A stretch of DNA of 64,000 nt from NCBI GenBank assembly GCA_039889245.1, contig JAZGVH010000002.1, positions 1,984,001 to 2,048,000 of the forward strand. Direction: 5' to 3'. Below, one piece after another: positions 1 through 64,000 of the stretch. Position numbers and translations under genes: made by a program. The notes beneath the pieces are model-generated. The model made no database searches. It worked only from the letters and a program-made list of their open reading frames with translations, and was not told the origin of the DNA. Position 1 is the first letter of the stretch, and each line of letters opens with the position of its first letter. The stretch comes from Dermatophilaceae bacterium Soc4.6. Lineage in GTDB: Bacteria > Actinomycetota > Actinomycetes > Actinomycetales > Dermatophilaceae.

Positions 1-1
1 C

Positions 2-415
2 CAACGGCGACGACGTCGAGATTACCGGCAGCCTCGACCTGAGGTACTGGCCTGGCGGGATGTGCGTCATCATCCACCGCGGGCGCCTCCGACACCCGGC
101 GAGGTCGGGCCGTCGGTGATCGTCGGACACGTCGACTCGGCAGCGGCCGGCCCCTCAGTGTTCTACCACCTGTCCGAGCTGCGACCGGGGGACCGTGTCG
201 AGGTGACCCGGGTGGACCACACCGTCGCCGTGTTCGCCGTCGACAGCGTGGAAACGTACGCCAAGGCGCAGTTCCCCACTCTGCAGGTCTACGGGAACAT
301 CGACCACGCCGGCCTGCGGCTGATCACCTGCGGTGGCCCCTACATCGCGGACAAGGGCCACTACCAGGACAACATCGTCGCCTACGCCCACCTCGTCAGC
401 AGCCAGCCGGTCTGA
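2..415 (+). CDS. Partial class F-like sortase, C-terminal part
   Basis: C-terminal two thirds of a sortase, the cell-wall transpeptidase family that cleaves a sorting signal and anchors proteins. The catalytic His lies in GHVDS and the catalytic Cys in LITCGG, with the expected beta-barrel spacing between them. The frame is open to the left window edge. A GTG at 62 is the first candidate start inside the window, but it would give only about 117 aa against the roughly 200 aa usual for the family. The segment just before TPGEVGPS does not resemble the usual family sequence, so an upstream frameshift or truncation is possible. No Arg occurs in the 28 residues after the Cys, where the third catalytic residue is often found. 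The family is clear; whether the gene is functional is not. Confidence 0.7.
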   Translation, partial: QRRRRRDYRQPRPEVLAWRDVRHHPPRAPPTPGEVGPSVIVGHVDSAAAGPSVFYHLSELRPGDRVEVTRVDHTVAVFAVDSVETYAKAQFPTLQVYGNIDHAGLRLITCGGPYIADKGHYQDNIVAYAHLVSSQPV

Positions 416-440
416 CTCGATACTCGCGTACGGAAAGCCC

Positions 441-1097
441 ATGAGAGCCCGCCCCCCGACCCGATTTGCGCTCCTCGCACTGCCCCTACTTCTCGCCGGC
501 TGCGGGACCAAAGCCAGCGCCACCCACACCAGCGAGGCCGTGGCCGCCACCACGACGGCCACGACGACTACGACGGGCACTGGGGCGACCCCGTCGTCAG
601 CCGGCCCGCAGCTGGCCGACGGTATGAGCATGGCGCCGGGGGGGACGATGGCTGACCGCGTCGCCAGCCAGCCCCCACCGACGGCCAGCATGGTCTGCGG
701 CGAGGAAATACAAGGCAGCATCGAGACCCTCCTCGCCCTCCCCGGCCGGCCAGCGGGCACGAGCACCTGGGGTGACGGTCTGTTCACCTGCACCTACACC
801 CTCCCCCAGGGGCGGCTAGTGCTGTCCGTCCAGCAGTCAGCCGACCCGGCGGCAGCCATGACGTACTTCGCTACCCTCCGCAACCGCACTCGGAATGCTG
901 CGGCCCTCACCGGTCTGACCGCCCTAGGCCTGCCGGCGTTCCAAAGCGACAGCGGCATCGTCTCCTTCGTCAAGGACAACCTCACCCTCAAGGTCGACGC
1001 GACAGCCCTGACGGCAACAGTCGGGCCCCAGCGAACCTCCCGCGGCGAATTCGCCTACACGGTCGCCACGGATGTGCTCGCCTGCTGGCAGGAGTGA
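441..1097 (+). CDS. Putative secreted lipoprotein, 218 aa
   Basis: Predicted lipoprotein of unknown function. The N-terminus has a short basic stretch, a hydrophobic core and the lipobox LLAGC (residues about 13-17), so the mature protein would be lipidated on Cys and sit on the outer face of the membrane. A Thr/Ala-rich linker (residues about 25-75) precedes a globular domain of about 130 residues holding two more Cys that could form a disulfide (around VCGEE and FTCTY). The layout resembles DUF3558-like actinobacterial lipoproteins, but I cannot confirm that family. ATG at 441 was chosen because it starts directly at the signal peptide. It follows the sortase fragment by 25 bp. Confidence 0.7.
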   Translation: MRARPPTRFALLALPLLLAGCGTKASATHTSEAVAATTTATTTTTGTGATPSSAGPQLADGMSMAPGGTMADRVASQPPPTASMVCGEEIQGSIETLLALPGRPAGTSTWGDGLFTCTYTLPQGRLVLSVQQSADPAAAMTYFATLRNRTRNAAALTGLTALGLPAFQSDSGIVSFVKDNLTLKVDATALTATVGPQRTSRGEFAYTVATDVLACWQE

Positions 1098-1351
1098 GCC
1101 CGGTTACCTGTGGTCCATGCCAAACGTCGCAAGTGCCTGGCCACGGTGCCCGAGCGGTGCACGTATCAGGGCGTCACCGTGCCGGAACGTGCCGCGACCG
1201 AGGTCCCTGGACGGCCGGCGGCTGCCCATCCCCCTCCGAACGACGGGCGAGGCCGCCAGCGCCACGCGTTGGGTCCTCGAGGTCCCGGGGGCACTGCTGC
1301 CCACGGCCCGCACCTCCACCCCCTACGAGGTGGGGACGTCACGTCGCGCGT

Positions 1352-1357
1352 TAGCCT
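1352..1357 (+). promoter_or_regulatory. -10 element TAGCCT of a leaderless promoter
   Basis: TAGCCT matches the actinobacterial -10 pattern TAnnnT and ends 6 nt before the ATG at 1364. Transcription would begin at or next to the start codon. No Shine-Dalgarno sequence is present. The same arrangement recurs at several other genes in the window. Confidence 0.55.
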
Positions 1358-1363
1358 CGATGG

Positions 1364-2089
1364 ATGAGCGACATCAACTTCTACTTCGACCCGGTCTGCC
1401 CCTTCGCGTGGATGACCAGCAAGTGGGTCCGCCAGGTCATGCAACAGCGCGACTACAGCGTGGACTGGCGCTTCATCTCCTTGCGCCTGATCAACGCCGA
1501 GGTGGACTACGACGCGCAGTTCCCGCCCGAGTACGAAGCGGGGCACACCGCCGGGCTGAGGCTGCTGCGGGTCGCCGCCGCGGCCCGGGCCGAGTTCGGG
1601 CCGGCGGCGGTCGGCCGGTTGTATGAGGCGTTCGGGGCGCACATCTTCGAGACACCCCCGGCAGGGGCTGATGACCTGGCTGCGAGGGAGCGCCGCGGCA
1701 CGGCCGCGTTCGTTCAGCCCATCCTGGCCGAGGCTGGCCTCCCCGACCGGTTGGCCGAGGCGCTGGACGACGTCAGCTACGACACGGTGATCCGCTCCGA
1801 GACCGACGAGGCGCTGACCTTGACCGGTCGGGACGTCGGCACCCCGATCATTCACTTCCAGCCCCCCACGGGGGTGGCGTTCTTCGGCCCGGTCATCAGC
1901 CGCCTCCCCGACGAGGCCGACGCTGCCGCCTTGTGGGACCACGTCGTGGGCCTGGCCTCTTTCCCCGGCTTCGCCGAGCTGAAACGCAGCCTGCGCGAAC
2001 AGCCCCAGCTGGCCGCATTCGGCGTCACCGACGGCTCCGTCGGCGTCGAGGAAGACTGGCACGGCGGCAGCCGCCGACTCAAGAAGTAG
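1364..2089 (+). CDS. Mycothiol-dependent nitroreductase (Rv2466c)-like DsbA-fold protein
   Basis: 241-aa protein of the DsbA/FrnE thioredoxin superfamily, closest in pattern to Mycobacterium Rv2466c, an oxidoreductase that uses mycothiol. The N-terminal beta strand runs into FDPVCPFAW (residues 8-16), where the family active site Cys-Pro-x-Cys would be; here the second Cys is Ala (CPFA), giving a monothiol centre. A helical insertion follows, then the cis-Pro loop GTPIIHF (near residue 161), which is a hallmark of the fold. Its likely role is cytosolic thiol-disulfide or quinone/nitro reduction. The start is supported by a -10 box 6 nt upstream and by homologous N-termini beginning just before the first strand. 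It has no operon partner. Confidence 0.85.
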   Translation: MSDINFYFDPVCPFAWMTSKWVRQVMQQRDYSVDWRFISLRLINAEVDYDAQFPPEYEAGHTAGLRLLRVAAAARAEFGPAAVGRLYEAFGAHIFETPPAGADDLAARERRGTAAFVQPILAEAGLPDRLAEALDDVSYDTVIRSETDEALTLTGRDVGTPIIHFQPPTGVAFFGPVISRLPDEADAAALWDHVVGLASFPGFAELKRSLREQPQLAAFGVTDGSVGVEEDWHGGSRRLKK

Positions 2090-2793
2090 CACCACGCAGC
2101 GCCGTGCGCATCCGCTGGAAGCAGCATGGTTGGGCGCGCCGCACCTGCCTGACCGGCCCCAACCAACGTTCCGGTATGACGGTCCGCGTCGAGAGTGCCC
2201 GGGAGTGCCCCGGAATCTTCTTTCGGACCGGGAAGGGCCAGCATCCGAGGGACCTCAGTCCGGTCAGTCGGAGGGTCAGGCACGAGCACACGGCGGTCAG
2301 GTCGAGACCATGAGCTCGAGGAGGCGGCTATGGCCGCCGAGGACGACGTCGACCCAGAGGGCGGTGTCCTTGATGTGGAGCGGGACCCGTCGTCCGTGGC
2401 GGGCCAGGGCGAGCGCTACCGCCGCATCGCACGCCACCGAGGGAAGAAGAAAGCCATCGTCGCGGTCGGCCGGTCCAGCCTGTTCATCATCTGGCACCTC
2501 CCTGACCGAGGCAGCCGTCGCCCGACCCCAGCCCGGCTCCGCTCCGCCGGCAAGCCGTCGCCTCCCTACTCACAATCCATTTTCGAACGAGGTGCGACCG
2601 CTCGGTCAGCTAGCGGATCCGCCCGCCGCGCGGTCCCGAGCCTTCCCACCGTGGCACAAATGTCCTTATAGGCCCCGAAAGGGTATGCGAAAGTCGTTGT
2701 AGCACAGACCAATCCGGCTCGCCGGGTGCACCGGGGTCGTTAAACTTGGCGTGCCCCGTGAGGCAAGGGGCTCTTCACAACAAGGGAGTTGCA
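2090..2793. other. 704-bp intergenic region with IS debris
   Basis: Apart from the IS110 fragment annotated separately, this stretch contains no reading frame with convincing protein character. Several frames are open on both strands only because of the high GC content. The last 50 bp should carry the promoter of the Tat-protein/DUF4331 operon; I did not find a clear -10 box there. Confidence 0.6.
2405..2500 (+). pseudogene. IS110-family transposase C-terminal remnant
   Basis: About 32 codons (GERYRRIARHRGKKKAIVAV and the following hydrophobic stretch ending IIWHL) match the conserved C-terminal Transposase_20 region of IS110 elements, where RYRRIAxRRGxxKA is typical. Neither the upstream DEDD domain nor the usual tail is present, and no inverted repeats were seen. 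It is a decayed fragment marking past insertion. Confidence 0.65.
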
Positions 2794-3060
2794 ATGAAGG
2801 ACGCGACGCGGCGAGGGTTCCTCGCCATCAGCGGAGCAGGGGTGGCCGCAGCAGCGGTGGCCCCCAGCGCCATGGCAGCCGGACGACCGGCCGCCGACAG
2901 CAAGCAGGAGCAGGCCGCGGCATCCGGAGCGATGCTGGCCTACGTGCACGACGCCTCCAAGGGTGAGGTCACCCTGATGAAGGGCGAGAACGAGATCGTG
3001 GTCCGCGACGCCGCCCTGGTGCGCGCCCTGGCCAAGCACGCCGCGAAGATGGGGAAGTGA
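2794..3060 (+). CDS. Small Tat-exported protein, 88 aa
   Basis: Small secreted protein of unknown function. The N-terminus carries a twin-arginine motif (RRGFLA, residues 6-11) and a hydrophobic Ala/Val segment ending near AMAAG, so it should be exported folded by the Tat system. The mature part is about 55 residues and ends in a basic helix. It contains the pattern LAYVHDASKGEVTLM, seen in small Tat proteins that sit beside redox or DUF4331 genes. A purine-rich ribosome site (AAGGGAG) lies 6-7 nt upstream of the chosen ATG. It is only 4 bp from the next gene, so the two are co-translated and probably act together in the envelope. No cofactor ligand is evident. Confidence 0.75.
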   Translation: MKDATRRGFLAISGAGVAAAAVAPSAMAAGRPAADSKQEQAAASGAMLAYVHDASKGEVTLMKGENEIVVRDAALVRALAKHAAKMGK

Positions 3061-3064
3061 CGCC

Positions 3065-4447
3065 ATGAGCAGCCACCGCGAAGCACCGGAGATCTCCAAG
3101 GACCCGGTCGCCGACAACACCGACGTCTACGCGTTCGTCTCCCCCGACAAGCCCGACACCGTCACCCTCATCGCCAACTTCATCCCGCTCCAGGCGCCGA
3201 GCGGCGGCCCGAACTTCTACGAGTTCGGCGACGACGTCACCTACAAGATCCACATCTGCAACAGCGGCGACGGCATCCCCGACATCTCCTACGCCTTCAA
3301 CTTCAACACCACGATCCGCAACCCGAAGACGTTCCTCTACAACACCGGCCCGATCAACTCGATCGACGACCCGAACTTCAACCGCCCGCAGAGCTACGTC
3401 GTGCGTCGCTACACGCGTGACGGCAGCGGCGGCGAGGTGCTCGGTCGCAACCTGTCCGTGCCCCCGTGCAACGTCGGCGTCCGCAGCACCCCGAACTACG
3501 CCAAGCTCGGCCAGCAGGCCGTGCACGGCATCAAGGGCGGTCGCACGGTCTTCGCCGGGCAGCGCTCGGACGCCTTCTTCGTCGACACCGGCTCGATCTT
3601 CGACCTCGGCGCCCTGCGCCCCTTCCAGAACCTCCACCTGATCCCCTCCGCCGCCGCGGCCGGTGTCAACGGGTTGCAGGGCTTCAACGTGCACACCGTC
3701 GCGATCCAGGTGCCGATCTCGGACCTCACCCGCGACGGCAGCGTGCCCACCGACGTCATGGACGCCAAGTCCACCATCGGGGTATGGGCCGCCGCGTACC
3801 GCCGCAAGTCCTCGGTGTGGGACGAGGAGACCGGCACACGCGACGACCACGGTGGCTGGGTCCAGGTCTCACGCCTGGCCAACCCGCTGTTCAACGAGGT
3901 CATTGTCCCCATGGCCGAGAAAGACCGGTGGAACAGCCAGGCCCCGGTCGCGGACGGGCAGTACGCCGAGTACGTGACCGCGCCCGAGCTCGGGGGCCTG
4001 CTGCCCGTGCTCTACCCGGGGGTCTTCCCGAACCTCGCGGCCTACAAGAAGCCCCGCGCAGACCTGGCGGCGATCCTGCTGACCGGTATCCCCACGGGCG
4101 TCGTCCCCGGCTTCCAGAACTTCACCGGCACGGTGAAGGCCGACATGCTGCGCCTCAACGTCGCGGTCAAGCCGACGGCCAAGCCCAACAACCTCGGGCT
4201 CGTCGCCGGTGACGCAGCCGGCTTCCCCAACGGGCGCCGGATCGCCGACGACGTCGTCACCATCGAGCTGCGGGCCATCGCCGGCCTGACGATCCCGCTG
4301 GTCGACCCGTCGTTCACCCCGGACGGCGCCACCTCGGCGATCAAGGACGGCACGACCAACACCAACCTCCGCACGCTGAACGTGTTCCCCTACCTCGGGC
4401 ACCCCGCCAGCGGCTCGGAGTCACTCCCGGGCACACCCAAGCCCTGA
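3065..4447 (+). CDS. DUF4331 domain-containing protein
   Basis: 460-aa protein belonging to the DUF4331 family, recognised from its first residues (SSHREAP...DNTDVYAFVSPD) and the following NFIPLQAP and FGDDVTYKI motifs. The family is predicted to be beta-rich and extracytoplasmic in many bacteria, but its biochemical role is not established. Here there is no signal peptide of its own, although the gene directly follows a small Tat-exported partner with a 4-bp spacer. Export as a complex with that partner (hitch-hiking) is possible. A strong hairpin ends the operon right after the stop. Family assignment is sure; function is unknown. Confidence 0.9.
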   Translation: MSSHREAPEISKDPVADNTDVYAFVSPDKPDTVTLIANFIPLQAPSGGPNFYEFGDDVTYKIHICNSGDGIPDISYAFNFNTTIRNPKTFLYNTGPINSIDDPNFNRPQSYVVRRYTRDGSGGEVLGRNLSVPPCNVGVRSTPNYAKLGQQAVHGIKGGRTVFAGQRSDAFFVDTGSIFDLGALRPFQNLHLIPSAAAAGVNGLQGFNVHTVAIQVPISDLTRDGSVPTDVMDAKSTIGVWAAAYRRKSSVWDEETGTRDDHGGWVQVSRLANPLFNEVIVPMAEKDRWNSQAPVADGQYAEYVTAPELGGLLPVLYPGVFPNLAAYKKPRADLAAILLTGIPTGVVPGFQNFTGTVKADMLRLNVAVKPTAKPNNLGLVAGDAAGFPNGRRIADDVVTIELRAIAGLTIPLVDPSFTPDGATSAIKDGTTNTNLRTLNVFPYLGHPASGSESLPGTPKP

Positions 4448-4455
4448 CCCCGAAT

Positions 4456-4498
4456 GGGTGGGGCGGCGGGGCGGCAGCGCTGCCCCGCCGCCCCACCC
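4456..4498 (+). terminator. Perfect 17-bp GC-rich hairpin terminator
   Basis: Left arm at 4456-4472 and right arm at 4482-4498 pair perfectly over 17 bp around a 9-nt loop, starting 8 bp after the DUF4331 stop codon. There is no long U tract (gtttcgg follows), as is usual for GC-rich actinobacterial terminators. It should end the two-gene operon. Confidence 0.85.
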
Positions 4499-4978
4499 GT
4501 TTCGGCTCTTGCGCGGCCGCGCCAAGCACGTGCGTCGTGACGAGAGCGCCCTGGAGAGGCCCATCTGGCCGCCTGCTCTCGTCTTGTGTGGACCCTCCGG
4601 CACGGGCAGGACGTTCCTGCCGGAGGCCTAGGGTCAGCACGCCGTCGAGCAGGGGTGAAGGTCGCCTGATTCACCCGCCAGGACCTCAGGATCCTTCGGT
4701 GAAGGCACCGCGGATGGGGGACATCCCCTGGCCACTACTGACACCTTTCTTGACCGTCACCGGGCAAGTTGCACGGACCGCGCTGGGGTAGAGCTCAATG
4801 GCCTTGACACGCGTCGTCCACGAAGCCGTGGGGGGCTTGATCCCAACGCTTCCTTACGGCCTGGCCAGTCCGCGCGTCAACCGTCGGGGCCGGTCGGTCA
4901 GGGGTCGATGACGGACCACGGATGCTGGCCGTCGCTGCGGCGGGCCATAAGCCGCTTCACCGAACTGCCGTGGCGACC
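4499..4978. other. 480-bp region without a supported gene
   Basis: Located between the DUF4331 terminator and the end of a converging hydrolase gene. Open frames here have unnatural Arg/Pro/Ser-rich composition and no recognisable motif. I see no RNA gene or element end. Confidence 0.5.
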
Positions 4979-5761
4979 TCAGTCAGTGCTGTCCAAGATC
5001 AGTTGGGCGGCTTCGGTTGATGCGTCCCACTGCGGGAAGTGACCGCACCGCTCGAACCAGTGCAGCACGGCGTCGGGAAACAGCTCCGTGGCACGGGCCG
5101 CCTGTCTCGGCACGGTCACCAGGTCACGGCGCCCCCAACCGATCGTGATGCGGCCGGGGACCGTACCTGCTGGGGCGCCCTGCTGCTTGGGCCCTTTGGT
5201 CAGGGCGTCCATCGCGGCGCCAGTTGCCGGGGCATCGGCCAGCCCGGCCACGTCCGGCAGCACGATCTCGCGCGAGACCGCCCAAGGTCGCGCCGACAAC
5301 TGAGCCAACAGCACAGTTCTCCCCGCGGCGCTGCCGAGCAGTGAGGGCAACCTGCCGCGCAGCGCTCGGACCAACATGATCGAGGGCCGCAAGGTGGCAC
5401 CGAAGACGACCAGCTCGCGGTCGCTCCAGAAACCGCCGGGGTCCAAGGCCACGGTGTCGCCGCCGACTCCCCGACGCGCGAGCTCGAGCACGATTCGCCC
5501 GCCCATCGACTGGCCGACAGTCGACACCCCGTCCAGCCCCTGTTCGCGGATGAAGTCCGCGACGGAGTCGGTCAGGGTCGCGATGGAGACCTCGCCTGCC
5601 GAAGGTGGCGTCTCGCCGAACCCAGGGAGGTCGACGGCGATGACCTCACGCCGCTCCGCCAGCTGCTCGAGAATCGGCGACCACGACCGCCAGCCTGCGC
5701 CCAGGCCGTGCACAAGCAACAGCGGCCTGCCGCGACCGCGTCGGACATGATTCAACGTCAC
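4979..5761 (-). CDS. Alpha/beta-fold hydrolase
   Basis: 260-aa soluble hydrolase of the alpha/beta-hydrolase fold. The oxyanion strand is LLLVHGLGAGW (residues about 14-24), the nucleophile elbow is GQSMGG (Ser near 88), the acid is probably in the GRRDLV segment, and the catalytic His is in RCGHFPQWD near the C-terminus. The substrate cannot be deduced. GTG at 5761 is preceded by TAGCGT (5773-5768) at 6 nt, indicating a leaderless transcript and supporting this start. It stands alone, convergent with the DUF4331 operon. Confidence 0.85.
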   Translation of the reverse strand: MTLNHVRRGRGRPLLLVHGLGAGWRSWSPILEQLAERREVIAVDLPGFGETPPSAGEVSIATLTDSVADFIREQGLDGVSTVGQSMGGRIVLELARRGVGGDTVALDPGGFWSDRELVVFGATLRPSIMLVRALRGRLPSLLGSAAGRTVLLAQLSARPWAVSREIVLPDVAGLADAPATGAAMDALTKGPKQQGAPAGTVPGRITIGWGRRDLVTVPRQAARATELFPDAVLHWFERCGHFPQWDASTEAAQLILDSTD

Positions 5762-5767
5762 ACCGAG

Positions 5768-5773
5768 ACGCTA
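5768..5773 (-). promoter_or_regulatory. -10 element TAGCGT, leaderless promoter
   Basis: Read on the minus strand, TAGCGT fits TAnnnT and lies 6 nt before the GTG start of the hydrolase at 5761. No ribosome-binding site is present. Confidence 0.55.
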
Positions 5774-6026
5774 CCTCACGCATATCTCGGTCTGTTTGGC
5801 GCGCACCAGGCCACGAGTGTCGAGACCGCCGTCAGCGCAGGCAGATGACGCGCGGGCGTGTACGCAGCCCACCTCTCCGGCCGAGCGAAGCGGCTCTGGG
5901 CCGCCACCCCAAGCCGCTGCCACGTCATATTCACGAGGTGCTCATTCCAGCCGCGTGGGCGGCGATCTCTGAGGTCGTCAGGACGTCCTCGGAATGCTCG
6001 CGGCGGTCGCCGCGGTTGCCTCGCGT

Positions 6027-6551
6027 ATGACCCTCACCCCGACGCAGACCCCACCCGCGCTGTCGCTGCCGCTCACCGGCGGGGGGAGCACCGATGACCT
6101 GGCGCTGGGCAGTGGCGCCGACGGACGCTTCTCGCTGGTGGTGTTCTTCCGCGGGCTGCACTGCCCCGTGTGCCGCAAGCAGCTCGCTGAACTCGATCGA
6201 GGTCTCGGCGACCTGCGTGAGGCCGGAGTGGGCCGGGTTCTCGCGGTCAGCATGGAGACACCCGACCGCAGCGCCCAGTTGGTGCAGGAGTGGCACCTGG
6301 GTGACTTGCCGGTAGCCCATAGCCTCAGCGAGGTGTCCACGCGCGAGTGGGGCCTGTTCGTCTCCACTTCGATCAAGGACGGCGAGGCGCCGGTGTTCAA
6401 CGAGCCTGGCATGTTCGTCCTCGACGCAGACGGGACCCTGTACTGGAGCAACGTGTCCTCGATGCCGTTCGGCCGCCCGGCCCTCCACGACGTGATCGCC
6501 GGCCTGCAGTTCGCGCACAAGGCGCACTACCCCGCGCGAGGAGCTGCCTGA
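6027..6551 (+). CDS. Peroxiredoxin-like (AhpC/TSA-type) protein
   Basis: 174-aa thioredoxin-fold protein of the peroxiredoxin-like family. The strand SLVVFFRG is followed by LHCPVCRKQL, a CxxC motif at the position of the peroxidatic Cys of AhpC/TSA proteins. The downstream NEPGMFVLDADG segment corresponds to the cis-Pro region and next strand. It probably works in the cytosol as a thiol peroxidase or disulfide reductase. ATG at 6027 was chosen over the in-frame ATG at 5994 because homologues begin shortly before the first strand. It is a single gene. Confidence 0.8.
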   Translation: MTLTPTQTPPALSLPLTGGGSTDDLALGSGADGRFSLVVFFRGLHCPVCRKQLAELDRGLGDLREAGVGRVLAVSMETPDRSAQLVQEWHLGDLPVAHSLSEVSTREWGLFVSTSIKDGEAPVFNEPGMFVLDADGTLYWSNVSSMPFGRPALHDVIAGLQFAHKAHYPARGAA

Positions 6552-6725
6552 GACCGCACGCTCACGCAGCGCAGGGGGACCCCCCTCTGATGGCTTGCCG
6601 TCCTGACGGACCTCGAGATCCTCACCGTGAAGGACGACGTGGTCGGCGATACGCCTCCGGTCCTCACTCCTGGGCAACCCCGATCACTGAGCAGACTGTG
6701 GGCTCGACCGGGTTGGACCGGCGTC

Positions 6726-6755
6726 GACCTCGGTGACCTCGGTGACCTCGGTGAC
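6726..6755 (+). repeat. 9-bp tandem repeat, 3.3 copies
   Basis: The unit gacctcggt is repeated perfectly three times, followed by gac. It is in phase with the codon length, so it encodes a tripeptide repeat in every frame. It may be a slippage scar in a decayed gene. Confidence 0.8.
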
Positions 6756-6831
6756 ATCAGCCCCAGGGCGGGCTCGCCATCGACCGCTTCGACACCGCCG
6801 CGGCCGGCAGGATCTCCTACGGGCGCGGCAG

Positions 6832-7065
6832 CATACGGTCACGCCCGGCACCACCAAGAGCGACCTCGACCCGTCGCTGCCCACCGTGGCCACCGACCCG
6901 GCCCTGTGTGGCGCGCTGACCTCCGCTCCGACCGGTGGCCTGGCCACCGGCCCGGGCGGCGCCGCCGGCACCAACGGCGCGCTTACCGCGCTCGGTGGCA
7001 CGGCCCTGCTCGGTGCGGCGGGCACCGGCGTCGTCGCGGCTCGTCGTCGCCGCGTCGCGGCCTGA
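6832..7065 (+). pseudogene. Remnant of a secreted or cell-wall protein with a sorting-signal-like tail
   Basis: The frame reads VTPGTTKSDLDPSLPTVATD, then a Gly/Ala/Thr-rich stretch, then a hydrophobic segment (ALLGAAGTGVVAA) ending in RRRR. Membrane segment plus basic tail is the usual C-terminus of sortase substrates, but no LPxTG-like motif is visible. An upstream frame (around 6770-6830) reads like the preceding part of the same protein, suggesting a frameshift. No start codon with a ribosome site was found, so it is treated as a remnant. Confidence 0.35.
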
Positions 7066-7246
7066 GCCCACTGATGGCCGACGTGAGTCGGCTCGGTGGC
7101 CGCCGCAGCAGCATCGCTGCCACGGCGGCCACCGTCGTCCTCCCCGTGTGGGCGTGGTGGCGCTCGTCCTCGGTCTGCGGGGCCACGAAGGCCCGCCAGC
7201 CTCCCCTGTCGGTCGCCACGGCGACGTCGACCCTGAGCGACAAGGG

Positions 7247-7702
7247 CTAGGAGGAGACGACCTGTGAGCGGTAGCGCTCGATGATGTTCATGAACTTGTC
7301 GGTCTCCGCGGCGGGAACGCCGAGGTAGAAGAGGGTGGACTTGATCTCCATGTAGACGGCATCGAACCCGTCCTGGTCGATGCTGAGGTGCTCGTGCGCG
7401 ACGGTCATGTCGTGACCGATGTAGCACGAGGGGCCCCCGGTAGCCTCGATGGACCATGCGGTGACGAGGAATTTGTAGCCCGCGGCGTTCGCGCTGTTGC
7501 CGTGGTGTTCGTGGACCTGCGCGTTGGCGTTCACCCGGACGTTCTTGAAGAGCCTGTCGACCAGGATGTCGACGGCACCGGCGATGCCGTAGCAGCCGCC
7601 GAGACGCTCGTAGAGCGTGGCGTCGTCCGGGTGCACCTGGGCGGCGGTCGACGGGTCGGCCGCGGGAGCGAGCCGGCGGGTGTCGGGAACGTCGAGGGTC
7701 AT
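7247..7702 (-). CDS. Group I truncated haemoglobin
   Basis: 151-aa group I (trHbN-type) truncated haemoglobin. Typical motifs are LYERLGG at the start of the globin core (residues about 30-36), a DRLF stretch before the E helix, KFLVTAW, and the Gly-rich turn before a His-containing F helix (MTVAHEHLSI). It probably binds O2 and NO and detoxifies NO or reactive species in the cytosol. The start at 7702 has GAAAGGA upstream. It overlaps the stop of the upstream DUF1097 gene by 4 nt (ATGA), so translation is coupled. The N-terminal 25 residues are an extension ahead of the globin core. Confidence 0.85.
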   Translation of the reverse strand: MTLDVPDTRRLAPAADPSTAAQVHPDDATLYERLGGCYGIAGAVDILVDRLFKNVRVNANAQVHEHHGNSANAAGYKFLVTAWSIEATGGPSCYIGHDMTVAHEHLSIDQDGFDAVYMEIKSTLFYLGVPAAETDKFMNIIERYRSQVVSS

Positions 7703-8034
7703 GATGGGTGGTCCTTTCGTGGGTGAGTGAAGACTTCGTGCGGCTGACACGGCAGGCGCGTCAGGGTGATGAGGTTGCTGGAGGCGGGCGGTCCGGCACA
7801 CACGGTCCTACCCGGCCGGCCCGAGGAGAGTCCTGCGACTGCCGAGCCGAGGTTCGTGACCAACCCCGTGGTACCACCGCCGACGGCGTAGAAGCAGGCA
7901 CAGGCGGCGAACCCGACCCAGACCACCAGTGGTGTCTTCCAGTCACCGACCTGCGTCAGGACGCCGAACGCGAACCAGGTAAACAGACCGGCGAGTATGC
8001 CGATCGAGATGCCCACTGCCACTAGGCGCTTCAT
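7699..8034 (-). CDS. DUF1097-like membrane protein, possibly C-terminally altered
   Basis: 111-aa protein with an N-terminal transmembrane segment (VAVGISIGILAGLFTWFAFG) and a second around VVWVGFAACACFYAVGGG, matching the DUF1097 inner-membrane family. The usual length is about 150-160 aa with four to five helices. Here family-like sequence stops after NLGSAVAGL and is replaced by a polar, Pro-rich tail, suggesting a frameshift or a deletion that fused it to the next start codon. AAAGGAG lies 6 nt before ATG 8034, a strong ribosome site. It is translationally coupled to the truncated haemoglobin. Function is unknown. Confidence 0.65.
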   Translation of the reverse strand: MKRLVAVGISIGILAGLFTWFAFGVLTQVGDWKTPLVVWVGFAACACFYAVGGGTTGLVTNLGSAVAGLSSGRPGRTVCAGPPASSNLITLTRLPCQPHEVFTHPRKDHPS

Positions 8035-8180
8035 CTGTTCTCCTTTGAACAGGTCCACCTGGGCGCGGCCGGGGTAAAGGACGTGAAACACCCGGCCGCG
8101 GATGCGGTCGAGCGAGGTCGGTGTCACAGAGACCACCGGATTGGCGCCCCCCTCCTGGGGCCGGCTGGACGCGGACGTTC

Positions 8181-9017
8181 TCAGGTGGCGAGGAAGCTCA
8201 CCAGTGCCTCGTTGAACTGCGCCACGTGGCTGACGTTGCAGCCGTGCGGCGCTCCCGCGAGCACGACGAGCTCAGACTGGCGTATCGCAGCGTGGGTGCG
8301 GGCGCCGGAGCCGTCGAACGGCACGACCCCGTCTCCGTCACCGTGGATGACCAGGGTGGGCACGGTGACCTTGGCCAGGTCGTCGCGGAAGTCGGTCGTC
8401 GCGAACGCCTGCATGCACCCCAAGGCGGCGCGCTGGTCGGACTGCTGACACAGGACGATCGCGTCCTGACGCTGCTGCTCGCTCACCTTCAGCTCATCCC
8501 CGACGGAATAGAACTGCGTCGTGAACTGGTCGAAGAAGGTGTCGCGGTCGTTCTCCAGGCCGCTCTTCATCTGCCCCGCGGTCTCGTCATCGAGCGGGCC
8601 GTCCGGGTTGTCGTCGGTCTTGGCCAGGTAGGGCGGGACCGCCGCGGCGAACACCACACTGCGGACGCGCTCCTCGCCGTAGGTGGCGACGTACCGGGCG
8701 ACTTCCCCGCCTCCCATGGAGAAGCCCACCAGGGTCACATCGGTCAGCTCGAGCTCGTTCAACAGGCTGTTCAGGTCGGCGGCGAGGGTGTCGTAGTCGA
8801 AGCCGCCATGCGGCTTGTCGCTGGCTCCGAAGCCGCGCCGGTCGTAGGCCACCGTGCGGTAGCCAGCAGCCTGAAGCACGCCGACCTGCTCGGACCAGGA
8901 CGCGCCCGACAACGGCCACCCGTGGATGAGCACCACCGGACGCCCGGATCCGCCACTGTCCTCGACGTGCACCTTGGTCGTGCTCAGCAGACCCGAGTGG
9001 GCCGTCACCTCAGTCAT
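8181..9017 (-). CDS. Alpha/beta hydrolase, haloperoxidase/esterase-like
   Basis: 278-aa alpha/beta hydrolase of the non-haem chloroperoxidase/arylesterase group. The oxyanion strand is VVLIHGWPLSG, the nucleophile elbow is GFSMGGGE (Ser near 99), the acid is in LVIHGDGDGVVP, and the catalytic His is in GAPHGCN near the C-terminus. The sequence DRRGFGASDKP is characteristic. The real substrate is probably an ester or lactone; haloperoxidase activity in this group is usually incidental. ATG at 9017 is chosen because homologues start close to this point. It is divergent from the GlxA-type regulator, which may control it. Confidence 0.85.
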   Translation of the reverse strand: MTEVTAHSGLLSTTKVHVEDSGGSGRPVVLIHGWPLSGASWSEQVGVLQAAGYRTVAYDRRGFGASDKPHGGFDYDTLAADLNSLLNELELTDVTLVGFSMGGGEVARYVATYGEERVRSVVFAAAVPPYLAKTDDNPDGPLDDETAGQMKSGLENDRDTFFDQFTTQFYSVGDELKVSEQQRQDAIVLCQQSDQRAALGCMQAFATTDFRDDLAKVTVPTLVIHGDGDGVVPFDGSGARTHAAIRQSELVVLAGAPHGCNVSHVAQFNEALVSFLAT

Positions 9018-9136
9018 GACACTCCTTCGTATCAACTCGACGCCCCCCTCAGGACCCTGATGGACCCCGTTGCCGTCTACGAGAAAGGGTGCGCCTGAAT
9101 CTGGCGCGGGTGGTCTGGCCAGGTCGACAAAAGGCT

Positions 9137-9142
9137 TAGCAT
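9137..9142 (+). promoter_or_regulatory. -10 element TAGCAT, leaderless promoter
   Basis: TAGCAT ends 7 nt before the ATG of the GlxA-type regulator at 9150. It fits TAnnnT and leaves no room for a leader, so the mRNA is probably leaderless. Confidence 0.6.
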
Positions 9143-9149
9143 TTGCGAC

Positions 9150-10160
9150 ATGCGGATTGGGCTGCTCATCGTCGACGGTGTCGGTGACTCAGGGCTGGCT
9201 CTGATGCGTGACGTCTTCGCCGTGGCCAACCTGCTCGCCGAGCAGATCGACCAGCAGGTCGACCGCTTCGTGGTGACCTTGCACGCCCCCAAGGACGAGA
9301 TCCGCACCGCCTACGGGCTCACGGTCGACGCGCAGCCGATGACGGCGGCACTCGACGACCCACCCGACGTCCTCATTGCCCCCTCGCTCGGGTTGCTCAC
9401 CAGTGAGCAGATCCTCACCGCGGTCGAAGCCGACAGCGTCGTCGCCACGCTGCGGGCGGCGCACCAGGGAGGCGCCAACACAGCCGGCGCGTGCAGCGCC
9501 ACGTTCTTCCTGGCCGAAGCAGGCATCCTGGATGGCCGCGACGCGACCACGAGCTGGTGGCTGGCACCCACCTTCCGGGCCCGGTATCCCCGCGTCCGGC
9601 TGGACGAGTCACAAACCCTCGTCGTCAGCAGTGGCGTCACCACCGCAGGCGCCGCCGTTGCCCACCTCGACCTCGCCTTGTCTCTGGTGCGTCAGGCCAG
9701 CCCCGCCCTCAGTGCCGCCGCCGCCGACTACCTCGCCGTCGGAGAGCGACCCCGCCAAAGCAGCGTCATGCGTCCCGCCCTCCTCCCGGTCACCGACCCG
9801 GTGCTGTCCGCATTCGACCGAGCGGTCCGTCACGGAGTCGCCGGCCCCCTTGAGGTCGCCCAGCTGGCCCGACAGCTGGGCGTGAGCCAACGCACGCTGC
9901 AACGTCTCACCGCGACCGTGCTCGGCATGACCCCCGTGCGCTACATCCAACAGGTACGCCTCGAACGCGCCACCACACTGCTACGCACCACCGACCTGAG
10001 CATTGCCTCAGTGGCCCACGCCGTCGGCTACCAGGACGCCACCACCCTCGGCACCCTCCTCAGGCGCCGTCGCGGCACTACCCCGGGGCAGCTTCGCCGA
10101 GGACGGGACACCCTCCTGTCCTCGGATCACAGCCCGACGCTGTCCGTGCAACAGGATTGA
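9150..10160 (+). CDS. GlxA-family AraC-type transcriptional regulator
   Basis: 336-aa regulator with an N-terminal DJ-1/PfpI-like amidotransferase domain (residues about 1-195) and a C-terminal AraC DNA-binding domain (about 230-320). The Cys of the nucleophile elbow is present in GACSATFFLAEAG, though such domains act as ligand sensors in this family. Both helix-turn-helices are recognisable: LARQLGVSQRTLQRL and SIASVAHAVGYQDATTL. It is divergent from the alpha/beta hydrolase at 8181-9017 with a 132-bp shared promoter region, so that hydrolase is the most likely target. The ligand is unknown. Confidence 0.85.
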   Translation: MRIGLLIVDGVGDSGLALMRDVFAVANLLAEQIDQQVDRFVVTLHAPKDEIRTAYGLTVDAQPMTAALDDPPDVLIAPSLGLLTSEQILTAVEADSVVATLRAAHQGGANTAGACSATFFLAEAGILDGRDATTSWWLAPTFRARYPRVRLDESQTLVVSSGVTTAGAAVAHLDLALSLVRQASPALSAAAADYLAVGERPRQSSVMRPALLPVTDPVLSAFDRAVRHGVAGPLEVAQLARQLGVSQRTLQRLTATVLGMTPVRYIQQVRLERATTLLRTTDLSIASVAHAVGYQDATTLGTLLRRRRGTTPGQLRRGRDTLLSSDHSPTLSVQQD

Positions 10161-10762
10161 TGGGACAGCCGGCCCCACCAGTCAGGAGCCGCGGTCGACC
10201 CGATCCCGCAGCTGGGGGCGCTCGGCGCCGATCGTCACCCCCAAGACCATCAGCGGCCCGCGTGCGACGACGGTCCGAGGCGCCGGGGTCACCCGGTGTG
10301 AGCGGAGCCTGCCGGGTCTGGGGCGGATGGCCGAGATGCTCGGGGCCCCGCGGATCGTGGCTGACCCACACGACGCAGGTGAGGTCGTCTCCCGTAAGAC
10401 CGTCGCGAAAGCTGATGCGTCCGAATGAGATCCGCGGGATCAGCCCCGGGTGGGCCCGTTCCCACGCATCGGTTCAACCCGCACCCACCTCACGCGCGTC
10501 GGGCGGCCCGCCGGGGTCGCCGCTCTGTGACGACCAACGGCGCTGAAGCCGTCCTCCTCGGAAGCCCTCCCGGAGGACGGGCTGCACCTCCACTTCGCCC
10601 ACATGCTGATCAATGTCAGTGTTCTCGGCAACCCGGCCCCGGGAGCGCCAGGGGGGCAGGGGGGTGATGGAGGGCCGGGGGCGAAGGCATACCCGCGCGT
10701 TGGCCCTGTGCTCTGCGGAGCGGTGTCGCAGCAGCAGCGGCGCGTGGTGGGATGCTCGATGC
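10161..10762. other. 602-bp region with IS3 debris
   Basis: Between the regulator and the deacetylase operon. The only recognisable content is a frameshifted piece of an IS3 transposase (separate entry). The rest shows no convincing coding signal. Confidence 0.5.
10342..10470 (+). pseudogene. IS3-family OrfB fragment, frameshifted
   Basis: One frame gives GAPRIVADPHDAGEVVSRKT, matching the YGxPRIxADLxxxGxxVSxKTVA region before the integrase core of IS3-family OrfB. The continuation, LMRPNEIRGISP (expected LMRxNGIRGISPR), lies in another frame. No integrase catalytic DDE part remains. Confidence 0.55.
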
Positions 10763-11608
10763 GTGAGCTCCAACCCCTCCTCCTCCTCGGTGCCGCGTCG
10801 GACGGTCGTCTCGGGCCTGCTCGCCGGCGCCGCGTTCACCGCGACGGCCTGCAGCAGCGCCAGTACTCCTCCGGCGCCTCCCCCCACGACCACGGCTCCA
10901 CCGCCTTCCAATCCGACCGGGCCGGACGGGGCGTCGGCGACGGCTGCGGTCCACGCGTCGACACCGGCCACCTCCGCAACGCCTGCCGTCCTCACGACTC
11001 CCGGGGCCGACATTCGAAGCGGGCCGGCGACCGTACCAAGGGCCGCCCTCACCTTCCACGGCGCCGGTGACCTCACCCTCGCCCACGCCGCGCTCGATCT
11101 TCTGGCCGCGCGCGGAGCCCGGGTCACGGTGTTCGCCGTCGGGAGCTGGCTGGCCGCGACGCCCTCGATCGGGCGCGAGATCGTCGCCGCCGGCCACGCC
11201 CTCGGCAATCACACGTGGAGCCACCCCACCTTGACCCACCTCGGGTTGGCCGCAGCCACCGACGAGGTCCGTCGCGGGGCCGACGCCGTCGCCGCAGCCG
11301 TCGGCACGGCTGGGGCGCTGTTCCGCCCCTCCGGCACCCCGAGCAGCACCGCGACCATCCGAGCCGCCGCCCTCGCGGCCGGGTACGCCCGGAGCATCTC
11401 GTACGACCTCGACTCGCTCGACTACACCGACCCCGGGGCCGCCGCCGTCGTCGCCACGGTCACCGCCGCGCTGCATCCTGGAGCCATCATCAGCCTCCAC
11501 CTTGGGCATCGACACACCATCGCAGCGCTTCCGCGGATCCTCGACGCCCTGGCCGGGGCGCAGCTGCAGCCGGTGACCGTCCCTGACCTCCTGCACGGTG
11601 TCGCATGA
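10763..11608 (+). CDS. Polysaccharide deacetylase-family lipoprotein
   Basis: 281-aa exported protein with an N-terminal RR-containing lipoprotein signal (RRTVVSGLLAG then ATACSS), a Pro/Thr-rich linker, and a NodB-type domain (residues about 95-275). The metal-binding pair HxxxH is kept in GNHTWSHPTL, and the LHLGH motif near the end matches the last NodB motif. The first motif, normally TFDDG with the catalytic Asp, is TFHGAGD here; this variant occurs in some actinobacterial homologues. It may de-N-acetylate a wall glycan, or have lost classic catalysis. GTG at 10763 was chosen because it directly precedes the signal peptide. It overlaps the next gene by 4 nt. Confidence 0.75.
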   Translation: MSSNPSSSSVPRRTVVSGLLAGAAFTATACSSASTPPAPPPTTTAPPPSNPTGPDGASATAAVHASTPATSATPAVLTTPGADIRSGPATVPRAALTFHGAGDLTLAHAALDLLAARGARVTVFAVGSWLAATPSIGREIVAAGHALGNHTWSHPTLTHLGLAAATDEVRRGADAVAAAVGTAGALFRPSGTPSSTATIRAAALAAGYARSISYDLDSLDYTDPGAAAVVATVTAALHPGAIISLHLGHRHTIAALPRILDALAGAQLQPVTVPDLLHGVA

Positions 11609-12873
11609 CCACGATGGCGGTACGGCGTCGCCGTACGGTGACGGTGCTCGCGTCCGTCGTCGTGGCCGTCACCGCGGGCGTCGCGGCCTGCCAGTCCCGG
11701 GCGGGGTCACCCACCGCGGACCACCCCGCAGCGGCGGCTCCTGCCACGATCCCTGCACCGGCGACGCCGGCGCCCACCACGAAGAACTCCGAAGATCGCA
11801 ACCCCGCCCCCTACGCCGCCGACGGCGCTGGGATGCTCACCGGCGCGGCCCGCTCCGCCCGACCCCTGGTCTACGTCCCGAGCCAGGTGGCAGGGACGGT
11901 CCAGGTCATCGACCCGGTGACGTACCAGGTCATCAGCCGGCACCGGGTCGCCCGGTCCCCGGAGCACGTCGTGCCGTCGCACGACCTGTCGACCCTGTGG
12001 GTCAACAGCGACACCGGTGACACGGTGACCCCGATCGACCCGCGCACGGGTGCGCTGGGGACACCGATCCACGTCTTCGACCCCTACAACCTCTACTTCT
12101 CCCCGGACGGGAAGTACGCCATCGTCATGGCCGAGCGGGCACAGGCGCTCGAGATCCGCGACGCCCACACGATGGCGGCGGTGCGCGACGTGCCCGTCGG
12201 CTGCGCCGGGGTCAACCACGGCGACTTCAGCGCCGACCTACGCACGATGGTGGCCAGCTGTGAGTTCTCCGGGACGCTCGTGGCCATCGACCCCGGCCTG
12301 ACCCACGTCGTCAAGAGGATCGACCTCAACGCGGTCGCGACCCCCGGCGCCACCGACCCCGAGATGGCACGCTCGAAGGGCGGGCCCGCGGGGTCCCTCG
12401 AACCGGGTGCGTCGGCCATGCCCCAGGACGTGCGGCTCAGCCCCGACGGTCGGTACTTCCTCTGCGCCGACATGCTCCGCAACGGCATCTGGGTGGTCGA
12501 CGCGCGGACCCTCACCGTCTCCCGTTTCCTGCACACCGGCCTGGGCGCTCACGGCATCTACTTCTCCCGTGACGCGAGCAAGGTCTACGTCTCCAACCGG
12601 GACGAGGGCACGATCTCCGTGCTCGACGCCACCACCCTGGCCCAGACAACACGGTGGAGGATCCCGGGTGGCGGCTCCCCCGACATGGGCGGCGTATCCG
12701 CCGACGGGAAGGAGCTGTGGCTTTCTGGCCGGTACAGCTCTGTCGTCTACGTGTTCGACACCCGGACCGGCGCCGTCACGCACAAGATCCCGGTCGACAG
12801 CGGGCCCCACGGCCTGCTGGTGTGGCCACAGCCGGGACGAATCTCGTTGGGCCACACGGGAAACATGCGCTGA
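11605..12873 (+). CDS. YncE-like beta-propeller lipoprotein
   Basis: 422-aa exported beta-propeller. An Arg-rich start and hydrophobic stretch end at VAACQS (lipobox-like), followed by a Pro/Ala linker to about residue 70. Repeats of the YVTN/YncE type follow, for example VYVPSQVAGTVQVIDP, LYFSPDGKYAIVM, VRLSPDGRYFLC and VYVSNRDEGTISVLD, about seven blades in all. It probably binds a ligand or protein outside the membrane. Translation is coupled to the deacetylase (ATGA overlap), so both act in the envelope. The enzymatic role, if any, is unknown. Confidence 0.8.
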   Translation: MTTMAVRRRRTVTVLASVVVAVTAGVAACQSRAGSPTADHPAAAAPATIPAPATPAPTTKNSEDRNPAPYAADGAGMLTGAARSARPLVYVPSQVAGTVQVIDPVTYQVISRHRVARSPEHVVPSHDLSTLWVNSDTGDTVTPIDPRTGALGTPIHVFDPYNLYFSPDGKYAIVMAERAQALEIRDAHTMAAVRDVPVGCAGVNHGDFSADLRTMVASCEFSGTLVAIDPGLTHVVKRIDLNAVATPGATDPEMARSKGGPAGSLEPGASAMPQDVRLSPDGRYFLCADMLRNGIWVVDARTLTVSRFLHTGLGAHGIYFSRDASKVYVSNRDEGTISVLDATTLAQTTRWRIPGGGSPDMGGVSADGKELWLSGRYSSVVYVFDTRTGAVTHKIPVDSGPHGLLVWPQPGRISLGHTGNMR

Positions 12874-13308
12874 CCGACCCGACTGGGTTGACCTTAGTGC
12901 CGACTCACGCGGCGGTTGAGGTCACAATCACGGGCCAAGCCGATGAACCTGTCCCGTGGGTGGAACGACCAGTGACCACCAGGACCTGATGTGGGAGGCC
13001 GACCTAGCCGACTGGAACGCGGTGCTGCTGGGCTGGTTCCCAGACCGGGTCGGGGACCGGGTGTCGGTCGACCACCAGCTCGAGGAGGTGCTGCGGGGGC
13101 AGCAGCGGCGGCGAGCGCAGACCGGTCGTGGCGCGGGCGATGGTCCAGGTCGTGACACGCCACCTCGTTGTCGATCATCGTCGCTGACGTCGCTTGCTGC
13201 GCCGAGGCCTCTTGGTCAAGTCGCCCTTGTCGTGGGACACACCCGGACCTGCCCGAGTCCGACCCAAAGGGGTCGGGACCGGCAACGGCCGGGGTGGTCC
13301 CCCTGGCT
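12874..13308. other. 435-bp region without a supported gene
   Basis: Follows the beta-propeller gene. A plus-strand stretch around 12990-13130 (WEADLADWNAVLLGWFPD) has some protein-like composition but no start, ribosome site or recognised family, and may be another mobile-element scrap. The large minus-strand frame covering this area is Ser/Arg-rich and not credible. Confidence 0.4.
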
Positions 13309-13440
13309 CTACTGGCGCAGGACGACGAGTCCGAGGACGCCGACGACGTAGAGCACGAGCACGGCGATGCTGTCGATCCCGAGGACGGCCTTACCGGAGA
13401 CGAGGGCAGCGAGCAGAAGCAGGACGGGCAGGGACGAAGG
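13309..13440 (-). other. Hydrophobic two-helix reading frame directly after the zinc-ribbon stop
   Basis: Immediately after the TGA of the small zinc-ribbon gene, and in the same frame, the minus strand encodes about 43 residues with two membrane-helix stretches: LPVLLLLAALVSG and GIDSIAVLVLYVVGVLGLVV, ending RQ-stop. No ATG, GTG or TTG occurs before the first helix; only CTG codons do. The options are a decayed fusion interrupted by TGA, readthrough, or a rare CTG start. The composition is too consistent with a membrane peptide to be random. Confidence 0.45.
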
Positions 13441-13635
13441 TCAGACCATGCCGACCCCGATCGGCACGTCGCGCTGCTTTCCGCAGTCGAGGCACTCCTG
13501 GAACCTCCCACCGGCCTCCGTACTGTTGGGGTAGCGGTGGGTCCTCCACCGATGCCAGATGTGCAGCCGACAGGTGAGGCGGCCCCGACGACGAACCTCT
13601 TGGCCTGGCTCCCTGTTCTGCGACGGCGCAACCAT
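13441..13635 (-). CDS. Small zinc-ribbon-like protein A, 64 aa
   Basis: Tiny protein with the pattern C-x5-H-x-W followed about 24 residues later by C-x2-C-G (CRLHIWHRW ... ECLDCGK). This resembles DUF1660-like zinc-ribbon proteins, and four ligands could bind one zinc ion. The N-terminal 22 residues are polar and basic. ATG at 13635 has no strong ribosome site, so the start is tentative. It is one of three similar genes on this strand within 1.5 kb. A hydrophobic frame follows in phase after its stop. Function is unknown. Confidence 0.55.
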   Translation of the reverse strand: MVAPSQNREPGQEVRRRGRLTCRLHIWHRWRTHRYPNSTEAGGRFQECLDCGKQRDVPIGVGMV

Positions 13636-13910
13636 CTCAGAAGGCTGGCAGGGGACCAACGGGCCGTCAAGGAAACCTGAAAGGCGCCTTTCCACCCCGA
13701 AGGGTGTTGGCGACACACTCCAGGTTGACTCAAAGCGGATGCTGCCATGCTCGAGTAGTGCCGGACCGCGGTGCCACGCTCCCACCGGGTGACGTGACAT
13801 CTCCCGTCTGTCAGAGCGTCGGCGGCATCTGCGGCAACGTCGACAGCGTCGGCCACCACGCCGTCGGCGGTTCCGGGGCCAGTGGCCGCCCGCCCGCGCT
13901 CGGCCCGGCC

Positions 13911-14051
13911 GCGTACAAGGGCCGCAACCCCGTCGAGCGCGGTTCACCACCTTCGAGCAGTGGCGGATCTTGGCCACCCGCTACGACAAGCCCGCCCAGA
14001 CCTACCGCGCCGGTGTCGTCCTACGCGCCGTCACCCTATGGCTCAACTCAA
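13911..14051 (+). pseudogene. IS5-family transposase C-terminal fragment, frameshifted
   Basis: AYKGRNPVER followed, after a one-base shift, by FTTFEQWRILATRYDK and YRAGVVLRAVTLWL reproduces the conserved end of IS5-type transposases (YKxRNxVERxFxxLKxWRxxATRYDK). The catalytic Glu of this region is within NPVER. The remainder of the element is missing. Confidence 0.75.
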
Positions 14052-14154
14052 CTGGAGACCCGCCCCCGTCGGTACCGGACCGGTGGGTGACGACCCCAGC
14101 CGCCCACGGGTGCATGAGTAGCGGGTCAGCGCAGGCCGCGCGGTCGCGGCCGGG

Positions 14155-14397
14155 TCAGCGTGTGCTCGGGTCGGCGCGGGTGGCGGGCCATGGATGGCGG
14201 AGGGTCCTCGCGCCGCCCCGCTCAGCCGCCGCCGCCCCACCCGGGAGGTGGGTACTGCTCGTGCTGCCCGCTGTCCCGGGTCTTCCCCCGGGCGTCTGAC
14301 CCGTCACCCGGTCGGCCACGGTGGCGGCGACGGCCGCAAGCAGACCCCAGACGAGGGCGATGACGATCACGACGGCCACACCGATCCATAACGACAC
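14155..14397 (-). CDS. Small single-helix membrane protein, 80 aa
   Basis: The N-terminus is one strongly hydrophobic helix (LWIGVAVVIVIALVWGLLAA, residues 3-22), followed by a polar Gly/Thr/Ser and Arg-rich cytoplasmic or extracytoplasmic tail of about 50 residues. The GTG start at 14397 is supported by GGAGGAGG about 5-7 nt upstream. It lies 35 bp after the stop of a zinc-ribbon gene and is probably co-transcribed with it. No family recognised. Confidence 0.6.
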   Translation of the reverse strand: MSLWIGVAVVIVIALVWGLLAAVAATVADRVTGQTPGGRPGTAGSTSSTHLPGGAAAAERGGARTLRHPWPATRADPSTR

Positions 14398-14432
14398 CAG
14401 CCACCTCCTCCGACCGGCACGAACACGTGCCG

Positions 14433-14606
14433 CTACAGGTACCCACCGATCCCCATCTGCGACTTGGCGCCGGGGCTGAGGCCGTCCGGCCGCTCCTTGA
14501 GGCACCGGGCGCAGCGTTCGTACCGGGTGCCGTCCGGGGTCCGGGCGACCTCCCAACAGTGGTGAATCTTCGTCCTGCACAACAGGGGCTTGCCGCGTGA
14601 CGCCAT
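14433..14606 (-). CDS. Small zinc-ribbon-like protein B, 57 aa
   Basis: 57-aa basic protein with LCRTKIHHCWEV near the N-terminus and ERCARCLKERPD in the middle: C-x4-H-x2-W and C-x2-C, the same spacing as its two neighbours. It probably binds one zinc ion. ATG at 14606 follows GAGGAGGA closely, a strong ribosome site. It lies upstream of the small membrane protein gene with a 35-bp gap. Possible roles are DNA or RNA binding or recruitment of the membrane partner; none is shown. Confidence 0.65.
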   Translation of the reverse strand: MASRGKPLLCRTKIHHCWEVARTPDGTRYERCARCLKERPDGLSPGAKSQMGIGGYL

Positions 14607-14756
14607 GACATCCTCCTCAAGCAGATCGGTTGGCCTGCGCCAACTTTGCAAACTTCCTACGATCCGTGGGCGACCGATCAGGTTGTCACCACTGGCTCTC
14701 CACCACTACCGGGGAACTCACTGTCGTCCGGGGGCAGGGCAGTTGGACCGCTCCAG

Positions 14757-14921
14757 TCAGCCGAGCGACGCCCACCCCATGCCGCGGCCGCCCATGTCCG
14801 AATCGACGGCATCAACCTTGCCGCAGGTGCGGCATGTGAGCAGCACCCTGCCGTCGGGCTGGCGGTCCCTGCGCCAGCGGTGGGTGATGACGAGACACAG
14901 CACTCGGCGGGCACGCCTCAT
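14757..14921 (-). CDS. Small zinc-ribbon-like protein C, 54 aa
   Basis: 54-aa protein starting with a basic stretch, then VLCLVITHRWRRDRQPDGR and LTCRTCGKVDAV: C-x4-H-x-W and C-x2-C-G. This is the best match of the three to the DUF1660-like pattern, in which a C...HxW loop precedes a CxxCG knuckle. GAGGAGG lies 4-5 nt before ATG 14921. It is separated from the next paralogue by 150 bp. Function unknown. Confidence 0.65.
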   Translation of the reverse strand: MRRARRVLCLVITHRWRRDRQPDGRVLLTCRTCGKVDAVDSDMGGRGMGWASLG

Positions 14922-15160
14922 CGGACCTCCTCGTGGTGCAGGTCCCCTGCGCTGTCCACGGTCCTCGGGCCGAAGAGGGAAGTCAAGGGGGGTGTGCACG
15001 TCGATGCCTCCGCGACGCCGTTGCTGGGCGGCGCTGAAGTGGCCTTTCGTGCCCAGCCGCTACTCCTGGACCTGCTTCCGCTCGCTGCGGCGGCGTGGGC
15101 GCTGCCGGTCGACGTCCCACCTCCCTGGCCGCTCCTCCCGGTCGGAGCTCGACGGCTGCA

Positions 15161-15853
15161 CTAAGGTGCCGACGAGGCGGCGGCCAGCCCCTGGGCATAG
15201 TCGTCGAACTGCTCGGTCGTCATCGTCTGCCCGAACTGGTATCGGAACCGGGCGATGGCGAAGGCGTGGGCGTCCTGCGCCGAGAACCCGTCGAAGGGCT
15301 GGGAGGCGCAGGCGTCGTCGAGGATGACCACCTTGACGCCGGCCATGCTCAGCCCGTCGGAGGTGGTGCCCACGCAGATAGGGGTGGTCAGCCCACCCAT
15401 GACCACGGTGTCCCAGCCGTGTTCGTCGAGGATCTCGAGCAGGTTGCCGGCCGCGACGGCGGAGAACCCCGTCTTGCGCATCACGAGGTCACCCGACTCC
15501 ACCAGGCCGGGATAGAACTCGGCGTTGTGGCGGCCGGACATCAGGGGGTGACGCGCGACGACCTCCGCGACCGGCTGACCGTCGGGACCGGGGTAGTCGC
15601 TGGGGTAGTAGATCTCCCGGCAGAGGATGACCCGGCCCCCGGCGGTGCGCCAGCTCGAGGCGGCCCTGATGAAGTTGGCCACCGCTGCGGGGGCGTCGGG
15701 GGTGTGCTCCCACCCGCCGTCGCTGAAGCCGAGCTGGAAGTCGACGCCGAGCAGGACGGTGTGCTCAGGGCTCAGGTCGTATGGCGGTGCGACGCGCGGG
15801 TTGTTGCCCATCTCGACTCCCGGGTGCTGTGGGCGGCGGTGCCTGCCGCTCAT
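15161..15853 (-). CDS. Isochorismatase-family cysteine hydrolase
   Basis: 230-aa hydrolase of the isochorismatase-like (CSHase) fold. The three catalytic positions are present: Asp in LGVDFQLG (near residue 38), Lys in VMRKTGFSA, and Cys in LTTPICVGTT. The Cys motif normally reads TNxCV; PICV keeps the nucleophile. It could hydrolyse an amide or vinyl-ether bond (nicotinamidase, ureidoacrylate or isochorismate type); the substrate is not evident. ATG 15853 is preceded by GAGGAG at 5 nt. A second ATG at 15811 is possible but has a weaker site. An IS3 remnant ends just upstream, so its original promoter may be lost. Confidence 0.85.
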   Translation of the reverse strand: MSGRHRRPQHPGVEMGNNPRVAPPYDLSPEHTVLLGVDFQLGFSDGGWEHTPDAPAAVANFIRAASSWRTAGGRVILCREIYYPSDYPGPDGQPVAEVVARHPLMSGRHNAEFYPGLVESGDLVMRKTGFSAVAAGNLLEILDEHGWDTVVMGGLTTPICVGTTSDGLSMAGVKVVILDDACASQPFDGFSAQDAHAFAIARFRYQFGQTMTTEQFDDYAQGLAAASSAP

Positions 15854-15882
15854 TCAACTCCTCGGTGAGTGCCGCCGGGGCG

Positions 15883-16190
15883 TTACCGAGTGGTGCCGAC
15901 CGAGGCGACAGCGTCGGCGTCGGCCAGACGCTGGGTGTAGCGGATATCGACGTACTGGACTCCTGTTGACGGATGGTCGGACTGGCGGATCAGAGCGGTC
16001 GTGTCGTGCCCGTGGTGCCGGGTCCGCAGGCCCATGTTGAGTGCGTCGAGGGCGAGGTCGGTGCGCGGTGAGGCCGACAGCTGCCACCCCACGACGCATC
16101 GGCTGACGACGTCGAGGATGAACGCGGCGTCGACCCATCCGGCGAAGGCCCGCACGTAGGTGGGGCTGACCGGAGTGTCCGCGATCGCTG
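15883..16190 (-). pseudogene. IS3-family OrfB integrase fragment
   Basis: The minus strand reads PTYVRAFAGWVDAAFILDVV, then SRCVVGWQLSASPRTDLALD, then QYVDIRYTQRLADADAVASV, the rve integrase core of IS3-family OrfB. The SDxGVQY catalytic block is disturbed (SDHPSTGVQY, a small insertion), and the last third, including the final Glu, is absent. It is non-functional. Confidence 0.8.
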
Positions 16191-16413
16191 TGGGCCGTCA
16201 TCAGGTCAGAGGGAGAACCTGTGAGCGGTCCGACCGATTGGTGTCCCCGACCCGCAGGCCATCAGAAGTACTGGGGCAACGACGGCGTCCACCAAGAGCT
16301 AGAGCTGCCAACGCAACACAGACCTCACCCGTCAGATCCAGATGCCCATCCCAGAACTGCACCGCCGGCTCATCACCGACGCCACAAGACGACCAGACGC
16401 CCGCGTGTGTCGA

Positions 16414-17298
16414 TCATCCGCCTCCTCCCGGCCAGGCCGCGATGGCGCCGACGAGCCCCAGGGTGTGAATGACGGCGCCCGCCAGGAGGGTATGGCCGCT
16501 GGCACTGAGGTGGTCCCCATCAGCCAAGAGGTCTGGGGTGGGGTCACGTGTGTCCGCTTCACCCTTCAGCGGCGTGTAGGCGTCCACGTAGACGGCCCCC
16601 GAGGTGGTCGCCACGTGCTCGACCGAGGTGTTGACCAGTCGGGTCAGCTGGTCGCTTCCCGTCACGAAGTTGGGACCCCGTGCCCGGCCGACCGCACCGT
16701 CGAGGGTGACGTTCCAGTAGCCGACCAGAGCGATCCGCAGGTCGGGTCGGCGATCGATACGGTGGATTCCGTCGATGATGCGGATGAGGCCGTCGCGGAT
16801 GCCGTTGATCTGTGACGTCCAGCAGCTCGACGTGGACACCGGTGCACACGACGAGTCGTCGACGCGGCCAAGGTCGAGGTCGTTCGCGCCTGCTTCGATG
16901 AGGACGAGGTCGGCCTGGGCCAGGTGGGTCCGGGTCGTGGGATCTCTCAGGTCGGACTCGACGTCGGCGGTGGTCCACCCACCCGTCGCGTCGTTGTGCA
17001 CCACCCAGGGGACGTGCGTCGCCGCCTCGAGGCGGTCACCGACCTGGGCGACGTAGCTCCGGCAGCCGCACGTGTCGGCCGAAGGCACGGAGTCGCCCAG
17101 CGCGACCAGGGTGCTGACGTCGCCGACCGCCGTCGTCGTCGAAGCGGCCGTCGCCGCGGACCTCGGCGCACGCGAGGAGCCGGGGGCGGCACGAGTCGTG
17201 ACGACCACTGCCATGATCGTCAGCAGGCCCGCGAGCCCGAGCAGGGCAGCACCGAGGACGGACCAGCGTCGACGGGACCGCCCGCCGTGGTCAGCCAC
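16414..17298 (-). CDS. SGNH/GDSL-type hydrolase, membrane-anchored or secreted
   Basis: 294-aa exported hydrolase. A basic N-terminus (RSRRRW) leads into one hydrophobic helix (VLGAALLGLAGLLTIMAVVV), then a Ser/Thr/Ala linker, then an SGNH domain. Block I is VALGDSVPSAD with the catalytic Ser, block III is EAGANDLD, and block V is DGDHLSASGH with the catalytic Asp/His pair. It probably removes acyl or acetyl groups from a lipid or glycan outside the membrane. GTG 17298 overlaps the upstream esterase stop by 8 nt, placing it third in the LysX-like operon. Confidence 0.8.
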   Translation of the reverse strand: MADHGGRSRRRWSVLGAALLGLAGLLTIMAVVVTTRAAPGSSRAPRSAATAASTTTAVGDVSTLVALGDSVPSADTCGCRSYVAQVGDRLEAATHVPWVVHNDATGGWTTADVESDLRDPTTRTHLAQADLVLIEAGANDLDLGRVDDSSCAPVSTSSCWTSQINGIRDGLIRIIDGIHRIDRRPDLRIALVGYWNVTLDGAVGRARGPNFVTGSDQLTRLVNTSVEHVATTSGAVYVDAYTPLKGEADTRDPTPDLLADGDHLSASGHTLLAGAVIHTLGLVGAIAAWPGGGG

Positions 17299-18406
17299 GG
17301 AACCCGGGCAGGGTCTGACCGAGCCAGCGCATGGCCGCGGGAATGTACGGGGAGAAGACCGAGCCACGGTGGCCACCCGTTGCGAGGACAGTCCCGGTAA
17401 CGTCAAGGGGGGTTCGAGCCGCGCTGAGGAACGCTGACGTCGTGGGATAGGACAGGCTGTCCTGCCGCGACGCGAGGACCCAGATCGCCACGGGCGGAGG
17501 GGTCGTGCGGGCGATCCGCACCAGGTCGTAGCCTGGCGCAGTCGAGCCGGTCAGGGGGTCGTAACCGGGGCTGAAGTCAGGTCGGAAGTACCCCTGCATG
17601 ACAATGGCCGCGCCGAAGACGTCGGGGTGACGCATGGTCACCGAGGCGGCGCACCACCCGCCGTACGAGTAGCCGACCGCCGCCCACGCGCTCCGGGAGA
17701 GTTTGGCTCTGAAGTGCTGGGCCACCCACGCCGGGACGTCGTGGGCGAGCCACGTGTCGGTCTGCGGTTGACCAGGACCACCGTTAACGCACTCGGTGTC
17801 CAGGGAGGCAGGCGTGTCGATGCGCGGCATGACCACGATCGACGAGGCGAGCTCGTGCTGACGCGTGAGGGTGTCGGCAGAGCTCACGAACGGGAGCCCG
17901 AGAAATGACGCGGGTGCGCTGGGGAAGCCGTGCAGCCCCAGCATGACCGGGTAGACCCGAGGCGACGTGGCGTCGTACCCGACCGGCAGGGAGACGAGCA
18001 CCTGGCCTCCCGCCTTCGAGTGCGCGGCCTCGACCGTGTAGGTCTGCAGGCGCGAGCCCGGCGAAGGCAGTGGTGGCAAATGCGCTGGCGTCGTCATGCC
18101 CGTGAATCCGGGACCGGGCACCGTCACGGCAACACCGGCCGGAGGCGTGCCACCTCGATGCTCCTGGAGCGAGGGCGAGCGCGACCCGATCAAGTCGCCC
18201 CAGCTGGAGTAGAAGAGGTACTGGTCGTTGAGCGCCGCGCCGGCGAGCGCGACGACCAGGACGTTGAGCATCAGCACCTGAGTCGCGCGTCCGACGCCGC
18301 GCCACACGGGTGGGCCGTGACGGGGCAGCCCGGCGACGATGGCACCGAAGACCACGAGCCCGAGGACGGCGAGCAGCACGAGGAGACTCGTGTCGGTCAG
18401 TGCCAC
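17291..18406 (-). CDS. Membrane-anchored esterase, alpha/beta hydrolase fold
   Basis: 371-aa protein with two N-terminal membrane helices (LLVLLAVLGLVVFGAIVAGL and LMLNVLVVALAGAAL) and a large extracytoplasmic esterase-D/antigen-85-like domain. The nucleophile elbow is GYSYGGWC (Ser near 244), and the catalytic His probably lies in GGHRGSVF. It starts inside the end of the LysX-like gene (10-nt overlap) and overlaps the SGNH gene by 8 nt. Because aminoacyl-lipid synthases are often paired with secreted hydrolases that remove or trim the aminoacyl lipid, this could be a lysyl-phosphatidylglycerol hydrolase. That role is inferred from context only. Confidence 0.75.
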   Translation of the reverse strand: MALTDTSLLVLLAVLGLVVFGAIVAGLPRHGPPVWRGVGRATQVLMLNVLVVALAGAALNDQYLFYSSWGDLIGSRSPSLQEHRGGTPPAGVAVTVPGPGFTGMTTPAHLPPLPSPGSRLQTYTVEAAHSKAGGQVLVSLPVGYDATSPRVYPVMLGLHGFPSAPASFLGLPFVSSADTLTRQHELASSIVVMPRIDTPASLDTECVNGGPGQPQTDTWLAHDVPAWVAQHFRAKLSRSAWAAVGYSYGGWCAASVTMRHPDVFGAAIVMQGYFRPDFSPGYDPLTGSTAPGYDLVRIARTTPPPVAIWVLASRQDSLSYPTTSAFLSAARTPLDVTGTVLATGGHRGSVFSPYIPAAMRWLGQTLPGFRG

Positions 18407-21213
18407 GGCGTCGACACCACCCGAGCACGCAGGTCCGACGGGGCGGGCCGCACGAACGGGAAAGTGAGGACGTGCCGGATCGAGGTGTTGGTCAAGACCA
18501 TGACCAAGCGGTCGATGCCGATACCCAGACCCCCGCTCGGGGGCATCCCCGTCTCGAGTGCCATCAGGAAGTCTTCATCGATCTCCATCGCCTCCGGGTC
18601 ACCTGCTGCTGCCTTGAGGGACTGCGCGGTCAGTCGCGCCCTCTGGTCCACGGGGTCGGTGAGCTCACTGTAGGCCGTGCCGATCTCCATGCCACCGATC
18701 ACGAGGTCCCAGCGCTCCGCGAGACCTGGGGCCGAACGATGGCGGTGGGCCAGCGGTGAGGTCTCGACGGGGAAGTCGGTGTAGAAGGTGGGCGTCATCG
18801 TGACCGGCTCCACCAGCTCCTCGTACAGTCCCTCGATCACGGCACCCGGGCCCATCGCCGAATGGACAACGACGCCGTGCTCGCCGGCAATCCCCATCAG
18901 CACGTCCATGTCGGTGTCCAGGGTGACCGTCCGCCCGATGGCCCGGGACACCGCGTCCAGCACCGGCACGACGGGCCACGGCGCGCTGATGTCGACGAGA
19001 TCAACACCCTCCGAGCCGGTGCGTCCTCGACCGATGGCAGGGATCGGCAACGCCTTCCTGCCGTGTATGCAGATCGCGGACTGCGTGATGATCCGCTCGG
19101 TCAGCTGTCGCATCGTCGTGTAGTCGGCGTGGGGCCGGTAGACCTCGAGCGACGTGAACTCTGGGTTGTGGGTCGCGTCCGCCCCCTCGTTGCGGAAGCT
19201 ACGGCCCATCTCGTAGATAGGCCCGAGACCACCGACGAGCAGGCGCTTCAGGTAGAGCTCCGGGGCGATACGTAGGGAGAGGTCGACGCCGTAGGAGTTG
19301 CTGAACGTACGGAATGGCCGTGCGGTTGCCCCACCATGGGTGCTGTGCAGCATGGGTGTCTCCATCTCGAGGAAGCCCGCATCCGCCAGCGTCTCCCGAA
19401 TGGATGTCAGGACAGCGGCCCGTTGTCTGCGTGAGCCGAGGGTGACGATATGGGCGAGGTGGTTGGCATCCAGCGCACCGCCGCGACCGATGGTGGAACG
19501 CGGTGAGGGAAGGAATCCCTCGGCGATGCCGGCGGCCAGCGCCACCTGAGGCAGCGAGACGGCATCGTCGTACCACAGGAACCGTGGCGACCACGTCGGC
19601 TCGTACCCGGCGTTGGATCGGTAGAGACGCTCGAGCTGCCAGAATCGGTCGAAGAGCCCGAGCACCGAGGCGTTGAGTCGGGTGAGGGAGCGTGAGCCCA
19701 TCAGCTCGGCATCCTCGAAGACACGCCGGAACATGCAGAAGTTCAGCGACATCCGCACGACTCCCAGGTCGGCTGCCCGTGCCATCAGCGTGGTGACCAT
19801 CAGCTCGGTCACCCCGTTCGGCGCCGACGGCGAGCGACGCATGACGTCGAGGGACAACCCGGAGCGCCCCCAGGGCACGAAGGACAGGACTCCGGCGAGG
19901 TGGCCATCGGAGTCGGTCGCCGTGCCGTAGAGGACGTCAGCGTCGGCAGTGTCGGCAGTGTCGGCCGTCCGGCCGAGGGCCGTGGAGAAACCACGTTCGG
20001 GGTGACCAGCCCGCCAGGCGTGGGCCTGCTCGCTGATCTCGGTCAGATCGGCCGATGACAGCTGTTGCTGCCGGCGCACCTGAACGACGAGGCCCGCCCG
20101 GGACGCCCGTTTGGCCGCTCGTCGCACACCGGAGAGCGAGGCACGCCGCACGTCGAACTGGCGCGGATCGAGGAGGGCTTCGTCGCCGAGCAGCAGGACG
20201 CGCAGCCCGGTGGCGGCATACGCTCGCGCTCCGGACTCGCTCGCCGACAGGACGGCGGGCAACCAGCCGTAACGGCGAGCCTCCGCCCTCCAGGCGATGA
20301 TGGCCGCCCGCCAACTGTCCGGGTCACCAACCGGGTCTCCCGCCGCGAGCGAGACGCCGGCGTGGACACGGTAGGTCACGGCTGCACGACCGTCTGGAGA
20401 CATCACCGACGCCCGGTCACGACGCGTGGCGAAGTACCCCAGGGAGTCGTCCGCACCGTGCTCGGCCAGGAGCCGACGCAGGACCACCTCGCGGTCCGGT
20501 GACCACCTGCTCGACGACCGGGAGGACGCGAGAAAGAGCACCACCGCGACGAGGATGGTGGCCGCCGCGCAGACGGCCACTACATCAATGACCCACACCG
20601 GGACGCCGACCAGGGACCGCCGGCTCACACCGCCGAACACCGCGAGGACGGTGCCGACCACGAGGCTCACCTGCGACCGGGAGGCATGGACGACGCCCAG
20701 CAGCACCCAAGCCACCCCTAGCGTCACCACCGACCCCGCCACGAGTGCCCCTAGGGACAGCCACCACGACCCAGGCGTGACCCGCCCGGTGAACTCGTGA
20801 CGGAGCCGGGTCAGCCACCCCAGGACGACCAGCGCGACGAGCATGGCCACGACGTCGAGCCCCCGACCGACGTCACCCCGAGCCTCCCACAGCTCGGCCA
20901 GGGGCAGTCTGGTCGCCGGCGCGAGCTCGGTGACCCCGAGGTAGATGGCGACGAGCTGAAACAGGGCGACCAGCCACAACCCGATGCGTTTGCGGCCAAG
21001 GAGGGCCCGAGTGACGAGCGCCAGCACAACCACGGAGACGAAGGTCGGCCCGACCGGGACGTTGAGGAGACCGAAGATCGCCGCCCACGAACTGCTGGTC
21101 CCCTTGGAGTCGAACAGTGTCAGCGACAGGGACACGACCGTGGCCAGCGCATAGACAGCCGTCAGCAGCCGCGCCGAACGAAGTGCACTGCGGTGCTCAG
21201 CGAGGCGTCCCAT
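18397..21213 (-). CDS. lysX: LysX-like lysyl-phosphatidylglycerol synthase fused to LysRS catalytic domain
   Basis: 938-aa bifunctional protein. Six membrane helices (within residues about 15-230) are followed by a DUF2156/GNAT-like aminoacyl-lipid transferase domain (about 240-560) and a class II lysyl-tRNA synthetase catalytic domain (about 605-935). Motif 2 (YEMGRSFRNEGADATHNPEF) and motif 3 (GLGIGIDRLVMVL) are intact. It should lysylate phosphatidylglycerol, making the membrane less negative and resistant to cationic peptides. The mycobacterial enzyme (about 1170 aa) has an OB-fold anticodon-binding domain between the two parts; here the transferase runs almost directly into the catalytic domain and I see no OB fold. 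It is first in an operon with an esterase and an SGNH hydrolase. Confidence 0.88.
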   Translation of the reverse strand: MGRLAEHRSALRSARLLTAVYALATVVSLSLTLFDSKGTSSSWAAIFGLLNVPVGPTFVSVVVLALVTRALLGRKRIGLWLVALFQLVAIYLGVTELAPATRLPLAELWEARGDVGRGLDVVAMLVALVVLGWLTRLRHEFTGRVTPGSWWLSLGALVAGSVVTLGVAWVLLGVVHASRSQVSLVVGTVLAVFGGVSRRSLVGVPVWVIDVVAVCAAATILVAVVLFLASSRSSSRWSPDREVVLRRLLAEHGADDSLGYFATRRDRASVMSPDGRAAVTYRVHAGVSLAAGDPVGDPDSWRAAIIAWRAEARRYGWLPAVLSASESGARAYAATGLRVLLLGDEALLDPRQFDVRRASLSGVRRAAKRASRAGLVVQVRRQQQLSSADLTEISEQAHAWRAGHPERGFSTALGRTADTADTADADVLYGTATDSDGHLAGVLSFVPWGRSGLSLDVMRRSPSAPNGVTELMVTTLMARAADLGVVRMSLNFCMFRRVFEDAELMGSRSLTRLNASVLGLFDRFWQLERLYRSNAGYEPTWSPRFLWYDDAVSLPQVALAAGIAEGFLPSPRSTIGRGGALDANHLAHIVTLGSRRQRAAVLTSIRETLADAGFLEMETPMLHSTHGGATARPFRTFSNSYGVDLSLRIAPELYLKRLLVGGLGPIYEMGRSFRNEGADATHNPEFTSLEVYRPHADYTTMRQLTERIITQSAICIHGRKALPIPAIGRGRTGSEGVDLVDISAPWPVVPVLDAVSRAIGRTVTLDTDMDVLMGIAGEHGVVVHSAMGPGAVIEGLYEELVEPVTMTPTFYTDFPVETSPLAHRHRSAPGLAERWDLVIGGMEIGTAYSELTDPVDQRARLTAQSLKAAAGDPEAMEIDEDFLMALETGMPPSGGLGIGIDRLVMVLTNTSIRHVLTFPFVRPAPSDLRARVVSTPWH

Positions 21214-21343
21214 AGGACAGCATGTTCGACGTCCTTGCTGGACGTTGGCACAACGTCTGCTATGGGGGCGCCCAGAACGCGAGTGGAGTCGAGCAGTGTC
21301 TCGTACCGGGTTTGATGGACACCATCAACCCTCGGAGGTCTGT

Positions 21344-21952
21344 GTGGCCGCACCACGGAAGTACCCGGACGAGCTTCGGGAGCGCGCCATCCGGTTGACG
21401 CTGGACGCACGCGAGGACCCTGCCTCACGATCGGGGGCGTGCTCGCGGATCGGCGGGCAGCTCGGGACCATCGACCTAGACGTTGGCGCCGAGGTGCCGA
21501 CGACACCTGACATCGCCGTGCGACGCCTCTTCGTCGACCACCTCGTCGCCCTGGTTGCCGCGGACTCAACCATGGGCCGCGCCCCGCAGCTCACGATCGA
21601 CCACCTCTGCGACTACCCGCACATCTCCGCGTCCCGCCGCGGCCTCAGCCGCGGCCCCCTCGACGACGCACTCGAGGAGCTCGGTCGCCCGAGGACAGTG
21701 ATCGCCGTCGTCCCGACCTACGCCGCAGCCGCCCTCCAAGCCCTCGAGCCAGACGTCATCGCGCTCGTGCCCCGAGTGCTGGCTCACCAGCTGGCATCCC
21801 GCGGTGTCCCAATCCGAGCGCACGAGGTGCCGCTCACCCTGCCCGAGGTGCGGGTCGACCAGCGGTGGCACCGCCGTCTAGACGGCGACCGCCCTTCCCA
21901 GTGGCTACGCGATCACGTACTTGCAGCCGTGGGTGACCTGACGGGCTCTTGA
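21344..21952 (+). CDS. Chimera: IS3 OrfA N-terminus fused in frame to a LysR effector domain
   Basis: 202-aa frame. Residues 1-40 (AAPRKYPDELRERAIRLTLD, then SGACSRIG) are the start of an IS3-family OrfA helix-turn-helix protein. From about residue 41 the sequence switches to a LysR-type substrate-binding domain (DLDVGAEVPTTPDIAVRRLF, HLVALVAADST), which continues to the natural LysR end. The LysR winged helix is absent. The junction near 21,464 is in frame with no stop. It may be an expressed novel regulator-like fusion or simply a frozen insertion scar. GTG 21344 is the usual OrfA start, with CGGAGG nearby. Confidence 0.7.
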   Translation: MAAPRKYPDELRERAIRLTLDAREDPASRSGACSRIGGQLGTIDLDVGAEVPTTPDIAVRRLFVDHLVALVAADSTMGRAPQLTIDHLCDYPHISASRRGLSRGPLDDALEELGRPRTVIAVVPTYAAAALQALEPDVIALVPRVLAHQLASRGVPIRAHEVPLTLPEVRVDQRWHRRLDGDRPSQWLRDHVLAAVGDLTGS

Positions 21953-22141
21953 GACACGCACCCCGCGCCGTAGTGCGAGCCTGCGCTCCTCGACGGGCTC
22001 ACCGGTCTCCAACCCGTTCGCCTCTGGTTCTGAGAGTGGATCCCGTACGGGTCGACACCGCATCGTCTGCCCGCGCGCATGATTCGGGCGCGTAGTCTCC
22101 CAGCCAGCCACCGGTGAGCCACCCCGACACTGACAGGCGCT

Positions 22142-25100
22142 TCACCTGGTGCTGAAGATCTCGTGTCGGTCCTTGCCGCGTGACTTGGCTTTGTACATGG
22201 CGCTGTCGGCGTCGCGCAGCACCTCCTCAGGGTCGTCACCGGCCCGACCGAACGTCAGGCCGATGCTGACCGTGACGATGTGCTCGTGGTCGTGGATGGC
22301 GACCGGTTGGGCCAGCACTGCTTTGATCCGGCCGGCGATCGCGACGGCCTCCCGGTACGAGGCGGTGACGGCGTCGGGTGCGCCGCCGCCTGGGGTGCCC
22401 GGCAGGGGGTCGTTAGCTAACTCGTCGTCCAGTCTGCCTGCGGTTGCGGCCGCCTCAAGAATGACGACGAACTCGTCGCCGCCAACTCGGGCGACGGTGT
22501 CCTGGGGGCGAAGCACGCCACGCAGGCGGTCGGCTGTGGCGCGCAGGACGGCGTCACCGGCGGCGTGACCGGCGGTGTCGTTCACGTTCTTGAACCCGTC
22601 GAGGTCGCAGAACAAGATCGCCACGCTGGTCCCGGTGCGCGCGGAGCGACGCAAGGCCAGCTCGAGGCGGTCGGTCAGCAGCGTGCGGTTGGGTAGGCCG
22701 GTGAGTGGGTCGTGCAGGGCGGCCTTGGTCAGTCGCTCCTCGACTTCGACCAGGTCGGTGACATCACGGGCGATGGCCAGCAGCTGGGTGATACGGCCCT
22801 CATCATCCCGCCGGAAGGGCGTGGCGCGCCTGGACAGCCAGCGGTAGCCACCATCAGCGGCCATGGCCCGATAGCGCATGGAGACGACCTGCCCGTCGGC
22901 GAGGTCAGCACCGGCCACGTTCGACGCGCGCAGCCGCGGCACGTCGTCGGGGTGCACCAAGGTCGCGTAGATGCTGGATCCAAGGGCGTGGACCTGCTCA
23001 GTGGTGTAGCCGAGCATGTCCAGCAGGTTGCGTGAGCTCCACAAATTTCTGCCCTGGACGGGGTCGAGGAGGTAGATCAGGTCGGGGCTGGCCGCGAGGA
23101 CGCCATCGTGGAACGCGGCGTGCTCGCGCAGCCGCTGCTCGTCGGCGCGCAGCACCGTGACGTCGTGCATGGCAACGACAGCACCCTGGACGGTGCCGTG
23201 CTCGTCGCGCAGCACCTGACCGGTGCACAGCACCCGCGTGGCCGGACGTCCCTTCGGGGCGATCACCATTTCCAGGTCCTTGACCACGCCGTCGCGCAGT
23301 GCGACCAGCAGCGGGATCTGCTCCATGGGCAGCGGTGTCGTCCCGTTGGCGTGAAACAGGTCGTAGTGACGGGCCAGCTCGGTCGGGTCCAGGCGGGTGT
23401 CGGCGTCGACGCCGTGCCAGGTGCGCGCGGCGTTGTTGAACGTCGTCAGGTGCCCGTCGGCGTCGCAGGCGACGATGCCGACCTGCACGGTGTCCAGCAG
23501 TGCGTCGGTGAACGCCTGTCGGCGGGCGAGCTCGGCGGTGGTCTCGCGGAGTCGGTCCTCAGCCGCCACCCTGGCGGAGATGTCCACGACGGTTCCGACG
23601 CCTCGCAGCGCCCGGCCGTCGGCGTCCCAGACCGAGTTGACGCCCAGCAACACCGGAAGGGCGGTGCCGTCCTTGCGACGGTAGATCCGCTGCACGCTGG
23701 AGCTGGTCGGTGCGCTGTGACCGAGCAGCGTGCTCAGAGCGGCGTCCATCGGCGCATGGTCGGTCGGGTCGACTACCATCGACAGTGGGCGCCCGATGAG
23801 CTCGTGCGCCTGGTAGCCGAGGATCGTGCACAACGTCGGGTTCACCGCCAACAGGGTCCCGTCCGGAAGCGCCTCCATCATGCCGATCGGTGCGGTGTCG
23901 AACAGCACCCGGAACCGGTCCTCGCCGGCGCGGAGCGCCTTGGCCGCCGCTACTCGTGTGGTGATGTCATGCATCTCCACCTGGACAGCGGGTTCACCGT
24001 TCCAGGTGACCAGGCCAGCGTTGACCTCGACGTCCCTCAGGCACCCATCGACCCCGTGGATCGTGGCCTCAGCGGCCAGGACGGTCTCACCGACGAGGAT
24101 GGAGGCCTGTCGGCGCAGGTACGCGCTGCGGTGCTCGTCAGCGAAGAGGCTCAGGAAGCTGCGGCCGATCAGCTCGCGCGCGGACTCGGCGCCGTATAGA
24201 CGGGCGGCGGGCTCGTTGGCGTAGCGGAACCGCAGGTCGGTGGCCCCGTAGACAGCGACGGCGACCGGACTGTTCTCGACCAGGCTCTTCCAGCGTTGTT
24301 TCGACTCGGCCATCTCGGTCCGGGCTTGCGTGATCTCGGTGACGTCAGTGGAGACACCAGCGACGCCGTAGACCTGCCCGTCGTTGTCGCGCAGCGGGAA
24401 CTTCGTGGACAGATAGGAGTGCACGGACCCGTCGGGATGAGTCAGCGTCTCGGCCAGCACCTGCCGACTCCCGCTGGTCGCGACAGCTCGATCGTTCTCC
24501 AGGAAGACTCGTGCCTCCTCGGCTCCGAAGAGGTCAGCATCGGTGTGGTCAAGCACCTGGGCGGCGGACTTGCCGATCACCGAGCACAGGGCCCCGTTCG
24601 CCAACAGGAACCGGCCGTCGGCGTCCTTGACGTAGACCATGACGTCCGTGTGCTCGAGAACCCCGTCAAGCACCCGCCGGGTCGCAGCGTGGGCCGTCTC
24701 GGCGACCTCACGTGCCGCGATCTCCAGCGCCAGTGCCTGAGCCTGGCGCCGGTGCTCCAGCTGGGTCATGACTTGGCGTGCCAGGACCGCCAGCTGACCC
24801 AGCTGTTGCCCGTCCAGCTGGCGGGGGATGGTGTCGATGACACACAAGGTGCCCAGCGCGAGACCGTCAGGGGTGATCAGAGGGGCACCGGCGTAGAACC
24901 GGATGTGCGGTGGGCCCGTGACCAGAGGATTGTGGCGAAAGCGGGGATCGGCGGTGGCGTCGGGGACGACCAGCACGTCCTGGCCGTCCAGGGCGTGCGC
25001 GCAGAAGGCGATGTCCCGGTCGGACGAGCACACGTCCAACCCGAGACGCGCCTTGAACCACTGCCGGCCCTCGTCGACCAGGCTGACCAGAGCAGTCGGC

Positions 25101-25312
25101 GTCCCGCACAGCTGCGCCGCCAGCTGACACAGGTCGTCGAACGCCTCCTCCGGTGCGGTGTCGAGGACGTCGTACCGTGCCAACGCCGCCAGCCGGGCCC
25201 CCTCGGCCGCGAAGGTCGCGGCGTCGCGGTCGTCGCCGCAGTCAGCCGCACGTTGACCCGTCACCGGCGTGCTCGAACTACTCGTGCTACTCGTGATAAT
25301 CGTGGTCCTCAT
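22142..25312 (-). CDS. GAF-PAS(5)-GGDEF diguanylate cyclase
   Basis: 1056-aa cytosolic signalling protein. The GAF domain (residues about 35-190, from ARYDVLDTAPEEAFDDL) is followed by five PAS modules beginning near 215, 345, 465, 590 and 715. The last of these carries a PAC segment (YRWLSRRATPFRRDDEGR). The C-terminal GGDEF domain (about 860-1050) has an intact RVGGDEFVVIL active site and an RxxD product-inhibition site (RPQD) five residues before it, so it should make cyclic di-GMP with feedback control. There is no EAL domain. ATG 25312 is chosen for the GAGGGG ribosome site 6 nt upstream. A Ser/Thr-rich stretch follows the start. It has no operon partner. Confidence 0.9.
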   Translation of the reverse strand: MRTTIITSSTSSSSTPVTGQRAADCGDDRDAATFAAEGARLAALARYDVLDTAPEEAFDDLCQLAAQLCGTPTALVSLVDEGRQWFKARLGLDVCSSDRDIAFCAHALDGQDVLVVPDATADPRFRHNPLVTGPPHIRFYAGAPLITPDGLALGTLCVIDTIPRQLDGQQLGQLAVLARQVMTQLEHRRQAQALALEIAAREVAETAHAATRRVLDGVLEHTDVMVYVKDADGRFLLANGALCSVIGKSAAQVLDHTDADLFGAEEARVFLENDRAVATSGSRQVLAETLTHPDGSVHSYLSTKFPLRDNDGQVYGVAGVSTDVTEITQARTEMAESKQRWKSLVENSPVAVAVYGATDLRFRYANEPAARLYGAESARELIGRSFLSLFADEHRSAYLRRQASILVGETVLAAEATIHGVDGCLRDVEVNAGLVTWNGEPAVQVEMHDITTRVAAAKALRAGEDRFRVLFDTAPIGMMEALPDGTLLAVNPTLCTILGYQAHELIGRPLSMVVDPTDHAPMDAALSTLLGHSAPTSSSVQRIYRRKDGTALPVLLGVNSVWDADGRALRGVGTVVDISARVAAEDRLRETTAELARRQAFTDALLDTVQVGIVACDADGHLTTFNNAARTWHGVDADTRLDPTELARHYDLFHANGTTPLPMEQIPLLVALRDGVVKDLEMVIAPKGRPATRVLCTGQVLRDEHGTVQGAVVAMHDVTVLRADEQRLREHAAFHDGVLAASPDLIYLLDPVQGRNLWSSRNLLDMLGYTTEQVHALGSSIYATLVHPDDVPRLRASNVAGADLADGQVVSMRYRAMAADGGYRWLSRRATPFRRDDEGRITQLLAIARDVTDLVEVEERLTKAALHDPLTGLPNRTLLTDRLELALRRSARTGTSVAILFCDLDGFKNVNDTAGHAAGDAVLRATADRLRGVLRPQDTVARVGGDEFVVILEAAATAGRLDDELANDPLPGTPGGGAPDAVTASYREAVAIAGRIKAVLAQPVAIHDHEHIVTVSIGLTFGRAGDDPEEVLRDADSAMYKAKSRGKDRHEIFSTR

Positions 25313-25776
25313 CGTCGTCCCCTCAGCTGGTCCACCGACCCATTCGGCACCTCGGAGGCAGACCTGAGCCCCCATCCGTGAGCTGGGCGTTCTGGTCGCT
25401 GCATACGGATACGGCGGGCGGGGTGGCTCCCGGGCCATCAGGTAGGGCAACCCCCTTCGAACCACGGAGCAGGTGCATCGGCGGGTCGCCCGGGGTTGGG
25501 CGAGTATCGACGTCGGGACGGGGCCACCACTGAGTGCGTCTGATCGACCAGACGGGCTCGAGGCTGTGGTCGAGCAAGGTGGTCAACAACGAGGCTGCGA
25601 TCCTGGCCGCGATCGAGCAGGTCCTGGGCCGACCTCGCCTCGATCCTCGACCACGGTCAGCACAGCACGAGGAACGTCGCGGTCAGCCGCGCCGGGGAGG
25701 ACGGGTCTCTGACCCAGGGCACCCGCATCAGTCAACACTCCACCACGACTCGGCTCGACCGCTGGCCGGCGGCACG
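25313..25776. other. 464-bp region with IS110 debris
   Basis: Upstream of the cyclase gene. Besides the IS110 N-terminal scrap listed separately, no coding sequence or RNA was recognised. The promoter of the cyclase must lie in the first 100 bp. Confidence 0.5.
25495..25640 (+). pseudogene. IS110-family transposase N-terminal fragment, frameshifted
   Basis: WASIDVG in one frame, then VRLIDQTGSRLWSSKVVNNE and AAILAAIEQVLG in another, match the start of IS110 transposases (WxGIDVGKxxHxxxxxDxxGxxLxSxxVxNDE). The DEDD catalytic remainder is missing. It is unrelated in position to the C-terminal IS110 fragment near 2.4 kb. Confidence 0.6.
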
Positions 25777-26178
25777 TCAGTCTGGCGGGGCGATGATGTG
25801 ACAGATCTGCTGGTCGGTGCAGTCCGCTGGGTCAAGCAGCCGACTACGACCGAGGAGCTGCCTGAGCTCCGTCTCGAGAGCGGCCAGCTCGCGCTGTCGC
25901 GCCTCAACGTCACCTAGCTTCGTCGCCAGCAACGACTGTACGTGGGCACACGGAACAGCGCCTTCGCGGCGCAGATCGAGGATGCTGGCGACCTCGACCA
26001 GGGTGAGGCCCGCTGCCTGCCCGCTGCGGATGAACGCAAGCCGTCCCAGGACCGAGGCGTCGTACTCCCGGTACCCGTTGGGGCCCCGCAGCGGTGGGGG
26101 AAGCAAACCCCGGCGCTCGTAGAAGCGGATGGTCTGCGTAGGCACGCCCGCCGCGACGGCTACCTCTCCGATGCGCAT
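25777..26178 (-). CDS. MerR-family metal/thiol-responsive regulator
   Basis: 133-aa MerR-type regulator. The N-terminal winged helix is MRIGEVAVAAGVPTQTIRFY, then ERRGLLPPPLRGPNGYREYD; a coiled-coil dimerisation helix runs to about residue 115. Cys occurs in VPCAHV, the position of the first Hg-binding Cys of MerR, and twice near the C-terminus (DCTDQQICHI). The middle Cys of the canonical MerR triad position is not conserved, so the inducer may be Hg or another soft metal or electrophile. It is divergent from the mer-like operon across a 55-bp promoter whose elements fit MerR control. Confidence 0.85.
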   Translation of the reverse strand: MRIGEVAVAAGVPTQTIRFYERRGLLPPPLRGPNGYREYDASVLGRLAFIRSGQAAGLTLVEVASILDLRREGAVPCAHVQSLLATKLGDVEARQRELAALETELRQLLGRSRLLDPADCTDQQICHIIAPPD

Positions 26179-26194
26179 GACCTCACCCTACGAC

Positions 26195-26226
26195 TTGACC
26201 TTGCACCGCGGATCAAGGTCTAGCGT
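26195..26226 (+). promoter_or_regulatory. MerR-type promoter with 20-bp spacer and operator dyad
   Basis: The -35 TTGACC (26195-26200) and -10 TAGCGT (26221-26226) are separated by 20 bp, the elongated spacer typical of MerR-activated promoters. The spacer region carries the perfect dyad GACCTTG-N10-CAAGGTC (26197-26203 and 26214-26220). The -10 lies 7 nt before the ATG at 26234, so the transcript is probably leaderless. Confidence 0.8.
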
Positions 26227-26233
26227 CGCGGGC

Positions 26234-26383
26234 ATGGACATCACCCTCCTCTACCTAGAGGACTGCCCCAACCGGATGGTCGCGGACGAATGGCTGACCG
26301 CCCTTGGCGCAGAGCGCCCCGGCTCTCGCGTGACTCATCATCTGGTCAACACCCGGGCAGAGGCGGTCCTCGACGATGCGTGA
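26234..26383 (+). CDS. Short thioredoxin-like protein, 49 aa, probably truncated
   Basis: The protein begins MDITLLYLEDCPN, the first strand and single Cys of small thioredoxin-like proteins found beside mercury and alkylmercury genes (the family usually reads LLYFxGCPNW and is about 90-110 aa). The frame stops after 49 residues, before the GSPT cis-Pro segment expected in the fold. It is therefore truncated or serves as a coupling leader for the next gene, whose ATG overlaps it by 8 nt. First gene of the MerR-controlled operon. Confidence 0.6.
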   Translation: MDITLLYLEDCPNRMVADEWLTALGAERPGSRVTHHLVNTRAEAVLDDA

Positions 26384-26693
26384 CCGGAGCGCCACCATCG
26401 CGCCGGTCGCAGCAGTCGCCGGAGCGCTCGGACTCTGCTGCGGCCTCCCGGTCCTGCTCTCGCTGGGGGTCGCCGGCGCGATCGCCGGATGGTCACTGCA
26501 GAGCTGGGCCCTGATCGGGCTCGGCCTCGTGCTCGCCCCCCTCGGGTGGGCACGAGTGGTCCGAGGCCGACGACATGACAAGTCCTGTCAACAGTCAAGA
26601 GCGGCCGCATCCATCAATGCAGGGACCGCCCAGACCACAGGCGGCACCGCCGACATCAGCACCACCGCGACGAAGAGGGAGAACCACCCATGA
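26376..26693 (+). CDS. Small membrane protein, MerT-like mercuric transporter candidate
   Basis: 105-aa protein with two membrane helices: IAPVAAVAGALGLCCGLPVLLSLGVAGA and WALIGLGLVLAPLGWARVV. The vicinal Cys pair (LCCGLPVLL) in the first helix is the hallmark of MerT-type mercuric ion transporters, though the protein is shorter than MerT (about 116 aa, three helices). The C-terminal 45 residues are polar, with one more Cys. Position under a MerR-type promoter and before a disulfide-reductase-like gene supports a metal or thiol transport role. It overlaps both neighbours (8 nt and 4 nt). Confidence 0.6.
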   Translation: MRDRSATIAPVAAVAGALGLCCGLPVLLSLGVAGAIAGWSLQSWALIGLGLVLAPLGWARVVRGRRHDKSCQQSRAAASINAGTAQTTGGTADISTTATKRENHP

Positions 26694-28042
26694 GCCAGCA
26701 CTTCGAACTGATCGTCATCGGCGCCGGCATGGCCGGTGTCGCGGCCGCGAACAAGTGCGCAGCCCAGGGGTGGCAGGTGGCCATCGTCGATGCCCTCCCC
26801 TACGGCGGCACATGCGCGTTGCGGGGTTGCGATCCGAAGAAGATCCTGCGTCGAGGAGCCGAGATCATCGACAGCGCACGCCTGATGCGCGGCAAGGGCA
26901 TCGACGACGTGGACCTCTCGATCAACTGGGCCGACCTGATGAAGCACAAGCACGGCTTCACCGACCCGCTTCCCCAGAACATGGAAGACGGGCTGACGAG
27001 CAGTGGCGTCACCACCTTGCACGGCCACGCCAGGTTCACCGGTTCACGCCAGCTCGAGATCGATGGCGTCTCCTACGACGCGGATCGCTTCCTGGTGGCC
27101 ACCGGCGCCCGACCCCGCCCCCTGGACTTCCCGGGTCACGAGCACCTGATCGACAGCACCGACTTCCTGGACCTCGATGAGCTCCCGGCCCGGATCGTGT
27201 TCGTCGGCGGTGGTTTCATCTCCTTCGAGTTCGCCCATATCGCGGCCCGGGCCGGCAGCTCGCCGGTCATTGTCGACCGTGGCGAGCGTCCGTTGAAGGG
27301 CTTCGACCCTGATCTCGTCGAGCTCCTGGTCCAGCGCGGCCAGCAGGTCGGCATCGACCTGCGTCGCACCACCACGATCGTGGACGTGCAGCCCTGCGAA
27401 GGTGGCTACCAGGTCACTCTCGAGCACGCCGGCACCCACGAGAGGATCGAGACCGACCTGGTCGTCCACGGCGCGGGACGGGTCGCCGACCTCGCCGACC
27501 TGGGTCTCGACGCCGCCGGCGTCGAGTGGGGAGAGCGCGGCATCCAGGTCGCGGACCACCTGCAGAACATGACCAACCCGGCGATCTGGGCCGCCGGGGA
27601 CTCTGCCGACACCGACGGGATGCCGCTGACCCCGGTCGCGGTCTTCGAGGCCAAGGTCGCCGCGTCCAACATGATCAAGGACACCACCACAACCCCGGAC
27701 TACGCGGGCATCCCGACGGCGGTCTTCACGATCCCCGAGCTCGCGCGCGTCGGCATGCTCGAGTCCGATGCCCGCACCGCCGGGATCGACCTCGCCGTGC
27801 GCTACTCCGACACCAGCGGCTGGTACTCCAACTACCGGATCGGGGAGACCACCGCGGCAGCGAAGATCCTCATCGACCAGTCAACCGACAAGATCGTGGG
27901 CGCTCACCTCCTCGGACCCGAGTACGGCGAGCTGATCAACACCCTCGGTCTGGCCATCAAGGTCGGCCTCACCACCCGCCAGCTCAAGTCCGCGACTGCG
28001 GCCTACCCCACCGTCGGATCCGACCTCGGATCCATGCTCTGA
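26690..28042 (+). CDS. FAD-dependent disulfide oxidoreductase, MerA/LPD-like
   Basis: 450-aa flavoprotein disulfide reductase. FAD-binding GAGMAG is at residues 12-17; the redox Cys pair C-x4-C lies in YGGTCALRGCDPKK (near 43 and 48); the NAD(P) fold is VFVGGGFISFEFA; the second FAD motif is IWAAGDSADT. It lacks the N-terminal HMA domain and C-terminal vicinal Cys of classical MerA. The interface motif HPxxxE that supplies the catalytic His in lipoamide, glutathione and mercuric reductases is replaced by YPTVGSD. The substrate could be a low-molecular-weight disulfide, Hg(II) or a quinone; it is the last gene of the MerR-controlled operon. Confidence 0.8.
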   Translation: MSQHFELIVIGAGMAGVAAANKCAAQGWQVAIVDALPYGGTCALRGCDPKKILRRGAEIIDSARLMRGKGIDDVDLSINWADLMKHKHGFTDPLPQNMEDGLTSSGVTTLHGHARFTGSRQLEIDGVSYDADRFLVATGARPRPLDFPGHEHLIDSTDFLDLDELPARIVFVGGGFISFEFAHIAARAGSSPVIVDRGERPLKGFDPDLVELLVQRGQQVGIDLRRTTTIVDVQPCEGGYQVTLEHAGTHERIETDLVVHGAGRVADLADLGLDAAGVEWGERGIQVADHLQNMTNPAIWAAGDSADTDGMPLTPVAVFEAKVAASNMIKDTTTTPDYAGIPTAVFTIPELARVGMLESDARTAGIDLAVRYSDTSGWYSNYRIGETTAAAKILIDQSTDKIVGAHLLGPEYGELINTLGLAIKVGLTTRQLKSATAAYPTVGSDLGSML

Positions 28043-28274
28043 GAAGCCGCACTGATGCCCGATGGAGAAAGGCGAACCTCCACCGGGACGCCCCAGCGCC
28101 GGCGATCAACGCCCTCGATTGCGCACGCACTAAGCCCACCGATCAGGGGATCCTGGGGCCGATTTGAGCGCGGTGTAGGAAGAACCCCTCTGGGGCCCGT
28201 CTCCTGCGTCTCCTTGGCCGCGCGGGGCGGACCCGTCGGTGGTGTGGGCGCGCGCGCAAGTCCTGTTGCTGTCT

Positions 28275-28980
28275 GCCGCCACGGACTCATCCGCGAGTCC
28301 GTCCGCCTGGTCCTGCAGGAGCTGATCGAGGCCGAAGCGGCTGAGGTCATCAGCGCCCGCCGCTATGAACGCACCGAGGGCCACACCACCGACCGCAGCG
28401 GCCACCGCCCGAGAGGGTGCACGACGAAAGCCGGCGACGTCCAGCTCGCGATCCCGAAGCTGCGGGCCGGCCCAGCCCGGCGCCGGCGGGCAGGTCGTGT
28501 CGCAGGCCGTCGTCGTCGCGAAGTCCTGGGTCTCGACGTGGGTGACAGCGAGGACGAGGTGTTCTGGCGGGCGTTCCTGACCGGGCTGACGAAGCAGCCT
28601 GGCCGGGGTGCGGCTGGTCATCTCCGACCAGCATGCCGGCCTTGTCGCCGCTCTCGGGCGAGCGTTCCAGGGGTCACGCACCAGCGGTGCCGGGTCCACT
28701 TCGCCTGCAACCTGCTCGCCCACGTCCCCCAAGTCAGGTCGAGATGGCCGCGACGTGGGACCGGGTCCGGGACCATCTCCCCTCCAGATTCCCCAAGATC
28801 GGGCCGCCGATGGACGACGGCAAAGCGGGGGTTTTGGCGTTCCCCACGTTCCGCGGGCCCGCTGGCGTCCGCCGTCATCCGCCCCATCAGCGCGCTCCTG
28901 TCTGGCACCCACGACGAATGGCAGACCGACGAGAGGGGCTATCTCTCCGAAGCCTCCATGGCCCACCTCTACCCCGACGG
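28275..28980 (+). pseudogene. IS256-family transposase pseudogene
   Basis: Blocks of an IS256 transposase appear in different frames: RESVRLVLQELIEAEAAEVI, then RRYERTEGHTTDRSGHRPR; VLGLDVGDSEDEVFWRAFLT; VRLVISDQHAGLVAALGRAF; FPKIGPPMDDGKAGVLAF; and DEWQTDERGYLSEASM. The first catalytic Asp is in the LGLDVG block and the second in ISDQHAG. Multiple frameshifts and the loss of the NPLERxNKEIKRR segment show it is dead. Confidence 0.85.
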
Positions 28981-29275
28981 CACCCCGACCAGCGACACTG
29001 ACACCAGCGCGATCACCAGCGGCACGTCGGCACCGAGGACCACCTCGAAGCCCACCACCCAGCGGGGCGCAGTCCCAGGCGGTGTACGAGTCCAATGACC
29101 TCGTGCTGCACTACGACCCTGCTGTGCGCCGCGTCACTACTACGGCCGCCGCAGCGTGTGTCCGTCATCGTGTCCGAATGGGGACTTGCTCACTCAGGAC
29201 ACACCTCCTCACGATCGATCTGCGGGAGCTCAATGACGCTCGGGCTGCTTCTCAGGAGGTAGCGCAACCTCGCCC

Positions 29276-29860
29276 TCAGTCCTGTCGACCGAGCTGGACC
29301 GACGTCACGCTCCCGTTGGGCAAGCTGTCCCAGTGCAGGTCACGATGACCACGACCCAGCAGCCACGCCCGTGCCACCCTGATCGCGTCGCCGTGACTCA
29401 CCAGCACGAGGTGCTGCCCTCGGCCGGAGTCCCGTGTCGGTCTCGGCACCTCCCGCTCGAGAAACCGGCCCATGCGTCGATAGACGTCGGCGGTGCTCTC
29501 TCCCCCACCCCAGCGAATGTCGCCGACGTGCATGTCGGGCGGGGTCGGCTCGGCCTGCAGGGAGCGGGCCAGCCTGCCCTCGAGGCGACCGAGGGACTGC
29601 TCACGCAGGGCCTCGTCGTGGAGCACCGGGAGTCCGATGCGGGTGCCGATCACCGAGGCGGTCTTGGCGGCACGGACCAGGTCGCTGCTCCACAGAACCG
29701 CGGGACCGTCGAGCAGACCGGCGACCGTGGTGGCTGCCCTCACCGCCTGACTCCGGCCGAGCTCCGTGAGGGGAGGGTGGATGGTCTGACCCTGAAGGCG
29801 CCCCTCCCTGTTCCAGGTCGACTGCCCGTGGCGGACCAGGTGGACGTGGACGGTGGGCAC
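29276..29860 (-). CDS. Histidine phosphatase-family protein, candidate alpha-ribazole phosphatase
   Basis: 194-aa phosphoglycerate-mutase-type phosphatase. The phosphohistidine motif is LVRHGQSTWN (residues 8-17) and the second His is in LVSHGDAIRV. Proximity to cobQ, with which it shares a 60-bp divergent promoter region, makes it a candidate for alpha-ribazole-5'-phosphate phosphatase (the CobC/CblZ step removing phosphate in nucleotide-loop assembly). That assignment is by context; the family is promiscuous. GTG 29860 is preceded by TAGCCT at 6 nt, a leaderless arrangement. Confidence 0.7.
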   Translation of the reverse strand: MPTVHVHLVRHGQSTWNREGRLQGQTIHPPLTELGRSQAVRAATTVAGLLDGPAVLWSSDLVRAAKTASVIGTRIGLPVLHDEALREQSLGRLEGRLARSLQAEPTPPDMHVGDIRWGGGESTADVYRRMGRFLEREVPRPTRDSGRGQHLVLVSHGDAIRVARAWLLGRGHRDLHWDSLPNGSVTSVQLGRQD

Positions 29861-29866
29861 GTGGTC

Positions 29867-29872
29867 AGGCTA
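29867..29872 (-). promoter_or_regulatory. -10 element TAGCCT, leaderless promoter
   Basis: Minus-strand TAGCCT lies 6 nt before GTG 29860 of the phosphatase gene. It is back to back with the equally leaderless cobQ promoter. Confidence 0.6.
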
Positions 29873-29908
29873 GGGCCGAGGCTGATCAGCAGGTGAGCCG
29901 GGCACCGG

Positions 29909-29914
29909 TAGGCT
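29909..29914 (+). promoter_or_regulatory. -10 element TAGGCT, leaderless cobQ promoter
   Basis: TAGGCT is followed by 6 nt and then GTG 29921 of cobQ. The unit has no riboswitch, unlike cobN and chlID. Confidence 0.6.
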
Positions 29915-29920
29915 CACTGC

Positions 29921-31372
29921 GTGGCTGGCCTCCTCGTGACCGGGACGACGTCGGACGCCGGCAAGTCACTCGTCGTCACCGGCATCTGCCGGGCGTGGGC
30001 CCGTGCCGGCGTGCGCGTCGCACCTTTCAAGAGCCAGAACATGTCCAACAACTCGATGGTCTGCGTCGACGGCTCGGAGATCGGGAGGGCGCAGTACCTC
30101 CAGGCGCAGGCCGCCCGCGTGGTGGCGTCGTCGCTTCACAACCCGGTGCTGCTCAAGCCCGGCTCGGACCGTCGCGCCTTCGTCGTGCTGCGCGGGCGTC
30201 CGGCCGGCGAGCTGGGCGCAGGTGAGTACGCCGCCGGGCGCGCGCACCTGTCCGAGGCGGCATACGAGGCTTACGAGGAGCTGGCCAGCTCGGTCGACGT
30301 CGTTGTGTGCGAGGGCGCGGGATCGCCGGCCGAGGTCAACCTGCGCGCCGGTGACTACGTCAACATGGGTCTGGCCCAACGCTTTCGGCTGCCGACCCTC
30401 GTCGTCGCGGACATCGACCGCGGTGGCGCACTGGCTGCCGTCGTCGGCACCTGGACCCTGCTGTCCCCGCAGGACCGGGCACTGGTGCGCGGCTATGTGA
30501 TGAACAAGTTCCGAGGAGACCACGACGTCCTCGCGCCGGGGTTGGGAGTCATCTCCGACCGCACCGGCCTGCCCTGGCTGGGTACGATCCCGTGGCTCGA
30601 CGACGTCTGGATCGACTCCGAGGACGCCCTGTCGGTCGGGCGCTGGAGCACGCCCGCGCCCGACGCCTCGGCGCCCGATCCCCTGCGGGTGGCCGTGGTG
30701 CGCTTTCCCCGCACCTCCAACGCCACCGACGTCGACGCCTTGGCCGCCGAGCCGGGGGTCGAGGTCCAGGTGACGACCGACCTGTCCGTATGCCGCGACG
30801 CCGACCTCCTGGTCCTGCCGGGCTCGCGGGCCACGGTGTCCGACCTCGCCTGGCTGCGCGCTCGGGGGCTCGCCGACGTCGTCGCCTCACGGGTAGCGGC
30901 GGAGCGTCCTGTCCTCGGTGTGTGCGGGGGCTACGAGATGCTCGGGTCGAGCATCGACGACCCCGTCGAGTCGTCGGCTGGCGTCGTCGCCGGGCTCGGC
31001 CACCTCGCGGCGACGACCCGGTTCGGGGTCGACAAGGTGCTGGGTCGCCCGCAGGGGTCCTGGAAGGGTCACCCGGTCAACGGCTACGAGATCCACCACG
31101 GTGTGGTGGCGGCCGAGCCCAGCTTTCCCGGGGGGACGACCTCCGGGGCCGTGTGGGGCACCATCTGGCACGGGACGCTGGAGTGCGACGACTTCCGGCG
31201 GGCCTGGCTCGCCGAGGTCGCCGCGGCAGCTGGCTCCGCGTGGCAGCCGCAGTCAGGAGCGCCGTCCTTCGCCTCGCGCCGGGAGGCGATGATCGACCTG
31301 CTCGCCGACGCCGTCACCGCGCACCTCGACCTCGACCGGCTGCTCGCGTGGGCGAGGGGCGAGCCGGGATGA
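29921..31372 (+). CDS. cobQ: Cobyric acid synthase CobQ
   Basis: 483-aa amidotransferase that amidates four peripheral carboxylates of adenosylcobyrinic acid a,c-diamide using glutamine and ATP. The N-terminal dethiobiotin-synthetase-like P-loop domain starts with VTGTTSDAGKSLV and PFKSQNMSNNS. The C-terminal class I glutaminase domain carries the catalytic Cys in VLGVCGGYEML (near residue 331) and the His in the GYEIHHG region. Length is normal. The start is fixed by a leaderless -10 box. It overlaps cobF by 4 nt. Confidence 0.96.
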   Translation: MAGLLVTGTTSDAGKSLVVTGICRAWARAGVRVAPFKSQNMSNNSMVCVDGSEIGRAQYLQAQAARVVASSLHNPVLLKPGSDRRAFVVLRGRPAGELGAGEYAAGRAHLSEAAYEAYEELASSVDVVVCEGAGSPAEVNLRAGDYVNMGLAQRFRLPTLVVADIDRGGALAAVVGTWTLLSPQDRALVRGYVMNKFRGDHDVLAPGLGVISDRTGLPWLGTIPWLDDVWIDSEDALSVGRWSTPAPDASAPDPLRVAVVRFPRTSNATDVDALAAEPGVEVQVTTDLSVCRDADLLVLPGSRATVSDLAWLRARGLADVVASRVAAERPVLGVCGGYEMLGSSIDDPVESSAGVVAGLGHLAATTRFGVDKVLGRPQGSWKGHPVNGYEIHHGVVAAEPSFPGGTTSGAVWGTIWHGTLECDDFRRAWLAEVAAAAGSAWQPQSGAPSFASRREAMIDLLADAVTAHLDLDRLLAWARGEPG

Positions 31373-32151
31373 GCACCGTTGGCCCCCGGAGGGTCTGGGT
31401 CATCGGCATCGGGGCCGGCTCACCCGAGCACGTCACCCAGCAGGCCATCTCGGCCCTCAACGAGGTCGACCACTTCCTCGTCGCTGACAAGGGCGAAACC
31501 ACCGGGCAGCTGGTCGCGCTCCGTCGTGCGGTGTGCGACCGCTTCATCGACCCCTCTCGCAGCTACGAGCTCGTGACCGTGGCCGACCCGGAGCGCGGGC
31601 CCGATGCCCGGCGGGGCACGGAGGCATACGAGCATGGTGTGGCCGACTGGCACGCCGCACGGGCGGCGACCTACGTGCGGATCATCGAGGGGCTGGCTCC
31701 GGATGCCGTCGTCGGCTTCCTCGTCTGGGGCGACCCCGCCTTCTACGACAGCACGATCCGCATCGTCGAGTCCATCGCCGCGCGCACGCCGCTCGACGTT
31801 CAGGTCGTGCCCGGCATCTCGGCCTTCCAGGCCCTGGCCGCAGCGCACAAGATGGTCCTGCACGGAGTCGGGCAGCCGGTCCACGTCACCACCGGACGGC
31901 GCCTGGCGCAGGAGTGGCGGCCCGACCTGGGGACCGTGGTGGTGATGCTCGACGGGCGCCTCGCCTGCCGTGAGCTCGTCGCCCGCGCGCCGGAGCTGGT
32001 GATCAGGTGGGGCGCCTACCTCGGCATGCCCCAGGAAGAGCTGAGGGCCGGCCGGCTCGCCGACGTCATCGACGAGCTCGTCGCCGTGCGGGCGACCCTG
32101 CGCGAACGTCACGGCTGGATCATGGACGTCTACACGCTGTCCGCCTCTTGA
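31369..32151 (+). CDS. cobF: Precorrin-6A synthase (deacetylating) CobF
   Basis: 260-aa SAM-dependent methyltransferase of the CobF family. It methylates precorrin-5 at C1 with release of acetic acid, a step specific to the oxygen-dependent cobalamin route. The N-terminal VIGIGAGSPEHVT is the family's first motif, GFLVWGDPAFYDST corresponds to the GDP loop of tetrapyrrole methylases, and QVVPGISAFQ is the PGIS motif. The ATG overlaps the cobQ stop. Convergent with the bluB/cobT gene, 22 bp apart, with no obvious terminator between. Confidence 0.95.
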   Translation: MSTVGPRRVWVIGIGAGSPEHVTQQAISALNEVDHFLVADKGETTGQLVALRRAVCDRFIDPSRSYELVTVADPERGPDARRGTEAYEHGVADWHAARAATYVRIIEGLAPDAVVGFLVWGDPAFYDSTIRIVESIAARTPLDVQVVPGISAFQALAAAHKMVLHGVGQPVHVTTGRRLAQEWRPDLGTVVVMLDGRLACRELVARAPELVIRWGAYLGMPQEELRAGRLADVIDELVAVRATLRERHGWIMDVYTLSAS

Positions 32152-32173
32152 CTGACTCACTGACTGGTGACCG

Positions 32174-33931
32174 TCAGGGCACGGTCCGGGCGACCATCGT
32201 GCGCATCCTCAGCCCCTGCAGCAACAAGGACGCGGCGAAGCTGCCACCGACGCCCTCACCGGCGCGCAACCGCAGGGAGAGAAGGGGCTCCAGCCCCAGC
32301 TCGCGCAGCACAGCCGTGTGGGCGCGCTCCCGTGACACCTGGCCGGCGACGAGGTGGGACTGCACCGCCGGCTCGAGGCGGACGGCGAGCACGCCAGCCA
32401 GTGAGGTGCACAGCCCGTCGAGCACCACCACCGCGTGAGCTCCGACCGCGCCGAGGACGACACCGGTGAGAGCGGCGACCTCGGGACCGCCGAGGGTGCG
32501 CAGGCAGATGTCGACGTGGTCGCGGGGAGCACCTGCCTCGGCCCGGACACGCGCGGTGCGCGCCAGCGCGGCGGCAACCACCTCTTGCTTGCGCTCGAGG
32601 ATGCCGCTGTCAGCCCCTGCTCCGAGTCCGACGGCCTCGCTCGGAGTGAGCCCGAGCAGTGCGCAGGCCAGGGCCGCGGCAACCGTGGTGTTGCCGATGC
32701 CCACCTCGCCGAGGACGACCAGCCCGGTCCGCGCGGCGCGTCGGCCCACCGCGCGACCACCCTCGACGAGCCGCTCCACGTCAGCTGCGGAGAGGGCGTC
32801 GCTCGAGGCGAGGTCACCGCGCGGGTCCAGGGGGCGCAAGGCCTGCGCACCCGGCAGGGCGGGGCCGTCCAGCCCTGCGTCGACAACGGTCACATCCAGC
32901 CCGGCGGAGGCGGCGGCCACCGCCCCCATCGAGGAGCCCGCGACGGCTGCGGCTGCGACGTCGCGGGTCACGTGGGTCGGGTAGGCGCTCACCCCGAGCG
33001 CGGCCACCGGGTGGTCGGAGGCGGCCAGCACCAGCGTCCCACCGACGACCGGGCACACGGCCACGGACTCCACCCGGTTGAGCACACGGTCGAGCACGCC
33101 GAGGGCCTCGGGCGGGGCCAGGATCTCGTCCGCACCGTCCGTGGCCTCCACGAGGCGTGCCTGCGTGGGCCCTCGCAGGTGTGACTCGGGAGGCGCCGTG
33201 GCCCGGTCGGCGGCCGGCCAGCGGTCGTGCATCACGACCTCCGACAGCGGTACCCTCCGGGACCAGGCGGCACGTTCCAGACCGGGGTCCGGAGGGCGCT
33301 CGTCCGGCCACCCGAGGCACAGCCACCCCAGGGTCTCCACGCCCGGCGGGAGCTCGAGCAGGCTGGCCAGCTCGCTCGGGTCGAAGAGGGTCACCCAGCC
33401 CAGGCCGAGGCCGTGGGCGCGGGCGGTCAGCCACATGTTCTCGATGGCGCAGGCACTCGACCAGAGGTCGGCGTCGGGGAAGGTCGCCCGCCCTAGCACC
33501 CCACGGGCCGACGTCCGCCGGTCGCAGGCCACGACGATCCCGACCGGCGCCTCCCGCAGCCCCTCGAGCTTGAGGTCGAGGAGCCTTGCTGCGCGGTCGT
33601 CGTCGAGGTGCTCGGCCTGGGCCAGTCGCGCCCGGTCGGCCAGGTGCGCGGCTCGCTCACGGACGGACCGATCTCGCACGACGACGAACCGCCACGGTTG
33701 GGAGTGGCCGACGCTCGGCCCGCGGTGCCCCGCGGCCAGCACCTCGTCGAGCAGGTCGTCGGGCACCGGGTCGGGCCGGTAGCGTCGGATGTCACGGCGA
33801 CCGGACACGACCGCCGCGAGCGCCCGGACGACGTCGTCGCCCATGGCCCACCCCCGCGGGTCCTGCGCCCGCTCGCGCGCGCTCGTCGCGTCTCCCACGA
33901 CGGGGACCGGCCGCGACCAGGTGCCGCTCAC
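32174..33931 (-). CDS. Fused BluB (DMB synthase) and CobT (NaMN:DMB phosphoribosyltransferase)
   Basis: 585-aa fusion. Residues about 30-230 are a nitroreductase-fold BluB domain (SGRRDIRRYRPDPVPDDLL, GPSVGHSQPWRFVVV), which destroys FMNH2 with O2 to give 5,6-dimethylbenzimidazole. Residues about 255-585 are a CobT domain (EVGIGNTTVAAALACALLG, LTGVVLGA, and LRAGEGVGGSFA near the end), which activates that base to alpha-ribazole phosphate. Fusion would channel the base between the two steps. GTG 33931 overlaps the cobN stop by 4 nt, so the start is chosen there; the N-terminal 25 residues are a non-conserved extension. It is expressed under the cobN riboswitch. Confidence 0.93.
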   Translation of the reverse strand: MSGTWSRPVPVVGDATSARERAQDPRGWAMGDDVVRALAAVVSGRRDIRRYRPDPVPDDLLDEVLAAGHRGPSVGHSQPWRFVVVRDRSVRERAAHLADRARLAQAEHLDDDRAARLLDLKLEGLREAPVGIVVACDRRTSARGVLGRATFPDADLWSSACAIENMWLTARAHGLGLGWVTLFDPSELASLLELPPGVETLGWLCLGWPDERPPDPGLERAAWSRRVPLSEVVMHDRWPAADRATAPPESHLRGPTQARLVEATDGADEILAPPEALGVLDRVLNRVESVAVCPVVGGTLVLAASDHPVAALGVSAYPTHVTRDVAAAAVAGSSMGAVAAASAGLDVTVVDAGLDGPALPGAQALRPLDPRGDLASSDALSAADVERLVEGGRAVGRRAARTGLVVLGEVGIGNTTVAAALACALLGLTPSEAVGLGAGADSGILERKQEVVAAALARTARVRAEAGAPRDHVDICLRTLGGPEVAALTGVVLGAVGAHAVVVLDGLCTSLAGVLAVRLEPAVQSHLVAGQVSRERAHTAVLRELGLEPLLSLRLRAGEGVGGSFAASLLLQGLRMRTMVARTVP

Positions 33932-36900
33932 GCCTCCAGCTGCCCCTCGACATCGAGATAGACCTGCTGCATGGCCTCGACGACGGCGGGGTCCGGCTCG
34001 GCCCACAGGCCTCGCTCCGCGGCCTCACCGAGCTTTTCGACGATGCCGCGCAGAGCCCAAGGGTTGGCGTGACGCATGAACGCCTGGTTGGTGTCATCAA
34101 GGACGTACTCCCGGGCGATCGACTCGTACATCCAGTCGGGCACGACCCCGGCCGTCGCGTCGAAGCCGAAGAGGTAGTCGACGGTGGCGGCGAGCTCGAA
34201 CGCACCCTTGTAGCCGTGCCTCTGCATGGCTGCGATCCAGCGCGGGTTGACCACGCGGGAGCGGAAGACGCGGTTGGTCTCCTCCTGGAGGGTCCGCGTC
34301 CGCACGGCCTCGGGCGACGTGGAGTCGCCGACATAGGCGCGCGGCTCCGTACCGGTCAGGGCGCGGACAGTGGCGACCATGCCCCCGTGGTACTGGAAGT
34401 AGTCGTCGGAGTCGAGGATGTCGGACTCGCGGTTGTCGACGTTCTTCGCCGCGACCTGGATGCGGCGGTAGTTGCGCTCCATGTCGTCGCGGGCCGGCAC
34501 ACCATCGAGTCCGCGACCGTAGGCGAAGCCTCCCCAGGTCGTGTAGACCTCGGCGAGGTCGGCGTCGTCACGCCACGTGCCCGACTCGACGACCTGGAGG
34601 ATGCCTGCGCCGTACGCCCCTGGTTTGGAGCCGAAAATTCTTGTGCGAGAGCGTCGTTCGTCACCGTGGACCTCGAGGTCGGCCAGAGCGTGCTTGCGCA
34701 CGAAGTTCTGCTCGACCGGCTCGTCGAGATCGGCCACCAGCACGACCGCGTCGTCGAGCAGCGCGATGACGTGCGGGAAGGCGTCACGGAAGAAGCCCGA
34801 GATCCTCACGGTGACGTCGACGCGGGGGCGCCCCAACTCCTCCAGCGACAGCGTCTCCAGTCCGACGACCCGCCGCGACTGCTCGTCCCATACCGGGACG
34901 ACTCCCATCAGGGCGAGGACCTCGCCGATGTCGTCACCCGACGTCCTCATGGCCGAGGTGCCCCATACCGACAGCCCGACGGACTCCGGCAGACGACCCT
35001 CGTCCTCGACGAAGCGGTCCAGGAGCGACTGGGCCATCGCGGCACCGGTCTGGTAGGCGAGCCGCGACGGGATCGCCTTGGGGTCGACCGAGTAGAAGTT
35101 GCGTCCGGTGGGGAGCACGTTGACCAGTCCCCGCAGCGGGGACCCTGACGGGCCGGCGGGCACGTAGCCCCCCTCGAGGGCGTGGAGCACCATAGGCAGC
35201 TCCCGGGTCGTCGCCGCGAGACGAGGGACAACCTCCTCGCACGCGAACACCAGTGCCGCCTCGACCCCGGGCGAGGGCTGCCCGCAGACGGTCTGCACGA
35301 TGCCGGGCACGGCGGCAGCGTCCCACGACGACTCCGCGAGTCCGTGGACGAGGTCACGGGCAAGCTCCTCGACCCGGTCGGTCTCCGCGGTGGAGGCCCC
35401 CTCGACCAGGCCCAGGGCCGAGCGCAGCCCCGACACCCCTGAGTCGCGCCCACCGAAGACCTGCCCCGCCCGCAGGACCGCCAGCACGAGGTTGACCAGC
35501 CCCTCCCCCGTCGGCGCCTCACCGAGCACGTGGAGGCCGTCACGGATCTGCACGTCCTTGATCTCGCAGAGCCACCCGTCGACGTGGAGGATGAAGTCGT
35601 CGAAGGACTCGTCGTCGGGCCGCTCGGACAGGCCGAGGTCCTGGTCCATCTTGGCCGCCTGGATGAGGGTCCAGATCTCGCCGCGGAGCGCGGGAGCCTT
35701 GGCCGGGTCCATCGCCACGACGTTGCCGTACTCGTCGAGCAGCTGCTCGAGCCGAGCGACGTCGCCGTAGGTCTCGGCCCGAGCCATGGGCGGCACGAGG
35801 TGGTCGACGATCGTCGCGTGGGCGCGGCGCTTGGCCTGCGTCCCCTCACCCGGGTCGTTGACGAGGAACGGATAGATCAGCGGGAGCGACCCGAGGGCCG
35901 CGTCGGTACCGCACGAGGCCGACATCGCGAGGTTCTTGCCCGAGAGCCACTCCAGGTTGCCGTGCTTGCCGACGTGGACGGCGGCGTGCGCGCCGAACTC
36001 CTCCTCGAGCCAGCGATAGGTCGCGAGGTAGTGATGCGTGGGCGGCAGGTCCGGGTCGTGGTAGATGGCGATGGGGTTCTCTCCGAAGCCCCGCGGGGGC
36101 TGGACGAGGATAGCGAGGTTACCCGAGACCATGGCTGCGCAGACGATCTCGCCATCGGGGTCGACGGTCCGGTCGACGTAGAGCGACCCGGGGGCCGGTC
36201 CCCAGTGCGACGTCATGGCCTCCCGCAGGTCCTCGGGGAGCCGATCGAACCACGCAGCGTAGGTCGCCGCGGAGATGCGCACCTGGGCTCCGCTCACCTG
36301 CTCCTGCGTCAGCCACTCGGGGTCTTGGCCCCCGGCGGCGATCAGGGCGTGGATGAGGGCGTTGCCAGCAGTCGTGTCAGGAGCCTCCCCCTCCACCGCC
36401 GGCACGTCGTCGAGACCGGGTATGCCGCCGCGCCCACCGAGGTCGTAGCCGGCCTCCCGCATGGCCCGCAGCAGCCGGATGGTGGAGACCGGCGTGTCGA
36501 GGCCCACGGCGTTGCCGATGCGCGAGTGCTTGGTGGGGTAAGCCGACAGGATGAGGGCGACCCGCCGCTCCTCATTCGGTGTGTGCCGCAGGCGCGCGTG
36601 CTTGACGGCGATCCCTGCGACCCGGGCACACCGCTCGGGGTCGGCTGCGTAGTAGGGCAGCCCGTCGGCGTCGTTCTCCTTGAAGGAGAACGGCACTGTG
36701 ATGATCCGGCCGTCGAACTCCGGTACGGCGACCTGGGTAGCGACGTCGAGCGGAGTCATCCCCTCGCTGGACTCGAGCCAGTCGGCGCGGCTCCAGGTCA
36801 GGCACAGGCCCTGGAGGATCGGGATGTCGAGCTCGGCCAGTGCCTGCACGTCCCACGCCTCGTCGTCCCCACCTGCCTGGGCCGTCGCCGGCTTGGTGCC

Positions 36901-37575
36901 GCCGGCGGCGAGTACGGTCGTGATGAGCGTGTCGAGGGTGCCGAGACACTCCAGCAGGTCGCCGGGCGCGTTCCTCAGAGTGGTCGCGAAGATCGGCACC
37001 CCCTCGCCGCCCGCCGCGTCGACCGCGTCACACAGGGCGTAAGCGTAGGCGGTGTTGCCGGCCGCGTGCTGGGCGCGGTAGAAGAGCACGCCGACGCGGG
37101 GCCGGCGCTCGATCACCGCGGACGCCTCCCCTGTCGTGGCCGGCCGGTCGAGGACGCCCCACGCCGGGAGCTCGACCGGAGCCTCGAAACCCTCTCCAGT
37201 CAGCAGGAGGGTGTCAGACAGGAACCCGTGCAGGTTGCGGAGGTTGCCGGCGCCCCCCTGCGCAAGGTAGCGGTGGGCCTCGCGCACGACTCCTGCCGGG
37301 ACGTTGCGTGACATCTCCATCAACGCCGCGTTGGGTGCCTGCTCGCCGCCGAGGACGACGACGGGGACACCCGTCTCGGCGATGCGCCGGAAGCCGGAGC
37401 AGAGGTCCTGCGGGTCACCGAGGATGCGGGCGACGACGACGTCCACCCTGGCCAGGGTGTCGGAGAGGTCGGTGTGCCCGGGCCGGGAGGGATTGGCCCA
37501 GACAAAGTCGCCACCGCTCGCTCGCGCGCTGAGCAGATCTGTGTCCGACGTGGAGAAGAGGGCAATACGGGGCAT
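33928..37575 (-). CDS. cobN: Cobaltochelatase subunit CobN
   Basis: 1215-aa large subunit of the ATP-dependent aerobic cobaltochelatase that inserts Co(II) into hydrogenobyrinic acid a,c-diamide. It matches the CobN/BchH family along its length (for example VGKHGNLEWLSGKNLA, PLIYPFLVNDPGEGTQAKRR, WGTSAMRTSGDDI). Length is normal for actinobacterial CobN. The AAA+ partner here is the ChlI/ChlD-like fusion encoded at 44.7 kb rather than separate CobS and CobT. ATG 37575 has GAAGGAG upstream. A cobalamin riboswitch precedes it, and bluB/cobT follows in the same operon. Confidence 0.96.
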   Translation of the reverse strand: MPRIALFSTSDTDLLSARASGGDFVWANPSRPGHTDLSDTLARVDVVVARILGDPQDLCSGFRRIAETGVPVVVLGGEQAPNAALMEMSRNVPAGVVREAHRYLAQGGAGNLRNLHGFLSDTLLLTGEGFEAPVELPAWGVLDRPATTGEASAVIERRPRVGVLFYRAQHAAGNTAYAYALCDAVDAAGGEGVPIFATTLRNAPGDLLECLGTLDTLITTVLAAGGTKPATAQAGGDDEAWDVQALAELDIPILQGLCLTWSRADWLESSEGMTPLDVATQVAVPEFDGRIITVPFSFKENDADGLPYYAADPERCARVAGIAVKHARLRHTPNEERRVALILSAYPTKHSRIGNAVGLDTPVSTIRLLRAMREAGYDLGGRGGIPGLDDVPAVEGEAPDTTAGNALIHALIAAGGQDPEWLTQEQVSGAQVRISAATYAAWFDRLPEDLREAMTSHWGPAPGSLYVDRTVDPDGEIVCAAMVSGNLAILVQPPRGFGENPIAIYHDPDLPPTHHYLATYRWLEEEFGAHAAVHVGKHGNLEWLSGKNLAMSASCGTDAALGSLPLIYPFLVNDPGEGTQAKRRAHATIVDHLVPPMARAETYGDVARLEQLLDEYGNVVAMDPAKAPALRGEIWTLIQAAKMDQDLGLSERPDDESFDDFILHVDGWLCEIKDVQIRDGLHVLGEAPTGEGLVNLVLAVLRAGQVFGGRDSGVSGLRSALGLVEGASTAETDRVEELARDLVHGLAESSWDAAAVPGIVQTVCGQPSPGVEAALVFACEEVVPRLAATTRELPMVLHALEGGYVPAGPSGSPLRGLVNVLPTGRNFYSVDPKAIPSRLAYQTGAAMAQSLLDRFVEDEGRLPESVGLSVWGTSAMRTSGDDIGEVLALMGVVPVWDEQSRRVVGLETLSLEELGRPRVDVTVRISGFFRDAFPHVIALLDDAVVLVADLDEPVEQNFVRKHALADLEVHGDERRSRTRIFGSKPGAYGAGILQVVESGTWRDDADLAEVYTTWGGFAYGRGLDGVPARDDMERNYRRIQVAAKNVDNRESDILDSDDYFQYHGGMVATVRALTGTEPRAYVGDSTSPEAVRTRTLQEETNRVFRSRVVNPRWIAAMQRHGYKGAFELAATVDYLFGFDATAGVVPDWMYESIAREYVLDDTNQAFMRHANPWALRGIVEKLGEAAERGLWAEPDPAVVEAMQQVYLDVEGQLEA

Positions 37576-37624
37576 CGACGAGCTCCTTCGCCGGAGTCCG
37601 CGCTCCAGCTGCCATGAGGCCGCA

Positions 37625-37735
37625 CACCGGTCGGGTGCGGCAGTGTCGACGACGTTCCTGGCTTCCCACTCTCGTGGGTCACAGTGGCGGGACCGTCCCG
37701 GAATCGCACCGGGTTCCGCCGTGCGGCACCGCGCA
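37625..37735 (-). promoter_or_regulatory. Cobalamin riboswitch upstream of cobN
   Basis: Reading the minus strand, the conserved core is visible: GGAACCCGGTGCGATTCCGG, then GGTCCCGCCACTGTGA, then GGGAAGCCAGGAACGTCG. A downstream inverted repeat, gccgcac...gtgcggc (37619-37641), can serve as the expression platform before the cobN ribosome site. Adenosylcobalamin should repress cobN-bluB/cobT. Confidence 0.93.
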
Positions 37736-37736
37736 C

Positions 37737-37742
37737 ACCATA
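37737..37742 (-). promoter_or_regulatory. -10 element TATGGT of the cobN transcript
   Basis: TATGGT on the minus strand lies a few bases upstream of the riboswitch start and fits TAnnnT. It faces the leaderless cobG promoter 35 bp away. Confidence 0.5.
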
Positions 37743-37776
37743 GCGGTCGGGGTCCTTCGACCCCCCGACGGCGACC

Positions 37777-37782
37777 TATGCT
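37777..37782 (+). promoter_or_regulatory. -10 element TATGCT, leaderless cobG promoter
   Basis: TATGCT is followed by 7 nt and then GTG 37790. It decides the cobG start: the in-frame ATG at 37778 lies inside this -10 box and is unlikely to be transcribed. Confidence 0.6.
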
Positions 37783-37789
37783 CTGCGCC

Positions 37790-38869
37790 GTGAGTCAACG
37801 CCCCGCGCTCGATCGATGCCCGAGCCTGGCACGACCCTTCCGCGCCGACGACGGCGCGCTCGTGCGGCTGCGAGCGCCGGGTGGGCGGCTGCCGGTGGCC
37901 ACCCTCGTCGAGCTGATGGCCATCGCCACGGAGCACGGCGCCCCCGTGCTCCAGCTCACGAGCCGGGGCAACCTCCAGATCCGCGCGTTGCCGGACCCCC
38001 TGCCGCCCTCGCTGGTGCGACGGCTCGAGGCTTCGGGGCTCTTCCCCTCCGCGTCGCACGAGCACACGCGCAACGTCATCGCGTCCCCCTCGGACGCCGA
38101 CGTCACCCGGCTCGTGGGCGAGCTGGACACCGCCCTCGTGGCCGACCCCGGGCTGGCCGCCCTGCCCGGCCGGTTCCTCTTCGCGGTCAGCAGCCCAGGC
38201 GGCGCCGTGCTCGGCGAACCGTGGGACCTGGCCTACGAGGTCATCGACGAGCGGCGAGGACGGGTGCTGGCAGGGCCCTCCGGCGTCGCGGTCCCCCGTG
38301 AGGACGCCGTCGCCGAGCTCCTCCGCCGAGCTCACCTCTTCCTGCGCCACCGGCCGAGCGAGCGGGTCTGGAACGTGCGCGACCTGCCGCCCGGCTCTCC
38401 CGTCGAGGCGGGCATGACCCCCTATCTCCCCTCCCCCGCCGAGCCGCCGCTCCCAGGCGTCGAGGGTGACGACCTCGTCGCCGGTGTCCCGCTCGGTATG
38501 CTCCGTCCCGCCCAGGTCGCCGCCCTCTCGTCCATGACCTCCCGGGTAACGGTCACGCCGTGGCGGTCCATCGTCGTCGAGGGTGGGGCCGGGCACGAGG
38601 CGGGACTGGCGGCCGCCGGGTTCGCCACGGAACCACGCTCACCCTGGTCCCGGCTGTCAGCCTGTGTCGGTGCGCCGTCGTGCCGACGCACCGACTCCCC
38701 CACCCTTGACCTGACGACGGCTGCGGCAGGTAGCGTGCCGCAGGGTGGCCCCCGCATCCACGTCGTCGGGTGCGAGCGTCGCTGCGGCCACCCGAGCGGT
38801 GACCACGTCACCGTGCTCAACCCCGTGTCCGTGCTCGATGTGCTCGCTGCTGCAGGAGAGAACCCGTGA
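37790..38869 (+). CDS. cobG: Precorrin-3B synthase CobG
   Basis: 359-aa monooxygenase of the nitrite/sulfite reductase ferredoxin-like family. It hydroxylates precorrin-3A to precorrin-3B, the O2-requiring step of aerobic ring contraction. The N-terminal half has the ferredoxin-like repeat with LQLTSRGNLQIR; the C-terminal [4Fe-4S] ligands are in CVGAPSCRRTD and VGCERRCGHP (C-x5-C and C-x3-C). Length is normal. The start is chosen from the leaderless -10 box. It overlaps cobH by 4 nt. Confidence 0.93.
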   Translation: MSQRPALDRCPSLARPFRADDGALVRLRAPGGRLPVATLVELMAIATEHGAPVLQLTSRGNLQIRALPDPLPPSLVRRLEASGLFPSASHEHTRNVIASPSDADVTRLVGELDTALVADPGLAALPGRFLFAVSSPGGAVLGEPWDLAYEVIDERRGRVLAGPSGVAVPREDAVAELLRRAHLFLRHRPSERVWNVRDLPPGSPVEAGMTPYLPSPAEPPLPGVEGDDLVAGVPLGMLRPAQVAALSSMTSRVTVTPWRSIVVEGGAGHEAGLAAAGFATEPRSPWSRLSACVGAPSCRRTDSPTLDLTTAAAGSVPQGGPRIHVVGCERRCGHPSGDHVTVLNPVSVLDVLAAAGENP

Positions 38870-39567
38870 CCCAGCTCCATGACGCCCCCGCCTCTCACCC
38901 CGAGACGGGTCCACCCCGACGGCACTACGACTACCTGACCGACGGTATGGAAATCTACCGACGCTCGTTCGGCATGATCCGCGAGAGAGCTGAGCTTGGT
39001 TCCCTGCCAACGGATCTCGCGACGGTGGTCACTCGGGTCATCCACGCCAGCGGAGACCTCGACATCGTCGCCGACATCGCCGCGTCCCCCGGTGTCGTCG
39101 ACGCAGCACGGTCCGCGCTGGAGGGCGGCGCCCCGGTCTTCACTGACTCGGTGATGCTGGCCGACGGCATCACCCGGCGACGCCTGCCCGCCCACAACGA
39201 GGTGATCTGCACCCTGCGCCACCCCGACGTGCCCGAGCTCGCCGGCCGCTGGTCGACGACCCGCGCGGCCGCAGCCGTGTCGCTGTGGGGAGACGCGCTC
39301 GAGGGAGCCGTCGTCGCGATCGGCAATGCCCCGACGGCGCTCTTCCACCTGCTCGAGCTGATCCTCGACGGCGGCCCTCGTCCGGCTGCGGTCGTGGGGA
39401 TGCCCGTGGGGTTCGTCGGGTCCGCCGAGTCGAAGGTCGCGCTGGCCGAGCACCGGCTACAGGAGGGCGGACAGATCCCCTGGGTCGTCGTCCATGGACA
39501 CCGCGGCGGGTCCGCGATGGCGGCCGCGACCGTCAACGCCCTCGCGAACCCCTCCGAGCTGGCATGA
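38866..39567 (+). CDS. cobH: Precorrin-8X methylmutase CobH
   Basis: 233-aa enzyme that moves a methyl group from C11 to C12 of precorrin-8X, giving hydrogenobyrinic acid. The conserved HASGDLDIVADI motif contains the His proposed as proton donor, and GMPVGFVGSAESK is the other family hallmark. The N-terminal 15-20 residues are a variable extension. Second gene of cobG-cobH-cobIJ, overlapping each neighbour by 4 nt. Confidence 0.95.
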   Translation: MTQLHDAPASHPETGPPRRHYDYLTDGMEIYRRSFGMIRERAELGSLPTDLATVVTRVIHASGDLDIVADIAASPGVVDAARSALEGGAPVFTDSVMLADGITRRRLPAHNEVICTLRHPDVPELAGRWSTTRAAAAVSLWGDALEGAVVAIGNAPTALFHLLELILDGGPRPAAVVGMPVGFVGSAESKVALAEHRLQEGGQIPWVVVHGHRGGSAMAAATVNALANPSELA

Positions 39568-41138
39568 CCTCGCCCCACGACCGACTTCCCGGGCGTCTCT
39601 ACGGGGTGGGCGTCGGCCCCGGCGATCCCGAGCTGATCACGCTCAAGGCCGCGCGGATCATCGCGGCAGCCGACGTCATCGCCTATCACGCGGGCACGGT
39701 CCGATCCTCCATCGCGCGTTCCATCGCCGCAGACCTCATCCCCCCCGGAACCGTCGAGGAGGAGCTGCGCTACCCCGTCACGACGGGCAAGGTCGACCAT
39801 CCCGGCGGCTACCACGTGTGGCTCGCGGAGTTCTACGAGGAGTGCGCTGCGCGTCTCGAGGTGCACCTCGCTGCCGGTCGGTCGGTCGTGGTCCTCGCCG
39901 AAGGTGACCCGATGTTCTACGGGTCCTTCATGTACCTCCACGACCGCCTCGCCCACCGGTACCCCACGGAGGTCGTCCCCGGGGTCACGGCGCTGTCCGG
40001 TGCGACCGCCGTTGCGGCACAGTCTCTCTCACGCCACGAAGACGTCCTGACCGTCTTACCCGGGACGCTGCCGGTGCCGGAGCTCGCTCGCCGGCTCGCC
40101 GACACCGAGGCGGCGGTGATCATGAAGCTCGGTCGCACCTTCGCCGGCGTCCGGGAGGCCCTGCGACAGGCCGGGGTACTCGACCGCGCCATCTACGTCG
40201 AACGCGCCACGCGCGACGGCCAGCGCGTCCTACCGGTCGCCGAGGTCGACGCCGACACCGTCCCCTACATGTCGATCATCGTCGTCCCGGGCCGGGACCT
40301 GAGATCCGACTCGGCCGGCCGCGCGTCCGGCACGCCGACGTCGCTCGTCGTCTCGGAGGCCCAGGCACCGGCACCCGTGCCCTCCGCCCCCGCCGGGCGC
40401 GTCGCCGGCACCGTGCACGTCGTCGGTCTCGGTCCGGGCCCCGAGCGCTGGCTCACCCCCGACGTCTCAGCGGTCCTCGCCCGCGTGACCCACGTGGTGG
40501 GGTACGGACCCTACGTGCAGCGGGTGCCGCAGCGCGAGGGCCTGACCCGTCACGCCAGCGGCAACACGGTGGAGGTCGACCGCGCACGCCTCGCCCTCGA
40601 CCTCGCTCTCTCGGGGGAGGAGGTGGCCGTCGTCTCCGGCGGTGACGCCGGCATCTTCGGGATGGCCACCGCCGTCTTCGAGGCGGCCCAGGACGAGAGG
40701 TACTCCGCCGTCCCCATCGACGTCTACCCGGGTGTGACCGCCGCGACGGCAGCCGCCGCCCTCGCGGGGGCACCCCTCGGTGCCGACTGGTCGATGATGT
40801 CGCTGTCGGACCGGCTCAAGCCGTGGGAGGTCATCGAGTCCCGCCTTCGGCACATCGCGCAGGCCGACCTCGTGCTGGCGCTCTACAACCCGCGGTCCCG
40901 CTCCCGCCCCGACCTGCTGGGTCGCGCGCAGCAGGTGCTCCTCCAGGTCAAGTCCCCCGACACGACCGTGGTCGTCGCCCGCGGCGTCGGACGCGGCGAC
41001 GAGGCCCTTCACGTCACGACCCTCGGTGAGCTCGACGCCGACCAGGTCGACATGACCTGCCTGGTCATCGTCGGCGCGTCCTCGACACAGGTGACGCCGT
41101 CAGGCCGGGTGTGGACACCTCGTACGGTGCCCTGCTGA
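39564..41138 (+). CDS. cobIJ: Fused precorrin-2 C20- and precorrin-3B C17-methyltransferase CobIJ
   Basis: 524-aa fusion of two tetrapyrrole methylases. Domain 1 (CobI, residues about 8-245) methylates precorrin-2 at C20: GVGVGPGDPELITLKA, VLAEGDPMFYGS, VPGVTALSGA. A Pro/Ala linker (about 255-280) leads to domain 2 (CobJ, about 282-520), which contracts the ring while methylating C17: VVGLGPGPERWLTP, VVSGGDAGIFGMA, YPGVTAATAAAA. The same fusion is known in mycobacteria. ATG overlaps the cobH stop. It ends 1 bp from the convergent permease gene. Confidence 0.95.
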   Translation: MTSPHDRLPGRLYGVGVGPGDPELITLKAARIIAAADVIAYHAGTVRSSIARSIAADLIPPGTVEEELRYPVTTGKVDHPGGYHVWLAEFYEECAARLEVHLAAGRSVVVLAEGDPMFYGSFMYLHDRLAHRYPTEVVPGVTALSGATAVAAQSLSRHEDVLTVLPGTLPVPELARRLADTEAAVIMKLGRTFAGVREALRQAGVLDRAIYVERATRDGQRVLPVAEVDADTVPYMSIIVVPGRDLRSDSAGRASGTPTSLVVSEAQAPAPVPSAPAGRVAGTVHVVGLGPGPERWLTPDVSAVLARVTHVVGYGPYVQRVPQREGLTRHASGNTVEVDRARLALDLALSGEEVAVVSGGDAGIFGMATAVFEAAQDERYSAVPIDVYPGVTAATAAAALAGAPLGADWSMMSLSDRLKPWEVIESRLRHIAQADLVLALYNPRSRSRPDLLGRAQQVLLQVKSPDTTVVVARGVGRGDEALHVTTLGELDADQVDMTCLVIVGASSTQVTPSGRVWTPRTVPC

Positions 41139-41139
41139 G

Positions 41140-42294
41140 TCAGTCCCGCCGCGCCTGTCGGCCGGGGTCGGCGGCACGAGCCCACCGCTCCTCGACCCGA
41201 CCCCACCGCCAGTAGGAGACGGCGACCGCCCAGACCATCACGAAGAGCGCCACGACGAGGACGCCGATGTTGCCGAGGTCGATTCCCGCGATCCAGTCGG
41301 TCGCCCACGACTCGACACCGAACCGCTCGCGAAGCACGGAGACGAGCTCGATCGACCCGATGACCAGCGCGACGGCCACGGACAGCCCCGTGACGGAGAG
41401 GTTGTAGTAGATCTTGCGGACCGGGTGGGAGAAGGCCCAGTCGTAGGCCACCGTCATGAACAGGCCGTCGAGGAAGTCCAGCGCCGACATCCCGGCGGCG
41501 AAGAGGAGCGGGAGGAGCAGCACCCCGTACCAGGGCAGCCCGGCCGCCGCCCCCATCCCGGCGAGGACGAGGACGGTCACCTCGGAGGCCGTGTCGAAGC
41601 CCACCCCGAACAGCATCCCCACCGGCAGCATCTGCCAGGGGTGCCGGATGGACTGACCGATGCGACCGAGCAGCCGGACGATGAGACCGCGCGACGCGAG
41701 GTGCCGCTCCAGGGCCTCGTCGTCGAGCGGACCGTGCCGCATCGAGCGGAAGACCCGCCAGATCCCCAGGAACGCGATGAGGTTGAACAGCCCCATGGCG
41801 AGCAGGAAGCCTCCGGACGCCACGGTGCCCAGGGTGCTCAGCACGATGTGAACGCCCGAGTCGTTGCCTGACAGCGTGGCGGCCGCGTGCGAGCCGAAGG
41901 CGAGGACCCCGGTGAGCACGAACACCATCCCGGAGTGCCCCATGGCGAACCAGAAGCCGACCGACCGGGGTTGCCCGCCCTCGGCCATCAGCTTGCGGGT
42001 CGTGTTGTCGATGGCGGCGATGTGGTCGGCATCCAGGGCGTGGCGCAGACCGAAGACGTAGGCCGTGACCCCCAGACCCACACCGAAGACCTGGGTGCCG
42101 ACGGCGAGGTGCTGTGGGGCGACGACGAAGACCAGGAGACCGAACCCGACGACGTGCATGAGGACGATGACCGTCCCGTAAGCCGCGACCTCGAGCCAGT
42201 CCTCCCGCCGCCAGCGTGTGCGCTGGGGGTGCACGTGTATCGGCACTGTTGTGGTCGTGGCGGGTGACGATGCAGGGTCGTGCGAAGGGGCCAC
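41140..42294 (-). CDS. NiCoT-family nickel/cobalt permease
   Basis: 384-aa integral membrane transporter of the HoxN/NixA (NiCoT) family with about eight helices. The signature in helix II, RHALDADHIAAIDNTTR (H-x4-D-H), binds the metal, and LFGVGFDTASE is the second family motif. Placement within the cobalamin cluster and behind a cobalamin riboswitch indicates cobalt import for the pathway. GTG 42294 follows GAGGAGG. The C-terminus is a short charged tail. It meets the cobIJ stop with a 1-bp gap. Confidence 0.93.
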   Translation of the reverse strand: MAPSHDPASSPATTTTVPIHVHPQRTRWRREDWLEVAAYGTVIVLMHVVGFGLLVFVVAPQHLAVGTQVFGVGLGVTAYVFGLRHALDADHIAAIDNTTRKLMAEGGQPRSVGFWFAMGHSGMVFVLTGVLAFGSHAAATLSGNDSGVHIVLSTLGTVASGGFLLAMGLFNLIAFLGIWRVFRSMRHGPLDDEALERHLASRGLIVRLLGRIGQSIRHPWQMLPVGMLFGVGFDTASEVTVLVLAGMGAAAGLPWYGVLLLPLLFAAGMSALDFLDGLFMTVAYDWAFSHPVRKIYYNLSVTGLSVAVALVIGSIELVSVLRERFGVESWATDWIAGIDLGNIGVLVVALFVMVWAVAVSYWRWGRVEERWARAADPGRQARRD

Positions 42295-42319
42295 AGCCCA
42301 TCCTCCTCGGGACGGAACA

Positions 42320-42425
42320 CACGGGACGTGGGCGAGGCGACCGGACTTGCCCCCTCACGCTCGAGGGGGACCACCGTTGCGGGACAGCGCCGGAATCACA
42401 CCGGACTTCGCTCGGGACCACACAC
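42320..42425 (-). promoter_or_regulatory. Cobalamin riboswitch upstream of the Ni/Co permease
   Basis: The minus strand shows GAAGTCCGGTGTGATTCCGG, then CGCTGTCCCGCAACGGTG, then AAGTCCGGTCGCCTCGCC, the B12-box core with an AACGGTG variant of the CACTGTG loop. The permease ribosome site follows about 15 nt further on. Confidence 0.9.
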
Positions 42426-42450
42426 TCGACGGCGTCGAGCACGCGCGACG

Positions 42451-43206
42451 CTACACCGTCGGTGGGTCCGGCCGCTGCCGACGCGAGTAGAGGTGCGATT
42501 CGAGGAAACCCTCGGCGTCGAGCGCCCGGCCCACGATGATGACGGCAGTCTGACGCAGCCCGTGCGTCTCCACCTGGTCGGCGACGTCGGCCAGGGTCGC
42601 CCGCAGGACGAGCTCGCCGGGCTGGCTCACCTGTGACCCCACGACGACGGGGCAGTCTGCGCCGTAGTGCGGCACCAGCTCCCGGGCCAGTCGACGGGTG
42701 TGTCGGATGGCGAGGTGAAGGACGAGGGTGGCCCCGGTCGACGCGAAGGCGGCAAGGGTCTCACCGGATGGCATCTGCGTCGAATCCTGTTGTGCCCGAG
42801 TGAGGACCACCGACTGGGCAACTGCGGGCACGGTGAGCTCTCGGCCCACCAGGGCGGCTGTCGCGGCATACGCAGTCACACCGGGGGTGATGTCCCACGG
42901 CACACCGGCGGCGTCGAGCCGTCGGGTCTGCTCGGCCACCGCGGAGAAGACCGACGGGTCGCCGGAGCACAGCCGGGCGACGTCCCTGCCCTCGGCCGAG
43001 GCTCGCACGAGGTGCTCGGTGATGGCGTCGAGGTCGAGGTGCTGCGTGTCGACGAGCTCGACCGCCTCGGGGCAGTGTGAGAGCACCTCGGCGTCGAGGT
43101 AGGTCCCGGCGTAGAGGCACACGGGGCTGAGGGCGAGCAGCCGCACCGCCCGCAGGGTCAGCAGGTCGGCGGCGCCGGGGCCAGCCCCGATGAAGTGGAC
43201 GGTCAC
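42451..43206 (-). CDS. cobM: Precorrin-4 C11-methyltransferase CobM
   Basis: 251-aa tetrapyrrole methylase converting precorrin-4 to precorrin-5. It starts TVHFIGAGPGAADLLTLRAV, has ARLCSGDPSVFSA (GDP loop) and the PGVTAYAATAA motif. GTG 43206 overlaps the cobL stop by 4 nt and was chosen for that reason; an upstream extension of about 30 residues in the same frame would lie within cobL and has no family similarity. Co-transcribed with cobL. Confidence 0.95.
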   Translation of the reverse strand: MTVHFIGAGPGAADLLTLRAVRLLALSPVCLYAGTYLDAEVLSHCPEAVELVDTQHLDLDAITEHLVRASAEGRDVARLCSGDPSVFSAVAEQTRRLDAAGVPWDITPGVTAYAATAALVGRELTVPAVAQSVVLTRAQQDSTQMPSGETLAAFASTGATLVLHLAIRHTRRLARELVPHYGADCPVVVGSQVSQPGELVLRATLADVADQVETHGLRQTAVIIVGRALDAEGFLESHLYSRRQRPDPPTV

Positions 43207-44480
43207 GAGTTCTCCTGAGGTGGGTGGTGGTCGGGGGACCCGCGGACCGGGCGTAGCGGCTTGGTAGCGCTCCACTGGACAACGGGCCGGGCTGGCGTCC
43301 ACGACAGATGGGCGCCGAGGGGCAGAGCGTGCTCGACCGCGATGCGGGTCAGGACACCCCCCAGGCGCGTGCAGGCGTCGACGACCGCAGCCTCGGTGGC
43401 CAGCGTCACGGCGTGCGCCACGATTCGCCCCCCGGGTGTCAGAGCTGTCCAGGCCCGGTCGACCAGAGCAATCGTGAGGCCGCCGCCGAAGAAGACCGCG
43501 TCAGGTGGGTCGAGCACCGGTAAGGCGTCTGCCGTCTCCGCGGTGACAACCTGGACGACGGGATCCGCGCCGAGCGCAGCAGCGTTGGCCCGGATTCGAT
43601 TGGCGCGCAAAGAATCCCGCTCGACTGCCGTCGTCCTGGCGCCGGGCGCGGCGAGCGCCCACTCGATCCCCACAGCGCCCGACCCTGCCCCGAGGTCCCA
43701 CAGGTGGGCGCCGCGCACGGGCCGCAGGTGGGCCACGGCGGAGGCACGCAGGTCACGCTTGGTGATCTGACCGTCGTGCTCGAAGGCCGACTCCGGCCTT
43801 CCAGGAGCCGGTCCGAGCGACGGTCGGGCCAGCGCGCCCTCGGGGTCGACGAGCACGCACAGGACCACGAGATCCGGTGTCGGACTCTGTCCCCAGCGCG
43901 ACGCCGTCGCCGTCCGGCCTCCTTCGGCCGCGCCGCCGAGGTGCCACCAGGCCGTGAGCACCGAGTCGCCGCAACCTGCCTCGCACAGCAACGCCGCCAC
44001 GGCCGCCGGCGTCGAACCGTCCGAGCACAGCACCACGACGCGCTGACCCGGGTCGAGGTGGCCCCTGATCGGCGCGAGAGACCGCCCGACGACCGTGACC
44101 ACCGCGGTGGACTCCGCCGACCAGCCCATCCGGGCCCGGCCCAGGGTCACGGCCGACAGGGCCGGGTGAAAACGCACGGCGTCGGCACCGAGCAGGTTGA
44201 CGAGGGTGGTCCCGATGCCGGAGCGCAGCGGGTCACCGCTGGCCAGGACCACGACCGACGCCCCCGCCGGGCCCCCCGCTGCCCCGTGCTCCTCCAGGAG
44301 GCCGACCAGGCCCGGGGCGAGGGGGCGCGGCCATGGCACCCGCACCTGACCCTCGACCGGGGGCACGAGAGCGAGGTGCCGCTGGCCGCCGAGGAGGACC
44401 CCGGCGCCGAGCACGAGGCGGCGCGATCCTGCGATCAGGTCGGCGAAGCCACCATCTCCGAGTCCCACGACGTCGATCAC
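43203..44480 (-). CDS. cobL: Precorrin-6Y C5,15-methyltransferase (decarboxylating) CobL
   Basis: 425-aa two-domain enzyme. The N-terminal CbiE-like methylase (residues about 1-205, IDVVGLGDGGFADL, VLASGDPLRSGIG) and the C-terminal CbiT-like Rossmann methylase (about 225-400, LWDLGAGSGAVGIEWA, FFGGGL) together methylate C5 and C15 and decarboxylate the C12 side chain. GTG 44480 is preferred over ATG 44501 because homologues begin at IDVVG and a TAGGGT -10 box sits 7 nt upstream of it. The last 20 residues are a His/Pro-rich tail. Confidence 0.93.
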   Translation of the reverse strand: MIDVVGLGDGGFADLIAGSRRLVLGAGVLLGGQRHLALVPPVEGQVRVPWPRPLAPGLVGLLEEHGAAGGPAGASVVVLASGDPLRSGIGTTLVNLLGADAVRFHPALSAVTLGRARMGWSAESTAVVTVVGRSLAPIRGHLDPGQRVVVLCSDGSTPAAVAALLCEAGCGDSVLTAWWHLGGAAEGGRTATASRWGQSPTPDLVVLCVLVDPEGALARPSLGPAPGRPESAFEHDGQITKRDLRASAVAHLRPVRGAHLWDLGAGSGAVGIEWALAAPGARTTAVERDSLRANRIRANAAALGADPVVQVVTAETADALPVLDPPDAVFFGGGLTIALVDRAWTALTPGGRIVAHAVTLATEAAVVDACTRLGGVLTRIAVEHALPLGAHLSWTPARPVVQWSATKPLRPVRGSPDHHPPQENS

Positions 44481-44487
44481 GCCGGTC

Positions 44488-44493
44488 ACCCTA
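44488..44493 (-). promoter_or_regulatory. -10 element TAGGGT, leaderless cobL promoter
   Basis: Minus-strand TAGGGT is 7 nt before GTG 44480. It also overlaps the upstream region of the oppositely oriented chlID riboswitch transcript, so the two promoters are nested in about 30 bp. Confidence 0.55.
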
Positions 44494-44511
44494 TGTGACA
44501 TGATGCCGCCC

Positions 44512-44605
44512 GACGCAGGACGAGGAATTCGGTGTGAATCCGAAGCGGTCCCGCCACTGTGAGCGACCGGTCCGCCGGTCGTGAGCCAGGACGTCATCCT
44601 GCGTC
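44512..44605 (+). promoter_or_regulatory. Cobalamin riboswitch upstream of chlID-cobO operon
   Basis: The core elements are GGAATTCGGTGTGAATCCG, then GGTCCCGCCACTGTGAGCG, then GTGAGCCAGGACGTC. The outer stem P1 pairs gacgcagga (44512-44520) with tcctgcgtc (44597-44605). It is compact, with no long adenosyl-side arm, suggesting a class II-like architecture. The chlID ribosome site follows about 60 nt downstream. Confidence 0.93.
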
Positions 44606-44678
44606 ACGCCCGCCCGGAACCCTGGTCGGGCGTCCTTGCGACAGGCGAGCGTGGTCACTCGCCCAGGAGGTCCGACGC

Positions 44679-46751
44679 GTGCCCCGCTACCCCTTTTCCG
44701 CCATCGTCGGCGCCGATGACATGGCGCTGGCCCTGGTGCTCACCACCGTGGCACCCGACGTGGGCGGCGTCCTCGTCCGCGGCGAGAAGGGGACCGCGAA
44801 GTCGACGATGGTGCGGGCCCTGGCCGACGTCCTCCCGCGCCAGCTCGTCGTCAGCGGATGCCGGTTCGGCTGCGACCCCGCACACCCCGACCCGTCCTGC
44901 CCCGACGGCCCTCATCCGCGCGAAGCCCCCACGACCACCCGGCCGGCCCGTCTGGCCGAGCTCCCCGTCGGCGCCACCGAGGACCGCGTGATCGGCTCGC
45001 TCGACCTCTCCCGCGCCCTGGGCGCCGGCGAGACCGCGTTCGAGCCCGGGCTGCTCGCGGCGGCCCATCGCGGCATCCTCTACGTCGACGAGGTCAACCT
45101 CCTGCACGATCATCTGGTCGACCTGCTGCTCGACGCCGCAGCCATGGGCCGCAACACCGTCGAGCGGGACGGCGTGTCGGTCTCGCACGCGGCCCAGATC
45201 GTGCTGGTGGGGACGATGAACCCCGAGGAGGGCGAGCTGCGTCCGCAGCTGCTCGACCGCTTCGGCCTCACCGCGGAGGTGACCGCGTCGCGCGAGCCGG
45301 CCGAGCGGGTCGAGGTCGTGCGGCGGCGGCTGGCCTACGACGCCGACCCCGAAGGGTTCACGCATGGGTACGCCGAGCCCGAGTCCGTCCTGCGCGACCG
45401 GATCCTGGCGGCGCAGGCGGCATTGCCCCTCGTCCGTCTGAGCGAGTGGGCCCTGACCACGATCGCGACTGTGTGCGCCGGCTTCGAGGTCGACGGGATG
45501 CGGGCCGACCTCGTCACCGCCCGCGCCGCGCGGGCCCACGCCGCGTGGGAGGCACGCACCGAGGTGACGCGTGAGGACATCCGCGTCGCCGCCCGGCTCG
45601 CGCTCCCCCACCGTCGTCGACGCAACCCGTTCGACGCCCCCGGTCTCGACGAGGACCTTCTGGAGTTCCTCCTCGGTGACGACGAGCACGAGCCGGAGCC
45701 CGAGCCCGAGCCGGACGGCCCGCCCCCCGGAGGCATCGGCCCCGAGGACAGCGACGACACCGACGGCAGCGACGGCAGCGACGGCGATGCCCCGCAAGCC
45801 GACGCCCGCATGCCTCCTGCGGCCACGAGCACGCGACCGCCCGACAGTCCCGGGACGACAGACGGCCCGGCAGATCCTGCACCCGCCGAGGGCACCCCTC
45901 AGGACTCCGACGCGGCCCCTGGGCCGCAGCCGACTGCGACCGTCGTCGCCGACTCACGCCCCCCCTACCGCGCGCGCCGCCTCCAGGTGCGCGGGGTCGG
46001 CGAGGGCGACGCCGGTCGGCGCAGCCGCGCCATCACCTCCTGGGGCCGGACCGTCGGGGCGACGACGACCGGCACCGGTCGTCTCCACCTCCCCGCGACG
46101 ATCGCAGCCGCGGCACCCCACCAGGCCGGGCGCGGTCGCACCGGTCGGGTCGTCCTGCACTCCGACGACCTGCGGCACCGGGTGACCCAGGGTCGCGAGG
46201 CCAACCTCGTCCTGCTGGTCGTTGACGCGTCAGGGTCGATGGGTGCGCAGCAGCGGATGTCCGACGTCAAGACCGCCGTGCTCAGCCTGCTCGTCGACGC
46301 CTACCAACGACGCGACCGCGTCGGTGTCGTCACCTTCCGGGGCGACGGTGCCGTCCTCGCCCTGCCGCCGACGTCGTCGGTCGAGGCCGCTGCCCGGTGC
46401 CTGACCGACCTGCCCCACGGTGGACGCACCCCGCTCGCCGAGGGCCTGCGGACCGCCGCGAGGGTCCTCGAGATCGAGCGGATCCGTGACTCCCGTCTCC
46501 GGCCGCTCCTCGTCCTCGTCACCGACGGCCGGGCCACGAGCGGCCCCGACGCGCTGGTCCGTGCCCGCTGGGTCGCCGACCGGTGGCGCGCCACCGGAGT
46601 CGACGCCGTGGTCGTCGACTGCGAGGCCGGACGCTTCCGGATGGGGCTCGCCGCGGACATCGCCCACCGGATGGGCGCCGACCACCTACCCCTTGGCGAG
46701 GTCGCCGCCGCGACCATCGTCTCCGTCATCCGTGAGAGGAAGGCCGCCTGA
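44679..46751 (+). CDS. ChlI/ChlD-like chelatase AAA+ subunit (cobaltochelatase partner of CobN)
   Basis: 690-aa fusion. Residues about 1-330 form a ChlI-type AAA+ ATPase with Walker A GEKGTAKST, Walker B ILYVDEVNLL and the sensor segment GTMNPEEGELRPQLLDRF. A long acidic, Pro/Asp/Ser-rich linker (about 335-430) leads to a ChlD-type C-terminus with a VWA domain whose MIDAS motif is VVDASGSMG (about 525-535). With CobN it should power cobalt insertion, replacing the CobS/CobT pair used by proteobacteria. GTG 44679 is set by AGGAGG 8 nt upstream. First gene of a seven-gene operon. Confidence 0.92.
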   Translation: MPRYPFSAIVGADDMALALVLTTVAPDVGGVLVRGEKGTAKSTMVRALADVLPRQLVVSGCRFGCDPAHPDPSCPDGPHPREAPTTTRPARLAELPVGATEDRVIGSLDLSRALGAGETAFEPGLLAAAHRGILYVDEVNLLHDHLVDLLLDAAAMGRNTVERDGVSVSHAAQIVLVGTMNPEEGELRPQLLDRFGLTAEVTASREPAERVEVVRRRLAYDADPEGFTHGYAEPESVLRDRILAAQAALPLVRLSEWALTTIATVCAGFEVDGMRADLVTARAARAHAAWEARTEVTREDIRVAARLALPHRRRRNPFDAPGLDEDLLEFLLGDDEHEPEPEPEPDGPPPGGIGPEDSDDTDGSDGSDGDAPQADARMPPAATSTRPPDSPGTTDGPADPAPAEGTPQDSDAAPGPQPTATVVADSRPPYRARRLQVRGVGEGDAGRRSRAITSWGRTVGATTTGTGRLHLPATIAAAAPHQAGRGRTGRVVLHSDDLRHRVTQGREANLVLLVVDASGSMGAQQRMSDVKTAVLSLLVDAYQRRDRVGVVTFRGDGAVLALPPTSSVEAAARCLTDLPHGGRTPLAEGLRTAARVLEIERIRDSRLRPLLVLVTDGRATSGPDALVRARWVADRWRATGVDAVVVDCEAGRFRMGLAADIAHRMGADHLPLGEVAAATIVSVIRERKAA

Positions 46752-47365
46752 TGGCCCAGGGACGCCCACCCGTCGAGGCCGCCGACGGCCAGACCACCCG
46801 CCAGCGCCGCGCCAGCCCGCTGGTCGTGGTCCACAGCGGCGCAGGCAAGGGCAAGTCGACAGCTGCCTTCGGGCTGGCCCTGCGAGGCTGGAGCCAGGGC
46901 TGGCCCATCGGGGTCTTCCAGTTCGTCAAGTCCGCCAAGTGGCGCATCGGCGAGGAGGGGGCGCTGATGGCCCTCGACGAGCTGCACCGTACGACGGGGC
47001 AGGGGGGTCCGGTCGAGTGGCACAAGATGGGCTCGGGCTGGTCCTGGTCGCGCAAGGTCGGCACGGAAGAGGACCACGCGGCCGACGCTCGCGAGGGGTG
47101 GGCCGAGATCCAGCGACGCCTGGCCAGCCAGGCCCACACCCTCTATGTGCTCGACGAGTTCACCTACCCCATGAAGTGGGGCTGGGTCGACGTCGACGAC
47201 GTCGTCGAGGCGCTGAAGGCCCGTCCCGGCTACCAGCACGTGGTCATCACGGGGCGTGACCCCGATCCGCGGCTGGTGGCCATCGCCGACGTCGCGACCG
47301 AGATGACGAAGGTCGCCCACCCCTTCGACCGCGGCCAGAAGGGTCAGAAGGGCATCGAGTGGTGA
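46751..47365 (+). CDS. cobO: Cob(I)yrinic acid a,c-diamide adenosyltransferase CobO
   Basis: 204-aa ATP:corrinoid adenosyltransferase of the CobA/CobO/BtuR type, which attaches the upper 5'-deoxyadenosyl ligand. The P-loop is VVHSGAGKGKSTAAFGLALR (near residue 30), and the family motifs YVLDEFTYP and VITGRDPDP are present. The 20-residue N-terminal extension is typical of actinobacterial homologues. Its ATG shares the last A of the preceding TGA. Confidence 0.96.
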   Translation: MAQGRPPVEAADGQTTRQRRASPLVVVHSGAGKGKSTAAFGLALRGWSQGWPIGVFQFVKSAKWRIGEEGALMALDELHRTTGQGGPVEWHKMGSGWSWSRKVGTEEDHAADAREGWAEIQRRLASQAHTLYVLDEFTYPMKWGWVDVDDVVEALKARPGYQHVVITGRDPDPRLVAIADVATEMTKVAHPFDRGQKGQKGIEW

Positions 47366-49878
47366 GGATCCCCCGCCTCGTCATCGCCGCCCCGGCCTCG
47401 GGGCACGGCAAGACGACCGTCGCCGTGGGCATCATGGCCGCCCTGAGCCGGCAGGGTCACACCGTGGCCCCCGCGAAGGTCGGTCCCGACTACATCGACC
47501 CGGGCTACCACGCCTTGGCCACCGGTCGTCCCGGACGCAACCTCGACCCGTGGCTCACCTCGCCAGAGCTGGTGGTCCCGTTGCTGCTGCACGGTTTCCG
47601 GACGCCGGAGGCTGCCGACGTCGCCGTCATCGAGGGCGCCATGGGGCTCTTCGACGGACAGCTCGGCACCGAGGGCTTCGCCTCCACCGCCCACATCGCG
47701 AAGCTGACCCGCTCGCCCGTCCTGCTGGTCGTCGACATCTCCGCCGCCTCCCGCACCGTGGCCGCGATCGTCCACGGCCTGCGCACGTTCGACCCCGAGG
47801 TGGGTGTCGTCGGCGTGGTGCTCAACAAGGCCGGCAGCCCGCGCCACGCGCAGGAGGTGCGTCGGTCGGTCGAGCGCACTGGTCTCCCCGTGCTCGGGGT
47901 CCTTCCTCGGGATGCGGGAGTCACCGCGCCTTCACGGCACCTCGGCCTGGTGCCAGCCGACGAGCGGCACGACGCGAGGGACAGCCTCGACCGTCTCGCC
48001 GAGCAGACGGCCGCCCACCTCGAGCTCGACGCCATCCTCGACCTCGCCCACACAGCGCCGGACCTCGACGGCGCACCGTGGTGTGCGCCGCTCGTGACGA
48101 GGTCGGGGCCACCGCGAGTCGTCGCCGTGGCCGGTGGGCGGGCCTTCACGTTCCGCTACACCGAGACCGACGAGCTGCTACGCGCTGCGGGGTGCGAGCC
48201 CGTCGTCTTCGACCCCGCGGTGGACCCAGCGCTCCCGCCGGGCACGTCCGGGCTGTATCTCGGCGGCGGCTTCCCTGAGGCGCACGCCGCAGCGCTCGCC
48301 CGCAACACGACACTGCTCGGCCAGGTCCGTGACGCCGTCGCGGCTGGCATGCCGACCGTGGCGGAGTGCGCCGGTCTTCTCTACCTCGCGCAGTCGCTCG
48401 ACGACCAGCCGATGGTGGGAGCCATCCCGACCACTGCGGCCATGAGCCCACGGCTGACGTTGCGCTACGTCAGGGCCACCCTGACGGCCGACGGGCTGCT
48501 GGGGCCGGCCGGCACGGCGGTCACCGCCCACGAGTTCCACCGCACGGCGACGTCCCCGACCGCGGACCCCGTCGGTGGCTGGAGCGTCGACGGTACGCTG
48601 AACGGCTTCGCGCTCGACCCCGCGCGCACCGGCCGCCCGACCCTGCACGCGTCCTACCTCCACGTGCACTGGGCCGGCACCCCGAGCCTGGCGCGGTCGT
48701 TCGCCGACGCCGTGCACCGCTTCGACGCCCTGCGTCCCGCGGGGTCCGTGGCTCCCGCGTCGGAGGCGGTCCCCGAGCCGGCCGCACCCGCGCCCGGGAA
48801 GCCCCCACCCAACCTCCGGGTCGCTGACCCGGGCCCCCTCGACCTCGACCACCACGGCGACGCCGAGGTGCGCGGCGACCACGGCCTGGTGGACCTGGCC
48901 GTCAACGTGCGGGTCCCGGCCCCACCACCCTGGCTCGCCGACGTCATCCGGGCCACGACGGCCACTCTCGGCTCCTATCCCGACGTCGCCGCTGCTCGCG
49001 CGGCCGTCGCCCGTCGCCACGGCGTCCCCGAGGAGATGGTGCTGCTCACCAGCGGCGGCGCGGAGGCGTTCACCCTCATCGCCAGGGCGGTGCCGGGTCG
49101 CCACCCGATCGTCGTGCACCCGCAGTTCACCGAGCCCGAGGCTGCGATGCGGCGTGCCGGTCGCGTGCCCGACCGCCTCGTCCTCACCGCTAGCCGCGGC
49201 TTCACCCTGGACGCGTCTCTCGTCGACCCGCGGTGCGACCTGCTCTTCGTCGGCAACCCCACCAACCCCACCGGGGTCCTCCACCCGCGAGAGACGGTGC
49301 GTCGACTGCGAGCACCCGGACGCCTGCTCGTCGTCGACGAGGCCTTCGCGGATGCCGTGCCCGGCGAGCGGGAGAGCCTGATCGGCACGGACCTCACCGG
49401 CGTGCTGGTCCTGCGCTCGCTCACCAAGACCTGGGGCATTGCGGGGTTGCGGGCCGGCTACGTCGTCGGCGACCCCGCACTCGTCGCCGCCCTGGCCGAG
49501 CAACAGCCCCAGTGGTCGGTGTCCACACCGGCTGCGGCCGTCATGGCAGCGACGGCGACCCCGGAGGCGCTGCGGGAGGCCGAGGACGCGGCACGGGTGC
49601 TCACACGGCAGCGGGCTCATCTCGTGCACGGCCTGAAGACGATCGGTCTTCGACCCGTCCCGGGCGCGGCTCCCTTCGTCCTCGTCGAGGTCGGCCGAGG
49701 GGTGCGAGAAGAATTGCGGAACAGCGGTTTCGCTGTTCGCCGTGGAGACACATTTCCCGGGCTCGACGAGGGCTGGGTGCGCCTGGCCGTCCGAGACGCG
49801 GCCACGACCGACGCGCTCGTTCACGCCCTCGTGCAGGTGCGGTCCGCGCTTGAAGACGCGGCAAGGGTGTCGTCGTGA
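47362..49878 (+). CDS. Fused CobB (cobyrinate a,c-diamide synthase) and CobC-type aminotransferase
   Basis: 838-aa fusion. Residues about 1-455 are CobB: P-loop APASGHGKTTVAVG, KVGPDYIDPGYH, EGAMGLFDG, glutaminase Cys in VAECAGLLYL and His in ASYLHVHWAG. It amidates the a and c carboxylates of hydrogenobyrinic acid. A Pro/Ala linker (about 460-510) leads to a class I/II PLP enzyme (about 515-835) of the histidinol-phosphate-aminotransferase-like CobC/CobD group, with NPTNPTG and PLP Lys in LRSLTKTWGIAGLRAGY. It probably supplies aminopropanol phosphate or ethanolamine-like moiety by decarboxylation. GTG 47362 overlaps the cobO stop. Confidence 0.92.
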   Translation: MRIPRLVIAAPASGHGKTTVAVGIMAALSRQGHTVAPAKVGPDYIDPGYHALATGRPGRNLDPWLTSPELVVPLLLHGFRTPEAADVAVIEGAMGLFDGQLGTEGFASTAHIAKLTRSPVLLVVDISAASRTVAAIVHGLRTFDPEVGVVGVVLNKAGSPRHAQEVRRSVERTGLPVLGVLPRDAGVTAPSRHLGLVPADERHDARDSLDRLAEQTAAHLELDAILDLAHTAPDLDGAPWCAPLVTRSGPPRVVAVAGGRAFTFRYTETDELLRAAGCEPVVFDPAVDPALPPGTSGLYLGGGFPEAHAAALARNTTLLGQVRDAVAAGMPTVAECAGLLYLAQSLDDQPMVGAIPTTAAMSPRLTLRYVRATLTADGLLGPAGTAVTAHEFHRTATSPTADPVGGWSVDGTLNGFALDPARTGRPTLHASYLHVHWAGTPSLARSFADAVHRFDALRPAGSVAPASEAVPEPAAPAPGKPPPNLRVADPGPLDLDHHGDAEVRGDHGLVDLAVNVRVPAPPPWLADVIRATTATLGSYPDVAAARAAVARRHGVPEEMVLLTSGGAEAFTLIARAVPGRHPIVVHPQFTEPEAAMRRAGRVPDRLVLTASRGFTLDASLVDPRCDLLFVGNPTNPTGVLHPRETVRRLRAPGRLLVVDEAFADAVPGERESLIGTDLTGVLVLRSLTKTWGIAGLRAGYVVGDPALVAALAEQQPQWSVSTPAAAVMAATATPEALREAEDAARVLTRQRAHLVHGLKTIGLRPVPGAAPFVLVEVGRGVREELRNSGFAVRRGDTFPGLDEGWVRLAVRDAATTDALVHALVQVRSALEDAARVSS

Positions 49879-50888
49879 GGCTCTCCGCGTCCGCAGTGGG
49901 CTGCCGCGTCCTCGTGCACACCCCCGGCCCCCGGATCGCCGAGACGGTCCACGCGCTCGTCGACCAGGGCGCCCTCGTCACCGTCAGCGCCGGTCCGGCC
50001 GGGAACAGCGAGGCCCCCGCCGTCGTCGCCGACCTGGCGTCACGTCGGCTGGTGACCCTCGAGGCCGAGCCTGACCTCACGGCATACGACGTCGTGCTGC
50101 GTGACCCCCTGACCGCCGCACCCGCGGCGCCCGACGTCGCAGCCCCGGTGCGAGCCGGGCGAGTGGTGCTCGTGGGGGGTGGTCCGGGTGACCCCGGGCT
50201 GCTGACGGTCGCCGGTCTGGCCGCCCTGCAGGAGGCCGACGTCGTCGTCTGCGACCGGCTCGCACCACTCGGCCTGCTCGACTCGCTCGACCGCGACGTG
50301 CGGGTCATCCACGCGGGCAAGATCCCCCGGGGCGACTTCACGCCCCAGGAGCACATCAACGCCTTGCTCGTCGAGCACGCCCTCGCAGGGCGGACCGTGG
50401 TGCGACTCAAGGGTGGCGACAGCTTCGTGCTGGGTCGCGGGGGCGAGGAGTGGAACGCCTGCGTCGAGGCCGGGATCCCGGTCACCGTCATCCCGGGGAT
50501 CACGAGCTCGATCGCGGCACCGGCCCTGGCCGGGATCCCCGTCACGCACCGGGACCTGGCTCAGGGCTTCGTCGTGGTGTCCGGGCACGTCGGCCCGGGC
50601 GACCCCCGCAGCACCGTCGACTGGGGCGCCGTGGCCGGCACCGGTCTCACGGTCGTCGTCCTCATGGGGCTCGCCACCCTGAGCTCGATCGTCGAGGCGC
50701 TGGTCGCGGCCGGGATGCCGGGCGACACCCCGGCCGCGTGTGTCGCCGACGCCGGCCTCCCGAGCCAGCGAGACGTGCGCGCCCCTGTGTCGGAGATCGC
50801 GACGGCCGTGGCCGCTGCCGACCTGCGTCCCCCGGCCGTGACAATCATCGGCCCGGCAGTCGCGGCAATGGCAGCGTCGCGCCCATGA
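49875..50888 (+). CDS. cobA: Uroporphyrinogen-III C-methyltransferase CobA with degenerate N-terminal domain
   Basis: 337-aa protein. Residues about 95-335 are a complete SUMT domain methylating uroporphyrinogen III to precorrin-2: VLVGGGPGDPGLLTVAGLAA, VRLKGGDSFVLGRGGEE, VIPGITSSIAAPALAGIPVTHR. The first 90 residues look like a vestige of the CysG precorrin-2 dehydrogenase fold (RVLVHTPGPRIAETVHALVD, ...VVLRDP) without a GxGxxG nucleotide loop, so dehydrogenase activity is unlikely. Operon overlap of 4 nt on both sides. Confidence 0.93.
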   Translation: MRLSASAVGCRVLVHTPGPRIAETVHALVDQGALVTVSAGPAGNSEAPAVVADLASRRLVTLEAEPDLTAYDVVLRDPLTAAPAAPDVAAPVRAGRVVLVGGGPGDPGLLTVAGLAALQEADVVVCDRLAPLGLLDSLDRDVRVIHAGKIPRGDFTPQEHINALLVEHALAGRTVVRLKGGDSFVLGRGGEEWNACVEAGIPVTVIPGITSSIAAPALAGIPVTHRDLAQGFVVVSGHVGPGDPRSTVDWGAVAGTGLTVVVLMGLATLSSIVEALVAAGMPGDTPAACVADAGLPSQRDVRAPVSEIATAVAAADLRPPAVTIIGPAVAAMAASRP

Positions 50889-51673
50889 CCGGGCTGCGCG
50901 ACCTGAGGGTCGGGATGCAGCTGGCGGTCGGCACCCTGAGCATCATCCCGGTCGGTCCCCTGCCTTCCCTCACCGTGCCCATCGCGCGCTGGGCCATGAT
51001 CCTTGCCCCGGTGGCAGCCATCCCACTGGGCGTCGGGGCCGCCCTGGCGGGTTCGGCGGGTCACCTCGCCCACCTTCCGTCCCTGGTCACCGCCGGCCTG
51101 GTCCTCGCCTTCCTGGGGTGGGCGACGCGCGCCATGCACTGGGACGGCCTCGCGGACACCGCTGACGGCCTCGCCGTCTCGTGGGACCGGGAGCGGGCCC
51201 TCGACATCATGCGTCGTGGTGACGCCGGCCCCGTCGCCGTCGGCGTCCTCGGCCTCGTCCTCCTCGTCGATACCGCTGCCCTGGCAGCCGTGCTGGAGCT
51301 CCCCCGGGGCCCCCTCCTCGCCGGTGCCCTGGTGGTGGCGGCTCGCGGGGCATGTGCGCTCACCGCCAGCAGGCGGGCAGGTCCGGCACGCACCGACGGG
51401 CTTGGGGTCGCCGTGGCCGGCTCCGTGCCGGTCGCGGGGTCGGTGGTCGTCGTGGGGGCAGTCGGGGTGCTCGTCGTCGTCGCCGGCCTCATCTCCGGTC
51501 TCTCCCCGTGGCTCGGCGGCCTCGCCGTCGTGGCGTCCTTTGCAGCCGTGCTCGCGCTCGTCCGGCGCTGCTGCCGCGGCTTCGGCGGGGTGACCGGCGA
51601 CGTCATGGGGGCGGGCATCGAGGTCGCCCAGTGCGTCCTGCTCGTCGTCGCCTCCGCGGGCTTGCGGGTATGA
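50885..51673 (+). CDS. cobS: Adenosylcobinamide-GDP ribazoletransferase CobS (CobV)
   Basis: 262-aa integral membrane enzyme that joins alpha-ribazole (phosphate) to adenosylcobinamide-GDP, making the complete nucleotide loop. Six to seven helices; the family motif HWDGLADTADGL (residues about 84-95) supplies the metal-binding acidic residues, and RGDAGPVAVG and TGDVMGAGIEVAQ are conserved. ATG 50885 overlaps the cobA stop. Confidence 0.95.
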   Translation: MTGLRDLRVGMQLAVGTLSIIPVGPLPSLTVPIARWAMILAPVAAIPLGVGAALAGSAGHLAHLPSLVTAGLVLAFLGWATRAMHWDGLADTADGLAVSWDRERALDIMRRGDAGPVAVGVLGLVLLVDTAALAAVLELPRGPLLAGALVVAARGACALTASRRAGPARTDGLGVAVAGSVPVAGSVVVVGAVGVLVVVAGLISGLSPWLGGLAVVASFAAVLALVRRCCRGFGGVTGDVMGAGIEVAQCVLLVVASAGLRV

Positions 51674-52251
51674 AGCCCGCCGCCGCGCTGGGCCCGCACC
51701 GGCCGCCGACGTCCCTCGTGCTCGGCGGGATCCGCTCGGGCAAGTCAGCCGTGGCCGAGGGTCTCGTCGAGCAGTCGGCCGCCCTCACCGGGTCGACGGT
51801 GACCTACGTCGCGACCGGTCCCCTTCGCGACGACGCCGACTGGGCCCAACGGGTCGCGGCTCACCAGCGGCGACGCCCGTCCACGTGGCGCACGGTGGAG
51901 TCGACCGACCTGCCGTCGGCCCTCGCCGACCTGGGCGGCCCGGCCATCGTCGACGGGCTCGGCACGTGGCTCACCGCCCAGCTCAACGAGATGCACGCCT
52001 GGGACGCTCCACGCGCGGAGTGGGAGCCCGCCATCGAGGACCGGGTAGCCGCGCTCGCTCGGTCCGTGGAGCACCACCGGCACCCCCTCGTCCTCGTCTC
52101 CGACGAGGCCGGCCTGACCCTCGTGCCCGACAACCGCGCAGGCCGGATCTTCCTCGACTGGCTGGGGCTCACCAACCAGCGCGTCGCCGCCGTCAGCGAC
52201 GCCGTGCTGCTCGTCGTCGCCGGACAGGTCGTGCCGGTGAAGCACCCGTGA
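51670..52251 (+). CDS. cobU: Adenosylcobinamide kinase/guanylyltransferase CobU (CobP)
   Basis: 193-aa bifunctional enzyme that phosphorylates adenosylcobinamide and transfers GMP. The P-loop is LVLGGIRSGKSAVAEGL; VTYVATG, the HQRRRPxxWRTVE region with the guanylylated His, and LVSDEAGLTLVP (usual form VSNEVG.GIVP) are all recognisable. ATG 51670 overlaps cobS by 4 nt; the C-terminus ends shortly after the last strand. Confidence 0.94.
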   Translation: MKPAAALGPHRPPTSLVLGGIRSGKSAVAEGLVEQSAALTGSTVTYVATGPLRDDADWAQRVAAHQRRRPSTWRTVESTDLPSALADLGGPAIVDGLGTWLTAQLNEMHAWDAPRAEWEPAIEDRVAALARSVEHHRHPLVLVSDEAGLTLVPDNRAGRIFLDWLGLTNQRVAAVSDAVLLVVAGQVVPVKHP

Positions 52252-53201
52252 GCCTCGACACCGTCGCGACGGGACTGGTGATCGGCTACGCCGCGGACCT
52301 GCTCCTCGGTGACCCTCGCCGGGGGCACCCCGTCGCGGGCTTCGGGCGGGTCGCCGCCGCCCTCGAGGCGCACACCTACGCACCTCACCGTCGCGCCGGC
52401 GTCGTCCACGAGGCGGCCCTCGTCGGAGGCGCGGTCGCCCTGGGGACGGTCCTTTCCCGTCTCCCCCGAGTCGCGCAGGTCCCGCTCGTCGCGGCCGCGA
52501 CCTGGACGGTCCTCGGCGGACGGTCGCTGGCCCGGGAGGCGCAGGCCATGGACACCCTCCTGCGGGGCGACGACCTCGTCGGCGCACGGGCCCGCATCCG
52601 CAACCTGGTGGGCCGCGACCCCACCGGCCTCGACAGCGACGAGCTCGCCCGCGCCTGCGTGGAGTCGGTGGCCGAGAACACGGCTGACGCCGTGGTCAGC
52701 CCGCTCTTCTGGGGGGCCGTGGCCGGCATCCCCGGCCTGCTCGGCTACCGCGCGGTCAACACCCTCGACGCCATGATCGGGCACCGCTCGCCTCGGTATG
52801 CCGAGTTCGGCTGGGGCGCAGCCCGGCTCGACGACGTGGCGAACTGGCTGCCCGCCCGGCTCACTGTCGCGAGCACCGCCCTCGCCACCGGCTCCTTACC
52901 GCGCGCCCGCCACACCCTGGCCACCGTGAGGCGTGACGCGCCCGCGCACCCGAGCCCCAACGCCGGCCCGGTGGAGGCGGCCTTCGCCGCCGCTCTGGGC
53001 CGGCAGCTCGGTGGGCGCAACGCCTACGGCGGTGTGGCGCAGGATCGGGGCCGTCTGGGGGACGGGCCGGCGGTGTCCGCCGCGGACATCGCGGCCGCCG
53101 TCGCCCTCCAGGGCCGGATCGGGGCGATCGGCCTGCTGGCCGTCGTCAGCGCCCGGGTGCTGCTGCGAGGAGCCGTTCGACGCACGCCTCGACCGAGGTG
53201 A
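52248..53201 (+). CDS. cobD: Adenosylcobinamide-phosphate synthase CobD (CbiB)
   Basis: 317-aa membrane protein of the CobD/CbiB family that attaches aminopropanol (phosphate) to adenosylcobyric acid. Hallmarks are DLLLGDPRRGHPVAGFGR at the N-terminus, VESVAENTADAVVSPLFW, GYRAVNTLDAMIGHRSPRY and GWGAARLDDVANWLPARL. GTG 52248 overlaps cobU. Its last 56 bp overlap the end of the convergent cobK gene, an unusual arrangement. Final gene of the operon. Confidence 0.95.
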   Translation: MSLDTVATGLVIGYAADLLLGDPRRGHPVAGFGRVAAALEAHTYAPHRRAGVVHEAALVGGAVALGTVLSRLPRVAQVPLVAAATWTVLGGRSLAREAQAMDTLLRGDDLVGARARIRNLVGRDPTGLDSDELARACVESVAENTADAVVSPLFWGAVAGIPGLLGYRAVNTLDAMIGHRSPRYAEFGWGAARLDDVANWLPARLTVASTALATGSLPRARHTLATVRRDAPAHPSPNAGPVEAAFAAALGRQLGGRNAYGGVAQDRGRLGDGPAVSAADIAAAVALQGRIGAIGLLAVVSARVLLRGAVRRTPRPR

Positions 53202-53892
53202 GCTCGACCGCTCCCGGCTGGGTGCGGGGGCGGCGGAGGACGACCACGGGGATCCCCAGCTCGCTTGCCGCGCCGAGCTTGGCGCTGGTGTAGGACCCGC
53301 CTGAGTCCTTCGTCAGCAGGACGTCGATCCCATGACGTGACAACATCTCTCGCTCGTCGGGGGCGACGTACGGACCCCGGTCCTCGATCACCGTCCAGCA
53401 GTCAGGCGGGGTGCCGGTCAGGGGTTCGACGACCCTGACCAGCACGTTGCGACCGGCCCAGGACCCGAACGCCTCCAACGTCTGACGCCCGGTCGAGACG
53501 AATGGTCGAGAGCCCAGCCGCTCGGCGGTCGTCCGCATCTCGTCGAGGGTCGACACCCAGTGCCAGGACGACGCGTCGGGTCGACCTTCCCACCCGGGCC
53601 GGGCGAGCCGGAGCACCGGCGCAGCGGTCTGCAGTCCGGCCTCGACGGCGTGGGCCGACATGGTGACGGCGAACGGGTGCGTGGCATCGACCACGTGGGT
53701 GACGCCACGGTCATCGATGTACCGGGCCAGCCCCTCCGCACCCCCGAAGCCCCCGATCCGCACGGGTCCGACCGGGAGCCTCGGCCGGGAGACCCGGCCC
53801 GCGAGGGAGGACTCGAACGGCACACCGGCCGCGTCGAGGGATGACGCCAGCGCTCGGGCCTCGGCCGTTCCGCCCAGCACCAGTATGCGCAC
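53146..53892 (-). CDS. cobK: Precorrin-6A reductase CobK
   Basis: 248-aa NADPH-dependent reductase forming precorrin-6B. The N-terminal nucleotide loop is RILVLGGTAEARALA; VVDATHPFAVTMSAHA and LLTKDSGGSYTSAKLGAA are family hallmarks. It is transcribed alone, against the long operon, overlapping the cobD 3' end by 56 bp. GTG 53892 has TAGCAT 6 nt upstream, a leaderless start. Confidence 0.95.
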   Translation of the reverse strand: MRILVLGGTAEARALASSLDAAGVPFESSLAGRVSRPRLPVGPVRIGGFGGAEGLARYIDDRGVTHVVDATHPFAVTMSAHAVEAGLQTAAPVLRLARPGWEGRPDASSWHWVSTLDEMRTTAERLGSRPFVSTGRQTLEAFGSWAGRNVLVRVVEPLTGTPPDCWTVIEDRGPYVAPDEREMLSRHGIDVLLTKDSGGSYTSAKLGAASELGIPVVVLRRPRTQPGAVELTSVEACVERLLAAAPGR

Positions 53893-53898
53893 GAGCTC

Positions 53899-53904
53899 AT
53901 GCTA
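53899..53904 (-). promoter_or_regulatory. -10 element TAGCAT, leaderless cobK promoter
   Basis: Minus-strand TAGCAT lies 6 nt before GTG 53892. It is identical to the -10 hexamer of the GlxA-type regulator at 9137. Confidence 0.6.
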
Positions 53905-53996
53905 GGCCGCCGGACCACATCGCGTCAGACCTCCCCCGCACCTGCGGGCAGCGGGAGCGGAGAGCCCTCGGCGACGCGGACAGCACCGGGCGGGCA

Positions 53997-54002
53997 TAGG
54001 GT
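53997..54002 (+). promoter_or_regulatory. -10 element TAGGGT of the thi operon
   Basis: TAGGGT ends 8 nt before the first paired base of the TPP riboswitch, so transcription should start at about 54009. No clear -35 box. Confidence 0.45.
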
Positions 54003-54010
54003 CGTGGTTG

Positions 54011-54089
54011 ACGCGGGGTGCCGCACGATGACTGTCGGCGGCTGAGATGACACCCGTAGAACCTGATCTAGCTCGCACTAGCGAAGGGA
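54011..54089 (+). promoter_or_regulatory. TPP riboswitch (THI element)
   Basis: The conserved core is complete: GGGGTGCC, then GGCTGAGATGACACCCG, then AGAACCTGATCTAGCTCG, then CACTAGCGAAGGGA. It ends 10 nt before the thiM start, so control is most likely by hiding the ribosome site (the GAAGGGA end also acts as the Shine-Dalgarno region). Confidence 0.97.
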
Positions 54090-54099
54090 CGTCGCCGTC

Positions 54100-54906
54100 A
54101 TGGTCGCGCCTGTCACACCATCTGATCTGTCCAATGCCCTGGAGAGCCTGCGCGAACGGCCGCCGTTGGTGCAGTGCCTCACCAACATCGTCGTCGCCCA
54201 GTGGACCGCCAACGTGCTCCTGGCCACCGGAGCCTCGCCCGCCATGGTCGACAACCCGCGCGAGGCGGGGTCGTTCGCCGGCATTGCCGGAGGAGTGCTC
54301 GTCAACCTCGGCACGCCGTACGAAGAGACCGCCACGGCGATGCTGCTGGCGGCCACCGCCGCCCGTGAAGTCAGCACGCCCTGGGTCCTCGACCCCGTCG
54401 CCGCCGGCGGCCTGGGCTGGCGCACCGAGCTCGCTCACCGGCTGGTGGCCGACGGCGCGCCGACCATCCTGCGCGGCAACGCCTCCGAGGTGCTGGCGGT
54501 GGCTGCCGGTGGCTCAGGAGGCAGCGGGGTCGACTCGGTCGACTCGCCCGAGTCGGCGGCGGACGCCGCCGCCGGCTTCGCCGCCACGCACGGCACGGTC
54601 GTTGCCGTCAGCGGTCCGGTCGACCACCTGACCGACGGCGAGCGGCTCGTCCGGATCGGCAACGGGCACCCGTGGATGACCCAGGTGACCGGGGTGGGCT
54701 GCGCCCTCGGGGCCCTGATGGCCGCGTTCGCGGCGGTCGTCCCGGACCCGCTCGTGGCCGCCAGTGCCGCCACCGCGGTGCTCACGGTGGCCGCCGATGA
54801 GGCGGCGCGACGCAGCGGCGGCCCGGGGTCGTTCGCCGTGGCCCTGATCGACGAGCTGGCTGCCCTGACGCCCCACGCGCTGGGTGAGCACGTGATCTTG
54901 TCGTGA
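54100..54906 (+). CDS. thiM: Hydroxyethylthiazole kinase ThiM
   Basis: 268-aa ribokinase-like kinase that phosphorylates the thiazole alcohol THZ for thiamin salvage. Recognised by [54 protein letters not shown] and the anion-hole [14 protein letters not shown], which contains the catalytic Cys/Gly pattern of ThiM. A Gly/Ser/Asp-rich insertion is present around residues 135-155. First gene behind the TPP riboswitch; the stop overlaps thiE by 4 nt. Confidence 0.95.
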
Positions 54907-55541
54907 GCCGGCCACTCGACCTGCGCCTCTACCTCGTCACCGACACCGCGATGTGCGGCCCGGCGGGCGTGCCCGAGACCGTCCGCGCAGCGGTCGAGGG
55001 TGGGGTGACCGCCGTGCAGCTGCGTGACCCGGCGGCCACCGAGGCCGAGCTCGTGACCCTCGGGCGAGCGGTGGTGGCGGCGCTGGCCGGCACGGGGGTG
55101 CCGCTGCTGGTCAACGACCGGGTCGACCTGGTTGAGGCGATCGGAGCCCAGGGGGCGCACGTGGGGCAGGGCGACCTCGACGTGGCCGCGGCGCGCCGGC
55201 TGCTCGGCCCCGCCGCCCTGCTCGGGCTGTCGGTCCAGACTCCCGAGCACGTCTGGCACGCCGAGGCCGCCGACGCCGAGCTCGACTACCTCGGGGTCGG
55301 ACCGGTGTGGCCCCAGTCGACCAAGTCGGATGCCGCCCCGCCGGCCGGCCTCGACACCCTCTCCGCGGTCGTGTCGGCGAGCCCCTGGCCCTGCGTGGCG
55401 ATCGGGGGAGTCACCGTCGACCGCGTCCCCGAGGTGCGGGAGCGGGGGGCGGCCGGGGTCGCCGTCGTCAGCGCCGTCTGCGGTCAGCCCGACCCGGCCA
55501 CCGCCGCGAGCGTCCTGCGCCGCGCCTGGGATGAGTCGTGA
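54903..55541 (+). CDS. thiE: Thiamin-phosphate synthase ThiE
   Basis: 212-aa TIM-barrel enzyme coupling HMP-PP and THZ-P to thiamin phosphate. Conserved: [33 protein letters not shown] (normally LxxAxGADGVHLGQ), [22 protein letters not shown] and [13 protein letters not shown] 54903 overlaps the thiM stop. Confidence 0.95.
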
Positions 55542-56359
55542 CCACTCGCCCGCCCGTCGTCCTCAGCATCGCCGGCAGCGACCCGTCCGGCGGTGCCGGC
55601 ATCCAGGCCGACCTCAAGACGTTCTCCGCCCTGGGCGCCTACGGCACCACCGTCATCACCGCCCTCACGGCCCAGAGCACCACCGGGGTGACGGGCGTCC
55701 ACCTGCCCCCCGCGGCCTTCGTCACCGAGCAGCTGGTGACCCTCGTGGCCGACGTGCGGATCGATGCGGTGAAGATCGGCATGCTCTCGTCGCGGGACAC
55801 CGCCGACGCCGTGGGTGCCTTCTTGGTCAACCACCCGCCCGCGCACGTCGTGCTCGACCCGGTGATGGTCGCCACCAGCGGCGACCGTCTGATCGACGAC
55901 GACGCCGTCGACGCCCTGCGCCGGTTGCTGCCGCTGGCGTCGCTGATCACCCCCAACCTCCCCGAGAGCGCCGCCCTGCTCGGGTGCCAGACGGCCAAGG
56001 GAGTCGACGAGATGCTCGTGCAGGCCCACCGCCTGCGGGGTGCCGGCGCCCTCCGGGTGCTCGTCAAGGGTGGGCACGACGACACGGAAGGGCCGGCGGT
56101 CGACGTGTTCGTCGGCCCCGAGGGCGAGCACGTGCTGAGCGCGCCCTGGATCGCCACGCGCAACACCCATGGCACCGGCTGCACCCTCTCGTCAGCGATC
56201 GCCGCCCTGCTGCCGCAACGGCCCGGCTACGTCGAGGCGGTCAGCGAGGCGAAGACCTGGCTGAACGCCGCGATCGCCGCGGCCGACATTCTCGAGATCG
56301 GCCGGCCGCACGGCCACGGGCCGGTCCACCACTTCCACCAGACCTGGGGCGCGAGATGA
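55538..56359 (+). CDS. thiD: HMP/HMP-phosphate kinase ThiD
   Basis: 273-aa ribokinase-fold enzyme that phosphorylates hydroxymethylpyrimidine twice. Hallmarks: [66 protein letters not shown] and the anion hole [15 protein letters not shown] with catalytic Cys/Asp region. GTG 55538 overlaps thiE; its own stop overlaps tenA. Confidence 0.96.
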
Positions 56360-57006
56360 CCACCTTCACCGACGAGGCATGGGCCCGGGTGGCGTCGATC
56401 CGCGCCGCGATCGACGAGCTGCCGTTCGTCACCGGGCTGGCCGACGGCTCGCTCCCGCCCGACCGCTTCACCTACTACCTGGCCCAGGACGCGCACTACC
56501 TCGACGCCTACGCCCGCGTGCTCGCCGCCTGCGCCGCGCAGTCCACCGACGCGGCCGACCTCAGCTTCTGGGCGGGCGGTGCGCAGCGGGCGGTCGCCGT
56601 CGAGCAGGCCCTGCACGGCAGCCACCTCGCCGGCACCAGCCCGATCGAGCGGTCGCCCACCTGCCTCGGCTACTCCTCCTACCTGACGGCGCTGGCGGGC
56701 CGCGGCTCGTATGCCGCGCTGGTCGCCGGGGTGCTCCCCTGCTTCTGGATCTACCAGGACCTCGGCACCCGCCTTCTCGGGGCCGCGGCGACACGGCCGC
56801 ACCACCCGTACGCCGCCTGGATCGCCACCTACGCCGACCCCGCCTTCGCCGCGGCGACCGAGCAGGCCAAGGACATTACCGACGCGCTGGCCGCGGAGGC
56901 GTCCGAGACCGTCCTCGAGCAGATGCACACCGCCTTCACGACCGCGTCCCGGTTCGAGCTGCTGTTCTGGGATGCCGCGTGGCGCACGGAGCAGTGGCCC
57001 GTTTGA
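56356..57006 (+). CDS. tenA: TenA-type aminopyrimidine aminohydrolase
   Basis: 216-aa all-helical TenA-family protein. It salvages the pyrimidine half of degraded thiamin by hydrolysing aminomethyl-aminopyrimidine to HMP. The sequence contains FTYYLAQDAHYLDAYARVLA, CLGYSSYL and VLPCFWIYQDLG; the Cys of the last motif is the nucleophile of the TenA_C class. Last gene of the operon, feeding ThiD with HMP, so the operon is a salvage unit for both thiamin halves and lacks the de novo gene thiC. Confidence 0.93.
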   Translation: MTTFTDEAWARVASIRAAIDELPFVTGLADGSLPPDRFTYYLAQDAHYLDAYARVLAACAAQSTDAADLSFWAGGAQRAVAVEQALHGSHLAGTSPIERSPTCLGYSSYLTALAGRGSYAALVAGVLPCFWIYQDLGTRLLGAAATRPHHPYAAWIATYADPAFAAATEQAKDITDALAAEASETVLEQMHTAFTTASRFELLFWDAAWRTEQWPV

Positions 57007-57714
57007 GAGCGGGTTCAATGCCCGACGAGGGCCAGCGAACGGGTCAGTCGGTGGCGGCCTCGGCGTCGCTGCGCGGTCGCCCGCGCACTGTTCCGGATGC
57101 GACGAGCCGAGGAGTCGGACGCTCCTCGAGTCGTCGGGGAGGACTGCCACGCGGGGCCGAGGTAGGCGACTCGTCGCGTCGAAGGCGACCTTTGATTCCG
57201 CCATCCTTCTGAGGCTCACGCCGAGCACGGGGCCGTAGACCAGCCAGCGAAGACCCAGGGAGCTGGCCGGGGACCCCGCAGGGCCTTCGGGGAATGAAGA
57301 GCCGCCAGCGACGACGCAGTCTCCGGGATAGGCCCCCAGCCAAAGGCCACCGGGAGGTACCCGCTGTCGTACCCGAGAGCATGGATCCGGATGGCCGGCG
57401 CGCTCTCCTCGGTGAGACACCAGGTAGCCCACCCGCCGGCATCCCGTAACCCGCGAGAAGGCCTGGGGCCGCTTGGACGAACCCGACCGGGGCCTCGGCG
57501 AAGCGGGGCCCATCACCACGGAGACGGCACCACAGACGCTGGCATGGACCACGGAGTGCACGCCGAGGCCGAGGGAAACCCGCACCGGTCTGCAACACGT
57601 GTGGTCACTCCGTCCGGCGACGCCCAGGATCTGGGTCGCCAGCAGCGTGCACTGAGTCCTTGATCGTGACGGGGCGACGGGAGACCGGACCAAAGCCCGG
57701 CGGTCGGCCACCAC
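57007..57714. other. 708-bp gap without a convincing gene; possible structured-RNA remnant
   Basis: No frame has a believable product; the long minus-strand frame is antisense to tenA and thiD further left. The plus strand around 57,380-57,620 has phrases of the kind seen in the 5' domain of bacterial group II introns (catcccgtaacccgcgagaa, aacccgacc, gtctgcaacacgtg), but no maturase gene or 3' catalytic domain follows. No terminator hairpin of quality was found after tenA. Confidence 0.35.
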
Positions 57715-59868
57715 CTACCTCGACGCCTTCGAGAGGGCCGGGATGCTCACGGGAGGCAGCCCAGGGGATGGGTCCACCCGCAACGCAGTGGCGGCCCATC
57801 GGGGGAGGTACCAGTTCCACCGTCCGAGGAGCGACACGAAGGCGGGGACGAGGATGCTGCGGATGACCAGCGCGTCGTTCAGGATCCCGGCGCCGAGGCC
57901 GGTGGCGAGGATCTTGATGTTCACTTCGGGGTTGGAGGCCAGGGACACGAACGCCAGGAACAGGATCAGGGCGGCGCTGGTCACCAGCCGTCCGGTGTGG
58001 CCGATACCGGTGACGATGGCTTGCGTGGTGGAGCCGGTCTCGTCGTAGGCCTCCCGCATCCGGGTCAGGATGAAGACTTCGTAGTCCATGGACAGGCCGA
58101 ACAGGAACGCGAACACCGCGATGGGTACCCAGATGGTCACCGACCCGGTCGCCGGGACACCCCAGAGGGCGTTGCTGCCGTGGCCCTGCTGCCAGACGAA
58201 GACCATGATGCCGTAGGCGGTTCCGACCGAGACCAGGTTCAGGAGCACCGCTTTCGCGGCGAGCACGATGGAGCGCAGCGCCCGGGTCAGCAGGGCCAGG
58301 GTGATCACGGCGATGATGCTCAGCACGATCCAGAAGTTGCCGTAGACGGCGTGGCCGAAGTCGACGTCCTCGATGCCGGTGCCGCCGACCCCGACGATCC
58401 CGCGTTCGTGGGTGGCCAGCGCGGAGACCGCGGCCAGGGCGGCCCGCCCCGCGGGGGTGCTGGTTTCCGCGGCGGGGAACGCATCGACGATGGCGGTGCC
58501 AGCAGGGTGGCTCTGTGGGTCGCGCAGCTGGGTGGCCAGCTGGATGCCGGGGATGGCGGCCAGTTCGGTCTGGACGGTGTCGGCGGCGTCGGCGTGGGTG
58601 AGCACCTCGATGGGGGTGATCACGCCGCTGGGGACCCCGGCCCGGGCCAGGGTGGCCAAGGTGGCCGGGGCGGGCCCGGTCTGGGCGAGGGAGGAGCTGG
58701 CGGGTGAGCCGGTGCGGAGCGCGAAGAACGGGATGATCATGACGACGACGACGACGACACCGACCGCGGCGGCGATGTAGCGGTACCGCACGACCAGTCG
58801 CGCCCACCCGGTCCATGCTGGGCTGACCGAGGCGTTCCGGCGCAGCCGGCGACGGTCCAGCTTCGGGCCGATGCTCGACAGCAGGACCGGGAGCAGGGTG
58901 ACGGCCACCGCGATGGAGGTCAGGGGGATGAAGAAGCCCGCGAAGCCGATACTGCGCAGGTACGGCACCGGCAGCACCGCCAGGGCCAGCAGGGACACCG
59001 CCACGGTGATCCCGGACAGGATGACCGCCCGCCCGGCGGTGGCCATGGCGCCGCGGACCGCGGTGTCGTTGTCGGCGCCGGAGTCACCGAGCTCCCGCCA
59101 GCGGGAGACGACCAGGAGGGAGTAGTCGATGGCCACGCCCAGCCCGATCAGGCCGATGAGGAACTGCACGACGGCGCTGACGTCGATGACCCGGGTCAGG
59201 GCGAGCACGAGCAGGAAGGTGGTGGGGATCGCCGCGGCCGCCATCAGCAGCGGCAGGACCGCCAGGAAGCTGGCGAAGACGAACGCGAGCACCAGCAGCG
59301 CCCCGGTGGCGCCGATGATGATCTCGACGAGCAGCCCGGAACCGCTGGTGCCGCTGCCGTTGCTGGTCAGCTCGGTGATGCCGGTGGTGCCGGTCTGCCA
59401 GCCGGGTGGGGCCGCCCGGGTGAGGGCGGCAGCGATCCCCGCGGTCGGGTCGGGCAGGTTCGGATCGCCGGCCTGCGGGGTGAAGACGGCCCCGTAGGCG
59501 GTGCGGTGATCGGCGGTGGTGAACGACGGGTCGCCGGTGGTGGCCTGGTCGAGGAGACGCAGGTGCCCCCCCGAGGCGGCCGCCGCGAACACCTCGTTGA
59601 TCCGGCTCTGCACCCCGGGGGTCGTGGTCGTGGTTCCGGCGGGCAGGGTGACCGCGATGATGGAGACCTCCTTGGATCCGCCGCCGTGGTAGAGCTGCTC
59701 GATCGTGGCGTTGGTGGTCTCGTACCCGGGCTGGCCGGGCAATGCGAAGCTGGTGGTCAGCCGGCCGGTCGTCGTGCCGATGGTGGCGATGCCGGCGACC
59801 GCCAACACCACCCACCCCACCAGGACGAACAGCTTGTGGGTCAGGACCAGATCGGTGAGTCTGCGCAT
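57715..59868 (-). CDS. MMPL/RND-family transporter (MmpL-like)
   Basis: 717-aa membrane exporter of the MMPL family. The topology is helix 1 at residues about 12-32, a large extracytoplasmic loop, five helices (about 165-345), a helix near 380, a second loop, and five helices (about 505-690). Conserved motifs are GLGVAIDYSLLVVSR in the first half and FLFGLSMDYEVFILTRMREAYD in the second, containing the Asp-Tyr pair used for proton coupling. It probably exports a lipid or drug. ATG 59868 has AAGGAGAG upstream. Divergent from a two-component system that probably controls it. Confidence 0.92.
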   Translation of the reverse strand: MRRLTDLVLTHKLFVLVGWVVLAVAGIATIGTTTGRLTTSFALPGQPGYETTNATIEQLYHGGGSKEVSIIAVTLPAGTTTTTPGVQSRINEVFAAAASGGHLRLLDQATTGDPSFTTADHRTAYGAVFTPQAGDPNLPDPTAGIAAALTRAAPPGWQTGTTGITELTSNGSGTSGSGLLVEIIIGATGALLVLAFVFASFLAVLPLLMAAAAIPTTFLLVLALTRVIDVSAVVQFLIGLIGLGVAIDYSLLVVSRWRELGDSGADNDTAVRGAMATAGRAVILSGITVAVSLLALAVLPVPYLRSIGFAGFFIPLTSIAVAVTLLPVLLSSIGPKLDRRRLRRNASVSPAWTGWARLVVRYRYIAAAVGVVVVVVMIIPFFALRTGSPASSSLAQTGPAPATLATLARAGVPSGVITPIEVLTHADAADTVQTELAAIPGIQLATQLRDPQSHPAGTAIVDAFPAAETSTPAGRAALAAVSALATHERGIVGVGGTGIEDVDFGHAVYGNFWIVLSIIAVITLALLTRALRSIVLAAKAVLLNLVSVGTAYGIMVFVWQQGHGSNALWGVPATGSVTIWVPIAVFAFLFGLSMDYEVFILTRMREAYDETGSTTQAIVTGIGHTGRLVTSAALILFLAFVSLASNPEVNIKILATGLGAGILNDALVIRSILVPAFVSLLGRWNWYLPRWAATALRVDPSPGLPPVSIPALSKASR

Positions 59869-60061
59869 CGGGCTCTCCTTGGGTGGGTCCGGCGCGGTGT
59901 GCTCCGGGACGTCACCGAGCCTGCGGGACGCCCGCGTCTGCCGAATCGCCCGGCGGAGGCATCTATCGGTGGCCCGCACCGGTGAGGGCGGCCGTCGGAT
60001 ACCACGATCGCGGTACCCCGAGACGGCGCCGTGGGGTGACGCCGCACCAGGGTCTTCCTCC

Positions 60062-60067
60062 TACGCT
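60062..60067 (+). promoter_or_regulatory. -10 element TACGCT, leaderless promoter of kinase/regulator operon
   Basis: TACGCT matches TAnnnT and lies 6 nt before ATG 60074. The 205-bp region between the kinase and the transporter start must also hold the transporter promoter. Confidence 0.55.
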
Positions 60068-60073
60068 GAACCC

Positions 60074-61279
60074 ATGCACCGACCTCGAGCGCCCAGGAGC
60101 AACGGGTCACGCTGGCGAACAGGGTTGACCTCCCCCCGGGTGGTAGACCTGTTGACCGGTGTCACGGTCGGCGCCGGCGTGGTGGTCGCGACCGCGTTGA
60201 CCGCGGGCGCGGACGTCGTCTCTGCCCCGTTACGGCCCGTGGGCCCGCTGGCCTACCTGCTCGTCGCCGCGTCCGGGCTGGCCCTGGCCTGGCGCAACGC
60301 CGCACCCACCACCACCGTGCTGGTGACGGTGGCCCTCGGCGTCGGCTACCAGGGCGCGGGCTTCCCCGGGGGCCCGGCGCCGGTGCCGATCGTGCTGGCC
60401 CTGTACTCGATCGCCCACCGGGGTGCCCGGCTGCAGTCACTCGGGCTGGGGCTGCTGGCGATCCTGGCGCTCCTGGGGGCGCGCAGCCTAGCCGTCCCGG
60501 GCGGCTTCGCCTCACCGCTGCTGATCGCCTTTCCCATCACCGTGCTCGCTGCGTTGTTCGCCGGACAGCTCGTCGCCGCGCGGCGCGGCCAACGACAACG
60601 CACCCTCGAACGCCAGGCGGCCGCCGAGCAGGCCCGCGAGTACGACATCCAGCGCCGGGTGGATGCCGAACGGCTCCGGATCGCGCGCGAGCTGCACGAC
60701 GTCGTCGCGCACAACATCTCCCTGATCAACGTCCAAGCCACCATGGGTGCCCACGTCATCGCCACCCGACCGGCAGAGGCCACGGAGGCGCTCGTGGCGA
60801 TCAAGTCGGCCAGCAAGCAAGCGCTGCGGGAGCTGCGCAGCATCCTGCAGGTCCTCCGGCAAGCCGACGAGACCGACCCGACCGCTCCCGCACCCGGCCT
60901 GGCCGACCTGGACGCCATGCTGGCCAGCACCGCCCACGCCGGTGTCGACACCGTCTTGACCGTATCCGGCACCCGGCGGACGTTGCCGTCGACAGTGGAC
61001 GTGGCCGCCTACCGGATCATCCAGGAGTCCCTGACCAACGTGATGCGCTACGCCGGTCCGGCGCCGGTCCAGCTGCAGCTGCACTACGCGGACGCCAACC
61101 TCAGCGTCCAGGTCGACAGCGACATCGACACCGGAGTCGACCCGCGGTTCGGCGGGTCCGGTCAGGGCATTGCCGGGATGCGGGAACGAGCCGCCGCGGT
61201 CGGTGGCACCCTGCACGCCGCGCCCGACGGTCACGGCCGGTTCCTCGTCCGCGCCGACCTCCCGCTGACGGTGGCCTGA
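60074..61279 (+). CDS. Two-component sensor histidine kinase, NarL-partner type
   Basis: 401-aa sensor kinase. About four to five membrane helices (residues about 20-165) form the sensor part, with no large extracytoplasmic domain. The HisKA_3 segment is RIARELHDVVAHNISLI with the phospho-acceptor His (near residue 212), and the HATPase part has QESLTNVMRYA (N box) and GQGIAGMRERAAAVGG (G box). This layout is seen in kinases that sense membrane stress or antibiotics. Coupled to the response regulator (3-bp gap), divergent from the MmpL-like exporter. Confidence 0.9.
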   Translation: MHRPRAPRSNGSRWRTGLTSPRVVDLLTGVTVGAGVVVATALTAGADVVSAPLRPVGPLAYLLVAASGLALAWRNAAPTTTVLVTVALGVGYQGAGFPGGPAPVPIVLALYSIAHRGARLQSLGLGLLAILALLGARSLAVPGGFASPLLIAFPITVLAALFAGQLVAARRGQRQRTLERQAAAEQAREYDIQRRVDAERLRIARELHDVVAHNISLINVQATMGAHVIATRPAEATEALVAIKSASKQALRELRSILQVLRQADETDPTAPAPGLADLDAMLASTAHAGVDTVLTVSGTRRTLPSTVDVAAYRIIQESLTNVMRYAGPAPVQLQLHYADANLSVQVDSDIDTGVDPRFGGSGQGIAGMRERAAAVGGTLHAAPDGHGRFLVRADLPLTVA

Positions 61280-61281
61280 CG

Positions 61282-61956
61282 GTGACGCCGCCCGGGATCC
61301 GCGTCCTGCTGGCCGACGACCAGGCGCTGATCCGCGCCGGGTTCCGCTCCATCCTGGAGACCGCCGAGGGCATCGACGTCATCGCCGAAGCCCTCGACGG
61401 CGCCGACGCCATCCGCCAAACCCGCACCCACCGGCCCGACATCGTCCTGATGGACATCCGGATGCCGGGCACCGACGGACTGCAAGCCACCCGCACCATC
61501 TGCGCCGACCCCACCGCAGCCGGCACCCGGGTCATCATCCTGACCACCTACGAGTCCGACGACTTCGTCTACGAAGCACTCCGGGCCGGAGCCAGCGGAT
61601 TCCTGGTCAAGGACACCGAACCCGCCGACCTCTTCGCCGCCATCCACATCGTCGCCGCCGGCGAAGCATTGCTCTCCCCCCGAGTCACCCGTCGCCTCAT
61701 CGCCGACATCGCCGCCCGCCCCGACCGGCCACCCAGCGCCCCACCGTCACTGGCCGCGCTGACCGAACGCGAACGCGAAGTCATGACACTGGTCGCCGCC
61801 GGTCTGTCCAACCTCGACATCGCCCAGCAGCTGCACCTCAGCCCCCACACCACCAAAACCCACGTCAACCGGGCCCAAACCAAGCTCCACGCCCGCGACC
61901 GAGCCCAACTCGTCGTCCTCGCCTACGAAAGCGGCCTCGTCCAACCCAGCACCTAA
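61282..61956 (+). CDS. NarL/LuxR-type response regulator
   Basis: 224-aa regulator. The receiver domain (residues about 6-122) has the acidic pair LLADDQ, phospho-acceptor Asp in VLMDIRMPG, Thr in ILTTYE and Lys in LVKDTEP. The C-terminal LuxR HTH (about 155-215) has LTEREREVMTLVAAGLSNLD. GTG 61282 immediately follows the kinase stop. It probably activates the divergent exporter gene. Confidence 0.93.
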   Translation: MTPPGIRVLLADDQALIRAGFRSILETAEGIDVIAEALDGADAIRQTRTHRPDIVLMDIRMPGTDGLQATRTICADPTAAGTRVIILTTYESDDFVYEALRAGASGFLVKDTEPADLFAAIHIVAAGEALLSPRVTRRLIADIAARPDRPPSAPPSLAALTEREREVMTLVAAGLSNLDIAQQLHLSPHTTKTHVNRAQTKLHARDRAQLVVLAYESGLVQPST

Positions 61957-61994
61957 CCGCGCTCACGCGGCCCCCTCCGGTCAGGAGCTGGCGA

Positions 61995-62543
61995 TCAGAA
62001 GGGCCAGCGCTGAGGCAGGCCGGCTTGGATCCGTTGGGCGAGGCCCCACCGGCCCCAGGTCGGCACAATCGTGAGCAGAACCAACGGGAGGAGGTCTTCT
62101 GCGGGGTACTGCCAGAGGTAGAGGTTGGTGTGCAGCAGCATGAGGTAGACCGGCCCGATGAGCAGCAGGCCAGCCAGGGCCGCGGCTCTCGGTAGCACCC
62201 CCAGCACGAGGCCGAGCCCGACCGCGAGCTCGGCGACGGTCAGGAACCAGCCGAAGAAGCCGAAGTTCGGCAGGACGACGTCGCGGTAGAAGGCACCGAG
62301 CGGTGCGATGTACGTCTTGGAGGACGCGTCCTTGGCGATGCTCTCGGCGACGCCTCGGCTGACGAGGTTGAAGGAGAGGAAGCCGAGGTCGTAGGTGGCC
62401 TTTCCGATCAGCTTGGCGAGGCCGTTGCTCAGCCACACGAGCCCCGTGAAGATGCGCAGCGCGGTGAAGGCCTTGGCCATCAGCGCCGCTGAGTCCGGCT
62501 GCCGGGTCATGGCGGTCCGAGGTTCCACTGTGTTACTGCTCAT
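61995..62543 (-). CDS. DoxX-family membrane protein
   Basis: 182-aa membrane protein with four helices: LRIFTGLVWLSNGLAKL, FGFFGWFLTVAELAVGLGLV, LAGLLLIGPVYLMLL and LLPLVLLTIVPTW. The pattern LVWLSNGLAKL and AELAVGLGLVLG are typical of DoxX/DoxD-like proteins, which have been linked to redox homeostasis at the membrane. ATG 62543 has GGAGG at 6 nt. Convergent with the response regulator operon. Confidence 0.8.
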   Translation of the reverse strand: MSSNTVEPRTAMTRQPDSAALMAKAFTALRIFTGLVWLSNGLAKLIGKATYDLGFLSFNLVSRGVAESIAKDASSKTYIAPLGAFYRDVVLPNFGFFGWFLTVAELAVGLGLVLGVLPRAAALAGLLLIGPVYLMLLHTNLYLWQYPAEDLLPLVLLTIVPTWGRWGLAQRIQAGLPQRWPF

Positions 62544-63019
62544 TGCCAGCCTCCGAGGTGCGGGCCCCACGACGTCACGGCCGAGACGGCCGGGCGATCA
62601 GGGGTCCTGCTGGTCCTACGCTAGACGCTGCGGTGGGCCGGGGGGATGACAAGGACCTTACGCACACGGGAAGCTCGGCCGAGCGGCAGAGACTCGCTGC
62701 TCACCCGCACGGCCGGGCCGGTCGCGCCGACCGGGTGCCACCAGACTCACCACGCGAGCGGGATCTCCTGCCCTCGCATCGCGACCTCGGGCGAGCGGTA
62801 GCCCTCGAGCCGGGGGCGCACCCACTGCCGCAGGCCCTCGAGCTCGAGGATGCGCCGGTGCTCGGGGCCTCGACTACCGACAACCGAAGGCCCGACTCCC
62901 GGGAACTACGGGACCTAATGGTCGACGACATCACGGCGTTCAGCGGTCTCTCAGCCGCCTCGTAGCACCATTCACCATCCCCCCCTTTGCACCACGTATC
63001 GCTGAGAGGCCTCGAGATC
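62544..63019. other. 476-bp region, one unassigned minus-strand fragment
   Basis: On the minus strand, about 62749-62880 reads EHRRILELEGLRQWVRPRLE, then GYRSPEVAMRGQEIPLAW-stop, a protein-like C-terminus without an identifiable start or family; it may be a gene remnant. Nothing else is supported. Confidence 0.35.
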
Positions 63020-63745
63020 ATGACGTCCCCCGCCACCCCCGCCACTGAAGGCACCTCGGATCACTCAGGTCCCGGTATCCTGCGGCCCACCCCGTCGGGC
63101 GCGCGGGCGATCGGCATCGCCGTCGTCTTCGCCGCGCTCGTCACGGTGGTCGGCTTCGTCATGAAGGCGCACCCCGTCGACGTCAGCGGCGATGTCGATC
63201 TGAACCGACTGAGGACCGGGCTGGTTGGCTCCCTCGCGACCGGCATCTACCACGTGTTCAGTCCCGTGCCTGCGGTGCTCATCACGGTGGTGGTCGCAGG
63301 CCTGATCTGGGCGAGGGCAAGAGATCTCCGCACTGCGGCGGCGTTCGCCGGCGTCGTCGCCGGCACCTGGCTCCCCTTGGCGGTGGTCAAGCTGGTCGTG
63401 GACCGGCCACGGCCCGAGGTCGCTCTGCTGGCCCATCCCTACACACCGGCGCTGACGGACCCGTCCTATCCCAGCGGGCACACCGCCTTCGTCACCTCGC
63501 TGGCCATCGCCCTGGTCATGGTGCTCGGCGGCACCCGCTGGTGGTCCATCGCGACGTCGATCGCCGCTGTGGTCGTGGCGGTGGTCGCCGTGTCCCTGGT
63601 CGTCGACGGCGTGCACTTCCCCAGCGACGTGCTCGCCTCCATCGTCTGGGCCCTCGCGGTCGCACCGGCGGTGAGATACCTCTGGGTGGACCTCGTCATG
63701 CCCCGACTGCCCCTGTGGGGCACGAGATCGCACCCCGGCGCCTGA
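63020..63745 (+). CDS. PAP2-family membrane phosphatase
   Basis: 241-aa integral membrane phosphatase of the PAP2 superfamily. The three phosphatase motifs are KLVVDRPRP, SYPSGHTAF and SLVVDGVHFPSDV (catalytic His and Asp). The first motif is K-x6-RP, and the third lacks the usual Arg next to Ser. Five to six helices span residues about 30-230. The substrate may be undecaprenyl pyrophosphate or phosphatidic acid. ATG 63020 was selected for its position before the first polar residues. Confidence 0.87.
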   Translation: MTSPATPATEGTSDHSGPGILRPTPSGARAIGIAVVFAALVTVVGFVMKAHPVDVSGDVDLNRLRTGLVGSLATGIYHVFSPVPAVLITVVVAGLIWARARDLRTAAAFAGVVAGTWLPLAVVKLVVDRPRPEVALLAHPYTPALTDPSYPSGHTAFVTSLAIALVMVLGGTRWWSIATSIAAVVVAVVAVSLVVDGVHFPSDVLASIVWALAVAPAVRYLWVDLVMPRLPLWGTRSHPGA

Positions 63746-63751
63746 GGTAGG

Positions 63752-64000
63752 TCACCCAGGCGGCCCAGCGCCCTCGAGCGGGATCTCGATCCGAGCTCGG
63801 GTGCCGCCGGAGCTGCGTGGAGTGGGCAGCAGCGTGAGCCCGCCGCCGAGGCGGTGCAGCTGGGCGACGACGACCGCGAGTCCCAGGCCGCTGCCGGCGC
63901 CGTCCTGGACCGTCTCGCGGAAGAAGGGCTCGAGCACCCGGACCGGGTCGCCGATCCCCGGACCCGCATCGTCGATGGTGATGACGAGGTGCTCATCGGT
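63752..64000 (-). CDS. Sensor histidine kinase, C-terminal part (window edge)
   Basis: The last 82 residues of a histidine kinase HATPase_c domain: DDAGPGIGDPV (G1 box), VLEPFFRET (F box), GSGLGLAVVVAQLH (G2 box) and a final strand ARIEIPLE. The gene continues beyond the right edge. Convergent with the PAP2 gene, 6 bp apart. Confidence 0.9.
   Translation of the reverse strand, partial: TDEHLVITIDDAGPGIGDPVRVLEPFFRETVQDGAGSGLGLAVVVAQLHRLGGGLTLLPTPRSSGGTRARIEIPLEGAGPPG

Follow-up and report, generated by a model that had tools for sequence, protein, structure and literature searches.

The window analyzed here, a 64-kb stretch of DNA (G000:C2:1984001-2048000) in the 4.8-Mb genome of a soil bacterium, carries on its minus strand three small genes (A, B, and C) that are very probably genuine and zinc-ribbon-like. 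We give an even chance to their products being zinc-ribbon adaptors that stand alone, orphans related to a switch that seems not to have been described, in which ribbon proteins are linked to a PadR regulator. A small zinc-ribbon family with its own repressor and a recognizable DNA motif provides a handle on what induces it, what it targets, and whether zinc is required. Zinc binding and function of A, B, and C are predicted here from their sequences. The relevant features of the window are as follows.

15886-16155, minus strand: integrase core (rve)-like fragment, 25.1 bits, below the Pfam cut-off of 32.6
14922-14987, minus strand: leader of A, with the ribosome-site-like sequence GAGGAGG
14757-14921, minus strand: A, a 54-aa ribbon protein (C-x4-H-x-W...C-x2-C) with a glycine-rich tail, DUF1660-like subfamily
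14433-14606, minus strand: B, a 57-aa ribbon protein that stands alone and is related to the PadR-linked ribbons
14155-14397, minus strand: 80-aa frame with one hydrophobic stretch, a GTG start, and the ribosome-site-like sequence GGAGGAGG
13859-14065, no strand assigned: IS5-family transposase-like remnant, recognized by DNA similarity to plasmid records
13441-13635, minus strand: C, a 64-aa ribbon protein with the conserved sequence REPGQE..RR.GR..CRLH.WHRWR.HRYP
13309-13440, minus strand: not a micro-protein gene but what is left of a Na+/Ca2+-exchanger gene, internally deleted and lacking a usable start codon

An earlier note on this DNA had pointed to three minus-strand ORFs of 54 to 64 aa with shared Cys/His/Trp spacing, and this description holds. 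C-x4/5-H-x-W and C-x2-C are common to A, B, and C, the C, H, W, C, and C positions are kept in their alignment, and all three are intact, each with all four candidate ligands. The six-frame ribbon pattern occurs three times in the 64-kb window, compared to a mean of 0.07 and a maximum of 1 in 60 roughly dinucleotide-preserving shuffles. Ribosome sites had also been claimed at three genes; by reading, ribosome-site-like sequences precede A, B, and the 14155-14397 frame, and none was seen in front of C. Codon usage is neutral (log-odds of -0.7 for A, 3.0 for B, and -0.4 for C), so that the case for genes rests on conservation.

A, B, and C represent three related families (profile comparisons gave 92.5% for B versus A and 95.5% for B versus C), the spread of which within the same bacterial family is patchy. 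A profile of the three rows finds matches in 37 of 149 genomes of this bacterial family (E ≤ 0.01); the frames found in L034 and L036 are, we assume, ClpX and unrelated to the ribbons, and the weakest matches are therefore not all members of the ribbon family. All three genomes of the same genus give a match. The host genome itself gives seven matches (E ≤ 10), of which five are strong, namely, A, B, C, and two paralogs, the B-type B2 and the C-type C2, which adjoin each other about 209 kb from the window. When the types are taken separately, A-type matches were found in 21 of 186 genomes and C-type matches in 6 of 186 genomes of the bacterial family (E ≤ 1e-3, four of them strong), while across the order the B-type profile found matches in 17 of 396 genomes (E ≤ 1e-4; 16 candidates were scored in each). 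A single genome, such as G021, can carry as many as four A-type copies, and the C-terminal tails that follow the ribbon in the A-type proteins of L054, L060, and L148 are strongly glycine-rich.

The Cys, His, Cys, and Cys residues are kept in 20/20 B rows, 6/6 A rows, and 3/4 C rows, these rows having been picked in part by a pattern that requires the same residues. The first Cys is replaced by Ser in the paralog C2. Sequence searches of PDB with the ribbons returned only weak, chance-like matches. Those to WW-domain chains (best value, 0.0044) were rejected as a hairpin shared by chance; residues 18 to 30 of the B-type protein P0002 contain a W-E-x-A-x-T-x-D-G-x-x-Y hairpin that resembles the start of a WW domain, probably by convergence.

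The three genes evolve under constraint, and C does so strongly. The comparison of synonymous and non-synonymous changes proposed in the earlier note came out in favor of the ribbons, with dN/dS values below 1 throughout, at about 0.10 to 0.17 for C (two orthologs) and 0.26 to 0.55 for A and B. The individual dN and dS values were 0.14 and 1.46 (C versus G135), 0.25 and 1.49 (C versus G025), 0.28 and 0.76 (B versus G114), 0.33 and 1.14 (A versus G021), and 0.47 and 1.30 (A versus G135), while B versus G069 gave 0.21 and 0.38, a ratio of 0.55 that indicates fairly fast evolution. These are Nei-Gojobori estimates for short genes, given without error bars, and the comparison of C with C2 is saturated. 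Over 122 bases that comprise the leader of A and its first codons, identity to the same-genus genome G069 is 82%, in which the A-B pair is present with an intact B and a truncated A; apart from this pair, the order and pairing of the peptides expected by the earlier note are not conserved in relatives. Within 500 bases on either side of the C copies, similarity is confined to the ORF. Two ribbons within about 0.5 kb of each other were found in G097, G139, G236, and G222.

The truncated A of G069, the dN/dS of 0.55 for B in the same comparison, the neutral codon usage, and the debris around the ribbons could all be read as signs of decay, with the window ribbons as functionless paralogs on their way out. 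We regard this as very improbable, since A, B, and C are intact with all their ligands, C has a dN of 0.14 against a dS of 1.46 in G135, and intact stand-alone relatives of B occur in several genomes.

The connection to PadR comes from relatives located outside the window. In a comparison of neighbors across 21 regions, a small regulator present in 6 of them adjoins a protein, present in 8, that ends in a ribbon. At the B2 locus, the regulator is a PadR protein (PF03551, 34.5 bits against a cut-off of 27), and the locus is organized as follows.

L047:7099-8202 (G000:C2): PadR gene, N-domain-ribbon gene B2, and the divergent C-type ribbon gene C2, with a 44-base palindrome between

Among 37 distinct B-like ribbons (B-profile matches at E ≤ 1e-7, leaving out the six duplicate loci L089 to L094), at least 16 have a PadR gene within 1 kb upstream, a count that is a lower bound because many loci were collected with 1.5 kb of flank and one with 5 bases. 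PadR and an additional N-terminal domain are both present in 14 of the 37, B2 among them, and there the ribbon is the C-terminal part of the protein. The N-terminal domain, presumably helical by reading, has the signature LPxGxxRDRYRxExxAEL, and in 14 proteins it was matched by no Pfam family with E below 0.06. The profile of N-domain plus ribbon matched 4 of 396 genomes of the phylum, a weak negative given the 11 candidates per genome. Neither the PadR model built here nor the N-terminal-domain model, both seeded from these same PadR loci, has a hit in the window. Ribbons persist without the regulator, since G097 carries PadR, a ribbon, and an N-domain-ribbon protein where G032, with the same neighbors, has a single ribbon (loci L050 and L052). 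A tree built from 31 ribbons recovers A and C as supported clades, with PadR-linked and orphan B proteins intermingled (5 changes compared to a shuffled mean of 7.5, with 16 to 18 of 500 shuffles as low), although few columns went into it and 12 of its 28 inner branches are open.

Of 14 padR loci, 13 share an upstream DNA motif, CTAGGTAG, as a full palindrome or as a half. Six of them have a palindrome built around CTACCTAG-n-CTAGGTAG that is complete or nearly so, and seven have the half-site CCTAGGTAGA directly before the start codon, which by reading may resemble a -10 element placed just before the ATG. At the exception, L051, the PadR match is only partial. The exact palindrome pattern occurs in 12 of the 180 loci collected, corresponding to four distinct places. 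The octamer TAGGTAGA appears in 19 distinct contexts in the 1,053,085 bases collected, overlaps included; 17 of them have a padR start no more than 130 bases away and the others are in L110 and at window position 26250, in a sample that is not random, as the sequence was collected around ribbons. In G000, the ATG (8008) taken for C2 comes 36 bases after the end of the palindrome (L047:7928-7971), a second in-frame ATG being located at the edge of the palindrome, and 92 bases separate the palindrome from the padR start on the opposite strand.

The window ribbons have no such motif close in front. Matches with up to three mismatches number nine in the window against 3.6 expected, and the one at 13344-13356 has three mismatches and falls inside the exchanger remnant. 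The best window match, CTAGGTAGAGGAG at 26246-26258 with two mismatches, seems to be inside a coding frame, judging by reading of its flank.

Under the interpretation of A, B, and C as stand-alone adaptors, each ribbon protein would fold around one zinc ion and would work as a small adaptor. At the PadR loci, PadR would act as a repressor at the palindrome, with repression lifted by a ligand, a metal, or an oxidant, and the protein made of N-domain and ribbon would either pass a signal to PadR or be the output that PadR regulates. The ribbons of the window would be accessory genes amid insertion-sequence debris, devoid of PadR, N-terminal domain, and palindrome. We also considered a more integrated scheme in which PadR, the N-terminal domain, and the zinc ribbon form a one-operon switch. 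The ribbon would sense zinc or oxidants and free PadR from the palindrome, which would drive padR-B2 and C2 divergently, and the window ribbons would belong to the same circuit as additional outputs, as competitors, or as decoys. We put this scheme forward only tentatively. As the window lacks a PadR hit, an N-domain hit, and a close motif in front of its ribbons, these are linked to the switch by homology only.

The window ribbons are surrounded by insertion-sequence debris. The region 13859-14065 matches 97 plasmid records, and among the best five of these 97, four are annotated there as IS5 family transposase; a similar piece adjoins the A-B pair of G069. Two genes beside C2 (L047:8517-10972) are presumably an IS21-type transposase pair, and IS-like genes are also located near the ribbons of L054 and L151. 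Together with the patchy spread illustrated by C (6 of 186 genomes, four of them strong), the insertion-sequence remnants around the window ribbons are compatible with ribbons of phage or mobile-element origin, that is, DUF1660-like proteins that bind nucleic acids or modulate the host, once cargo and now accessory genes. DUF1660 (PF07874, "Prophage protein") and phrog_2670 likewise comprise small C-x4-H...C-x2-C proteins and are matched by A-type relatives. The earlier note had rightly named DUF1660 as a family to compare: the A-type relative L060 reaches the gathering cut-off of 21.4 bits with a score of 21.5 (another A-type relative, L021, falls just short with 20.3), and none of the three window proteins, A included, is listed for DUF1660 in Pfam at E ≤ 10. 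With phrog_2670, matches at E ≤ 0.01 were obtained for five of six A-type rows, A itself being the exception, and neither B nor C is matched by Pfam or NCBIfam. Other searches argue against this origin: B has no match in phage or plasmid records, C none in plasmid records, an A-type relative none in phage records, and the B- and A-type profiles none in viral contigs. In addition, many B relatives reside in a chromosomal PadR locus. A phage or mobile-element origin appears rather unlikely. We found nothing on DUF1660 in the openly licensed PMC literature, and the description of that family contains no link to PadR.

The earlier note had further proposed a ribbon and membrane-peptide pair repeated in tandem, which would tether the ribbon at the membrane. 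The first of the two peptides, 13309-13440, is pseudogene debris. This frame is the in-phase continuation of C past the TGA stop, and by reading there is no ATG, GTG, or TTG near its beginning, with two GTGs only deep inside. Its sequence falls into two pieces, separated by a missing stretch, that align with the C terminus of frames of 196 to 417 aa from related genomes and from elsewhere in G000; the one frame tested, L096, scores 92.9 bits with the Pfam sodium/calcium exchanger (cut-off, 24.9). The high coding score of the remnant (15.8) fits descent from an exchanger gene. The second peptide, 14155-14397, is an orphan frame. It has some match at E ≤ 0.1 in 125 of 149 family genomes, but among the matches listed none is a credible relative, the best non-self match (2.2e-4) having an internal stop and the others looking compositional.

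The proposed pairing is not kept in related genomes either. A hydrophobic frame follows closely behind 7 of 23 ribbons (20 regions), five of these frames being 134 to 1,094 aa long and only two short, those of L049 (69 aa) and L046 (106 aa). No copy of either window peptide was found behind the ribbon relatives examined. The ribosome-site-like sequence and hydrophobic stretch of the 14155-14397 frame, together with the 69-aa frame that lies 8 bases behind the ribbon of L049, would speak for a membrane pair. With exchanger debris that has no start codon in one position and neither peptide sequence behind the relatives, we rejected the pairing and give it next to no credence; in all likelihood, the ribbons have no membrane partner. 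What survives of the system envisaged in the earlier note is its zinc ribbons, which form families with dN/dS values below 1. A plausible micro-protein pair can arise from pseudogene debris behind a real small gene.

Several known systems resemble parts of this arrangement. PADLOC gave no support for an anti-phage defense system: five of the six proteins tested had no match, and the PadR protein of the B2 locus reached at best 3.1e-4 with PDC-M05A, which we read as a general winged-helix resemblance. Ruc (Rv0991c) is likewise a small actinobacterial protein composed of a zinc ribbon and a flexible tail (PMC7448276), and a role as redox-regulated small chaperones, converted to holdases by oxidation, could be imagined for A, B, and C, given their similar size and plan of a ribbon followed by a glycine-rich flexible tail. 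This is quite improbable. Ruc has four Cys ligands, a hydrophilic tail, and proteostasis neighbors (PMC7448276), in contrast to the three Cys and one His (Cys-His-Cys-Cys) of A, B, and C; our analysis provides no sequence link between Ruc and these proteins, and by reading no chaperone gene stood out among the neighbors listed.

The preferred reading, orphan relatives of a PadR-linked switch, finds parallels among PadR systems. No description of a ribbon-bearing PadR partner or of this palindrome was found in the openly licensed PMC literature, nor, by title, anything useful there on PadR with leaderless genes. By sequence, the N-terminal domain is not HAAS (PF22564, with a GxP motif), a candidate that we rejected with an hhalign probability of 11 to 12% and no HAAS hit in 14 proteins. 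In a search of 99 family genomes, PF22564 was matched in 48 but in none of the three same-genus genomes (G000, G025, and G069). The autoregulated repressors of the PadR family (PF03551) likewise have a PadR domain beside a presumed regulated gene. HAAS-PadR dyads have been proposed as an alternative to two-component systems and also combine a stand-alone PadR gene with a small neighboring protein in which a second domain comes after the N-terminal one; the partner described there carries multiple transmembrane segments or a Toastrack domain, whereas here it is a soluble-looking ribbon (PMC11237479). PadR is adjacent in these dyads, as it is in B2 and in 16 of the 37 B-like ribbons, while the ribbons of the window stand without it.
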